A stretch of 64,000 nucleotides of DNA from Salvelinus alpinus (taxonomy: Eukaryota > Chordata > Actinopteri > Salmoniformes > Salmonidae): positions 73,632,027 to 73,696,026 of the forward strand of contig NC_092091.1 of the NCBI RefSeq assembly GCF_045679555.1, given 5' to 3'. This document shows positions 1 to 64,000 of the stretch, piece by piece. The translations under genes and the position numbers were made by a program. The notes beneath the pieces were generated by a model that was not told where the DNA came from, ran no database searches, and was given only the letters and a program-made list of their open reading frames with translations. Numbering within the stretch: position 1 is the first letter of the stretch; every line of letters begins with the position of its first letter.

Positions 1-329
1 AGTATTGGAGTTGGAAATCAGTCAGTAATTTTGCTTTTCTCTTGAACATACTTCTTTCCGTATGAAATATTATAGTTTAATTACATTTTAGGGTACCTGA
101 GGATTCAATAGAAATGTATTTTGACTTGTTTTAACGAAGTTTAGCGGTAGCTTTTTGGATTCCTGTCTCTGCATGTTGAATGAGTGGATTACTCAAATCG
201 ATGGTGCCAACTAAACTGACTTTTTGGGATATAAAGAAGGATGTTATCTTACATAACGACCATACATGTTGTAGTTGGGACCCTTTGGATTGCAAATCAG
301 AGAGAGAGAGAGAGAAAGAGAGAGAGACC

Positions 330-563
330 AAAATAATGGTGTTCCAAAAAAGGTCCAGTTGCCAGAAATACAAATTCCATCTTGACACCGTTGCCCTAGA
401 GCACACAAAAAACTATACATACCTTGGTCTAAACATCAGCGCCACAGTTAACTTCCACAAAGCTGTGAATGTTCTGAGAGACAAGGCAAGAAGGGCATTC
501 TATGCCATCAAAATGAACATAAAATTTGACATACCAATTAAGATCTGGCTAAAAAAGACTTGA
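330..563 (+). pseudogene. Non-LTR retrotransposon reverse transcriptase C-terminal fragment
   Basis: The translation contains HTKNYTYLGLNISATVNF followed by KARRAFYAIKMN and IPIKIWLKK. This is the thumb/C-terminal region found after the reverse transcriptase core of fish LINEs. Only about 75 residues remain and there is no catalytic YADD box, so it is a dead 5'-truncated copy. It is followed by a LINE-like 3' tail (590-760). The exact clade is not decided here. Confidence 0.7.
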
Positions 564-800
564 ATCAGTTATATTTATTTTCCCTTTTGTACTTTAACCA
601 TTTGCACATTGTTACAACACTGTATATGTACATGGAACGTCTGTGAGTGTAATGTTCACTGCTCATTTTTGTTGTTTATTTCACTTCTGTATATTATCTA
701 CTTCACTTGCTTGGCAATGTTAACATGTTTCCCATGCCAATAAAGCCCTTGCATTGAATTGAATTTAGAGAGAGAGAGAGACACAGAGAGACACTGGGGG
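564..800 (+). repeat. LINE 3' tail plus GA-rich simple repeat
   Basis: An AT-rich 3' untranslated tail ends in CCAATAAAGCCCTTG and a short ATTGAATT repeat, then runs into GA-rich simple sequence. A closely similar tail sits at 11790-12020. In both places it abuts the 3' end of a C-type lectin gene, so the insertion probably predates the tandem duplication of that gene. Confidence 0.7.
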
Positions 801-806
801 TTATTG

Positions 807-2415
807 TTATACCACTTTCTCACATATCCAGTCATGATGTGTTTTGCAATTTTCATCATTCCATGTCTTTACAGGGTCATATTGTCCATAGTATATCTCA
901 ACACAGTCCTCTTGCCCATTATCATCAGGCTGTCCTCCCGTCCAGTACCTAAACAACACAGAGAACCAGACAATCAGACACTCTGGTACAAACATCCTCC
1001 TCAATTATACAAATAGTCCTACATTTTAAAGACACACTCTGTAAGATCATCATACCATTATCAAGAATGGACCATCAACACATTTCCATTACCTTTTCAT
1101 ATGTAAATCTTACCTGGTTTCTATAATACATCTATAGTTCTCTTCCATGACATTCATGAGTGGAAACATACCTTTTTATGAACATGATTGGAAGCAATAT
1201 ATCTTTGTTGTTTTTAATCTCCATATCACAAGGTAAAATGGTCAAATCTCTCACCCTGTCGTCAGTGGGGTGCCGTCCACCCACTTCCAGGTCCCCTCAG
1301 TAACAGAGTCATTCAGACCAATCCAGGCTCTCAGGTGGAGGTTGAAGAGAAATGTCTGTTGTGAGAAAGATAAAAACTGTCACTTTTAATATATTTATAA
1401 AATACTGCACACATATTAGTTTACTGATGAAAAGTATCACTCTCACTCACTCACTCACTCACTCACTCACTCACTCACTCACTCACTCACTCACTCACTC
1501 ACCTGTTCCTCTCTGCTGTTAATGATCACCAGGTCTGCTCCTCTCTCCAGACAGTCCTGTCTGCTCTCCTCCCAGGGTTTCTTCTCAGTAGAGAGGAAGT
1601 ACAAACTGGAGTCAAAGTATCTCCATCCCTCCTGACAATGCTGCTCTGTTGAAGAGCAAAGTTGAACATGTTGAGAAACTTAGTCAGTATCTTTATACTC
1701 ATAAACCCATTGATATATAATTACTGTTGATTTTACTTCTAATTTATCACAGTTATATCTCACCTATCACAAAAAGCTTTGCCTGAATATGGCCTTTCTC
1801 TTTAGTCAGGTTATTGTATCTGGTCTGTAGCTGGTCTCTCTCTTCAGTCAGGTTGTTGTATCTGGTCTGTAGTTGGTCTCTCTCTGCAGTTGCGTTGGTC
1901 TTATAAAGGGAAAAACTCTGTGACAAGTTGTTCCTTTTATCCTCAGAATCTTTGATGGCTCTGTTATCTATAAAGTATAAACATATAGTTACCAACTAAA
2001 ACACCAGTTAAATAGGCTTAGTAACCTACACTTCTTACAATTAGGTGATAAGCAATGAACTTGGACACAAACTCACAGTAGACAGACAGGCCTATTATCC
2101 CAGCCAGTAGAACACACAGCAGCCCCAGACACACTGCAGCAACTAGGAAGGGTCTCTTCCCTGATCTATCAGGCTCTGTGGACACATACAAGAGACTGTT
2201 ATGTTTTGTGTGTGTGTGTGTGTTTTACCTGAGTGCTGGTCTCCTGGTCCATTATTAGGAGCAGTGTCTGCTGTCTCTTCTCTCTTGGTGCTGGTCTCAC
2301 CGTCTCTCAGGGTGTCTGCACTGACGTAGATATCCACAATCCTCTCCTCCATCTCACCTCTGTTAAACTTGACCTTCTTGTTCATATCTGGTTCAGCATA
2401 GATGACCTTTGACAT
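807..2415 (-). CDS. C-type lectin-like type II membrane receptor, copy A (CD209/CLEC4-like)
   Basis: Six coding exons on the minus strand: 2415-2229, 2175-2077, 1967-1764, 1645-1503, 1355-1255 and 948-807. All have GT-AG boundaries and phases that keep one frame. They sum to 876 nt, or 291 residues. Exon 1 is a cytoplasmic tail beginning MSKVIYAEPDMNKK. Exon 2 is the membrane segment (VAAVCLGLLCVLLAGIIGL). Exon 3 is a coiled-coil neck with ERDQLQTRYNNLT repeats. Exons 4-6 form the C-type lectin domain with WRYFDSSLYFLS, WIGLNDSVTEGTW, QPD and TWND. QPD plus WND is the classical galactose-type calcium site, so calcium-dependent glycan binding at the cell surface is the likely role. A Met three codons upstream (2424) is an alternative start. 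The cytoplasmic tyrosines (IYAEP, IYVSA) do not match a strict ITIM. Exon joins are inferred, without transcript evidence. Confidence 0.88.
1438..1502 (-). repeat. (GTGA)n microsatellite starting at the splice donor of CTL copy A
   Basis: About 16 CTCA repeats on the plus strand, read as GTGA on the gene strand. They begin at the GT of the donor after CRD exon 1 (exon end 1503). Every unit recreates a GTGAGT-like donor. Confidence 0.9.
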
Positions 2416-2424
2416 CTTTAACAA

Positions 2425-2639
2425 TGCCTGGGTCTTTCTTTCTATGTAGGTCTACTATACATTAAGTCTCTGCTTCTAGAACTAATGTGGTGGTCTTCCA
2501 ACATGGCCTCCAGGAGGCGTCGTACGTCAACTGAAGTATCAACAAAATGACACTGGTAGTTGTGGCAATGCTAATATAAAAAATATAACAAGTTTGCATA
2601 CTTGTGTGCAAGTGTGCATGTGAGAGATTATTACAGTGG
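2425..2639. other. 5' flank of CTL copy A, no gene seen
   Basis: This stretch holds the presumptive 5' untranslated region and promoter of the minus-strand lectin gene. I see no further coding exon and no clear TATA box at a convincing spacing. Confidence 0.5.
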
Positions 2640-2742
2640 TTATTGTTAAAATATTTTCTGCAGCACAATATAAATCATTCCATGTCTCTACATGGTCATC
2701 TTGTCCAGAGTATATCTCAACACAGTCCTCCTGTCCAGGGAA
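2640..2742 (-). pseudogene. Relic of a C-type lectin terminal exon (copy B)
   Basis: Positions 2674-2742 are close to identical to the middle of the last lectin exon of copies A and C, the stretch encoding the EIYYGQ and DPVKTWND region on the minus strand. The 3' part of that exon has an internal deletion, leaving only TTATTGTTA near 2640. No open frame survives. Together with 3471-3830 it marks a third, destroyed lectin copy. Confidence 0.75.
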
Positions 2743-3118
2743 TGGGACTTGCTATTTGTGATGATGGACAGGACACTATCATACCAGGAAGATATAGATC
2801 ATAGAGGGGAAGTGGACAACAAAGGCTAGTTGTTAACATATATTAAATATCATATGTAACAGCCCCAAGATAATTCAGGGAGTTTCCAGAACTCCCCCTT
2901 CCTTTCACCTTTCTGCTGATCTGGACCCTCTGTTTACTCCCAAATATACATCAACATGTTCAGGAGGTCCAGGACTACAAACATGGGTCATTATAATGTC
3001 CAGACAATATATTTGACACTACAAACTGCTCCAAGTGGATATTGAGGGTGGGTAGTCTTAACCAGTGAGGATGAGATGACAACAGTAACCACCAGGGCTC
3101 TCCTCTAGAATGACCTTT
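2743..3118. other. Unassigned AT-rich spacer
   Basis: This lies between the two halves of the broken lectin copy B, where its neck and CRD exons 1-2 should be. None of them is recognisable. No gene seen. Confidence 0.5.
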
Positions 3119-3290
3119 TAGTTATATAGTAGACACTTTTATCCAGAGCGACTTACACGACCAATTAGGGTTAAGTGCCTTGCTCAAGGGCACATCAACA
3201 GATTTTTCACGTGGTCGGCTCGGGATTTCGATGCAGCACCCTTCGGTTACTGGCCAATCAATCTTAACCGCTAGACAGCCTGCCTCCCTC
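3119..3290 (-). repeat. tRNA-derived SINE sharing a tail with the LINE at 46.3 kb
   Basis: Read on the minus strand, it has a tRNA-like head with A box (CTGTCTAGCGGTTAAGA) and a weak B box (GCATCGAAATCCC). The body is GAGCAAGGCACTTAACCCTA and the tail is TGTAAGTCGCTCTGGATAA. The same tail ends the L2/RSg-1-type LINE at 46310-46362, as expected when a SINE borrows LINE machinery. Confidence 0.8.
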
Positions 3291-3470
3291 TCTCTTAATA
3301 AACCTGATTGGTCAAGGAGATTTTGAGTGACAGCTGGTTGAATTACAGAAAATATCCACTTCATTTCCCTCTTTTGGGACCCATATGGAGGAATAATAAT
3401 CAAATTTGAGCATTTGATATTGTGCTTATATGTAATTTGACAACAGACTGACTTTCAAAGATTATTAGAA

Positions 3471-3830
3471 CACACAGCAGCCCCAGACACACTGCAGCAA
3501 CTCCAGAGGGTCTCTTCCACCACTGAACATGTACTGAATCACACATTATTAAAGATCTTTGGTATTGTGTTTTACTGTATCATCAATGATTGAGACAAAT
3601 AAAGCTAGAGTACTACAGGATAAGCTCACTTGTTTAATATATTGTGTGTAATTTGTGTGTGTGTGTGTGTGTGTTCGTGCAATCTTACCTGAAGCAACAA
3701 CTCCATCTCTTGGACTAGGTTTGAAGGCTCCTACGTTGGCATATAACTGGCCATCGATGTCTGTGTTCTTCATTGCATTAGATTTGTTGTCTTCAAATCC
3801 ATCTGTGTTTTCATAGACTCCCTCTGACAT
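3471..3830 (-). pseudogene. Truncated C-type lectin gene: exon 1 and half of the membrane exon (copy B)
   Basis: Exon 1 (3830-3689) encodes MSEGVYENTDGFEDNKSN and onward, with a good donor (CTTCAG/GTAAG). It is highly similar to exon 1 of copy C. The membrane exon (about 3542-3471) matches copy C through WWKRPSGVAAVCLGLLC and then stops abruptly at unrelated sequence, so the anchor cannot be completed. The tail carries two YxN motifs (YENT, YANV), a pattern known to bind Grb2-type SH2 domains. Because the rest of the gene is lost, this is a pseudogene fragment unless it is alternatively spliced elsewhere. Confidence 0.8.
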
Positions 3831-4334
3831 CTTAACACACTTGTGCTCAAATACAGTAACTTCTACTTCTAACCTCAACTCTAATGTACGTCTGTAGCTG
3901 TGTCTTCTCCCTGCACTGTCCTGCGTCTGTGTGACTTTAGGTAGTGAAACTCTTTATCAGTCAACCAAAGTGTGAGTTCAACACAACACAATCAGCAAGC
4001 CACCACGTGACTAGCACCAGCCTTAGTTTGATAATATAATACACAATATGGATCTATATCATGCCATATGATGTATGTGTGATTTCACAGGGTCCCAATT
4101 TTGGATCTGCTAAAATAAATTGGGATCTTTTTATTAACTCACAAAAATTATAATTGATTGCCTTGAAAAACATGGTCTGGACTACTGAAATAATCTGAGG
4201 GACAGGCTTCCAGCAGTTCTGAGAGGTGCTACAGGATATCACACTTGAAAATAGTGGTGATAGATAGGCAAGGGTCCTTCTTTTTCAGATAGATTTACAT
4301 TTCATAGGGCTTTTGGTTACCTTTTTAAAGTGCT
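3831..4334. other. CTL copy B 5' flank with a single 41-bp minisatellite-like unit
   Basis: Positions 4012-4050 hold one copy of the unit that is expanded to more than 60 copies upstream of CTL copy C (13985 onward). Following sequence (4040-4125, GGATCTATATCATGCC to CAGGGTCCCAATTTTGG) recurs inverted at 20226-20290. No gene seen. Confidence 0.7.
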
Positions 4335-5085
4335 TGGCGATGCCAAATGTCTTTCTGACATGCTCTAATCAAGCTCTCTTGACCTAGCAAAGGCTGTGGA
4401 TCTAGTAGGTGCCCTTACATACACATTACAGGACTACAGAAGTGAGGGTTACTTTGGAGAACTATGGAAAGAGGTTGAAGAGATTGCAGAGCACTGCAAA
4501 ATAAGTGTACAAACAGTGTGTAAACGACAGCCTAAAACAAGCTTAAGATATCATGACTCATTGATGATGAGCATTGTAGGACAGAAAAATAGTGACCAAA
4601 GTGATGGTGAGAGCTTTCAAAAGAGCTATCTTTTATCAGGTGTTGACAGTCTCACAGCTGAGCTGCAGAGGTGTTTTTCAAAGAAGAATTGCGAGATAAT
4701 GCAAGGGTTCCTGTTTCCCTTTGCTCAGACCTTTGAGTCAGATTTAGAGGACATCAAACATGAGGTTCATCAAACCAAGTGGCTTCTTGATAGGAGAGAG
4801 AAAAGTGGACGGGACAGACCGTCTACTTTCCTTGACTTTGTTGTGTTTCTAGAACCTTATAAAGATGTCTTCCATGAGCTATTTCGACTTTGTACGATTT
4901 CTGTTGTTACACCAGTCAGCAGTGCTTCTTGCGAGAGAAGCTTCTCAGCTTTAAAACTGATTAAAACCCACCTTAGACAACAATGGTTGATGACAGGTTA
5001 AGTCACCTGGAATTCTCAGTGTTGAGTCAAGGAGGGCAGGCTCGCCCAACATGGATGAGTTTGTGAACATTTAGCCAGTTCTCAC
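4335..5085 (+). pseudogene. hAT-family transposase fragment (ZMYM1-like), C-terminal half
   Basis: The longest open stretch (4396-5001) carries LVGALTYTLQDYR and the dimerisation signature VVTPVSSASCERSFSALKLI, typical of the hATC domain of hAT transposases and their domesticated ZMYM1-like relatives. Upstream in the same frame, DAKCLSDML is followed by a TAA stop and then SSSLDLAKAV. Near 4980 the frame shifts before MVDDRLSHLEFSVLS. It is therefore an inactive fragment and not a domesticated gene. The catalytic N-terminal part is absent. Confidence 0.85.
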
Positions 5086-5513
5086 CAGAACCGCAGAATT
5101 ATGCTGTTTTAAATCTACCTAGGATAATTTGGCACTTAGGCGGTCCCTCTGGTCATGATTAAAACCTTCACTGTGTACTAGCTAGTACGCTGACATTCCA
5201 AAATGATAAATCCAAAGGGTATCATGTCACACAGATTAAATTTGGTCTTGATCAGGCCAATTCCAAAACTTTTCTTTGCTATTATTTAACATAATATATA
5301 TGAGCATAAATATGATACTGTAAGTTTCTAATATTGATGGGCACCAAAATTATTTACATTTTTCAAGTCCATTTCTGCTTGATACCTGGTATGTCAAATT
5401 GCAGTGTGTTTTTTTGTAATTGTACTTTTTTGTATATAAACTATGCAATTTATGTAACACAAAAACACTATCTTATTTCCTCAAGCTTTATTTTCTGAAA
5501 ATATTTTTTATGT
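5086..5513. other. AT-rich spacer, nothing recognised
   Basis: No coding exon, hairpin or familiar repeat was seen between the hAT fragment and the TTAA-flanked repeat. Confidence 0.5.
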
Positions 5514-7591
5514 TTAACCTGTCTGGCTCCGGGGTTCCGCTAGCGGAACTCCTCCCACATTCCACTGAAAAGGCAGAGCGCGAAAATCAAAACATATTTT
5601 TGAGAAATATTTTACTTTCACACATTAACAAGTCCAATACAGCAAATGAAAGATAAACATCTTTTGAATCCAGTCAACATGTCCGATTTTTAAAATGTTT
5701 TACAGCGAAAACACCACGTATATTTATGTTAGTTCACCACCAAATACAAAAAAGCACAGACATTTCTTTCACAGCACAGGTAGCTTGCAGAAAACCAACC
5801 AAACTAACCAAGAACCAACCGAACTAACCAAGAAACAACTTTATCAGATGACAGTCTTATAACATGTTACACAATAAATCTATGTTTTGTTCGAAAAATG
5901 TGCATATTTGAGCTATAAATCAGTTTTACATTGCAGCTACCATCACAGCTACCGTCAAAAATAGCACCGAAGCAGCCAGAGTAATTATAGAGACCAACGT
6001 GGAATACCTAAATACTCATCATAAAACATTTCTGAAAAATGCATGGTGTACAGCAAATGAAAGACAAGCATCTTGTGAATCCAGCCAATATTTCCGATTT
6101 TTTAAGTGTTTTACAGCAAAAACACAATATAGCATTATATTAGCTTACCACAATAGCCAGAAACACAAGCCATTTACCAGCAGCAAAAGTTAGCGATCGT
6201 AACAAACCAGCAAAAGATATATCATTTTTGACTAACCTTGATAAGCTTCATCAGATGACAGTCCTATAACATCAGGTTATACATACACTTATGTATGTAC
6301 ACATTCACTCACGTTTGTTCGAAAATGTGCATATTTAGAGCTGAAATCAGTGGTTATACATTGTGCTAACGTAGCATCTTTTTCCCCGAATGTGCGGATA
6401 TTTTTCTAAAACTCACCTATTCTGACCAAATAACTATTCATAAACATGACAAAAAAATACATGTTGTATAGGAAATGATAGATACACTAGTTCTTAATGC
6501 AATCGCCGTGTTAGAATTCTAAAAATAACTTCATTACGACATCCAGCTTATGTTATAGCGAGAGCGTGCCCAAAATCTGGGCGCTACCTAATAGTACACA
6601 TGTTCGACAGATATATGAAATAGCATCATAAAATGGGTCCTACTTTTGATGATCTTCCATCAGAATGTTGTACAAGGGGTCCTTTGTCGTGAACAATCGT
6701 TGTTTGGTTTTAGAACGTCCTCTTCTCCAGTCAATTAGCACGGAAAGCTAGTGTAACGGAGGTGAAATGGCTAGCTAGTTAGCGGGTACGCGCTAGTAGC
6801 GTTTCAATCAGTTACGTCACTTGCTCTGAAACCTACTAGTAGTGTTGCCCCTTGCTCTGCAAGGGCCGCGGCTTTTGTGGAGCGATGGGTAACGACGCTT
6901 CGTGGGTGACTGTTGTTGATGTGTGCAGAAGGTCCCTGGTTCGCGCCCGTGTACCCGGGCGAGGGGACGGTCTAAAATTATACTGTTACACTAGCCAAGT
7001 GGCGCGAAGCTCTCCTTCCTGAACAAAGGCACACAACGCAACACGCCTAACGTCCCGAAAAAAATTCAATCATCTAATAAAACTATATTGAATAAACATA
7101 CTTTACGATGATATTGTCACATTTATCAAATAAAATCAAAGCCGGAGATATTAGTCGTCTATAACGACAGCTTTACAGAAGGCAATACCAGGTCCCTTCT
7201 CGCGCGTTCCAGGAAACAGGAAATGGGTGTCACGTCATGCCAAGAGCTTTTATTCCACCTCAGATCAAGATAAACACTCCATTTCTTCTCTCACTCCCTA
7301 TTGACATCTAGTGGAAGGTGTATAATATATATCAAGCCCATTTATAGGCAGGCCCTAGAACAGAGCATCGATTTCAGATTTTCCACTTCCTGTCAGGAAG
7401 CTTGCTGCAAAATGAGTTCTGTTTTACTCACAGATATAATTCAAACGGTTTTAGAAACTAGAAAGTGTTTTCTATCCAATAGTAATAATAATATGCATAT
7501 TGTACGAGCAAGAATTGAGTACGAGGCCGTTTAAATTGGGCACGATTTTCCCCCAAAGTGAAAACAGCGCCCTCTGTCCTCAACAGGTTAA
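5514..7591. mobile_element. 2-kb TTAA-flanked non-autonomous element
   Basis: The unit is bounded by TTAA on both sides (5514-5517 and 7588-7591). Its ends read CCTGT...ACAGG, a short terminal inverted repeat. TTAA target duplication with CC-starting ends is characteristic of piggyBac-type elements. It encodes no transposase. Related sequence recurs at 34547-35310, 48539-49517, 51519-53390, 60240-61012 and 61376-62240, often with a TTTGATGATCTTCATCA motif. The superfamily is inferred from the ends only. Confidence 0.6.
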
Positions 7592-7653
7592 CACATATGT
7601 AGACACATATTATATACAGTATTCATGAAAACAGAGTGACCCAAGTCATTCCA

Positions 7654-7835
<182 letters not shown>

Positions 7836-8069
7836 AAATTGAGCTGCAGTTCCGAGGTAGAGACACAGACTATTCAAAGTATGTTAAAGAATTCTAGTGA
7901 AGAAACCCTTTTGGACCACACTATCTGCCATACTGAAGAACTCTGGGTTAAGTGAATTATCACTTCCACCTCTAATCATCAATCATAGGATTCATTCAAG
8001 CTCCTTAAATGCCAGGTTAAGGTTACACACTAGCCTTGGCCTCCCCCTGGCCACCCTATTTATAAAACA

Positions 8070-9220
8070 CTGTACAGTAATGATGACACCTGCATAGTTT
8101 CATCTGGGTAACAGAATGACATTTATCTTTGTCAGGTTGTTGTTGTTGTTGTTGGTGTTGTGGTTGTGGTTTGTATCAAACTCTGATGAAGTCTGATGAT
8201 GACACCTTCAAGAAGGCCTCAAACTTTAGTGTGGGTTCTTAGGGGGAAAACATCAGAAAAATATACTTGTTAGTGGGAAACAGCTAGTCCCATATATGTT
8301 TGAGCTGTCATTGTTTGGCGTGACAACAATATATGAGTTATCAAGACAGTACAAACAGATCTGGGACTCAGGCTAGGAAAGAGCTAAACAGCAGTCAGAG
8401 GTTATGAGTGAAGTCCCCCTGATGACTGACTGATGACTGGTATCATTACATATTTACCTAATGTGATATTTTTATAAAATATTTTAATGGATAATGTTCT
8501 ATTTCATTCTATTGAACTTATAATACTTGGTTCTGCCACAACATTTTTTAAATAAAACCTGTCACTGAGAAACAGCTAGAACTCATCCAGTGATGTCATT
8601 ACCAGTCACACAACCTGAGAGACTGTGACCATGACAACTGACCAACCGTTGTAGTGGTTGACTTGGGGTCGAGGGGAGCGTCAGAAAGACAAAACGGGGG
8701 AGAGTTAACTCTTTCTCAGCAGCTTCACTTTTAGTGTAAAATGGGCCTGTGGTGAACCAAGGTAGAGCTGTGTACATTATCATGCATGTGCGTGCGTGTG
8801 TGTGCGTGTGTGTGTGTGTGTACATTTGCAGCAGAAGAGGCTGGTGGGAGGAGCTATAGGAAGACGGGCTCATTGTAATGGCTGGAATGGAATTTGTGGA
8901 ACGCTATCAAACACATTAAACATATGGAAACCACATGTTTGACTCCGTTCCATGAATTCCATTCCAACCATTACAATGAGCCCATCCTCCTATTTCTCCT
9001 CCCACCAGCCACCACTGATGTTCAGACATGAAGGTCTGTATGACTTTGTACACGTATGTGGTGCTTCAGTGTGGGAACATGGTTTGTAGTCATGTCAGCT
9101 TGTGAAGTCAGATCTATGATCAGGTATAAGTAGATCTTATCAGACGGTCTGCAAACACAAGTCCTGAAGCTGAACAATACAGAACTACCTCTGTTGCAGT
9201 GGTGACCCGTCATTCATAAC
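8070..9220 (+). repeat. Duplicated ART 5' block without its gene (copy 1)
   Basis: This stretch is collinear, in opposite orientation, with the promoter and exon 1 side of the ART gene at 54310-56349 (its 56340-57640 flank). Shared landmarks are GACATTTATCTTTGTCAGG, CAGTGATGTCATTACC, TGGTGAACCAAGGTAGAG, a GGTATAAGTAGAT TATA-like box near 9122 and a CACAAGTCCTGAAGCTGAAC leader. No ART coding exon follows downstream, so it is a relic of a duplicated ART locus. A foldback MITE interrupts it at 8827-9015. Confidence 0.75.
8827..9015. mobile_element. Foldback MITE with about 65-bp inverted ends
   Basis: The left half (GAGGCTGGTGGGAGGAG through GGCTCATTGTAATGG) is the near-perfect inverse of the right half (CCATTACAATGAGCCCAT through CTCCTCCCACCAGCC). 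The related block at 20990-21470 lacks this insertion, which gives a natural empty site. Confidence 0.85.
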
Positions 9221-10057
9221 TGGACTATTTTGTTCATGTTATTTTGGCATTCATTCATGTTGCATATCAGTTTGCAAACAATGTAAAAAAGGAAATAATT
9301 GAGTTAATAAAGCCGCATACAAACATGGTTTCTTGAGTAAGTAGCATCATCAATGAGACACAATCAAACATGGACTATAGTGATTGATATAGGGGTGAAC
9401 CCTAACTTCAGCTTTAGTCACATTTTCACATAGTCTCCCATTATCATCAATGTATGACTAAGTTAAAATGTGACTTAAGTGGAAGACAGGATTCACCCCA
9501 TAATGAGTGATCCCAAGTATGAAGAATCTCTTTTGTATCATCTGTAAATGAAAAAATAAGAATAGCTGCACTTTTAAAGTGCTGGTTTCTCACCCACATC
9601 TCTCTTCCTGTTGAGGGGGACATGCATGTTGTTGTTAACCATACAAGTTTTCACAGCAACAGGAAGTAGACAGTGGCCAGTTAAGTAGGACTATATGAAC
9701 ATATAAATAACTTTCAGCAGTTAGTATTCATCCTAAAATACACCTTAGGAGACTCCAACATTTCAGAACATTTAACCTGGAACACATAGCATGTAGCATG
9801 TCATGTATCAGTTTCCTTTCCCTTGTGAAGTAATACCCCGTCGTTTGGAAGATAAGTTGTATTCTGTTTTTAGAATATTAATAATCTGTTTGATCCAGTT
9901 TATTATTTTAATCAGTTGCGTTTGAAAGACTTGTGTTTGGGGCATTGGACATCGGCCAACCTCATTGTCTTAAGATGAACAGTTTGTGTGGCAAGTGGAA
10001 GGAGAATAACCATTGTTTTAGACTTCCATGTGTGTGTCTCTATGACTACGGTGTATT
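9221..10057. other. Spacer, no coding exon recognised
   Basis: I looked for ART exons (plus strand) and for lectin membrane or CRD exons (minus strand) and found none. Confidence 0.5.
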
Positions 10058-10163
10058 TACCAGTGTTCTGAGATTCAGGTTGTTTATTTACGCTCCTGTT
10101 CACAGTATCCTGTCCATGGCTCTTCCTGTCCACATGCGCATAAATCTCCTCAGACTGCTCCAT
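10058..10163 (-). CDS. Orphan first exon of a possible lectin-like receptor
   Basis: The minus strand opens with MEQSEEIYAHVDRKSHGQ and runs to a plausible splice donor (ACACTG/GTAAAT at about 10058). The polar tail with an IYAHVD tyrosine motif resembles the cytoplasmic first exon of fish C-type lectin-like receptors, and the orientation matches the neighbouring lectin copies. No membrane or lectin exon was found downstream on the minus strand between 9.2 and 10.0 kb, so it is either an orphaned exon or a chance open frame. Confidence 0.35.
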
Positions 10164-10353
10164 ATAAAGGCTAATTCTAATTGCTGCCTTAAAATATACT
10201 GTGGTACTTTATGTATCTACACACAGTACAACAGACAGTATATTATGTTTTATATCCTGTTAAACAGCTGCTTTAGTTTAACAGTCTGTTGTGTCTGAGA
10301 ACGTACGGTGTTACATGTGTAGGGAGGACTTCACACCTTAACCAGTGGTTTGA

Positions 10354-10965
10354 GCAGACAGCAACCTCCAGGAAGAGACACAACAGCAGATAGACACCAT
10401 GATGAGTGTGTGGATATGTAGCAGACAGCAACCTCCAGGAAGAGACACAACAGCAGATAGACACCATGATGAGTGTGTGGATATGTAGCAGACAGCAACC
10501 TCCAGGAAGAGACACATAGCAGATAGACACCATGATGAGTGTGTGGATATGTAGCAGACAGCAACCTCCAGGAAGAGACACAACAGCAGATAGACACCAT
10601 GATGAGTGTGTGGATATGTAGCAGACAGCAACCTCCAGGAAGAGACACAACAGCAGATAGACACCATGATGAGTGTGTGGATATGTAGCAGACAGCAACC
10701 TCCAGGAAGAGACACAACAGCAGATAGACACCATGATGAGTGTGTGGGTATGTAGCAGACAGCAACCTCCAGGAAGAGACACAACAGCAGATAGACACCA
10801 TGATGAGTGTGTGGGTATGTAGCAGACAGCAACCTCCAGGAAGAGACACAACAGCAGATAGACACCATGATGAGTGTGTGGGTATGTAGCAGACAGCAAC
10901 CCCCAGGAAGAGACACAACAGCAGATAGACACCATGATGAGCGTGTGGGTATTTAGCAGACAGGT
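10354..10965. repeat. 67-bp minisatellite, about 9 copies
   Basis: The unit starts GCAGACAGCAACCTCCAGGA and ends GTGTGTGGATATGTA. Successive starts are 10354, 10421 and 10488, a 67-bp period, and one unit carries a small deletion. Because 67 is not a multiple of three and the unit lacks minus-strand stops, three long overlapping open frames arise. I treat them as non-coding. Confidence 0.95.
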
Positions 10966-11458
10966 CCACTGGTGCATCGTGCTTGGTGTTGCTATTGGTA
11001 ACCTACACATTGTCCCTTATACAGTGAAGGTGTTGAGTCATTATACCCTTTCATTAGCATATTTTTGTATGTGTGTGTGTTTCCTCTTACAACTGTTCTG
11101 CCCTCTGTGTGTGTCCAGGTCACACTGTTTTAAGTATCAAATCACATTCAATCAGGAAGCTGGTCGACCTTGTTAAAGGACTTAAAGGACATTCATCCTT
11201 TTTTTATTAATCTGTGACTTTGTTAATCTTAATATTAAAGTGATAAGCATTGGTTAATAATTGGTCCCACTTTGTTTTACTAAACATAAGTCTATTGCAA
11301 TTTACATAACACGATTCTAATAAAAATATTGAAGAATCACTTTCCAGAGTACAAAATGTCTACATACTCTCCTCTAAATCTAAACACAACAATATTTTTT
11401 ATCTCTTCCTAATTCTCTTAATTTTCTATTTCTCCTCAATGTCTCTCTCTGACACTAA
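10966..11458. other. Spacer, nothing recognised
   Basis: No gene or clear repeat was seen other than a short TGTG run near 11070. Confidence 0.5.
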
Positions 11459-11633
11459 GGCTCTATCTCAATTAGTCTTTCCTAGATTCCTCTCCTCCTA
11501 TCTCCTCCTCAACCCTCTTAGAGAATGTCCAAGGTCCCTCCCCTAGGATTCTATTCTCCAATGTGTTTGGCGAAGGAGTCAAAGAGAGAGGATGTGAGGA
11601 GGAATTGAGTAAGGTCTAATTGAAAAAGAGCCC
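11459..11633. mobile_element. Short MITE with imperfect inverted ends
   Basis: The left end GGCTCTATCTCAATTAG and right end CTAATTGAAAAAGAGCC are imperfect inverted repeats. The interior also folds (CCTCTCCTCC against GGAGGAATTGAG). There is no coding capacity. Confidence 0.65.
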
Positions 11634-11744
11634 GTAGACAACTCTGTAATCCAACTTGTTCTCCTCTATGGTGAGTTCATCTCTCACCTTAACCACCAGG
11701 TGGAATCATCACTTAACCATTCAGCACTGTATCCAACCATCAAT

Positions 11745-11749
11745 ATGAA

Positions 11750-11786
<37 letters not shown>

Positions 11787-12028
11787 GAACCATTTGCACA
11801 TCATTACAACACTGTATATATACATGATACAACATTTGTAATGTCTTAATTATTTTGGAACTGTTGTGAGAGTAATGTTTACTGTTCATTTTTATAGTTT
11901 ATTTCACTTTTGTATATTATCTGCTTCACTTGCTTTGGCAATGTTAACTTATGTTTCCCATGCTAATAAAACCTTTGAGTTGAATTGAATTGAGAGAGAG
12001 AGTTGAGAGAATTGAGAGAGAGAGTGTT
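11745..12028 (+). repeat. GA-rich repeat and LINE 3' tail
   Basis: GA repeats (11750-11790) are followed by the same LINE 3' tail seen at 590-760 (CATTTGCACATCATTACAAC to CTAATAAAACC), then GA repeats up to the lectin stop codon. It occupies the same position relative to the lectin gene as in copy A. Confidence 0.75.
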
Positions 12029-12038
12029 ATTGTTATTG

Positions 12039-12695
12039 TTACACCACTTTCTCACAGATCCAGTTATGATTTGTGCCACATTTGTCATCATTCCATGTCT
12101 TTACAGGGTCATCTTGTCCATAGTATATCTCAGCACAGTCTTCCTGCCCACTATCATCAGGCTGTCCTGCCCTCCAGTACCTAAACAACACAGAGAACAA
12201 GACAGTCAGACACTCTGGTACAAACATCCTCCTCGATTATAGACATATTCCTATGTTTTCTAAGCTTTAAAGCAACACTCTGTAAAATGATCATAACATT
12301 TTCAAGAATGGGCAATATACAATGATATGTATTTTTTATATAATGACATTTTAATCTAAATGTATTACTTGTTTTCTATGATAAATCTATAATTCTTATG
12401 GAATGACATCCATGAGTTGAAACATACATTTATATGAACATGAATGGAAGCAATACATCTTTCTTTTTTTTCTCCATATCTCAAGGTAAAATGGTCAAAT
12501 CTCTCACCCTGTGGTCAGTGGGGTGCCGTCCACCCACTTCCAGGTCCCCTCAGTAACAGAGTCATTCAGACCAATCCAGGCTCTCATTTGGAGGTTGAAG
12601 AGAAATGTCTGTTGTTGAGAAAGATTTACAAAATGTCACATTTAATACATTTATAAAATACGGCACATATTAGTGTACTGATGAAAAGTATTCTC

Positions 12696-12727
<32 letters not shown>

Positions 12728-13731
12728 ACCTGTTCCTCTCTGCTGTTTATGATCACCAGGTCTGCTCCTCTCTCCAGACAGTCCTCTCTGCTCTCCTTCC
12801 AGGTTTTCGTCTCAATAGACAGGAAGTACCAACTGGATTCAAACTTCTGCCAGCCTTCAGGGCAGGTTTGTTCTACAAGATGAAAACATGAAATTCCTTC
12901 AATTTATCATACTGAACACTTAATGAAATAATACAGACACATTATAAGGTGTGTGGGATGAATTAACATTTATTACTCTAGATTTACTCACTGAGATTGG
13001 TAAACCTCCCGTTAAGAAAATCTCTCTCAGTCTGTAGCTGGACTCTCTCTTTAGTCAGGGTGTTGCAACTGGACTGTAGCTGGTCTCTCTCTTTTGTCAG
13101 TGAGTTGTAACTGGACTGTAGCTGGTCTCTCTCTTCAGTCAGGGCGTTGTAACTGGTCTGTAGCTGTTCTCTCTCTTCAGTCAGGGCGTTGTAACTGGTC
13201 TGTAGCTGGCCTCTCTCTGTTGAGTTGTGATGACCAATGACTACATCTGTAAAACGGAAAAGTTATTCTAACATGTAACTACCACACCGTTGATAATTAA
13301 GTAGACTACTTAAATCTCAGTGACAACACACTAAACTTACATTGTACTGACAGGCCTATGATCCCGGCCAGTAGGAGATCACACAGCAGCCCCAGACACA
13401 CTGCAGCAACTCCAGAGGGTCTCTTCCACCACTGAACATGTACTGAATCACAAATGATTAAAGTAAGATCTTTGGTAATGTGTTTTACTGTATCATACAG
13501 GATTGGGACAAATAAAGCTGTAGCACTACAGGGTAATATCACCTGTTCAATGTGTGTCTGTAATTGTGTGTGCGTGAATGCAATCTTACCTGAAGAAACA
13601 ACTCCATTTCTTGGACTGGGCTTGAAGGCTCCTACGTTGCCATATAATTGGCCATCAATGTCTGTGTTCTTCATCGCATCAGGCTCATCGTCTCTAAATC
13701 CATCTGTGATTTCATAGACTCCCTCTGACAT
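12039..13731 (-). CDS. C-type lectin-like type II membrane receptor, copy C (CD209/CLEC4-like)
   Basis: Six coding exons on the minus strand: 13731-13590, 13442-13341, 13246-12992, 12872-12730, 12608-12508 and 12180-12039. They sum to 885 nt, or 294 residues, in one frame with GT-AG introns. Exon 1 begins MSEGVYEITDGFRDDEPD. Exon 2 is the membrane span (VAAVCLGLLCDLLLAGIIGL, with an Asp inside). Exon 3 is a neck with five heptad-like blocks (LQTSYNALTEERE type), longer than in copy A. The lectin domain has WYFLSIETKTW, WIGLNDSVTEGTW, QPD and TWND, a galactose-type calcium site. CRD exons 2 and 3 are nearly identical to copy A while the first exons are unrelated in sequence, so the paralogues share ligand-binding parts but differ in signalling tails. 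A minisatellite begins about 250 bp upstream of the start codon. Confidence 0.9.
12690..12729 (-). repeat. (GA)n microsatellite starting at the splice donor of CTL copy C
   Basis: The intron after CRD exon 1 opens GTGAGAGAGAGAG on the gene strand. It sits where copy A has its GTGA array. Confidence 0.9.
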
Positions 13732-13984
13732 CTTAATTTAACACACTTGTGATCAAATACTGTAACTTCTACTTCTTTCTCTAATATACGTCTGTACCAG
13801 TGTCTCACTGCACTGTCCTGTGTCTGTTTGATTTATGGTAGTGGAACTCTGTCAGTCAACCACAGTGGATGAGAAACAGTGGTCAACACGTGACTTTCAC
13901 TAGCCTTAGTTTCTAATCTAAATATGTTTGTTTCCCACAGTGCTCATCAGTTTTAAACATACAATTAAACTGAAGTGATAATAT

Positions 13985-16606
13985 AATACATGATAAGCCT
14001 CCCACCAGCATTAGTTTGATAATATAATAAATGATATGACTCCCACCAGTCTTAGTTTGATAATATAATACATGATATGACTCCCACCAGTCTTAGTTTG
14101 ATAATATAATACATGATATGACTCCCACCAGCCTTAGTTTGATAATATAATACATGATATGACTCCCACCAGTCTTAGTTTGATAATATAATACATATGA
14201 CTCCCACCAGCCTTAGTTTGATAATATAATAAATGATATGACTCCCACCAGCCTTAGTTTGATAATATAATAAATGATATGACTCCCACCAGCCTTAGTT
14301 TGATAATATAATAAATGATATGACTCCCACCAGCCTTAGTTTGATAATATAATAAATGATATGACTCCCACCACCCTTAGTTTGATAATATAATACATGA
14401 TATGACTCCCACCAGTCTTAGTTTGATAATATAATAAATTATATGACTCCCACCAGTCTTAGTTTGACAATATAATACATATGACTCCCACCAGCCTTAG
14501 TTTGATAATATAATAAATGATATGACTCTCACCAGCCTTAGTTTGATAATATAATAAATGATATGACTCCCACCAGCCTTAGTTTGATAATATAATAAAT
14601 GATATGACTCCCACCAGCCTTAGTTTGATAATATAATAAATGATATGACTCCCACCAGCCTTAGTTTGATAATATAATACATGATATGACTCCCACCAGC
14701 CTTAGTTTGATAATATAATACATGATATGACTCCCACCAGCCTTAGTTTGATAATATAATAAATGATATGACTCCCACCAGCCTTAGTTTGATAATATAA
14801 TAAATGATATGACTCCCACCAGCCTTAGTTTGATAATATAATAAATGATATGACTCCCACCAGCCTTAGTTTGATAATATAATACATGATATGACTCCCA
14901 CCAGCCTTAGTTTGATAATATAATACATGATATGACTCCCACCAGCCTTAGTTTGATAATATACTACATTATGTGACTCCCACCAGTTTTAGTTTGATAA
15001 TATGGTACATGATATGACTCCAACCAGTCTTAGTTTGATAATGCAATACATGATATGACTCCCACCAGCCTTAGTTTGATAATATAATACATGATATGAC
15101 TCCCACCAGCCTTAGTTTGATAATATAATACATGATATGACTCCCACCAGCCTTAGTTTGATAATATACTACATTATGTGACTCCCACCAGTTTTAGTTT
15201 GATAATATGGTACATGATATGACTCCCACCAGCCTTAGTTTGATAATATAATAAATGATATGACTCCCACCAGCCTTAGTTTGATAATATAATACATGAT
15301 ATGACTCCCACCAGCCTTAGTTTGATAATATAATACATGATATGACTCCCACCAGTCTTAGTTTGATAATATAATACATGATATGACTCCCACCAGCCTT
15401 AGTTTGATAATATAATAAATGATATGACTCCCACCAGCCTTAGTTTGATAATATAATACATGATATGACTCCCACCAGCCTTAGTTTGATAATATAATAA
15501 ATGATGAGACTCCCACCAGCCTTAGTTTGATAATATACTACATTATGTGACTCCCACCAGTTTTAGTTTGATAATATGGTACATGATATGACTCCAACCA
15601 GTCTTAGTTTGATAATGCAATACATGATATGACTCCCACCAGCCTCAGTTTGATAATATAATAAATGATATGACTCCCACCAGCCTTAGTTTGATAATAT
15701 AATAAATGATATGACTCCCACCAGCCTTAGTTTGATAATATAATAAATTATATGACTCCCACCAGCCTTAGTTTGATAATATAATAAATGATATGACTCC
15801 CACCAGCCTTAGTTTGATAATATAATACATGATATGACTCCCACCAGTCTTAGTTTGATAATATAATAAATGATATGACTCCCACCAGTCTTAGTTTGAT
15901 AATATAATACATATGACCCCCACCAGCCTTAGTTTGATAATATAATAAATGATATGACTCCCACCAGCCTTAGTTTGATAATATAATAAATGATATGACT
16001 CCCACCAGCCTTAGTTTGATAATATAATACATGATATGACTCCCACCAGCCTTAGTTTGATAATATAATACATGATATGACTCCCACCAGCCTTAGTTTG
16101 ATAATATACTACATTATGTGACTCCCACCAGTTTTAGTTTGATAATATGGTACATGATATGACTCCAACCAGTCTTAGTTTGATAATGCAATACATGATA
16201 TGACTCCCACCAGTCTTAGTTTGATAATATAATACATGATATGACTCCCACCAGTCTGAGTTTGATATTATAAGACATGATATGACTCCCACCAGTCTGA
16301 GTTTGATAATATAATACATGATATGACTCCCACCAGTCTGAGTTTGATAATATAATACATGATATGACTCCCACCAGTCTTAGTTTGATATAATATATGT
16401 TTTGACTCCCATCAGTCTTAATGTGATAAAATAATACATGATATGACTCCCACCAGTCTTAATGTGATAATATAAGACATGATATGACTCCCACCAGTCT
16501 GAGTTTGATAATATAATACATGATGACTCCCGCCAGTCTTAATGTGATAATATAATACATGATATGACTCCCACCAGTCTTAGTGTGATAATATAATACA
16601 TGATAT
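13985..16606. repeat. 41-bp minisatellite, more than 60 copies (first block)
   Basis: The unit is about 41 bp, starting CTCCCACCAGCCTTAGTTTG and continuing ATAATATAATAAATGATATGA. Variants (TACATT ATGTG, GGTACATG, AATGCAATACATG) recur in the same order several times, showing higher-order duplication. It lies directly 5' of CTL copy C. The LTR element at 16607-19505 splits it from a four-unit tail (19506-19665). Confidence 0.97.
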
Positions 16607-17544
16607 TGTCACGATCGTCAAAGGGACTGAGAGAGGACCAAGGCGCAGCGCGTGGAAAGTACATCTTCCTTTTATTTAAAGAAGGGAAAAACAAAACAAC
16701 AAACTATACAAACTACAAAAACAACAAAACAGACGACCGTGCAGCTATACAAACATAAGTGCTGACACTAAACACTCTGACATAGACAATTCCCCACAAA
16801 CAGCTAAAGCCTATGGTTGCCTTAAATATGGCTCCCAATCAGAGACAACAATAACCAGCTGTCTCTAATTGAGACCCAATTCAGGCAACCATAGACTTTC
16901 CTAGAACCTACACTCAACCATAGACACAGCTAGACACATTCACTCAACACAAACCCATACACTACACCCAACACCCCCTTTACCATATAACCACCCAAAA
17001 CACAAACATTCCCCATGTCACACCCTGACCTAACTAAAATAATAAAGAAAACAAAGAATACTAAGGCCAGGGCGTGACATAACCCCTCCCTTAAGGTGCG
17101 AACTCCGGGCGCACCAGCACATAGTCTAGGGGAGGGTCTGGGTGGGCGTCCGTCCACGGTGGCGGCTCCGGCACTGGTCGTGGTCCCCACCCCACCATAG
17201 TCACTACCCGCTTACGTAGCCTCCTCCAAATGGCCACCCTCCACCTTAACCCCACTGGATTAAGGGGCAGCACCGGACTAAGGGGCAGCACCGGACTAAG
17301 GGGCAGCACCGGACTAAGGGGCAGCACCAGGGTAAGGGGCAGCACCAGGGTAAGGGGCAGCACCAGGGTAAGGGGCAGCACCAGGGTAAGGGGCAGCACC
17401 AGCTAAGGGGCAGTACCGGGATAAGGTAGCTCAGGACAGAGATATAGCTAAGGACAGAGAGGTAGGTCAGGATAGAGGGGCAACTCCGGACTGAAAGGCA
17501 GCTCCGGACAGAGAGACAGCTCTGGACTGAGGGGCAGTTCTGGA

Positions 17545-18636
17545 TTAATGGCCGCTCTGGGCTGAGGGGCAGCTCATGACTGGCTGACGGCTCTGGACGC
17601 TCATGGCTGGCTGACGGCTCTGGACGCTCATGGCTGGCTGACGGCTCTGGACGCTCATGGCTGGCTGACGGCTCTGGACGCTCATGGCTGGCTGACGGCT
17701 CTGGACGCTCATGGCTGGCTGACGGCTCTGGACGCTCATGGCTGGCTGACGGCTCTGGACGCTCATGGCTGGCTGACGGCTCTGGCAGATCCTGTCTGGT
17801 TGGCGGCTCTGGCAGATCCTGTCTGGCAGATCCTGTCTGGTTGGCGGCTCTAGCGGCTCCTGACTGACTAAGGGCTCTGACGGCTCGGGACAGACGGGCA
17901 GCTCTAATGGCTCGGGACAGACGGATGGCTCAGACGGCACTGGGCAGACGGATGGCTCAGACGGCGCTGGGGAGACGGATGGCTCAGATGGCGCTGGGGA
18001 GACGGATGGCTCAGATGGCGCTGGGGAGACGGATGGCTCAGATGGCGCTGGGGAGACGGATGGCTCAGATGGCGCTGGGGAGACGGATGGCTCAGATGGC
18101 GCTGGGGAGACGGATGGCTCAGATGGCGCTGGGGAGACGGATGGCTCAGATGGCGCTGGGGAGACGGATGGCTCAGATGGCACTGGGCAGACGGATGGCT
18201 CTGGCCGGAATAGGCGCACTGTAGGCCTGGTGCGTGGTGCCGGAACTGGAGGCACCGGGCTAAGGACACGCACCTTCAGGCTAGTGCGGGGAGAAGGAAC
18301 AGGGCATACTGGACCCTGGGGACGCACATTAGGCCTAGTGCGTGGTGCCGGAACTGGTGGTACCGGGCTGGGGACACGCATCTCAGGGCTAATGCGGGGA
18401 GCAGCAACAGGATGCACAGGACTCTGGAGACGCACAGGAGGCTTGGTGCGTGGTGCCGGAATTGGTGGTACCGGGCTGGAGACACGCACCATAGGACGAG
18501 TGCGTGGAGGAGGAACAGGGCTCTGGAGACACACTGGAAGCCTGGTGCGTGGTGTAGGCACTGGTGGAACTGGACTGGGGCGGGGAGGTAGCGCCGGAAA
18601 TACCGGACCGTGCAGGCTATTTGCTCCCTTGAACAC
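17545..18636 (-). CDS. Proline/serine-rich repetitive ORF of the non-autonomous LTR element
   Basis: A 363-residue open frame inside the LTR element. The N-terminal third has degenerate proline-rich blocks (VPPVPAPRT, VRVPSPVPP). The middle repeats SEPSVSPAP nine or ten times and the C-terminal part repeats SRQPAMSVQ about seven times. Both repeats are 9 residues (27-bp DNA repeats). No zinc knuckle, protease or polymerase motif is visible. Related reading frames in the LTR-internal region suggest it may derive from a gag-like region, but function is unknown and the frame may simply survive because the 27-bp repeats lack stops. Confidence 0.4.
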   Translation of the reverse strand: MFKGANSLHGPVFPALPPRPSPVPPVPTPRTRLPVCLQSPVPPPRTRPMVRVSSPVPPIPAPRTKPPVRLQSPVHPVAAPRISPEMRVPSPVPPVPAPRTRPNVRPQGPVCPVPSPRTSLKVRVLSPVPPVPAPRTRPTVRLFRPEPSVCPVPSEPSVSPAPSEPSVSPAPSEPSVSPAPSEPSVSPAPSEPSVSPAPSEPSVSPAPSEPSVSPAPSEPSVSPAPSEPSVCPVPSEPSVCPEPLELPVCPEPSEPLVSQEPLEPPTRQDLPDRICQSRQPDRICQSRQPAMSVQSRQPAMSVQSRQPAMSVQSRQPAMSVQSRQPAMSVQSRQPAMSVQSRQPAMSVQSRQPVMSCPSAQSGH

Positions 18637-18907
18637 TGAGCCTGCCCAACCTTACCTGGCTGAATGCTCCCCGTCGCCCGACCAGTGCGGGGAGGTGGAA
18701 TAACCCGCACCGGGCTATGTAGGCGAACCGGGGACACCATGCGTAAGGCTGGTGCCATGTATGCCGGCCCGAGGAGACGCACTGGAGACCAGACGCGTTG
18801 AGCCGGCTTCATGACACCTGGCTCAATGCCCAATCTAGCCCTACCAGTGCTGGGAGGTAGAATAACCCGCACCGGGCTATGAACACGTACAGGAGACACC
18901 GTGCGCT

Positions 18908-19369
18908 CTACTGCGTAACACGGTGTTCGCCCGTACTCCCGCTCTCCACGGTTAGCCTGGGAAGTGGGCGCAGGTCTCCTACCTGCCCTCGGCCCACTAC
19001 CTCTAAGCCCCCCCCAAGAAATTTTTTGGGCTGACTCACAGGCTTCCTACCGCGTTGTCGTGCTGCCTCCATTCGCCGGTATCCCTCCTCACACTGCGCC
19101 AGAGAATCCCAGGCTGGCTCCGGCACTCGCCCTGGGTCGATCGCCCACCTGTCGATCTCCTCCCACGTAGTGTAGTCCAGATTATGCTCCCATTTCCATT
19201 CCTCCTTGCGCTGCTCCTGTTGCCGCTTTTCGCGCTGCTTGATCCCGCATTGGTGGGGAATTCTGTCACGATCGTCAAAGGGACTGAGAGAGGCCCAAGG
19301 CGCAGCGCGTGGAAAGTACATCTTCCTTTTATTTAAAAAAGGGAGAAAAAAAAACAACAAACTATACAA
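18908..19369 (-). CDS. Short gag-like ORF of the LTR element
   Basis: A 153-residue frame starts in the 5' LTR and runs into the internal region. It contains the charged segment QREKRQQEQRKEEWKWEH, then WEEIDRWAIDPGRVPEPAW and CEEGYRRMEAARQRGRKP. The region after the LTR end (from about 19263) is the more credible coding part. I recognise no enzymatic domain and infer a gag-like protein from its position only. Confidence 0.4.
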   Translation of the reverse strand: MYSLLFFFLPFLNKRKMYFPRAAPWASLSPFDDRDRIPHQCGIKQREKRQQEQRKEEWKWEHNLDYTTWEEIDRWAIDPGRVPEPAWDSLAQCEEGYRRMEAARQRGRKPVSQPKKFLGGGLEVVGRGQVGDLRPLPRLTVESGSTGEHRVTQ

Positions 19370-19505
19370 ACTACAAAAACAACAAAACAGACGACCGTGC
19401 AGCTATACAAACAAAAGTGCTGACACTAAACACTCTGACATAGACAATTCCCCACAAACAGCTAAAGCCTATGGTTGCCTTAAATATGGCTCCCAATCAG
19501 AGACA

Positions 19506-19676
19506 GATATGACTCCCACCAGTCTTAGTTTGATAATATAATACATGATATGACTCCCACCAGTCTTAGTTTGATAATATAATACATGATATGACTCCCA
19601 CCAGTCTTAGTTTGATAATATAATACATGATATGACTCCCACCAGTCTTAGTTTGATAATATAACACATTATATAC
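19506..19676. repeat. 41-bp minisatellite, second block
   Basis: Four further units identical in type to 13985-16606, resuming at the GATAT target-site duplicate on the far side of the LTR element. Confidence 0.95.
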
Positions 19677-19861
19677 ATTTTTTATTTTTATTTAACTAGG
19701 CAAGTAGCTGAAGAACAAATTCATACTTTTAATGACTGCCTTGGAACAGTGGGTTAACTGCCTTGTTCAGTACGACAGATCTTTACCTCGTCAGGTCAGA
19801 GATTCGATCTTGCAACCTTTCGGTTACTAGTCCAACGCTCTAACCACTAGGCTACCTGCCG
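19677..19861 (-). repeat. HpaI-type tRNA-derived SINE
   Basis: Read on the minus strand, it starts GGCAGGTAGCCTAGTGGTTA (A box) and has a B box near GATCGAATC. The body runs through CTGTCGTACTGAACAAGGCAG and the tail is CTTGCCTAGTTAAATAAA. This is the well-known salmonid HpaI SINE, and it is inserted in the minisatellite tail (units resume at 19862-19925). Confidence 0.88.
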
Positions 19862-20225
19862 ATATCACTACCCCTGGCCTTCGTTTGATAATATAATACA
19901 TGATATGACTCCCACCATCCTTAGTTTGGGGGTCTGAATACTTTCCTAATGAACTGTATATGGTCATCAGTGGCCAGTCAAACTCTGGGTGGAAGTTTCC
20001 CCTAGGTATATATCTATGATCAGCAATCCCTACCCCGATCCTAACCTTAACCATTTGCAGAGGGAAAAGTCAGCAAAACTGACTGAAGATCAGTGTCTAG
20101 GGTCAACTTCCCCCTACACCACCAGTCACAGAGTGAGAGCCATAATGCGTTCTCCATTTGAAGGCTGGGGGCGCTGTAAACTCAGTCAGGATATATGTAG
20201 TGTATATGTCAATTAACAGGATAAC
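19862..20225. other. Decayed minisatellite units and unassigned sequence
   Basis: One or two degenerate 41-bp units (to about 19928) are followed by sequence with no gene. A fragment GGGGTCTGAATACTTTCC resembles the end of a common fish DNA element. Confidence 0.45.
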
Positions 20226-20340
20226 AATTTATTTTAGCAGATCTAAAATTGGGACCCTGTGAAGTCACACATACATCATATAGCATGATATAGAGTCATA
20301 TAATTTATTATATTATCAAACTATGGCTGATGGGAGTCAT
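20226..20340 (-). repeat. Inverted copy of the CTL 5' flank with one 41-bp unit
   Basis: This is the reverse complement of 4012-4125: one minisatellite unit (20293-20340) next to the GGGACCCTGTGAAGTCACAC sequence. A more diverged copy lies near 23250-23335. It indicates that the lectin upstream region was duplicated and inverted. Confidence 0.75.
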
Positions 20341-20989
20341 AAATTATGTTCTTATCGTTCAGTTTGGCTCCTAAGACAAGGCTCCAATCTCGTTCCTGGA
20401 ACTTCATATCACAAAAACACCAACTCATTCTGTGGCATAAATCAATTGTCAACTCCAGATACTCCCATCTCAAGTAAAACCCCTTCTTGACAAGCTCAAT
20501 GAGGGGAGTGAGCCTCTAGGTCCTACACTATCCCAGGATAGGTGCAACATCAGAGATGACATACAATGGTTCCAGTCACTACCCCACACATCTTGTCTCA
20601 AACCTTATCTCCCCCAAGGCCAAAGGAGGGAGTGACAGGCACACAGATATTGTGGAGACAAGTAATTGGTTCCATATTAATCATACCATCCCTTCAGATG
20701 TTTTGGAAGACACATTCACATATGAAGACAATGTTCCCTCCTGTTCTCTTCTCTTTCTGATATTCTGCATTGCACCAGGGACATGTGAAAGACAAGCCTG
20801 ATCTCTCCCCTCTCTGGGCCCCAGGTGACTGAGCCCCAACTGAGGGAGGAAGTGCAACTGCCAACACCAGAGTCCGAAGGGATACATTCTAATAACAAGC
20901 ATATCATACAAGCATATCATGCTGATAAGACATCTTAATTATCTATGTTACCTAACTAATTCTGATTCTTCTGCAACATATGCCACAAC
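20341..20989. other. Unassigned sequence
   Basis: Open frames here are short and carry no recognisable domain. It may be part of an old retroelement, but I cannot support that. Confidence 0.4.
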
Positions 20990-21470
20990 ATTTTAAAATA
21001 AAACCTGTTACTGAGAAATAGCTAGAACTCATCCAGTGACGTCACTACCAGTCACACAACCTGAGAGACTGTGACCATGACAACTGACCCCACGGTGTAG
21101 TGGTTGACTTGGGGTCGAGGGGAGCGTCAGAAAGACAGAACAGGGGAGCGTGAACTCTTTCTCAGCAGCATCACTTTTAGTTTCAAATGGCCCTGTGGTG
21201 AACCAAGGTAGAGCTGTGTACATCCTCATGCATGTGTACGTGTGCAGACATGAAGATCTGCATGACTTTGTGCACGTATTATCTTGGTGCTTCAGTGTGG
21301 GAACATGGTGTGTAGTCATGTCTGCTTGTAAAGTCAGATCTCTGACAAGGTATAAGTAGATTTTATCAGCCTGAAAAACACATGTCCTGAAGCTGAACAA
21401 TACAAAACTACCTCTATCGTGCTCCAGTCTGGTAAATTCAACCATCAGATCATTATAATCTGATAAGATG
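20990..21470 (+). pseudogene. Duplicated ART 5' block and decayed exon 1 (copy 2)
   Basis: It is collinear with 8560-9220 and, inverted, with the 5' side of the ART gene at 54310-56349. It has a TATA-like GGTATAAGTAGAT near 21350, then the leader CCTGAAGCTGAACAATAC. The exon 1 equivalent reads GTGCTCCAGTCTG/GTAAATT where the live gene has ATGTTCCTGTCTG/GTAAGTT, so the start codon is lost (ATG to GTG). The following intron start (CATCAGATCATTATAATC) also matches. No later ART exon was found before 22.2 kb. Confidence 0.75.
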
Positions 21471-22177
21471 TTACAACAGTGGTGGTATAAGACGCAAAAT
21501 CATTGTACAACGTGCAAAAAATTCAGTAAACCTCATTGTAATCTCTGTACGATTTCATTTGGATAGATGCATTACAGACTACCAGTAACATTTCAACTAA
21601 CTATCTACAGTACTAAACCTATCCTTAACCTAGCCCTAAACTTGACCCTTACCTTAACGCTTACTCTGAACCTAACCGTCTGTTACTTATCAACAGATAG
21701 TTTGATATTATTACCATTAAATTTAGAACTTGTGCAACAATGTGCATTATAAAGAGGAAACTATTTATGTATTGCTCAGGTTTTTAAACTCTACTTAAAT
21801 AATTGTCTAATTTTAAGGCAAATTGTTGAAGAAAAGTTGTAAATAAAATCCCTGAGAGTCTGAGGTTTGCAGTATTTTCAGCACTTTGTACCAGACAAAA
21901 ATATTGCCCATCGTATTGTTGGTAGTACTACTAATTGAAAGAACATAATACTACAAGGTTGTAGCTATGACGATGAGAGTAAAGAAGCAGAGTTGAATAA
22001 TAATACCGAAGAGAGAGCGATACAAAACAAGATAAATGTCTGAACATGAACACAGATACAATACTGCCTGAAGAGTGTTGCCACGGAGCGCCAGATAAAG
22101 AGATAGTAATCAGGGCAGTGTTGCAGTCCAGGTGTGCCTCAGGATGGGGCTCAGGTGTGCGTAATGAGGATTGCCAG
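21471..22177. other. Spacer, nothing recognised
   Basis: Includes a short (CTTACC)-like low-complexity stretch near 21620-21680. No gene seen. Confidence 0.5.
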
Positions 22178-22663
22178 TGTCACATTGCATAATGATAGGA
22201 GACAGGCGCAGGTATACAAAATTTACCCAGAATAGAGTACGTCATGAACATGACAGGAACGAAGCCCAAAACAAACACGTGTATATATATATATATATAT
22301 AACACAGGGCTGTATACCAAACAAAGAGTGAGTTGTAAACCTCTAATAAATACACAGGAAAAACAATACACGGGACGAGACCCGTAATAACAAGAACACA
22401 CTAACAGGGTAACACGAAAGCCGATACAACAGAGCACAGGTAATCACAAGACCAACGGACATGGAACAATAATCATCAAGGACAATGGGGAACAGAGGGC
22501 ACATATACTAATCAGGGGGAATGGGAACCAGGTGTGCATAATGAGACCAGACAGTCCGGGGTTGGTGGTAATGATCTAGTTCAGCGTCACCTAGAAGGCC
22601 AGTGACGCAGACCTCCGGAGCTGGTGAATGGAATGAGCAGCAGTCCCGGGGGAAACCGTGACA
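22178..22663 (-). mobile_element. 3' LTR of a gypsy retrotransposon
   Basis: On the minus strand the LTR begins TGTCACGGTTTCCC (22663) and ends TGCAATGTGACA (22178), 486 bp, with a TA microsatellite inside (22284-22302). A purine-rich tract precedes it. It directly follows the integrase C-terminal remnant at 22664-23195. Confidence 0.75.
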
Positions 22664-23195
22664 ATACCCTCTGCCCGACGTGCTGCACCAGCAGCGGGAC
22701 GACACCGGCCTCGGGGATGACCACAGGGACGCAGTGCAGGTCGGAAAATCCCTGGTCACCGAAGCGTCCAGGATGTCTACCGCAGGAACTCAGCACCACT
22801 CCTCTGGGCCCTACCCCTCCCAGTCGATGAGGTACTGAAGACGACCTCATGGACCCGGCATGCAGGACCTCCCTCGATGTCCAGAGGAAGCGGGGAATCA
22901 CTGGATCAGCCTCAACGAGGGGACCAGGCACCGCTGGCCTGAGGAGAGACACATGAAAAATAGTGTTAATGCGGTATTTAGCAGGGCGTTGCAAATGGTA
23001 GTTACCTCATTAACCCTCCTCAGAATTTTAAACGGCTTCACAAACTGTGGGCTCAGCTTCCGGCAGGGCAGGCAGAGGGGCAGGTTCCAGATGGAGAGCC
23101 AGACCCGGTCGCCTGGAGAGAAAAAAGCTGTGGCGGTCGGCCTGTTCCTTTTGCCGACGCACAGCCCGCTGGAGACAAGTGTGCGCAGCATTCCA
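22664..23195 (-). pseudogene. Gypsy integrase C-terminal remnant
   Basis: Minus-strand translations give [18 protein letters not shown] and [17 protein letters not shown], then in another frame [19 protein letters not shown]. This is the typical C-terminal integrase sequence (GDRVWLS...FHVSLLRP) of fish Ty3/gypsy elements. The frame is broken between the two parts and the chromodomain is degenerate. Everything 5' of it (reverse transcriptase, RNase H) is missing. Confidence 0.8.
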
Positions 23196-23734
23196 GATCA
23201 GAGCTTTTAATGGAAATATGTTTGTTTCCCATTCATTTTAAATGATTCAAGATATAATTGAAGTGATCATATATTTTAACAGATAGAAGATTGGACTCAG
23301 TGAATTTGCACATAGATCATATAGCATTACTGAGGCTTTGACACCCCAGCCTTTAAACAGAGGTCACATTATTGGTTGTACTCTGTGGCCAGCCATCGAT
23401 GGTCATATAAGGGCCTTTTTTCTATGTATGACATCAGTGTGAAGAGTTATTCAGAGGTGGTGGGGGAAATCTATGTCTGCATCTTTATCAGAGGTTTAAA
23501 AGGAGAACTTTACGTGCATGTGTGCGTGTATGTGTGGGTGCGTGTTTGCCTGCGTGCACTGTATCCAAACATCAACAAGACATCATAACTTAACGATTCA
23601 TCACTGTATCCAACCATCAACATAATAATTACTAGACATCATAACTTAACCATTCAGCATGACTATACACATGATAACTACTAGTCATCATCACTTAACC
23701 ATTCAGCATGACCATTAACATGATAACTACTACC
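23196..23734. other. Spacer with short direct repeats
   Basis: Contains a few 30-40 bp imperfect repeats (ACTAGACATCATAACTTAAC, AACCATTCAGCATGAC type, 23565-23725). The LINE at 23735 is inserted in them. Positions 23250-23335 are a diverged copy of the CTL 5' flank. No gene seen. Confidence 0.55.
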
Positions 23735-25026
23735 CTGGGTCTCGACCCCGCCCTGTGCAACTGGGTCCTGGACTTCCTGACGGGCCGCCCCCAGGTGGTG
23801 AGGGTAGGTAACAACATCTCCACCCCGCTGATCCTCAACACTGGGGCCCCACAAGGGTGCGTTCTGAGCCCTCTCCTGTACTCCCTGTTCACCCACGACT
23901 GCGTGGCCATGCACGCCTCCAACTCAATCATCAAGTTTGCGGATGACACTACAGTGGTAGGCTTGATTACCAACAACGACGAGACGGCCTACAGGGAGGA
24001 TGTGAGGGCCCTCGGAGTGTGGTGTAAGGAAAATAACCTCACACTCAACGTCAACAAAGCAAAGGAGATGATTGTGGACTTCAGGAAACAGCAGAGGGAG
24101 CACCCCCCTATCGACATCGACGGGACAGTAGTGGAGAAGGTGGAAAGTTAAGTTCCTCGGTGTACACATCACGGACAAACTGAATTGGTCCACCCACACA
24201 GACAGCGTTGTGAAGAAGGCGCAGCAGCGCCTCTTCAACCTCAGGAGGCTGAAGAAATTCGGCTTGTCACCAAAAGCACTCACAAACTTCTACAGATGCA
24301 CAATCGAGAGCATCCTGTCGGGCTATATCACCGCCTGGTATGTCAATTGCTCCGCCCACAACCGTAAGGCTCTCCAGAGGGTAGTGAGGTCTGCACAATG
24401 CATCACCGGGGGCAAACTACCTGCCCTCCAGGACACCTACACCACCCGATGTCACAGGAAGGCCATAAAGATCATCAAGGACAACAACCACCCAAGCCAC
24501 TGCCTGTTCACCCCGCTATCATCCAGAAGGCGAGGTCAGTACAGGTGCATCAAAGCAGGGACCGAGAGACTGAAAAACAGCTTCTATCTCAAGGCCATCA
24601 GACTGTTAAACAGCCACCACTAACATTTAGCGGCCGCTGCCAACATACTGACTCAACTCCAGCCACTTTAATAATGGGAATTGATGGAAATTATGTAAAA
24701 ATGTACCACTAGCCACTTTAAACAATGCCACTTAATATAATGTTTACATACCCTACATTACTCATCTCATATGTATATACTGTACTCTATACCATCTACT
24801 GCATCTTGCCTATGCCGTTCTGTACCATCACTCATTCATATATCTTTATGTACATATTCTTTATCCCTTTACACTTGTGTGTATAAGGTAGTAGTTGTGG
24901 AATTGTTAGGTTAGATTACTTGTTGGTTATTACTGCATTGTCGGAACTAGAAGCACAAGCATTTCGCTACACTCGCATTAACATCTGCTAACCATGTGTA
25001 TGTGACAAATAAAATTTGATTTGATA
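23735..25026 (+). mobile_element. Rex1/CR1-type LINE, 5'-truncated
   Basis: Reverse transcriptase fragments on the plus strand: 23738-24148 with [16 protein letters not shown] and the catalytic FADDTTVVG, then 24150-24623 with KKAQQRLFNLRRLKKFG and LSSRRRGQYRCIKAG ending LLNSHH. One base is missing near 24148 (VEKVES then stop), which shifts the frame, so it is dead. The 3' tail ends in ATTTGATTTGAT. The Rex1 assignment is from memory of fish families. Confidence 0.82.
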
Positions 25027-25199
25027 CTAGACATCATAACTTAATAAATATGAATTCATTTCAATCACAAACCGACTCATTTCTATACACCATATAAACT
25101 GACTAATTGCACTGCTTTACAAGTAACCACAGATTTTTTCAACATCACAAACCTGATGGTCCACTGCTTGTGAACTCACGAGGCTCCTCTGTTGGTGTT

Positions 25200-25917
25200 T
25201 GTTACAAATCCCTTTTGGCCCGACAGTCTAGGGGGGATGGTAATGGGACCCGTAACATAACTCACGCAAAGTGTAATAGTGACAAAGTAACGGTGAGAAC
25301 GAAATAACCACGACTTAAATCTACCGTCAAATTCAGGGTTTATTAGTAAACACACGGTAATGGGGGGGGGCAGGAAAAAGGGCTGAGCTGGACCCAAGGA
25401 ATGAAACAATAAGCATCCAAAAACACCCCTAAGCTAGAATAGCCTATTTCAACAACAGCTAACTAACTAACCAAAAATACAGTGGGTGGTCCACCCAGTT
25501 CTAACTAGTGTATTTAACAAAGTTTACTACAGGTAGTGTATGCCCATGGGCGACCTGTCTGGTTACCCCCTTTTCCCACCATCAAACAAACACTCAAACA
25601 CCATAACCAAACACAATACTCACAGGTGGGGACAAAGTGACATGTAGATGCTAAACCACACAAGAGATCTACAGACATATGGCATTTACAGAGAGATTGA
25701 GCTCCACAAAGAGATCAAGCTCTAGAGAAAACAACTGACAGGGTTTTTAAACCAAGGGAAAGGGACTGTGATTGGGTAGGAGAAAAGGAGCAGGTGTCTT
25801 CTGATTAGCGACTGATTGATGACTGATTGGGGAATGATGATGGTCACCTGTGAGTAGGGGAGAAGGAGAGAAAAGAAATATACACAGGACACAGACAGAA
25901 TACTTATATCCGTAACA
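25200..25917 (-). mobile_element. Probable solo LTR (718 bp)
   Basis: It starts TGTTACAAATCC and ends TATATCCGTAACA, with TG...CA ends as inverted TGTTAC/GTAACA. The flanks are GTGTT and GTGTC, a 4-of-5 match consistent with a decayed target-site duplication. There is no internal region. Orientation is assigned from the resemblance to minus-strand LTRs elsewhere and is uncertain. Confidence 0.55.
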
Positions 25918-27272
25918 GTGTCTCACTCTCTCCATCTGTCTCACTTTCCTGCTATACTATGCCTTCACTCTCAGTCTCTCCAATGGACAAGTCTTCCTGC
26001 TCTCTCTTGCTCTCTCCACACCTGTACCATCTGGCTCTGTCTCACTGTCTGCCTTGTCTTTTCATTGGAATAAGGACATTATGTCCTTCCTTCTCTTCAT
26101 TTTGGTGAAAACGTATTAATTTACTTAAAATAACTGACTTGCTAGGTAAACTACCCTTTATGTCTAACCGTTTTACGTTACAATGTGTTTACGGAGTGTG
26201 GTTTAAGTAAAAACACTCAACACCATGAGTTTGTTGATCATATATTTTATCCTTTTTCATACTGCCACAAAGTAACAAACGGCCACGTTAAGATAAGCTG
26301 ATCTAACGTTACACTTCTGTAATGCATTTAATACAAATACAACATATTAACAATTTTACTCACCTCTATATTTCCTTTTTTGTGCTTGAACTATAATATT
26401 CGTCGGAATTTCTTACAACTTCTGAGTAGACAAAAACTAGCAGATGCATGTAGGACGATACTGTTGTGTTCCGCCTAAAGCCGTCCCTCTAGAAAATGTG
26501 TGGGTTAAATTAGTGTTCCGCGTTGCCACTGTCTAATAACGGATGTAAAAAAATAACGATAGCAAAAATTACTTATGTAAAGATTATTTCATAATCCACA
26601 TTTAGCGGGGCCACAAGGGGGTCCAAAATTGTTGTCACAGGGGAACTGCCCCCCCCCCCCCCAGAACCGCCAGTGAGTGGAAGCCCCCACAGGATGCTTC
26701 AGGTTTTTACCCCTTGTGACACATCAGTGTTTCCCCTTTTACCTGTGCTAGAACTGTAATGCAAGGTGTACTCAGGGCTAAAGTCACCAAGGACCAGAAA
26801 AAACAGTATTGCGTCATACATGGGTGGTTCCAAAAAAAAAATGTTGTGTATTGACATAACAATGGAAAACACAAGAGAAGAGGATTAAGAGGTTTTGCTC
26901 ATAACTTGGCCTAAAATAAAGGATACCATAACATTGAGTGAAAAGAACTGAACTAACAGGTAGGAATGTAACATTTCTACCTGTACATAGCGCCTGTATA
27001 TCCAGTTTTCTACAGATTATTTCACAAGCAAAAGACACTGAAAATGAATGATTAATGAATGATAAAAGTGGAAACTTTGCCCTCTCACAGAGTACAGTAT
27101 AACACTAACTTGTGAGTGATAAGTAAAAGTGACTAACTAGCGAGAACAGAGAGCACAAATACATTTGATGGCAGATATTACAAATGTCACATTTACATTT
27201 TATTTAATTTCAAGTTCTTCCGATTGTACCTCTCAATATGAATACCTCAGGAACAGGGACAGTAGGACCTGA
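25918..27272. other. Gene-free stretch
   Basis: No exon or repeat of known family was recognised. There is a 14-bp poly-C run near 26650 and CT-rich sequence at 25920-26050. Confidence 0.5.
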
Positions 27273-28123
27273 GCTGTGTTGGAATACTCATACTAACCGC
27301 ACTAACCGCACTATTTGTGACGGAAATTGAGTATGTAGTGTGCTAATTAGTCATAGTATGGATATAGTTAGTATGCCACAGGTTCCGGGATGTCGTACTA
27401 CATTAGTCAAAATAGGAAGTATAACAGGCAGTGGACACTATTTCTGTGCTTTTGGGGCTCATAATGCAATTCTTCAGAAAATGGGCGTGGCTTCACGACA
27501 TTTTCAGATTTGAAGAAAATGGCAAAAATATGCAGTCCGATGAGAGCAGACACAAATGCATTGCTTTAAGTAATTATGACACATTTTAAGAAAATGTTCA
27601 GCAATGTAATAATGTAATGACTTTTCAAATAAGTGACGTTACACGTTATGTTGGGTGACAATTTGTTAGGTACGCTAGCCTTACGAACCGCATAGCATAT
27701 CATTACAGTAGTTGCTTGTATGTACCGGTATGTTAGCTGGCTACCTAAAGTTAGTTGGCTACTAATACATCAAACTTGCCAGTATATTAACTATATGCTA
27801 TCTAACTAACTACCCAACATTTACTGACTTTATTATTCAGGTCATTCTTAGGTTAGTTAAGTGGTATAGTCATTGTGCGTTCTCATTGGACATTGTTAAT
27901 GAAGTCGCAAGATGTCTAGCTAGTCATTTGTTAGCTACGCTAACAAGCTAGCAAGAAGTTGCATAGCAACAGCATCAAATTCAGGTAGACAGGCAAAGCG
28001 CTAGTACACTCAACTGAAAGGATACCGTTTGTTTACAGTATACTAAAATGAAATTATAGTATGTAGTATGTACTCATTAAGTATGTAGTATACAGTATGT
28101 AAGTATGGGTATTCGAACACAGC
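27273..28123. mobile_element. 850-bp MITE ending about 60 bp before the ART gene
   Basis: The left end GCTGTGTTGGAATACTCATA and the reverse complement of the right end (GCTGTGTTCGAATACCCATA) match at 18 of 20 positions. The inside is non-coding with GTATGTAGTATGTA-like subterminal repeats. It stops just upstream of the ART start codon at 28181. Confidence 0.75.
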
Positions 28124-28180
28124 ACTGGTTTCTTGTTGAAATTAACTGTAACCTTTTACTTCATTCTTCAACGTCACTAG

Positions 28181-29349
28181 ATGGAAATCAATAACATACA
28201 CAAAAAGAAGACAATCGTCTTTTCTGTTATATTTCTACTTGTTTTGATGGTAATCTTAGTTTTCATCTTCGGCATTCCCCATTCAAAGGTGAGATATTTT
28301 ACATTTTATTGAAATAAAATAAAGAAAAAATGATTACATATTAAATTGTCATTGTTTGCCCATACATTAGAACAGCGTTCCCAAACTTTAGTACAGTTTA
28401 CCATAAGTCTTATGAATGGAAACGTGTCTAAATAATGTCACTGTTACAGGATGGAGAAACTGGGAATGGAGGGATTCAAGATGGAGGGATTCAAGACGGA
28501 GGGATTCAAGACGGAGGGATTCAAGACGGAGGGATGCAAGAGATTCTACCTCTAGACATGGTCCGTTCTTCTGTTGATGACAAATATGATGGTTGCAGAG
28601 GTTTAATGTTACGGGTGGTTGAAAACATGTACCTCTACGATGAGTTAAACACTAATCCTCAATTCAATACATCCTGGAACATAGCAAAACCACACGCTAA
28701 ACAGCGTGGAGACAGTTTGAATACAGATCATTCCATTGCTATCTATTTGTACACAAAAAACAAACCAGGACCCAATTCCAAATCGATCTACCTGGACTTT
28801 AACAAAGCAGTTCAAGAGGGCAATTCTGCATATATGACAACATCATTCAAGTACCATGCATTGCATTTCTACCTGACTGATGCCATTCAGATTCTTAGAG
28901 AAAGACAAGAGACATGTAAGGAAACCTTTCACAGAACCAACCGGAAGTTTGATCTGAGTGTTCTCAACCACGAGATCCGTTTCGGCACCTTCGCCACAAG
29001 CTCTTTCAGATCCGACTTAACCAACTTTGGGAATGTGTCTTGCTTTGAGATCCACACTTGCTTTGGCGCTGAGCTAACTTCTTACTCAGCCTTTCCTGAA
29101 GAGAGGGAAGTTTTAATTCCACCATATGAGATTTTTGAAGTCACCAAAATCCAGACAAAGTCACCAGTGAATAACCTGTTGTGTGAAGTCATCTACACAC
29201 TAAAGAGCAAGGGAGTAGACAGTGATCTGAATTGCAAATTGATTTTGAGTGGAGGAGAATCAAACATCATCAGAGCATCAGATACAGGCTACATAATACT
29301 CTATATTATGTTGATAACTACTGTATATTACCCCAGCTTCACACTGTAG
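28181..29349 (+). CDS. Ecto-ADP-ribosyltransferase, probable arginine-specific, membrane-associated
   Basis: Two coding exons (28181-28288 and 28450-29349, phase 0, GT-AG) give 335 residues. The N-terminus MEINNIHKKK is followed by a hydrophobic stretch (residues about 11-31), a signal peptide or signal anchor. Next come five tandem pentapeptides GGIQD/GGMQE and then the ART domain. Motifs are IPLDMV-like LPLDMVRSSVDD, FNKAVQEG, the catalytic Arg in EIRFGTFATSS (R-S part) and EEREVLIPPYEIF (ExE, with Glu as expected for arginine specificity). The C-terminus is hydrophobic (GYIILYIMLITTVYY), fitting a GPI-attachment signal. It would transfer ADP-ribose from NAD+ to arginines of extracellular proteins. 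An upstream non-coding exon is possible because AG precedes the ATG. Confidence 0.88.
28466..28548 (+). repeat. 15-bp tandem repeat inside the ART coding exon
   Basis: Five copies of a GATGGAGGGATTCAA-type unit encode GGIQD repeats between the membrane segment and the catalytic domain. In-frame unit number could vary between alleles. Confidence 0.9.
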
Positions 29350-29352
29350 AGA

Positions 29353-29985
29353 TTCTGGCTGTGTTCCAGGTCAGCTACATTGCAGACGCATGCCTAATCT
29401 CATGCCTGGATAGGTCTTTAACATATCAACTAACCACATCATATTGCAATCTGATGCCCGACTGCGCAGTCGATGATGTGGCACACAACCATTGTGTCAG
29501 GTTTTGGCCAGGACTGTTCTGTTTTTTGTCACTAGATGTCCCCATTGCACCTTTTTTGAACCTTTTGTGTTTTTTCTTGCTCTATTATTGTTTGCACCTG
29601 TGTGTCGTTCCCTTGTTGGTATTTAAACCCTGTGTGTTCCTCAGTTCTTTGCTCAGTGTTTGTATGTTAGCACCCAGCCCCAGCCTTTGTGATCATTTTT
29701 CTCTTGTTGGATTTTCCAGAGGTTCTCTGGTTTTGTTCTCGTGTATTTTTGGATTGGTCTTTTGAGGTTTCTTTTTTCCCTTGCTGTTTTTACCACTTTG
29801 TGGATTTTCTTTGTATTTTGGAAGATATCTATTTTTTATTAAACCACCATCTCTAGTACTGCTGTGTCTGCCTCATCTTCTGGGTTCTGCCCATTATTAG
29901 TGACTGTTTCTCGCACCGGGTCCTGACACATTGGTTGATGCAATGCAACGTCTGCAATGTATTCGACCTGGAACGAAACCCCTAT
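29353..29985. mobile_element. MITE interrupted by a solo LTR
   Basis: The left end GGCTGTGTTCCAGGTCAGCT...GCAGACG and the right end CGTCTGCAATGTATTCGACC...AACG are inverted repeats. A related uninterrupted copy lies at about 57850-58005. The solo LTR at 29495-29928 is inserted inside it. Confidence 0.7.
29495..29928 (+). mobile_element. Solo LTR, 434 bp, with CATTG target duplication
   Basis: It starts TGTCAGGTTTTGGCC and ends GGGTCCTGACA. The 5-bp direct repeat CATTG flanks it (29490-29494 and 29929-29933). An AATAAA-like ATTAAA signal lies near 29838. There is no internal region. Confidence 0.88.
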
Positions 29986-30539
29986 AATGGCTTGTTTTGA
30001 CCTGCATTGATTGCTCGGTTGCATATTTTTTTTTACTGCTACTGTTTTGAAATTGTTGAGATTATATGTCTTGGTCAGGTGTAATATTTTCTTGACATTT
30101 GCTGGCATGTACACTGTGACCGCGGCTACCTACAGTACATCTGGCAGCTTTTGAGTTTTGGAAGGGGAGGGGATTTTCGGCCATAGTCAAGCACAACCGA
30201 CACACGTTGATAACGTATAAGATCACTATAGGCCATAGGTTAATAGAGAGAAAGGACTATATGTAGTGTTCTGTCTGGTATGTCATTCTACCATATGACT
30301 AAACACACTGGCCACGATAAAATATTGAATTTGGCCTTTACTACTGTAGTCCACAGAAACACATTGAATAACATATTCATAAATGGCAAAAAAATACAGT
30401 AAAAAACAAAATCTAAAGGAATCAGGTTTTCAAGTGTATGTCCTATATCTCGGAGATATACGAAAGCTCAGGGAAAAAAGCAACAATTAAGATGTTTGAT
30501 TTTATTGTATTTTATTCAATACAGAATACATGATTCTGC
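29986..30539. other. Spacer, nothing recognised
   Basis: No gene or familiar repeat was seen. Confidence 0.5.
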
Positions 30540-30797
30540 CACAAAATTGAAAAATAAAACATGTTACTGAGAAATGTCTGGAACTCATGCAGTGACACAA
30601 CTTGAGAGACGGTGACCATGACAACTGGCATTAGGTGCAGTGGTTATCTTGGGGTCGAGGGGAGTGTGAGGAAGACAGAAAGGGGGAGTGTTAACTCTAT
30701 CTCAGCAGCATCACTTTTAGATTAAAATGGCCCTGTAGTGAACCAAGGTGTACTGTACAGTATCATGCATGTGTATTTGTGAAGACATGACGATCTG
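30540..30797 (+). repeat. Duplicated ART 5' block, truncated (copy 3)
   Basis: It is collinear with 20990-21255 (ACTGAGAAATGTCTGGAACT, GACCATGACAACTGGC, GCAGCATCACTTTTAG, TGAACCAAGGT). It ends at GACGATCTG exactly where the gypsy LTR begins, so that insertion or an associated deletion removed the rest. Confidence 0.75.
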
Positions 30798-31176
30798 TGT
30801 CACACCCGTATCTGTTTCACCTGTCTTTGTGATTGTGTCCACCCCCCTCCAGGTGTCGCCCATCTTTCTCATTATTCCCTGTGTATTTATACCTGTGTTC
30901 TCTGTTTGTCTGTTGCCAGTACGTTTTGTTTTGTCAGGCCTACCAGCGTTTTTCCCTCTGTTCCTATCGCTTGATTGTTCCTGTTCTCTAGTTTTCCCGG
31001 TTTGACCTTTTCTGCCTACCCTGACCCTGAGCCTGCCTGCCATTCGGTACCTTTGCCCCACCTATCTGGATTATTGACCCCTGACCTTGACCTGTCTTTT
31101 GCCTGCCCCTGCTAGATTATTAAACTGTTGTTTATTCAACACTGTCTGCATCTGAGTCTTACCTTGAAACGTGATA
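30798..31176 (+). mobile_element. 5' LTR of a gypsy retrotransposon
   Basis: It starts TGTCACACCCGTATC and ends CTTGAAACGTGATA, about 379 bp. It is followed by a short leader (GTACAAACTGGCC) and the gag start at 31190, the order expected for a 5' LTR. A related LTR fragment lies inverted at 39790-40205. Confidence 0.8.
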
Positions 31177-31189
31177 GTACAAACTGGCC

Positions 31190-31784
31190 ATGACTGACCC
31201 AGCAGACCCGGGCCAGCTGCACAACGTCATCTCTTCCCACGGAGCCACCATCATTAGGCACAGGGAATTGCTTTGTGGCCTTACGGAGGAGGTCCAAACG
31301 TTGGCTGAACTCCTTGACAGGGCATTAAAAATTTTGCTGGAGCAATTCCGGGGGTTGTCTGGGAGGCAGCGAACCACGTTTGTAACCCCACAGCCACCCA
31401 GTAACTCAGCAGCTAGCTGCGCCATCTCATCGGTCACTCCACCTTCTCGTGAGCCCCGCTTACCTCCCCCGGAATGCTTCATTGGAGAGCCGAGCACCTG
31501 TCGGACGTTTCTAGCTCAGTGTGTCCTAGTCTTCGAGTTTCAGCCCTCCTCTTTCCCCTCGGATTGCTCCAATATAGCCTACCTCATCACGCTGATGTCT
31601 TAGAGGGCTCTCACTTGGGCTATTGCTGTATGGGAACAACAGCCGGCCATACGCATTAGTTTGGAGGGGTTCGTGGGAAAGGTGAAGAAGGTTTTTGATG
31701 CCCCGTTCTCTGTGAGAGAAGCATCCACTGTTTCACAAGACGACAGCCTGGTTTGCTGGATTTCTCAGGAGTCCCTAAAACATT
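31190..31784 (+). pseudogene. Gypsy gag remnant
   Basis: The ATG at 31190 opens MTDPADPGQLHNVISSHGA. Then come the typical gag segments LPPPECFIGEPSTCRTFLA and LVFEFQPSSFPSDCSNIAY. A TAG stop follows ITLMS at 31601-31603. The frame continues as RALTWAIAVWEQQPAI before ending at about 31784. Protease and polymerase regions are missing. Confidence 0.85.
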
Positions 31785-32136
31785 AAACAACACGAATTAC
31801 AATGTCATACTCATGTCATAACACTAGCTAGCTGGCTGGCTAATGTTCTCTAGTCAGCTAACTTGCTAAATATATATTTTTGTAAATTAACTTTATGACA
31901 AAAAAAATATGCACAATCATTTGTCTCTATATTAACTAACAGATTCCTCTCAATTGTAAATGTTTTGCTTGACTCGTTATGACATTATAATTGCTTACAT
32001 TTGCTTCAACTGTAATGTTTTTGTCATACATCTTTGCTGAAAAAAGTCACCAGTGATGGGTGGCATAACATCAAATACGTCATTGGAACCACTCGATATG
32101 ACTGGTCATATAAAAACCTTGGGATCCAAATGCATA
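31785..32136. other. Spacer before the inverted duplication
   Basis: AT-rich sequence without a recognised gene. The left arm of the inverted duplication is detectable from at least 32137. Whether it starts earlier cannot be told because the partner runs off the window at 64000. Confidence 0.5.
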
Positions 32137-32342
32137 TTGAGTGCTGTAACTCCCCCTTGTGGTGGTCTGGAGCAATGAAGCCGTGACGCTGGGTACCTCT
32201 AAGTCCAGCGACGTAAGCTCACAACTTTTAAAGGAGGAACCACTGTATGTGACTTAGTCATAAGTCTGGGCGTACAGATAACAGCTGTTTGGGTGGGACC
32301 TCAGTACGTGACATCCTGTTCTCATAATCTACAGGAATTTAG

Positions 32343-32465
32343 ATGGGTGGAAACATGCAAGAAGGAACAGACAATGGTGGCAACGTCAGCTATCTTAATC
32401 TGAACAGACAAGCTAAATCAGCTTTTACACACCATGTTCCGTCCCTGTTTCCAACCATCTGCTAA
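32343..32465 (+). CDS. Short ORF with an ITIM-like motif (left arm copy)
   Basis: A 40-residue frame begins MGGNMQEGTDNGGN and contains VSYLNL, which fits the ITIM consensus (I/V/L/S)xYxx(L/V/I). It resembles a cytoplasmic first exon of an immune receptor, but I see no clear donor site. An identical minus-strand copy is at 63672-63794. It may be a relic exon or chance. Confidence 0.25.
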   Translation: MGGNMQEGTDNGGNVSYLNLNRQAKSAFTHHVPSLFPTIC

Positions 32466-32491
32466 ACTGTCACAAAGACAAAATAGGTTGT

Positions 32492-32858
32492 TGTCACAGG
32501 TGTAGAGAGGAGTAGGCAGGAGGCAGTTGCAGTTTTAAAACTACTGAATATTTTATTAAAGCACCATAGCTTAAAGCGGGACAAAACCCACAGTGCAAAA
32601 TGTAAAGTACTCATGAAAGAGTAAAAGAGATTCCTTTCAGGAAAACCAATAACATTTACAATGACTGACAAAGACAAATGACAGAGGAAGTATATATACA
32701 GTGATAGAGTGGGGATTGGAACCAGGTGTGTGTAATGATGACGAGACAGAGAGTGAAGGGCATTTGACAGCAGCAGGTTCGGCAGAAGCTGGAAGGCCGG
32801 CAACACCTAAAGCCTGAGCTGGACTTGAGGGGGGGGCAAAGTGAAGGCCGGTGTGACA
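32492..32858 (-). mobile_element. Solo LTR in the left arm
   Basis: Minus-strand ends are TGTCACACCGGCC and CTACACCTGTGACA, with flanks GTTGT and ATTGT (4 of 5 match). The right-arm partner (63293-63644) lacks about 15 bp present here. Confidence 0.75.
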
Positions 32859-33889
32859 ATTGTACTTTTTCTATAAGAGGAGAGAGACAACTCTGTTTTG
32901 TTTGGTTGTTAATGATTGCTTCATTTTTGCAAATCTTATAGTAAAGTTGTTGTTAGAGGAATCTACAGTCTCTCTTCCTATATAATTGCTACGTGGCACG
33001 TGCAAAGTTACATGTTGGTAAATAAATGACATTTATCTTATCTTTATTAGGTTATTTGTGTGTTGTGGTTTACACCAAACTCACCCTGATCACTGTCTGT
33101 CTCACGCCTTCAAGAGGGCATCAAACTTGTTAGCAGGGGGTTTCTGAGGGGGGAAAGATCACAAAAGATACATGTTAGGGACAGTTAGAAATTTACCTGG
33201 GGGTAGGGGTATGTTATTTCCCTGATGTATATTTGCCATTTGCAGGTTTTACTATAAAATGTATTCTACTGTATATAACCACATGGCCTCATCTGCTGGC
33301 ATGCACTTCTGCTATCAAGTTGCTTGGTACTTGTCTAATGCACTATGCTTTTCCGCACGCTTACTATACCACAGGTCAATATAGTCTACCAGTCAACTGT
33401 CTATCCTGCCCTCTTTCCACTATTCATAGTGACAATAGTGGTAGGTGGATCATTTTCCAGATCTGCAATAGGCTAATTAGCAATCATACCACACATAAAA
33501 GCATTCAAAGCTGTGTCAATGTTTAATATAAATCCACATCAACAAATAGGAATTGCTGATAGGCACCGGAGAGGCCAGGTGCATCATTGTGCATGAAAGA
33601 ACAGTGAAGACATGAGACACAGCTCAAAAAGCTCCTCTGTTGATATTGCTTAGGGACAATACAGTTATCCTGCCTAGACTAGCCTACAACACCAAAAACC
33701 AATGAAAAATTGCATTATATTTCATAATGTCATAATAAGCCCTGTTATTTGATTGTTTCTACAGTATATAGTGTGGCCTCATAGGCCTATGATCCCAGCA
33801 GGCCCAGTTATTCACATAAACTCAACACACCTGCTGCCTGCTGATCTGAGCGGCTATTCCTCAACATAGAACCTGAAGCATAAATATAG

Positions 33890-34351
33890 TGTCACGGTTG
33901 CTTCGTCTGAAGAGGAGGAGTAGGGATCGGACCAAAACGCAGCGTTGTATGAAGACATAATGAATTTATTAAACAAGACGAACACTGACACGAAATACAC
34001 TTGAATAACTACAAAACAACGTAGACAGACCTGAACATGAGAACGTACAATATAACACGAAGAACGCATGAACAGGAACAGACTAACCAAACGAACGAAA
34101 ACGAAACAGTCCCGTGTGGTGCGACAGACACAGACACAGGAACAATCACCCACGAACAAACAGTGAGAACAGCCTACCTTAATATGGTTCTCAATCAGAG
34201 GAAACGTCAAACACCTGCCCCTAATTGAGAACAATATCAGGCAACACATTTAACGCCACATAGAAACACATAACATAGACTACCCACCCAGCTCACGTCC
34301 TGACCAACTAAACAAAGTTAAACAAAGGAAAATAAGGTCAGGAACGTGACA
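33890..34351 (-). mobile_element. Solo LTR with TATAG target duplication
   Basis: 462 bp, TGTCACGTTCC...ACCGTGACA on the minus strand, flanked by TATAG (33885-33889 and 34352-34356). In the right arm the same LTR is interrupted by a TTAA-type repeat. Confidence 0.88.
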
Positions 34352-34546
34352 TATAGCCTAAATACCTGTCATTTAACTTTTAAAATGTGTGAATTAACAT
34401 AACAGGTCACAATGTTTTAATCTGATTAGGCTACTTTAAAAGTCTCCTGTAGGCTTCCTGCACACGTTCATCCACTCCCCTCTAATGTAATTCCAGCATC
34501 CAAACTGGACACCGGCCAGTCCATTACACCAAAACATTTAACTTCT

Positions 34547-35340
34547 TATGGCTGGGTGCAGTATTGAGTAGCTTGGATGAATAAGGTGCCCAGAGTAAAC
34601 TGCCTGCTACTCAGTCCCAGAAGCTAAGATTTGCATATTATTCGTATTTTTGGATAGAAAACACTCTGAAGTTTCTAAAACTGTTTGAATGATGTCTGTG
34701 AGTATAACAGAACTCATATGGCAGGCAAAAACCTGAGAAAAAACGAAACCAGGAAGTGGGAAATCAGAGGTTTGTAGGTTTGCCTATCCAATATACAGTG
34801 TCTTTGGGGTCCCATTGCACTTCCCAAGGCTTCCACAAGATGTCAACAGTCTTTAGAACCTTGTTTGATGCTTCTACTGTGAAGAATGAGGGAAGGAGAG
34901 CTCTTTGAGTCAGGTTTCTGGCATGAGCTGATCACGCGCGGTCCCGTGAGAGCGACCTGCATTCCATCGCATTTCTGAAGACAAAGGAATTCTCCGGTTG
35001 AAACATTATTGAAGATTTATGTTAAAAACATCCTAAAGATTGATTCTATACATCATTTGACATGTTTCTACGAACTGTAATGGAATTTTTTGATGTTTCG
35101 TCTGACCTGCTCGTCATCATTTTGGATTTTGGAACTAAACTCGCAAACAAAAAGGAGATATTTGGACATAAATTATGGACGTTATTGAACAAAACAAACA
35201 TTTATTGTGGAACTGGGATTCCTGGGAGAGCATTTTGATGAAGATCATCAAAGGTAAGTGAATATTTCTAATACTATTTCTGACTTCTGTTGACTCCTTC
35301 TTTCAGTTGTAATGATCCTGTTAAAAACTGTTTAAAAACT
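34547..35340. repeat. TTAA-type repeat (left arm copy)
   Basis: Preceded by TTAA (34541-34544 region) and opening CTTCTTATGGCTGGG, it includes GATGAAGATCATCAAAGG near 35237. It is related to 51519-53390 and mirrored at 60160-61012. No coding capacity. The right boundary is uncertain. Confidence 0.6.
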
Positions 35341-35595
35341 GTTTAACCCACATTGCTTGCCCAGATTAAGATCAAGATTGTACTTCCGGTAATTTGTTGA
35401 AATTTAATCGAATAGTAATTTGTGATATGTTGTCGTTTGTTAGCATGTGCACTGTGTTTGTTAACATTCCCCATTATGTTACTGATTCCCTCCATCAATA
35501 TTGTGTTTATATTCACCATTAAGTTACTGATTCCCTCCATCAATATTGTGTTTATATTCACCATTAAGTTACTGATTCCCTCCACCAATATTGTG

Positions 35596-35695
35596 NNNNN
35601 NNNNNNNNNNNNNNNNNNNNNNNNNNNNNNNNNNNNNNNNNNNNNNNNNNNNNNNNNNNNNNNNNNNNNNNNNNNNNNNNNNNNNNNNNNNNNNN
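35596..35695. other. Assembly gap of 100 N
   Basis: A fixed-size run of 100 N, so the true distance is unknown. It follows the minisatellite at the end of the left arm and precedes gypsy integrase sequence. Confidence 1.
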
Positions 35696-35938
35696 CCCGT
35701 TCGTCTTCCCCCCCCCCCCCCCGTCCTTGTCGAGGGCGCTCCTATTTACAAGGTACGGAAGATCATGGACATGCGTTCTCGGGGACGTGGTCACCAGTAC
35801 TTAGTGGATTGGGAGGGTTACGGTCCTGAGGAGAGGAGTTGGGTTCCATCTCGGGACGTGCTGGACCGTTCGTTGATTGATGATTTCCTTCGTTGCCGCC
35901 AGGGTTCCTCCTCGAGTGCGCCAGGAGGCGCTCGGTGA
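35696..35938 (+). pseudogene. Gypsy integrase chromodomain, 5' end lost in the gap
   Basis: The frame reads [20 protein letters not shown], then [20 protein letters not shown] and a stop at 35936-35938. The aromatic cage-type YLVDWEGY and W-V-P pattern are those of gypsy integrase C-terminal chromodomains. The frame is open as far as it is visible. The rest of the element is in or beyond the gap. Confidence 0.88.
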
Positions 35939-35950
35939 GTGGGGGGGTAC

Positions 35951-36506
35951 TGTCATGTTTTGTCTTTGATCATCATGTCTTGTCCCTGTGCTTCCCTCTG
36001 CTGGTCTTATTAGGTTCTTTCCCTCTTTCTCTCTCTCTCTCTCCTCCTCCCTCTCTCCCTCTCCCGCTCTCTCTCTCTATCGTTCCGTTCCTGCTCCCAG
36101 CTGTTTCTCATTCTCCTAACGACCTCATTTACTCTTTCACACCTGTCCCCTATTTTGCCCTCTGATTAGAGTCCCTATTTCCCCCTCTGTTTTCCGCTTC
36201 TGTCCTTGTCGGATTCTTGTTTGATGTTTGCTGTCCTGTGTCCTTGTTCCGCCCTGTCGTGTTTTTGCCTTCTTCAGATGCTGCGTGTGAGCAGGTGTCT
36301 ATGTCAGCTACGGCCTGTGCCTTCCTGAAGCGACCTGCAGTCTGTGGTCGCGTCTCCAGTCGTTCCTCTCTACTGACGAGAGGATTTCAGTTTCCTGTTT
36401 TGGATTTACCTTTGATATATCCAGGAGAATCATTGTTTGTTTGATACTGGAATAAAGACTCTGTTTCTATTACGTCGCTTTTGGGTCCTCATTCATCAGC
36501 ATAACA
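35951..36506 (+). mobile_element. 3' LTR of the gypsy element
   Basis: It begins TGTCATGTTTTGTC right after a G-rich polypurine tract (GTGGGGGGGTAC). It ends ATCAGCATAACA, 556 bp, with a CT-rich stretch inside and an AATAAA signal at about 36451. Confidence 0.85.
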
Positions 36507-36620
36507 ATTAATTTCTATTTGGCACAAAATAATCTGAAACACAACCAAAACTAAAAGCAAATTCATCCAACAAGTTTGTAGTTTCACAAGCTAGATTTAG
36601 TCATAGCGTGCTACGAAATA

Positions 36621-36882
36621 TGGGACCAAATACTAAAAACTTTGACTACTTTAATACACATATAAGTGAATTTGTCCTAATACTTTTGGTCCCCTACAAT
36701 GGTGGACGATGTACAAACAGTGATGTCATTTCTAAACGGTTCACTCGATATGGATGAAAAAACTCGAAACTGAAAGCTGTTGGTCCTCACTTTAACCTTT
36801 AATGTATAATTTCAAATACAAAAGTGCTGGAGCCAATGCAACAAAAAATGTGTCAGTGTCCCAAAACTTGGAGCTTACTCAA
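36621..36882. mobile_element. Short non-autonomous DNA element, copy 1
   Basis: Contains CTAATACTTTTGGTCCCC and TCACTCGATATGGATGAA, matching in opposite orientation the element at 51237-51480. No coding capacity. Confidence 0.6.
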
Positions 36883-36907
36883 TGCAGTGTATCTTTCTCA
36901 ACCATAG

Positions 36908-39406
36908 GAGTTTCTCTTCAACTTCAAGAAGAGAGTCTGGATTGGTCTGACTGACAGAGAGACAGAGGAGACCTGGAAATGGGTGGATGGAACACCACTG
37001 ACCACAGAGTAAGAGATGTTAACTACTCTGACAATAAGGCTCCAATGAAAATGTTTCTATACAGGTTATTGTCATTGATTGTAGCAGTCAACAAAGATAT
37101 CTTTAATTATGTATATTAACATGTATATTATTTAGGATTGTAATGTTCTAACTGTGATATCTCACGGTTATTAACCCTGTAGGTACTGGTATTAACCATG
37201 AAGTCTGACTGTTTTTAACCCTGTAGGTACTGGTATTAACCATGATATCTGACTGTTTTTAACCCTGTAGGTACTGGTATTAACCATGATTTCTGCCTGT
37301 TTTTAACCCTGTAGGTACTGATATTAACCATGATTTCTGACTGTTTTTAACCCTGTAGGTACTGGTATTAACCATGATATCTGACTGTTTTAACCCTGTA
37401 GGTACTGGTATTAACCATGATATCTGACTGTTTTTAACCCTGTAGGTACTGGTATTAACCATGATATCTGACTGTTTTTAACCCTGTAGGTACTGGTATT
37501 AACCATGGTATCTGACTGTTGTTAATCCTGTAGGTACTGGTATTAACCATGATATCTGACTGTTTTTAACCCTGTAGGTACTGGTATTAACCATGAAGTC
37601 TGACTGTTTTTAACCCTGTAGGTACTGGTATTAACCATGATATCTGACTGTTTTTAACCCTGTAGGTACTGGTATTAACCATGATATCTGACTGTTTTTA
37701 ACCCTGTAGGTACTGGTATTAACCATGAAGTCTTACTGTTTTTAACCCTGTAGGTACTGGTATTAACCATGGTATCTGACTGTTGTTAATCCTGTAGGTA
37801 CTGGTATTAACCGTGATGTCTGACTGTTGTTAACCCTGTAGGTACTGGTATTAAATATGATATCTGACTGTTTTTAACCTTGTAGGTACTGGTATTAACC
37901 ATGATATCTGACTGTTTTTAACCCTGTAGGTACTGGTATTAACCATGATATCTGACTGTTATTAACTCTGTAGGCACTGGTATTAACCATGGTATCTGAC
38001 TGTTGTTAACCCTGTAGGTACTGGTATTAACCATGATATCTGACTGTTATTAACCCTGTAGGTATTGGCATAAACCATGATATCTGACTGTTGTTAACCC
38101 TGTAGGTACTGGTATTAACCATGATATCTGATTGTTATTAACCCTGTAGGTACTGGTATTTACCATGATATCTGACTGTTTTTAACCCTGTAGGTACTGG
38201 TATTAACCATGATATCTGACTGTTATTAACTCTGTAGGCACTGGTATTAACCATTATATCTGATTGTTATTAACCCTGTAGGTACTGGTATTAACCATGA
38301 TATCTGACTGTTATTAACCCTGTAGGTACTGGTATTTACCATGATATCTGACTGTTTTTAACCCTGTAGGTACTGGTATTAACCATGATATCTGACTGTT
38401 ATTACCTCTGTAGGCACTGGTATTAACCATTATATCTGATTGTTATTAACCCTGTAGGTACTGGTATTAACCATGATATCTGACTGTTATTAACCCTGTA
38501 GGTACTGGTATTAACCATGATATCTGACTGTTATTAACCCTGTAGGTACTGGTATTAAATATGATATCTGACTGTTGTTAACCCTGTAGGTACTGGTATT
38601 AACCATGATATCTGACTGTTATTAACCCTGTAGGTACTGGTATTAAATATGATATCTGACTGTTATTAACCCTGTAGGTACTGGTATTAACCATGATATC
38701 TGACTGTTATTAACCCTGTAGGTACTGGTATTAACCATGATATCTGATTGTTATTAACCCTGTAGGTAGTGGTATTTACCATGATATCTGACTGTTTTTA
38801 ACCCTGTAGGTACTGGTATTAACCATGATATCTGACTGTTATTAACCCTGTAGGTACTGGTATTAACCATGATATCTGATTGTTATTAACCCTGTAGGTA
38901 GTGGTATTTACCATGATATCTGACTGTTTTTAACCCTGTAGGTACTGGTATTAACCATGATATCTGACTGTTATTAACCCTGTAGGTACTGGTATTAACC
39001 ATGATATCTGATTGTTATTAACCCTGTAGGTAGTGGTATTTACCATGATATCTGACTGTTTTTAACCCTGTAGGTACTGGTATTAACCATGATATCTGAC
39101 TGTTATTAACTCTGTAGGCACTGGTATTAACCATGATATCTGATTGTTATTAACCCTGTAGGTACTGGTATTAACCATGATATCTGATTGTTATTAACCC
39201 TGTAGGTAGTGGTATTTACCATGATATCTGACTGTTTTTGACCCTGTAGGTACTGGTATGATCCACAGCCTGATAATGGTGGTGGCTATGCAGAACATGG
39301 TGAGGGGCACTATGCTGAAATTAACAAAGTTCATCTTCATCTGGAGGCATGGAACTACTTGTCATGTGACAAGAAAATCAACTGGACTTGTGAGAAAGTG
39401 ATTTAA
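36908..39406 (+). pseudogene. C-type lectin gene remnant: last two CRD exons (copy F)
   Basis: CRD exon 2 (36908-37008, 101 bp, the same length as in copies A and C) encodes EFLFNFKKRVWIGLTDRE and WKWVDGTPLTT. It is followed by a GTAAGA donor. The last exon (39250-39406) encodes YWYDPQPDNGGGYAEH through INWTCEKVI and a stop. The 2.2-kb intron is almost entirely a minisatellite. No CRD exon 1, neck or membrane exon is visible upstream; a short DNA element and gypsy 3' end lie there instead. The QPD triplet is kept but WND has become WNY, so the calcium site is probably weakened. I call it a pseudogene, though upstream exons could lie in the gap. Confidence 0.75.
37180..39249 (+). repeat. 44-bp minisatellite carrying a 3' splice site in each unit
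   Basis: About 47 units of GGTACTGGTATTAACCATGA + TATCTGACTG + TTTTTAACCCTGTA fill the last intron of copy F. Each unit has a CTGAC branch-point-like motif, a pyrimidine-rich tract, CTGTAG and the first codons of the last lectin exon (TACTGGTAT), then TAA. The final unit runs into the genuine exon at 39250. Confidence 0.95.
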
Positions 39407-39466
39407 CATCACCATAACAACATACTGTAACACATACAGCAGCTTATAGTGCACAGAACTTCCTCC

Positions 39467-39522
<56 letters not shown>

Positions 39523-39789
39523 AACCCACACACACCCTCATTTTAAACACACCTATTGTTGTATTTGTTTGTACTATCATATTAATAGAAGTCCTACTTT
39601 TTTCCTGTTTGTAACTTCCTGTGTTCCAGTAGTTATGTTTCACACATCATCAGATACAACATGAAGATAGGACATTTGACTTTGTGCATACAAATATTTC
39701 TCAATTCAAATATATTCTACAGATATTTACATGCTCCAATTTAGGCATGGTGCAAACATTCTCAACAGTAGCAAACTACCATTAAATAC
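39407..39789. other. 3' flank of CTL copy F with a CT microsatellite
   Basis: A (CT)n tract at about 39473-39520 lies in the presumed 3' untranslated region. Nothing else recognised. Confidence 0.7.
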
Positions 39790-40205
39790 TATCAGGAATC
39801 AAGGTAAGACCAGATGCAGACTGTCGAAGTAAAAATGTTTTTTTTATAGTAACAGGGGCAGGCAAAGACAGGTCAAGGCAGGCAGGGGTCAAATATCCAG
39901 AGTATGGGGGCAAAGGTATAGGATGGCAGGCATGCTCAGGGAAAGGTCAGGCAGAGTTTGGTAATCCAGAGGTGGGGCAAAGGTACAGGACGTCAGGCTG
40001 GTTCAGGGTCAGGACAGGCAGAGGTTGGTAATCCAGAGGTGGGGCAAAGGTACAGGACGGCAGGCTGGTTCAGGGTCAGGACAGGCAGAGGTTGGTAATC
40101 CAGAGGTGGGGCAAAGGTACAGGATGGCAGGCCTCAGGGTCAGGACAGGCAGAGGTTGGTAATCCAGAGGTGGCATGGAAGAGCACCAGTAAGCCAGTGA
40201 CTCAG
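39790..40205 (-). mobile_element. LTR fragment with internal tandem amplification
   Basis: The minus strand matches parts of the LTR at 30798-31176 (GCCTGCCCCTG, CAGTCTGCATCTGGTCTTAC). A segment of about 67 bp (AGGCAGAGGTTGGTAATCCA type) is repeated three to four times at 39950-40170. Confidence 0.65.
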
Positions 40206-40221
40206 CCCCTGTAATAGGGTT

Positions 40222-40567
40222 TGTCACGAACGTCGTCAGGGAAATGACCGGACCAAGGTGCAGCGTCGTGAGCGTACATTTCTTTTTATTTAGAATGTCG
40301 CCAACAAAAACAAGAAATAACAAAAATGAATGTGAAGCTTACTAGGGCTATACAGGCCACTAACAAAGTCAACTACCCACAAAATACAAAAGGAAAAAAG
40401 GCTGCCTAAGTATGATTCCCAATCAGAGACAACAATAGACAGCTGTCCCTGATTGAGAACCATACCCGGCCAAAACATAGAAACACAAAACATAGAAATC
40501 AGAACATAGAATGCCCACCCAAATCACACCCTGACCAAACCAAATAGAGACAAAAAAAGGTCTCTAA
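40222..40567 (-). mobile_element. LTR fragment abutting the previous one
   Basis: The plus strand starts TGTCACGAACGTCGTCAGG and contains CCCAATCAGAGACAACAATA, shared with the LTR at 16607-17079. Its far end is missing (replaced at about 40567 by LINE 3' sequence), so it is truncated. Confidence 0.65.
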
Positions 40568-44660
<4,093 letters not shown>

Positions 44661-44681
44661 CCAGATGAAATCTCGCGTCTT

Positions 44682-46364
44682 GTGACGGCCGGCCGCCCAA
44701 CAACCTGCCCGCTTGACCCTATCCCCTCCTCTCTTCTCCAGACCATTTCCGGAGACCTTCTCCCTTACCTCACCTCGCTCATCAACTCATCCCTGACCGC
44801 TGGCTACGTCCCTTCCGTCTTCAAGAGAGCGAGAGTTACACCCCTTCTGAAAAAACCTACACTCGATCCCTCCGATGTCAACAACTACAGACCAGTATCC
44901 CTTCTTTCTTTTCTCTCCAAAACTCTTGAACGTGCCGTCCTTGGCCAGCTCTCCTGCTATCTCTCTCAGAATGACCTTCTTGATCCAAATCAGTCAGGTT
45001 TCAAGACTAGTCATTCAACTGAGACTGCTCTTCTCTGTATCACGGAGGCGCTCCGCACTGCTAAAGCTAACTCTCTCTCCTCTGCTCTCATCCTTCTAGA
45101 CCTATCGGCTGCCTTCGATACTGTGAACCATCAGATCCTCCTCTCCACCCTCTCCGAGTTGGGCATCTCCGGCGCGGCCCACGCTTGGATTGCGTCCTAC
45201 CTGACAGGTCGCTCCTACCAGGTGGCGTGGCGAGAATCTGTCTCCTCACCACGTGCTCTCACCACTGGTGTCCCCCAGGGCTCTGTTCTAGGCCCTCTCC
45301 TATTCTCGCTATACACCAAGTCACTTGGCTCTGTCATAACCTCACATGGTCTCTCCTATCATTGCTATGCAGACGACACACAATTAATCTTCTCCTTTCC
45401 CCCTTCTGATGACCAGGTGGCGAATCGCATCTCTGCATGTCTGGCAGACATATCAGTGTGGATGACGGATCACCACCTCAAGCTGAACCTCGGCAAGACG
45501 GAGCTGCTCTTCCTCCCAGGGAAGGACTGCCCGTTCCATGATCTCGCCATCACGGTTGACAACTCCATTGTGTCCTCCTCCCAGAGCGCTAAGAACCTTG
45601 GCGTGATCCTGGACAACACCCTGTCGTTCTCAACTAACATCAAGGCGGTGGCCCGTTCCTGTAGGTTCATGCTCTACAACATCCGCAGAGTACGACCCTG
45701 CCTCACACAGGAAGCGGCGCAGGTCCTAATCCAGGCACTTGTCATCTCCCGTCTGGATTACTGCAACTCGCTGTTGGCTGGGCTCCCTGCCTGTGCCATT
45801 AAACCCCTACAACTCATCCAGAACGCCGCAGCCCGTCTGGTGTTCAACCTTCCCAAGTTCTCTCACGTCACCCCGCTCCTCCGCTCTCTCCACTGGCTTC
45901 CAGTTGAAGCTCGCATCCGCTACAAGACCATGGTGCTTGCCTACGGAGCTGTGAGGGGAACGGCACCTCAGTACCTTCAGGCTCTGATCAGGCCCTACAC
46001 CCAAACAAGGGCACTGCGTTCATCCACCTCTGGCCTGCTCGCCTCCCTACCACTGAGGAAGTACAGTTCCCGCTCAGCCCAGTCAAAACTGTTCGCTGCT
46101 CTGGCCCCCCAATGGTGGAACAAACTCCCTCACGACGCCAGGACACCGGAGTCAATCACCACCTTCCGGAGACACCTGAAACCCCACCTCTTTAAGGAAT
46201 ACCTAGGATAGGATAAAGTAATCCTTCTGACCTCCCCCCTTAAAAGATTTAGATGCACTATTGTAAAGTGGCTGTTCCACTGGATGTCATAAGGTGAATG
46301 CACCAATTTGTAAGTCGCTCTGGATAAGAGCATCTGCTAAATGACTTAAATGTAATGTAAATGT
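44682..46364 (+). mobile_element. RSg-1/L2-type LINE with an intact 509-residue RT frame
   Basis: A 5'-truncated LINE on the plus strand. The open frame 44682-46211 is uninterrupted: [51 protein letters not shown], catalytic YADDTQLIFS, then the C-terminal QWWNKLPHDAR and HLKPHLFKEYLG. The endonuclease domain is missing. The 3' tail TGTAAGTCGCTCTGGATAAG ends at about 46362 with a TGTAAATG-like repeat. It is inserted in the 5' part of the antisense LINE, whose 5' sequence seems to resume at 46365-46480. The intact frame implies a young copy. Confidence 0.88.
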
Positions 46365-46482
46365 AGGTAGCAAAGTAAGGTTAGCAACAAAACGCACAGC
46401 AGCACGTAAACAAGTCTGCAAGTTGTGACCGGAATCGAGCTGTGCCTAGAGGTTAGAACAGGTAGCCTAGAGGTGTGGGTGA
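46365..46482 (-). repeat. Probable 5' continuation of the antisense LINE
   Basis: GCAACAAAACGCACAGCAGC and following sequence read as the 5' untranslated part of the LINE at 40568-44660, displaced by the younger insertion. Inferred from order and orientation. Confidence 0.45.
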
Positions 46483-46720
46483 TAACTGAGACAGGTTTGT
46501 AGGCCTCCTTGCTCGCACACGCTTTTTCAGTTCTCCCCACAAATTTTCTATAGGATTGAGGTCAGGGCTTTTGTTGTCCTTAAGCCATTTTGCCACAACT
46601 TTGGAAGTATGCTTGGGGTCATTGTCCATTTGGAAGACCCATTTGCGACCAAGCATTAACTTCCTGACTGATGTCTTGAGATGTTGCTTCAGTATATCCA
46701 CATCATTGTCCTGCCTCATG
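46483..46720 (-). pseudogene. Tc1/mariner transposase C-terminal fragment
   Basis: The minus strand gives [20 protein letters not shown] (second catalytic Asp region), then [20 protein letters not shown] with the final catalytic Glu (DD34E family). Residues between KWLKDNK and SPDLNP are deleted, and the N-terminal two thirds are absent. Confidence 0.9.
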
Positions 46721-46831
46721 TTAATTTATTTTATTACACAGCACTAATCCATCACCTTTTCTCACAGTAAAGTGTAACCTGTGTTTGCTTGTTTACGTCT
46801 CTGTCTCCTACCCTGTTCTTTTAACTCTGCT

Positions 46832-47440
46832 CCTGTTCTCCAGAACCTAGGGGTTCTGCCCAACACCTAGACATGGATCCACCTGATGTCCTCCACTACC
46901 TGTTCTCCAGAACCTAGGGGTTCTGCCCAACACCTAGACATGGATCCACCTGATGTCCTCCACTACCTGTTCTCCAGAACCTAGGGGTTCTGCCCAACAC
47001 CTAGACATGGATCCACCTGATGTCCTCCACTACCTGTTCTCCAGAACCTAGGGGTTCTGCCCAACACCTAGACATGGATCCACCTGATGTCCTCCACTAC
47101 CTGTTCTCCAGAACCTAGGGGTTCTGCCCAACACCCAGACTTGGCTCCACCTGATGTCCTCCATTACCTGTTCTCCAGAACCTAGGGGTTCTGCCCAACA
47201 CCCAGACATGGCTCCACCTGATGTCCTCCACTACCTGTTCTCCAGAACCTAGGGGTTCTGCCCAACACCCAGACTTGGCTCCACCTGATGTCCTCCATTA
47301 CCTGTTCTCCAGAACCTAGGGGTTCTGCCCAACACCCAGACATGGATCCACCTGATGTCCTCCACTACCTGTTCTCCAGAACCTAGGGGTTCTGCCCAAC
47401 ACCCAGACATGGATCCACCTGATGTCCTCCATCACCAACC
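46832..47440. repeat. 69-bp minisatellite, 9 copies
   Basis: The unit starts TTCTCCAGAACCTAGGGGTT and continues CTGCCCAACACCTAGACATG and GATCCACCTGATGTCCTCCA. Two alternating variants (GACTTGGCTCC, GACATGGATCC) occur. No coding role is apparent. Confidence 0.95.
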
Positions 47441-48279
47441 ATCCTTCAACTTTTCATCACATCATCTACAGCTACTGTTGTTGTCATGTTGTCATTATCT
47501 GCTAAGAAACGTTTCTTGCTATATCATACTGGGCACATAATATGTGAGATACACATATTAACTAAAAACACTAGCACTGCAAACACAAAGAGAGCAGCAG
47601 TGCCTGGACTGAGACTGGCTGCCTGTTGAGAACAAGTGACAGGCAGAATTCCACACACCAGAATTCAGTATTATAGTCTATGATTGCCATGTGAATGTAC
47701 TGAAAATCTGAGAAAATAAATGAATGACACAACTGTACGAAAAACGATCAACGTTTATGTATTCAAATCTTAAATATTGCCTGATTGGTTTGCACAGCTG
47801 TTTCACAAGGTGTTCATTACTGTAAGTTGTAAGGTATCCTTTGATGGTATTTATTTGTTCCACATTATTCATTGTTGTATCCTAGGACCTACAATAGACA
47901 CATATATGAGTTACGCGAGATAGAAAACAAAATCATAACAGAGGACTACTGAAATGATATTATTTCAGTGTAGATAAGGGAAGTGCAGATTAAAATAAAA
48001 ACATGACATCCAGACAAGCCAGTGTATGAATCAAACATATTTGCATATGAATGGAGTGGAAATTAGCTGACTTCGTGATCTGTAAGGTAAGTAACTTTAA
48101 TGTGTCAAGCAGATTACACGTTTTCTTTGCCATTTCTGGAACGTAGCAAAGAGTAAGACATGGATTTCATGTTGTAATGTTAAACTGATTTAATTGTGCT
48201 CAGTAATGCTTTATTGATGCTACAGGGCAAGTGCTCAAAATATATGATAAAAACATAACTCTAAATTACACCACATTAG
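47441..48279. other. Gene-free stretch
   Basis: No exon or known repeat was recognised. Confidence 0.5.
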
Positions 48280-48295
48280 TGAATAAATTTTTCTA

Positions 48296-48440
48296 TGTAG
48301 GCATAGTTACAGTAAATACAGTTACCGCAAATACTGCAGTAACTATAGTTACAGTAAATTATACAGTAAATATAGTTACAGTAAATTCTACAGTACATAT
48401 TGTTACAGTAAATTATACAGTACATATAGTTACAGTAAAA
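48296..48440. repeat. Degenerate GTTACAGTAAATTATACAGT tandem repeat
   Basis: Six to seven imperfect units of about 23 bp (GTTACAGTAAAT followed by TATACAGTAAATATA variants). Confidence 0.85.
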
Positions 48441-48538
48441 GAAAGGGGTAATCCTTCAGAGGTTAATTAACAAGGTACCCAAAAGTAGTTTGAAGTTATG
48501 TTTTCATTATATTAGCAAAACAAAACTTGTTTAACTTA

Positions 48539-49517
48539 AGGCTAGGCGTCCCGCTAGCGGGACACCAGTCGACAACATCGGTGAAATTGGAAGGCGCGCA
48601 ATTCAAATAAATAATCATAATATTAAACATTTATGAACATGCAAGTATCTTATATCGGTTAAAAGCTTAAACTCTTGTTAATCTAACTGCATTGTCCGAT
48701 TTACAATAGGCTTTACAGCGAAAGCATACCTTGCGATTGTCTGAGGACGGCGCCCCACATCAACATATTTTTCAACCAGCATAGGCTTCATAAAATCACA
48801 AATAGCAATTAAATAAATAACTTACTTTTGAAAATCTTCCTCTGTTTGCAATCCAAAGGGTCTCAGCTACAACATGAATGGTAATTTTGTTAGATAAAAT
48901 CCTTCTTTATATCCCAAAAAGTCAGTTTAGTTGGTGTCATCAATTTCAGTAATCCACTTGTTCAACATGCAGACAAAGGAATCCAAAAATCTACCACTAA
49001 ACTTTGTTCAAACAAGTCAAACTACATTTCTACTTAATCCTCAGGTACCCTAAAATTTAAATAAACTATAGTATTTCATACGGAAAGTAGTATGTTCAAT
49101 AGAAAAGTAAAATGAGTAAGTGCGCATCCTTTTCGTCGCACGCCGACAGACTTATTTTCCACCGGGACTCTCTTTTCCAAAACTCTAAATTCTTCCTCAT
49201 TTTGGAAGAAACAAGCCTGAAACAATGAACAAAGACTGTTTACATCTAGTGTAAGCCATAGGAATTGCAATCTGGGAGTTGGAATTACATAGGACCCATA
49301 GCTTTCCATTATAAGAGCCAGTTGGTTTTTCTGCCATATCAATTGTGTTATAGTCTCATACATTATTGTAACATTTCTACCAACTTCAAATTGTTTTCTA
49401 TCCAATGCTACCAATTATATGCATTTCCTGGCTTCTGGGCCTGAGTATCTGGCAGTTTACCTTGGGCATGTCAGTCAGATGGAAATTCTGAAAAATAGAC
49501 CCTATCCCTAAGACGTT
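48539..49517. repeat. TTAA-type repeat, third location
   Basis: It follows TTAA (48535-48538) with GGCTAGGCGTCCCGCTAGCG, as in the 5.5-kb copy (GGGTTCCGCTAGCGGAAC). Inside, GTCCGATTTACAATAGGC and TTTACAGCGAAAGCA match the family. The right end near 49517 (AGACGTTTTTAA) is uncertain. Confidence 0.55.
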
Positions 49518-49877
49518 TTTAAACATCGAAATTGTCGCGGAAATCAGCCTTGTTTGCATAGCGATGATGAAAATAACGTCATTTATTCTGTAATGATCTC
49601 TAAAATTCGAATCATTAGGCCATCACACCATTGATATAGCAACGGATGCTAATAGTTTATTGAATCCCATTTTGACTTAGGGGGACACTGGGGGACATTA
49701 TTTAGCATGACAGGCCACAGGAAAACAAAGTGGAACATGAATTGCATCGTTCAAGTCACAATGGTGTCCCAAAGTTGAAGGGTTTATTGTTCAGCTCGCC
49801 GCTTTCTGGAAGTCACCATCTGAGTTTCTTCAGCAACACATTGACAATGGAGGGCCCTGCGAGCAAGTTGGTAGGGG

Positions 49878-51236
<1,359 letters not shown>

Positions 51237-51480
51237 GGGAAATATACAGTGACTCCAAAAGTAATGGGACAGTGACACGTTTTGTTGTTTTGACTCTGTA
51301 CTCCAGCACTTGGATTTGAGATGATACAATGACTATGGGGTCAGAGTGCAGACTGACAACTTTCATTTTAGGGTATTTTTTATCCATATCGGGTAACTGT
51401 TCAGAAATTACAGCACATTTTGTACATAGTACCCCAATTTTCAGAAACAAAAAGTATTGGGACAAAGTCACTTACAGTAT
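51237..51480. mobile_element. Short non-autonomous DNA element, copy 2
   Basis: The element starts CAGTGACTCCAAAAGTAATG and its opposite end reads AAAGTATTGGGACAAAGTCAC. It is the inverted relative of 36621-36882 and is a widespread fish repeat type with no coding capacity. Confidence 0.65.
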
Positions 51481-51514
51481 ATGTGTATTAAAACGTCTTA
51501 TGTCTGCAATCCCG

Positions 51515-52809
51515 TTAACTGGATGATATGACAACAGCCAGTGAAAGTACAGGGCGTCAAATTCAAAACAACAGAAATCTCATAATTAAAATTCTTCAAA
51601 CATACTTGTATCTTATACCGTTTTAAAGGTAATCTTGTTGTTAATCCCACCACAGCGTCCGATTTCAAATATGCTTTACAGCAAAAGCACCACAAACGAT
51701 TATGTTAGGTCACCACCAAGCCACAGAATAAGCACAGCCATTTTTCCAGCCAAAGATAGCAGTCACAAAAAGCACAAATAGAAATAAAATTAATCACTAA
51801 CCTTTGATGATCTTCATCAGATGACACTCATAGGACTTCATGTTACACAATACATGTATGTTTTGTTTGATAAAGTTCATATTTAAATAAAAAAAATCTG
51901 AGTTTACATTGCCGCGTTACGTTCACTAGTTCCAAAAACATCCAGTGATTTTGCATAGCCACATCGATTCAACAGAAATACTCATCATAAATGTAGATGA
52001 TAATACAAGTTATACACATGGAATTATAGATATACCTCTCCTTAATGCAACCGCTGTGTCAGATTTCAAAAAAACTTTACGGAAAATGCAAACCATGCAA
52101 TAATCTGAGACGGCGCTCAGAAATATAATACAATTAGCCGCCCTTTTGGAGTCAACAGAAACCAGAAATTACATGTTAAATATTTCCCTTACCTTTGATG
52201 ATCTTCATCAGAATGCACTCCCAGGAATCCCAGGTCCACAATAAATGCTTGATTTTTTCGATAATGTCCGTTATTTATGTCCAAATAGCTACTTTTGTTA
52301 GCGCGTTTGGTACACCTATCCAAACGCCGGTGCTGGTCGAGCATTTCTTCGGACAAAAACTTCAAAAAGTTATATTACAGGTCGAAGAAACATTTCAAAC
52401 TAAGTACAGAATCAATCATTAGGATGTTTTTATCGTAAATCTATCTATGATAAATGTATCATTTATCATAAGTTCCAACCGGAGAATTCCTTTGTGTCTT
52501 GAGGAGGAACGGAACGCAAGTCGATATCATGTGGCCAGCAGCATACCACCCTGCATACCACTGCTGGCTTGCTTCTGAAGCTAAGCAGGGTTGGTCCTGG
52601 TCAGTCCCTGGATGGGAGACCAGGTGCTGCTGGAAGTGGTGTTGGAGGGCCAGTAGGAGGCACTCTTTCCTCTGGTCTAAACAAAGATCCCAATGCCCCA
52701 GGGCAGTGATTGGGGACACTGCTCTGTGTAGGGTGCCGTCTTTCGGATGGGACGTTAAACGGGTGTCCTGACTCTCTGAGGTCATTAAAGATCCCATGGC
52801 ACTTATCGT

Positions 52810-52843
<34 letters not shown>

Positions 52844-53394
52844 AATTCCCAATCTGGCCCTCAACCATCACGGTCACCTAATAATCTCCAGTTTACAATT
52901 GGCTCATTCATCCCCCTCCTCTCCCCTGTAACTATTCCCCAGGTCGTTGCTGCAAATGGAATGCGCATGACCAGGAAATGTCTCTCTGCCAGTAGCCTGA
53001 CTCATTCCCCTCATATTCAGTCCCACAACACAGTAGAAGCCTCATCCAAGTCTCTATAGATGGATGACATCTAGTGGAAGCCCTAGGAAGTGCAACTTCT
53101 TTCATATCCCAATGTGATTTCAATAGGACATGGGTTGAAAATATACCAACCTCAGATTTCTCACTTCCTGTTTGGATTTCTTCTCAGGTTTTTGCCTGCC
53201 ATATGAGTTCTGTTATACTCACAGACATCATTCAAACAGTTTTATAAACGTCTGAGTGTTTTCTATCCAATACTACTAATAATATGCATATATTAGCAAC
53301 TGGGACTGAGGAGCAGGCCATTTATTCTGGGCACCTCTGGGCACCTTTCATCCAAGCTACTCAATAGTGCCCCTGCAGCCATAAGAAGTTTTAA
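51515..53394. repeat. Long TTAA-flanked repeat carrying a nested 5S-type SINE
   Basis: TTAA at 51515-51518 and 53391-53394 frames the block. It carries two TTTGATGATCTTCATCAG motifs (about 51807 and 52193) and ends CAGCCATAAGAAGTT, like the 34.5-kb and 60-kb copies. A 5S-derived SINE sits inside at 52535-52960. Confidence 0.6.
52535..52960 (+). repeat. 5S rRNA-derived SINE
   Basis: The head is a diverged 5S rRNA: CATACCACCCTGCATACCAC, GAAGCTAAGCAGGGTTGGTC and TGGATGGGAGACCAGGTGCT retain the internal promoter elements of 5S genes. The body (GGGTGCCGTCTTTCGGATGG, GTCATTAAAGATCCCATGGC) and the tail (CTATTCCCCAGGTCGTTGCT) are those of fish 5S SINEs, not of a functional 5S gene. Confidence 0.92.
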
Positions 53395-53495
53395 AGTAGT
53401 AAAACGTTAACATATCCATAGCACGCAATGACTACATAAAACTTGTTGGATGCATTTGCTGTTTGTTTTAGTTGTGTTTCGGATTATTTTGTGCC

Positions 53496-53777
53496 TGTAA
53501 CGCCAGACACTGGGAGACGAGAAGCAAGTACAGGGTGATGATTTATTGAATAAACAGACAGGAAACAAAACAAGAACAGAGTCTGGACAAGGGAAACATA
53601 GCAACATTAATGCTGCCCGGGAATGAAACAGACATAGGGGAGGCAATCAATGACGTGATGGAATCCAGGTGAGTCCGATGAAGCGCTGGTGCGCGTAACG
53701 ATGCTGACAGGTGTGCGTAATGATGAGCGGCCTGGCACCTCAAGTGCCAGAAAGGGGGAGCGGGAGCAGACGTGACA
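53496..53777 (-). mobile_element. Solo LTR, 282 bp, with GTGCC target duplication
   Basis: The plus-strand ends are TGTAACGCCAGAC and AGACGTGACA, flanked by GTGCC (53491-53495 and 53778-53782). Confidence 0.85.
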
Positions 53778-53782
53778 GTGCC

Positions 53783-54309
53783 GAATAGAAATAAACAGTA
53801 AATAATGTATTGCGTCATTTTAGAGTCACTTTTATTGTAAATGAGAATGTAATATGTTTCTAAACACTTCTACATGAATGTGGATGCTACCATGATTGTG
53901 GATAATCCTGAATGAATTGTGAATAATAATGAGTGAGAACGTTATAGACGCACAAATACCATACCCCAAGAAATGTTAACTCACCATCACAATAACAGGG
54001 GAAGTTAGCATTTTTGTGGGGGTAAGATATTTGTGTGTCTGTTTCGGTCATTGACCTTCATCAGAGCAGTGTGACGTTTCGGTCATAGACCTTCATCAGA
54101 ACAGTGTGATGTTTCAGTCAGACCTTCATTAGACAGAACAAGTCAGGCAGATGTAGAAACAACAACAGCCGCACAACCCCCCTGAAGAAACCCTAACAAA
54201 GGTGAGGGACAATGATAATAAAAGAATGTACTAAATGTAATAAACCTAGAACCTAACAAAGCAAGCACAAGCAGCCTGTTTCATTTCACTCTCTGAATGA
54301 GAGAGAGCT
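53783..54309. other. 3' flank of ART gene with a short tandem repeat
   Basis: Three imperfect copies of CAGTGTGACGTTTCGGTCAT / AGACCTTCATCAGA lie at 54040-54135. Otherwise nothing recognised. Confidence 0.7.
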
Positions 54310-56349
54310 TCACTGACTAACAGACAGCTTAACTGCTGTGTTTTCCAATACAGCTTTACAATTCAGATTGCTCTGGAGCCCTACACTCTCCAGTTTGAAG
54401 AGAGATTTACATTTAAGAATATTCTGGCCTTTTTCCTTTTTGGTAATTTTGAACATCTCAAAAGGTGGAATCAATACCTCCTTCTCCTGTTCTCCTAACA
54501 CTGGGTAGGACTTGAGATAAGCTCCTGCACATGTCTTTATCTCAAAGCAGGAGTCATTTCCAAATTTTGGAGTAATTTCCTTGTCAAGAGAGCTGGAGGC
54601 AAAGAAGCCAAATCGGATTATTTGGTTAACTTCACCTGCAAACACCATGCTGGTTCTTCGATATGTAGTGTGACAGCCATGTTGGTTTTCTTTCAGGAGG
54701 CGGAGAGCATCTATCAGCAGGAAATGCAGGGAGTGGAACTGGAAGGAGGACCCGTAGTCTGTCCTATTGGTACGGACTGCCTGGTTGAACTCCCTATATA
54801 TGTCATTCGAAACTTCTGTGTAAACACAGATAGCCTGGATATGCTCTCCACTAAGTTTGTCTTTAAGATTGACCTCTGAATTGTCCTTTTTGAATCGTTC
54901 CTTCACATTTTTTTCACATTCTTCTGCCTTCTTCCAGGCTCGTTTGAAGATCCCTACTGTTTTGGTTTCTATTGAAAGAAATTTCTTCTGCACTGTGTTG
55001 TACATTTGTTCAGTGCAGCCGTTATACATGTCGTCAACAGAGTTAGGGACCATGTCTAAGGGTATGGGGGAATTGAGACCAGGCTGACGGAGATGAACCT
55101 TAGAGAATATGGTACAAAAAAACATGCAAACAGTGTAAAAACAGAGGGAAAGTTTTATATTTGAACATTTTTAATTGTAGCGATCTTGTTCTCAGATTAA
55201 TAATAGCATAACTAAATGTTGGTAAAAACCTTTCATAATTACAAGGTTCTCATCTCAAAATCGTATAGTTCTGTAGAACAAACAGAAGTTGATGCTGGAT
55301 AGTGGGCAATGCTGAAAAAGCATTTGTGTTACAGATAGAAAGATCATCTTACCATCTTGGAGTCCACACCCAGAGTCCAATCATAGAAAACACACAGCAC
55401 AGCAAAGGTTAGGATGCTGTCTATCCTCATGACTTTAACAGCACCTGTAGTAAAACAACATGTATAGGAGACCATACCAATCAGCATAACAATACCAAAC
55501 ATGATACAACATATCTTTGATATTATTCACGCTTTAAAACTAATTATGTTACTGTGTACTACTCCCTTCACAGAACAGAGAAAACTGTCTCTAACCAGGA
55601 TAGAAAGAGGTGTGTGATGCCATGGTGCACAACTGAGCAAGAGGACAAGTACATTAGTGTGTCTAGTTTGAGAACCAGACGCCTCACAAGTCCTCAACTG
55701 GAAACTTCATTAAATAGTACCCGCAAAACCCCAGTCTCAACGTCAACAGTGAAGAGGTGACCCCGGTACGCTGGCCTTCTAGGCAGAGATGCAAAGAAAA
55801 AGCCATATCTCAGACTGGCTAATAAAAGTAAAAGATTGAGATGGTCAAAATTGACAGAGATATGGCTTTTTCTATGAAATATTACATAATATTTTGCGTT
55901 AATCTTTTATTTAAAAAAAAGACAATTAAATAAATTTTATTCCCACTTTGTAACGCAACTAAATGTGGAAAAAGTAAAAGCATGTGAATACCTTCCGAAG
56001 GCACTGTAGCTAGCTGAGACAACCACCTATCACAGTCAAATATACTGGATACAAACATTCCATTCCAGCTTAACAATGGATGTGGAACATTTAGCAATTT
56101 CTTTTTGAAGCATAGCTACATTAGCTACAACAACCTAGTAGTATTTAATTAATACTACTGATAAATTCTATAGAGAAATAACTACATCAGCTACAACAAC
56201 CTAGTAGTATTTAATTAGTACTACTGATATAAACTCTATAGAGAAATAATGAGTAGTACTATTGACAAATCTATATCTGATGCTACTGTTTTTGTAACAT
56301 CTTATAAGATTATAATGATCTGATAGTTCAACTTACCAGACAGGAACAT
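54310..56349 (-). CDS. Ecto-ADP-ribosyltransferase, probable secreted arginine-specific form
   Basis: Three coding exons on the minus strand: 56349-56337 (only 13 nt of coding), 55444-55353 and 55098-54310. They total 894 nt, or 297 residues, in frame with GT-AG introns. The start MFLSGAVKVMRIDSILTF leads into a signal peptide (about residues 10-30). The ART domain shows IPLDMVPNSVDDMY, FNQAVRTNR, the catalytic Arg in IIRFGFFASSSL and EQEKEVLIPPFEMF (ExE with E-K-E), the pattern of arginine-specific mono-ADP-ribosyltransferases using NAD+. The C-terminus (TAVKLSVSQ) is polar, so no GPI signal is visible and the enzyme is probably secreted. Intron 1 contains a Tc1 transposase fragment. A TATA-like box lies about 65 bp upstream of the start. 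Confidence 0.9.
55596..55850 (+). pseudogene. Tc1 transposase N-terminal fragment in ART intron 1
   Basis: The plus strand reads CTTEQEDKYISVSSLRTRRL and STRKTPVSTSTVKR, then a stop (TGA near 55758). The same frame continues YAGLLGRDAKKKPYLRLANK and KRLRWSK, the helix-turn-helix DNA-binding part of Tc1-type transposases. It is degenerate and has no DDE core. Confidence 0.85.
56105..56245. repeat. Short tandem duplication in ART intron 1
   Basis: Two copies of about 65 bp (CATCAGCTACAACAACCTAG, TAGTATTTAATTA, CTATAGAGAAATAA). Confidence 0.75.
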
Positions 56350-56413
56350 GATTGAGGTTGTTTTGTATTGATTAGCTTCAGGACTTGTGTTTGCAGGCTA
56401 TCTTCAAAGGTCT

Positions 56414-56421
56414 TCTTATAC
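56414..56421 (-). promoter_or_regulatory. Putative TATA box of the ART gene
   Basis: The minus strand reads AGGTATAAGAAG about 65 bp before the ATG. The same AGGTATAAGTAGAT is kept in the relic blocks near 9122 and 21350, together with the leader CCTGAAGCT, which supports a shared core promoter. Confidence 0.55.
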
Positions 56422-56560
56422 CTGATACAAGCCCACACAACCACAAACATTGTTCCCACACAGAAGAACCAGTGAGTAGTTTCTGGTAATGACGTCACTG
56501 GGTGAGTTCCAGCGATTTCTCAGTGATACGTTTTATTTGACATTTTTGTGGAAGAACCAA

Positions 56561-56669
56561 CCCACTGGACACACACTGCTTGAATCAACATTGTTTTCAC
56601 GTCATTTCAATGAAAAAAACGTTGATTCAACGTGGAATGGATGTTGAATTGACGTCTGTGCCCATTGGG
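56561..56669. mobile_element. Small palindromic MITE upstream of the ART gene
   Basis: The ends CCCACTGGACACACACTG and the inverse of CTGTGCCCATTGGG, with an inner palindrome (AACGTTGATTCAACG), are typical of a common fish MITE. It sits about 140 bp upstream of the TATA-like box. The block copies at 8.5 and 21 kb lack it. Confidence 0.75.
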
Positions 56670-56704
56670 AAGTATCCTAATAGGAATCGAATAGAAAATA
56701 TTGT

Positions 56705-57190
56705 CTAATGAAGACTTCATGGGGGGAATCAGCACTTCCTCCTCATGCGTCAGCTCAGAGTACCCCCTCCCCACCCTCCCCTCAGTGGGGCGCCAAGGTA
56801 GATGGTGATCTCAAAACAGGAGTGAGTTCCAAAGTATTTAGCAGCGATTTGCTTGTCTAAAGAGCTCAAGGTGAACTGTCCGAATCACAATGTAGTATTT
56901 CAGACACCGTAGAAAGCCTCTTTGGTTCCTCTGAATGTTGGGAAACGCTTATTTTCTTGTTCAGGATTCGTAAGGAATTGGTCAGAAGGAAGTGCAGGGA
57001 GTGGTACTGGAATGTGTTGTACCTCTTCTTTTGGATAAAGTGGTTCCGTTGAATGACTTGTACATTTGGGATGTTGCATTCACATACACCTGGATTGCCA
57101 GGGAATCATTTTTAGACAGTTCAGGTCTGGTTGTAATGTAAATGTAAAATGCACACATAATCAACTGTGTAATGTTTGGATTCAGTCTTG
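56705..57190 (-). pseudogene. ADP-ribosyltransferase pseudogene
   Basis: Minus-strand pieces in different frames give SLAIQVYVNATSQMYKSFN, then FPTFRGTKEAFYGV followed by a stop. Next come FGQFTLSSLDKQIAAKYFGT and HSCFEITIYLGAPL, and finally HEEEVLIPP. The R-S-ExE order of the ART fold is recognisable, but the first Arg position is lost around an internal stop and at least two frameshifts separate the parts. It lies just upstream of the live ART gene in the same orientation, as a decayed tandem paralogue would. Confidence 0.85.
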
Positions 57191-57849
57191 TGTCAGGTGA
57201 CCTGTTGTGTCCCCACCTTTATTCTAACCATGATCTCCAAACTGTTCCCTTTTAAGTGCTACCATGGTTATGCAGTGTGTAAAGAGTGTAAAGGGTCTTA
57301 ATAAGTGTCTTAAGAGTGTAAAGGGTCTTAATAAAATGTAATATTTTATAAAATATTTCACATTTAGTCAAATGTGCTGATTCCCCCCATGAAGTGTTCA
57401 TTAGACAATTATTTAGTCAAATGTGGAATGATACCAGTCATCAGTCAAGCATCAGGGTGACTTCTGACTACTGTTTTTCTCTTTCCCACAAACAGGTATC
57501 TTTTCAGATATCTTCCCCCTCAGAACCCACACAAAAGTTTGAGCCCACTTGAAGGTGTGAGACAGAGAGTCATCACCACAACACAAACAACCTGACAAAG
57601 ATGAATGTCATTCAGTTAGCCAGATGTAACTATGCAGGTGTCATCATTACTGTAATAGATATTCATTATCATTTTGATTTCTTAAATATATTGTGTTTTA
57701 TAGTAGTGAGTAGGTTATCATGCCAGTTATCAATCTGCCAACCTATGGTCTCTGTTGTCTCTGATAGTCAACAAGACGGCTGCTGAAGCTTCCTTCATAA
57801 CCAAGTCCCTCCCCATCTCTCATCCAAACCCAATCATGAGGTTGGCCAC
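57191..57849. other. Outer part of the ART 5' block
   Basis: Positions 57330-57640 align inverted with 8078-8480 (CATCTTTGTCAGG, TCACACCTTCAAG, CAGTCATCAGTC). It contains an inverted copy of the ATTGTCTAATGAA-G-ACTTCATGGGG segment. No gene seen. Confidence 0.6.
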
Positions 57850-58005
57850 GTTCTAGGCTGACTATATTGAAGTCGCCTTCCAGATCTCACAACTCCTGGA
57901 TAGGTGTTTCACAAATCAGTTAACCACATCACATGATATAGCAATCTAATGCCCATTTGTTGTTGTGTGCAGACTGACTACAATATAGTTGGCCTGGAAC
58001 GAGAC
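57850..58005. mobile_element. MITE related to the 29.4-kb element
   Basis: The ends CTAGGCTGACTATATTGAAG and ACAATATAGTTGGCCTGG are inverted, and the inside (CTCCTGGATAGGTGTTTCAC, TAACCACATCACATGATAT) matches 29353-29490. Confidence 0.65.
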
Positions 58006-58097
58006 TGCTCTCTCCTCGTTGTTATTGATAGACTGTGCAGTGCAGAGCTGTGACCTCACAGACACAGGAACTCCTCAATGGGTTCAGGAGAGGCGAA

Positions 58098-59035
58098 ATT
58101 CAAATCAAATCAAATTCTATTGGTCACATACACATGTTTAGCAGACGTTATTGCGGGTGTAGCGAAATGCTTGTGCTTCTAGCTCCGACAGTGCAGCAAT
58201 ATCTAACTAATATCTAACAATTTCACAACATATACCCAATACACACAAATCTAAAATAAAGGAATGGAATTAAGAATAGATTAATAATTGGACAAGCAAT
58301 GTCAGAGCGACATATACTAAGATACAGTAGATAAGTATAGAATGCAGTAAATACATATGAGATGAGTAATGCAAGATATGTAAACATTATTAAAGTGACA
58401 TTATTAAAGAGACTAGTGTTCCATTTATTAAAGTGGCCAATGATTTCAAGTCTGTGTATGTAGGCAGCAACCTCTCTGAGCTAGTGATGGCTATTTAACA
58501 GTCTGATGGCCTTGAGATAGAAGCTGTTTTTCAGACTCTCGGGCCCCGCTTTGATGCACCTGTACTGACCTCGCCTTCTGGATGGTATGGGGGGGAACAG
58601 GCAGTGGCTCGGGTGGTTGTTGTCCTTCATCATCTTTTTGGCCTTCCTGTGACATCGGGTGCTGTAGGTGGCCTGGAGGGCAGGTAGTTTCACCGGTGAT
58701 GCGTTGTGGGCGGTGATGTAGCCCGACAGGATGCTCTCAAATGTGCATCTGTAAAAGTTTGTGAGGGTTTTTGGGAACAAGCCAAATGTCTTCAGCCTCC
58801 TGAGGTTTGTGCGAATGCTGCCATCTATCCACGGTTTCTTGTTAGGGTTTTAATTGTCACAGTGGGTGCAACATGTCCTAAACACTTCCTTATACACTCG
58901 TTCAACGAATCAGCGTATATGCTGATATTATTCTCGGAAGCTACCCAGAACTCCCAGTACGTGTGATCAAAACAGTCTTGAAGCGTGGATTCCGATTGGT
59001 CAGACCAGCGTTGAATAGTACTTAACACAGGTACT
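58098..59035 (-). mobile_element. Rex1/CR1-type LINE fragment with internal deletion
   Basis: The minus strand has the same 3' tail as the 25-kb LINE (ATTTGATTTGAATTT end at about 58098) and the C-terminal RT piece LTNFYRCTFESILSGYITA to LLNSHH (58780-58481). A separate upstream LINE segment (58830-59035, AACCGTGGATAGATGGCAGC) is joined to it, so part of the element has been lost or it is a chimera. Confidence 0.8.
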
Positions 59036-59459
59036 TCCTGACCCGCCTAGCCGCTTACTTCTGAACATTAAACTCTCTCTCTGAACCCGGAAGTCAACCT
59101 CACCTATATGTGAGGAAACACCATTCGACTGACATCCGAAGTCAGGTTGCAGGCGCCCAACAGGAGACGTCATTATGACGCTTAATGCTTTTCTTTATTG
59201 GTTTCAACACCAGTTCCAGTACACATGATAACCAATCAGAATTTACTAAGAAATTGTCAAGGGGACAACAGTAATCATTACAGGTAAAAACATTTTTTTT
59301 TACAGGATCATTACAATGGAAAGAATGAAGTTAACAATATTCAACAAATAACAAAATACCATTAGATTAAATGTTAAGAAATAACAAAACAGCATTACAT
59401 TAAATGTAAACAAATAACAAAATACCATTAGATTAAATGTCAACAAATAAGAAAAGATT
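59036..59459. other. Spacer between the LINE and the minisatellite
   Basis: Includes AACAAATAACAAAATACCAT-type short repeats (59340-59450). No gene seen. Confidence 0.55.
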
Positions 59460-60090
59460 CAGTAACATCAGTAACATAATGGTGAAAATGAACACAATAT
59501 TGATGGGGTGGAGGGAACTGGCATTATAATGGTGAATTTAAACACAATATTGATGGGGTGGAGGGAATCAGTAACATATTGGTGAATTTGAATACAATAT
59601 TGATGGGGTGGAGGGATTCAGTAACATAATGGTGAAAACACAATATTGATGGAGTGGAGGGAAGCTGTAAGAAAATAGTGAATATAAACACAATATTGAT
59701 GGAGGGAATCAGTAACTTAATGGTGAATATAAACACAATATTGATGGAGGGAATAAGTAACTTAATGGTGAATATAAACACAATATTGATGGAGGGAATA
59801 AGTAACTTAATGGTGAATATTAACACAATATTGATGGAGGGAATCAGTAACTTAATGGTGGATATAAACACAATATTGATGGAGGGAATCAGTAACTTAA
59901 TGGTGAATATAAACACAATATTGATGGAGGGAATCAGTAACTTAATGGTGAATATAAACACAATATTGGTGGAGGGAATCAGTAACTTAATGGTGAATAT
60001 AAACACAATATTGATGGAGGGAATCAGTAACTTTATGGTGAATATAAACACAATATTGATGGAGGGAATCAGTAACACAATGGGGAATGT
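59460..60090. repeat. 45-bp minisatellite, about 14 copies
   Basis: The unit is about 45 bp: AATCAGTAACTTAATGGTGA then ATATAAACACAATATTGATG and GAGGG. The stop-free 202- and 155-residue frames are repeat artefacts (45 is a multiple of three). The left arm of the inverted duplication stops in the same array at the N gap. Confidence 0.95.
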
Positions 60091-60159
60091 TAACAAACAC
60101 AGTGCACATGCTAACAAATGACAACATATCACAAATTACTATTCGATTAAATTTCAACA

Positions 60160-61012
60160 AATTACCGGAAGTACAATCTTGATCTTAATCTGGGCAAGCA
60201 ATGTGGGTTAAACAGTTTTTAAACAGTTTTTAACAGGATCATTACAACTGAAAGAAGGAGTCAACAGAAGTCAGAAATAGTATTAGAAATATTCACTTAC
60301 CTTTGATGATCTTCATCAAAATGCTCTCCCAGGAATCCCAGTTCCACAATAAATGTTTGTTTTGTTCAATAACGTCCATAATTTATGTCCAAATACCTCC
60401 TTTTTGTTTGCGAGTTTAGTTCCAAAATCCAAAATGATGACGAGCAGGTCAGACGAAACGTCAAAAAATTCCATTACAGTTCGTAGAAACATGTCAAACG
60501 ATGTATAGAATCAATCTTTAGGATGTTTTTAACATAAATCTTCAATAATGTTTCAACCGGAGAATTCCTTTGTCTTCAGAAATGCGATGGAATGCAGGTC
60601 GCTCTCACGGGACCGCGCGTGATCAACTCATGCCAGAAACCTGACTCAAAGAGCTCTCCTTCCCTCATTCTTCACAGTAGAAGCATCAAACAAGGTTCTA
60701 AAGACTGTTGACATCTTGTGGAAGCCTTGGGAAGTTCAATGGGACCCCAAAGACACTGTATATTGGATAGGCAAACCTACAAACCTCTGATTTCCCACTT
60801 CCTGGTTTCGTTTTTTCTCAGGTTTTTGCCTGCCATATGAGTTCTGTTATACTCACAGACATCATTCAAACAGTTTTAGAAACTTCAGAGTGTTTTCTAT
60901 CCAAAGATACTAATAATATGCAAATCTTAGCTTCTGGGACTGAGTAGCAGGCAGTTTACTCTGGGCACCTTATTCATCCAAGCTACTCAATACTGCCCCC
61001 AGCCATAAGAAG
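60160..61012. repeat. TTAA-type repeat (right arm copy)
   Basis: Mirror of 34547-35340, with TTTGATGATCTTCATCAAAA near 60302 and the end CCAGCCATAAGAAGTTAA at about 61013. No coding capacity. Confidence 0.6.
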
Positions 61013-61202
61013 TTAAATGTTTTGGTGTAATGGAATGGCCGGTGTCCAGTTTGGATGCTGGAATTACATTAGAGGGGAGTGGATGAACGTGTGCAGGAAG
61101 CCTACAGGAGACTTTTAACGTAGCCTAATCATATTAAAACATTGTGCCCTGTTTTGTTAATTCACACATTTTAAAAGTTAAATTACAGGTATTTAGGCTA
61201 TA

Positions 61203-62266
61203 TGTCACGTTCCTGACCTTATTTTCCTTTGTTTAACTTTGTTTAGTTGGTCAGGACGTGAGCTGGGTGGGTAGTCTATGTTATGTGTTTCTATGTGGGG
61301 TTAAATGTGTTGCCTGATATGGTTCTCAATTAGGGGCAGGTGTTTGACGTTTCCTCTGATTGAGAACCATATTAACCTGATGAGGACAGAGGGCGCTGTT
61401 TTCACTTCGGGGGAAAATCGTGCCCAATTTAAACGGCCTCGTACTCAATTCTTGCTCGTACAATATGCATATTATTATTACTATTGGATAGAAAACACTC
61501 TCTAGTTTCTAAAACCGTTTGAATTTTGTCTATGGGTAAAACAGAACTCATTTGGCAGCACACTTTCTGACCAGGAAGTGGAAAGTCTGAAATCGATGTT
61601 CTGTTCAAGGACCTGCCTATAAATGGGCATGATCCGTTTGACTATACGTGCACGTCATACACCTTCCCCTAGATGTCAAGAGGAAGTGAGAGATGAAATG
61701 AGTTCATTATCTCGGTCTGAGATGGAAAGAAACCTCTTGGAACGACGTGTCCTCCAATTTCTGTTTTCTGCAAGGAGCATGGAGGGACCTGTTATTGCCT
61801 TCTGAAAAACTGTCGTTATAGGCGAATACTATCTCCGGCTTTGATTTAATTTGATACATGTCACAATATCATCGTAAGGTATGTTTTTTCAATATAGTTT
61901 TATTAGATTATTGAATTTTTTTCGGGACGTTAGGCGTGTTGCTTTGTCTGCATATGTTCAGGAAGGATAGCTTCGCGCCACTTGGCCAGTGTGCTTGCTA
62001 ATTCAAGAGGGAAAAAGAACGTTCTAATACCAAACAAAGACGGTTCTGGACAAAGGACCCCTTGTACAACATTCTGATGGAAGACCACCAAAAGTAGGAA
62101 CCATTTTGTGATGCTATTACATATATCTGTCGAACTGTGTACTAGTAGCTTTGCGCTCAGGTTTTGGGCATTCCCTTACCATAACTAAGTCTTATGTCGT
62201 AATGAAGATATTTTTAGAATTCTAACACTGCGATTGCGAACGAAGAGGAGGAAAGCAACCGTGACA
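61203..62266 (+). mobile_element. Solo LTR interrupted by a TTAA-type repeat
   Basis: LTR ends TGTCACGTTCC (61203) and ACCGTGACA (62266), with CTATA at both flanks (61198-61202 and 62267-62271). Between 61376 and about 62240 lies an inverted, truncated copy of the 5.5-7.6 kb element, opening CCTGATGAGGACAGAGGGCG after TTAA. Roughly 260 bp of LTR present in the left-arm partner is missing here. Confidence 0.8.
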
Positions 62267-63292
62267 CTATATTTATGCTTCAGGTTCTAGGTTGAGGAAT
62301 AGCCGCTCAGATCAGCAGGCAGAAGGTGTGTTGAGCTTATGTGAATAACTGGGCCTGCTGGGATCATAGGCCTATGAGGCCACACTATATAGAAACAATC
62401 AAATAACAGGGCTTATTATGACATTATGAAATATAATGCAATTTTTCATTGGTTTTTGGTGTTGTAGGCTAGTCTAGGCAGGATAACTGTATTGTCCCTA
62501 AGCAATATCAACAGAGGAGCTTTTTGAGCTGTGTCTCATGTCTTCACTGTTCTTTCATGCACAATGGTGCACCTGGCCTCTCCGGTGCCTATCAGCAATT
62601 CCTATTTGTTGATGTGGATTTATATTAAACATTGACACAGCTTTGAATGCTTTTATGTGTGGTATGATTGCTAATTAGCCTATTGCAGATCTGGAAAATG
62701 ATCCACCTACCACTATTGTCACTATGAATAGTGGAAAGAGGGCAGGATAGACAGTTGACTGGTAGACTATATTGACCTGTGGTATAGTAAGCGTGCGGAA
62801 AAGCATAGTGCATTAGACAAGTACCAAGCAACTTGATAGCAGAAGTGCATGCCAGCAGATGAGGCCATGTGGTTATATACAGTAGAATACATTTTATAGT
62901 AAAACCTGCAAATGGCAAATATAAATCAGGGAAATAACATACCCCTACCCCCAGGTAAATTTCTAACTGTCCCTAACATGTATCTTTTGTGATCTTTCCC
63001 CCCTCAGAAACCCCCTGCTAACAAGTTTGATGCCCTCTTGAAGGTGTGAGACAGACAGTCATCAGGGTGAGTTTGGTGTAAACCACAACACACAAATAAC
63101 CTAACAAAGATAAGATAAATGTCATTTATTTACCAACATGTAACTTTGCACGTGCCACGTAGCAATTATATAGGAAGAGAGACTGTAGATTCCTCTAACA
63201 ACAACTTTACTATAAGATTTGCAAAAATGAAGCAATCATTAACAACCAAACAAAACAGAGTTGTCTCTCTCCTCTTATAGAAAAAGTACAAT

Positions 63293-63644
63293 TGTCACAC
63301 CGGCCTTCACTTTGCCCCCCCCCTCAAGTCCAGCTCAGGCTTTAGGTGTTGCCGGCCTTCCAGCTTCTGCCGAACCTGCTGCTGTCAAATGCCCTTCACT
63401 CTCTGTCTCGTCATCATTACACACACCTGGTTCCAATCCCCACTCTATCACTGTATATATACTTCCTCTGTCATTTGTCTTTGTCAGTCATTGTAAATGT
63501 TATTGGTTTTCCTGAAAGGAATCTCTTCTACACTTTCATGAGTACTTTACATTTTGCACTGTGGGTTTTGTCCCGCTTCAATAAAATATTCAGTAGTTTT
63601 AAAACTGCAACTGCCTCCTGCCTACTCCTCTCTACACCTGTGAC
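63293..63644 (+). mobile_element. Solo LTR in the right arm
   Basis: Partner of 32492-32858 (TGTCACACCGGCC to CACCTGTGACA), 352 bp, and 15 bp shorter. Confidence 0.75.
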
Positions 63645-63671
63645 AACAACCTATTTTGTCTTTGTGACAGT

Positions 63672-63794
63672 TTAGCAGATGGTTGGAAACAGGGACGGAA
63701 CATGGTGTGTAAAAGCTGATTTAGCTTGTCTGTTCAGATTAAGATAGCTGACGTTGCCACCATTGTCTGTTCCTTCTTGCATGTTTCCACCCAT
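63672..63794 (-). CDS. Short ORF with an ITIM-like motif (right arm copy)
   Basis: Identical in reading to the 40-residue frame at 32343-32465 (VSYLNL motif). Same reservations. Confidence 0.25.
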   Translation of the reverse strand: MGGNMQEGTDNGGNVSYLNLNRQAKSAFTHHVPSLFPTIC

Positions 63795-64000
63795 CTAAAT
63801 TCCTGTAGATTATGAGAACAGGATGTCACGTACTGAGGTCCCACCCAAACAGCTGTTATCTGTACGCCCAGACTTATGACTAAGTCACATACAGTGGTTC
63901 CTCCTTTAAAAGTTGTGAGCTTACGTCGCTGGACTTAGAGGTACCCAGCGTCACGGCTTCATTGCTCCAGACCACCACAAGGGGGAGTTACAGCACTCAA

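Follow-up and report, generated by a model that had tools for sequence, protein, structure and literature searches.

Does a minisatellite that repeats a 3' splice site dozens of times ahead of a lectin exon set how its host gene is spliced, or is it a passenger of tandem duplication? The question is raised by an array in the last intron of an apparent C-type lectin gene, located in the 64,000-nt stretch of DNA that was analysed (the window). The array is a natural test of spliceosome choice where one intron offers dozens of 3' splice sites that are nearly identical; given transcription of the gene, junction reads alone would reveal the winner among the 48 acceptors. The repeat class is known from amphioxus, where it was proposed as raw material for intron gain. 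The features needed below are the following, with exon junctions written as a slash.

36908..37008, plus strand: penultimate C-type lectin domain (CTLD) exon (exon A), EFLFNFKKRVWIGLTDRETEETWKWVDGTPLTT plus 2 nt of the next codon
37009..37014, plus strand: 5' splice site AGA/GTAAGA, intron side (PWM 5.7 by approximate weights, 95th percentile of window GTs)
37009..39249, plus strand: last intron (2241 nt), with 140 nt ahead of the array
37149..39259, plus strand: mirage-type minisatellite, 47 decoys and the authentic boundary (TRF, TGTAGG phasing, pattern search)
37149..37192, plus strand: first unit, with 4 differences from the consensus the most diverged, and with the lowest acceptor score of the 48
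38688..39083, plus strand: three perfect 132-bp (3-unit) higher-order copies, starting at 38688, 38820 and 38952
39216..39259, plus strand: last unit, containing the authentic acceptor (AG 39248-39249) and the 10 nt that open the last exon
39250..39406, plus strand: last C-type lectin exon, coding portion, with stop TAA at 39404-39406

Anatomy and copy number of the array

Phasing on TGTAGG resolved 48 head-to-tail copies of a 44-bp unit, and TRF delimited 37155-39259 as 47.9 copies with 93% matches. All 48 copies have the same layout: the final 34 nt of the intron, then the opening 10 nt of the last exon (consensus GTACTGGTAT). A single unit is 43 bp long and the others are 44 bp; the spacing from one TGTAGG to the next is 44 bp in 46 cases and 43 bp in one, and this evenness means that no TGTAGG-less unit was skipped. 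The last unit runs uninterrupted into the authentic exon, with the authentic junction between 39249 and 39250. TGTAG/G is present in 48/48 units and a branch-like YTNAY at the CTGAC position in 47/48, while the junction reads AG/GT in 44 units and AG/GC in four.

The first-pass annotation had reported about 47 decoy acceptors before a lectin exon, which agrees with the 47 decoys and one authentic acceptor counted here. Of the CTGAC and CTGTAG that it placed in each unit, the acceptor is present in all 48 as TGTAG/G, and one unit is without the branch-like motif. The unit does hold the first codons of the last exon, as was stated, but one G had been dropped: position 39250, the first of the exon, is a G, which gives CTGTAG/GTACTGGTAT at the junction.

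The units share a mean pairwise identity of 93% and fall into 23 types, 16 in the 5' half of the array and 10 in the 3' half. Among the 47 units scored for differences from the consensus, the first is the most diverged, and the last, with two differences, is not unusually diverged, so that edge divergence is confined to the 5' edge. Units 1 and 48 are both unique types, as are 12 of the 46 inner units. An exact self-match of 313 bp at a lag of 132 was detected within the array, and the perfect 132-bp copies suggest a recent change of length.

Allowing up to 3 mismatches, a 43-nt pattern of the unit matched 45 times in the window, always within the array, and 0 times in 100 shuffles, which rejects a chance origin. 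Unusual RNA structure was also rejected, three stretches giving unremarkable z values of -0.68, -1.40 and +1.61, and the region 35000-41000 had 0 Rfam matches at gathering score. No exact match to a 22-nt piece of the unit occurred in IMG/VR or in bacterial and archaeal genomes, a result of little weight because neither collection is meant for fish genomes.

The copy number might be wrong, or the array inflated by the assembler, and the region is a difficult one, with the perfect 132-bp copies, a nearby gap of 100 N and an inverted duplicate of 98-99% identity. Against this, the array is continuous with both flanks and no block longer than six units is repeated exactly among its 23 unit types, and we regard an assembly artefact as very unlikely.

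The apparent lectin gene and its surroundings

Two paralogous lectin genes are located on the minus strand of the window, at about 13.74-12.04 kb (paralog 1) and within 3.84-0.81 kb (paralog 2), and the latter stretch also contains an extra transmembrane match and a last-exon fragment. This last-CTLD-exon fragment (2653-2736, minus strand, 64% identical over 28 residues) is a possible pseudo-exon.

Exon A shares 75% identity with its counterpart in both paralogs over 32 residues, and joined to the last exon it matches Pfam Lectin_C (8.8e-10, 39.7 bits against a gathering score of 22.6). The last exon has no cysteine between YW and LSC and reads WNY, whereas both paralogs and the best PDB match have the cysteine and WND. 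A tblastn search with paralog exons as queries (E up to 5) recovered exon A (75% identity, E 6e-15) as well as the last exon (35% identity, E 2e-6). The cytoplasmic, transmembrane, neck and first CTLD exons of the paralogs, searched at the same E limit, gave no convincing plus-strand match in the window, and only the last two CTLD exons of the array gene were found in it. The best plus-strand candidate for an upstream exon, a neck match at 29077-29187 (E 0.003), lies inside an ADP-ribosyltransferase (ART) reading frame. Two ART reading frames share the window with the lectin genes, at 28432-29346 (plus strand) and 54313-55170 (minus strand), with Pfam ART matches of 7.6e-44 and 4.8e-49.

Upstream of exon A there are an assembly gap of nominally 100 N at 35596-35695 and a chromodomain fragment (Pfam Chromo), which we take to be part of a retroelement. 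A repeat at 36650-36869, 73% identical to 51492-51259, ends 38 bp before exon A. The array gene is probably a partial, perhaps decaying, lectin copy, because no upstream exon was recognised on the plus strand of the window, a gap and transposon pieces lie just upstream, and the conserved cysteine and WND are lost. The reading frames of the two exons are open, however, and their splice sites usable, so the gene may still be live, its upstream exons lying within the gap or beyond the window.

An inverted duplicate (32137-35595 and 59959-64000; two blocks, about 1.8 and 1.4 kb long, with 98.2% and 98.7% identity) abuts the same gap, as either a recent inverted duplication or an assembly fault. 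Both of its ends have a 45-bp minisatellite in opposite orientation, at 59467-60095 (13.6 copies) and at 35459-35595 before the gap (3.0 copies).

Predicted consequences of decoy use and strength of the acceptors

Conceptual splicing of exon A to each decoy led to a stop within six residues in 47/47 cases. The peptides before the stop are EYWY (35 decoys), EHWY (4), E (4), EYWYLP (2), EY (1) and EYWHKP (1), and retention of the intron gives a stop directly after E. The truncation that the first-pass annotation predicted is general, and the exact ending it gave, Y-W-Y and stop (after the junction codon E), holds for 35 of the 47 decoys. If the gene is transcribed, a truncated lectin domain through the use of any decoy is a plausible side effect.

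The splice scores were obtained with approximate vertebrate position weights, not MaxEntScan, and rank sites only roughly. The authentic site scores 8.5 on these weights. Decoy scores range from 5.3 to 9.7 around a median of 6.7, and three of the 47 equal or exceed the authentic one. Among 8153 AGs taken from both window strands, with the array's plus strand excluded, even the weakest decoy stands at about the 92nd percentile. By these approximate weights the decoys are in the range of real sites. The paralog acceptors of the equivalent intron score 10.8 and 9.4 on the same weights, above nearly all decoys.

These scores bear on the possibility that the array acts as a copy-number-dependent acceptor sink, capturing the donor at 37009 and reducing the yield of full-length lectin, so that its length would set the dose of truncated versus full lectin. 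The roughly ranked strength of the decoys, the truncation by every one of them and the recent length change implied by the perfect 132-bp copies are as such a sink would have them. However, the first unit, whose AG lies 174 nt into the intron and is the closest to the donor, scores below the other 47 by these approximate weights (not MaxEntScan), the gene looks partial with the conserved cysteine lost, and amphioxus repeats of the same kind are reported to occur without interference in regular splicing (PMC3087553, PMC3902484). The proposed tuning of splicing by copy number is weakened because only two CTLD exons were found in the window, behind transposon pieces and a gap, and because the cysteine and WND are lost; we consider the acceptor sink unlikely.

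A stop codon in the final exon escapes EJC-dependent NMD, so the decoy mRNAs might be stable. A further reading would make the 47 decoys a length-dependent off-switch, more copies giving less full-length lectin and a truncated mRNA with no exon junction after its stop being the default, and this we find quite improbable.

Recursive (ratchet) splicing would make each AG/GT an acceptor and then a donor, remove the intron stepwise and erase the decoys. AG/GT is the form of a ratchet point and occurs in 44 of the 48 units, and the unit's own TAG/GTACTG is at the 84th percentile of GTs by the approximate weights. However, splicing of exon A to a decoy reconstitutes AGA/GTACTG, which scores -0.7 on these weights, at about the 47th percentile of GTs. 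Re-splicing is unlikely because this donor is poor, and recursive splicing was rejected as having no usable reconstituted donor; we give it hardly any weight.

The unit alignment was also considered for selection on the decoys. Variable columns make up 23 of the 44, and no AG is lost in the 47 decoys, but random placement of the variable columns leaves both AG columns invariant with P 0.22, and selection keeping AG was rejected on this ground. The invariance of the six-column TGTAGG block has P 0.007, with the block picked after seeing the data, and any invariant run of 6 or more columns has P 0.20. These column statistics do not soundly indicate either the presence or the absence of selection on the decoys.

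Relation to known mirage minisatellites

Mirage minisatellites have been described in amphioxus for Adh3 and the globins BflGb6 and BflGb9 (PMC3087553), and a TnC mirage and, in PGBD5, similar but imperfect repeats were also reported from amphioxus (PMC3902484). According to the first report, their units span an intron/exon boundary, many with AG/GT signals; the Adh3 data and globin RT-PCR suggest that regular splicing is undisturbed, and the authors noted that the copies could serve as cryptic sites (PMC3087553). BflGb6 repeats the 3' intron end together with a 5' exon part, as the lectin array does, and the Adh3 units of 10-72 bp cover its 44 bp, whereas BflGb6 has 6 and 3 copies of 150-160 bp in two haplotypes, against 48 copies here (PMC3087553). 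The array also differs in lying in an apparent vertebrate lectin gene, the mirages being from amphioxus. It is most likely a large vertebrate example of this known class, an assignment that rests on three features of the array: a boundary-spanning unit, a splice signal in the unit and origin from the host gene.

A donor-type counterpart was studied in 1995, in a gene that we take to be IFI6/G1P3. That minisatellite is reported to supply many splice sites, as the lectin array does, but they are donors and not acceptors (PMC3618361). Rainbow trout irak3 has a small case of similar kind in intron 4, where the opening 15-17 nt of exon 5 occur four times directly ahead of that exon; irak3 yields many transcript variants, which the cited passages do not link to the repeat. 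The trout case differs in being another gene and in having four copies and not 48 (PMC6763605). Intron gain through AGGT tandem duplication (Rogers 1989, cited in PMC3087553; PMC4974935) resembles the lectin array in its tandem AG/GT and differs in that the array lies within an existing intron, with no new intron shown. The literature matches listed contained no vertebrate acceptor array of comparable size beyond the works named, which is no proof of absence.

Origin of the unit and the lectin paralogs

The last introns of the two paralogs, at the equivalent position, are 327 and 306 nt long and contain no array, compared with 2241 nt in the array gene. The intron part of the unit can be aligned with the acceptor of paralog 1 (ACCATGATATCTGACTGT versus ACCAGAGTGTCTGACTGT). 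Its score against the last 60 nt of the paralog-1 intron was equalled by 3 of 2000 mononucleotide shuffles and 2 of 2059 window 60-mers (sampled from the plus strand of 1-35000); for paralog 2 the corresponding figures were 52 of 2000 and 70 of 2059. An unrestricted scan with the whole unit ranked paralog 1 first and paralog 2 fifth of 2053 windows, and with the intron part alone the paralog acceptors ranked 15th and 20th of 2053; because of these lower ranks, homology to the paralogs rests on position and the shuffle test.

Position and paralog similarity together support in-place amplification of the gene's own intron/exon boundary, since two paralogs have short last introns without an array and one of them has a significantly similar acceptor. 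The tandem amplification put forward in the first-pass annotation is upheld by the layout common to all 48 units, by the array-free paralogs and by the paralog-1 acceptor.

We consider it probable that the array is a neutral mirage minisatellite, arisen by such amplification in a lectin gene that is partial or decaying. Tandem duplication, in one or more rounds, would have copied the last-exon boundary (34 nt of intron and 10 nt of exon) in place, and unequal exchange or slippage would then have expanded the array to 48 copies. The three perfect 132-bp copies point to recent three-unit duplications near its 3' end. The array is most likely selectively neutral because the gene is probably a partial or decaying copy. 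If the gene is transcribed, the spliceosome would meet 47 similar acceptors before the real one, and the use of a decoy would truncate the lectin and turn the remaining array into 3' UTR.

Two further tandem arrays were observed in the window. A 41-bp minisatellite of 64.5 copies (13976-16606) lies directly upstream of the 13.7-12.0 kb paralog, and another 4.1 copies are at 19506-19674. A 67-bp array at 10353-10963 is open on the minus strand in all three frames (204, 223 and 247 aa from stop to stop).
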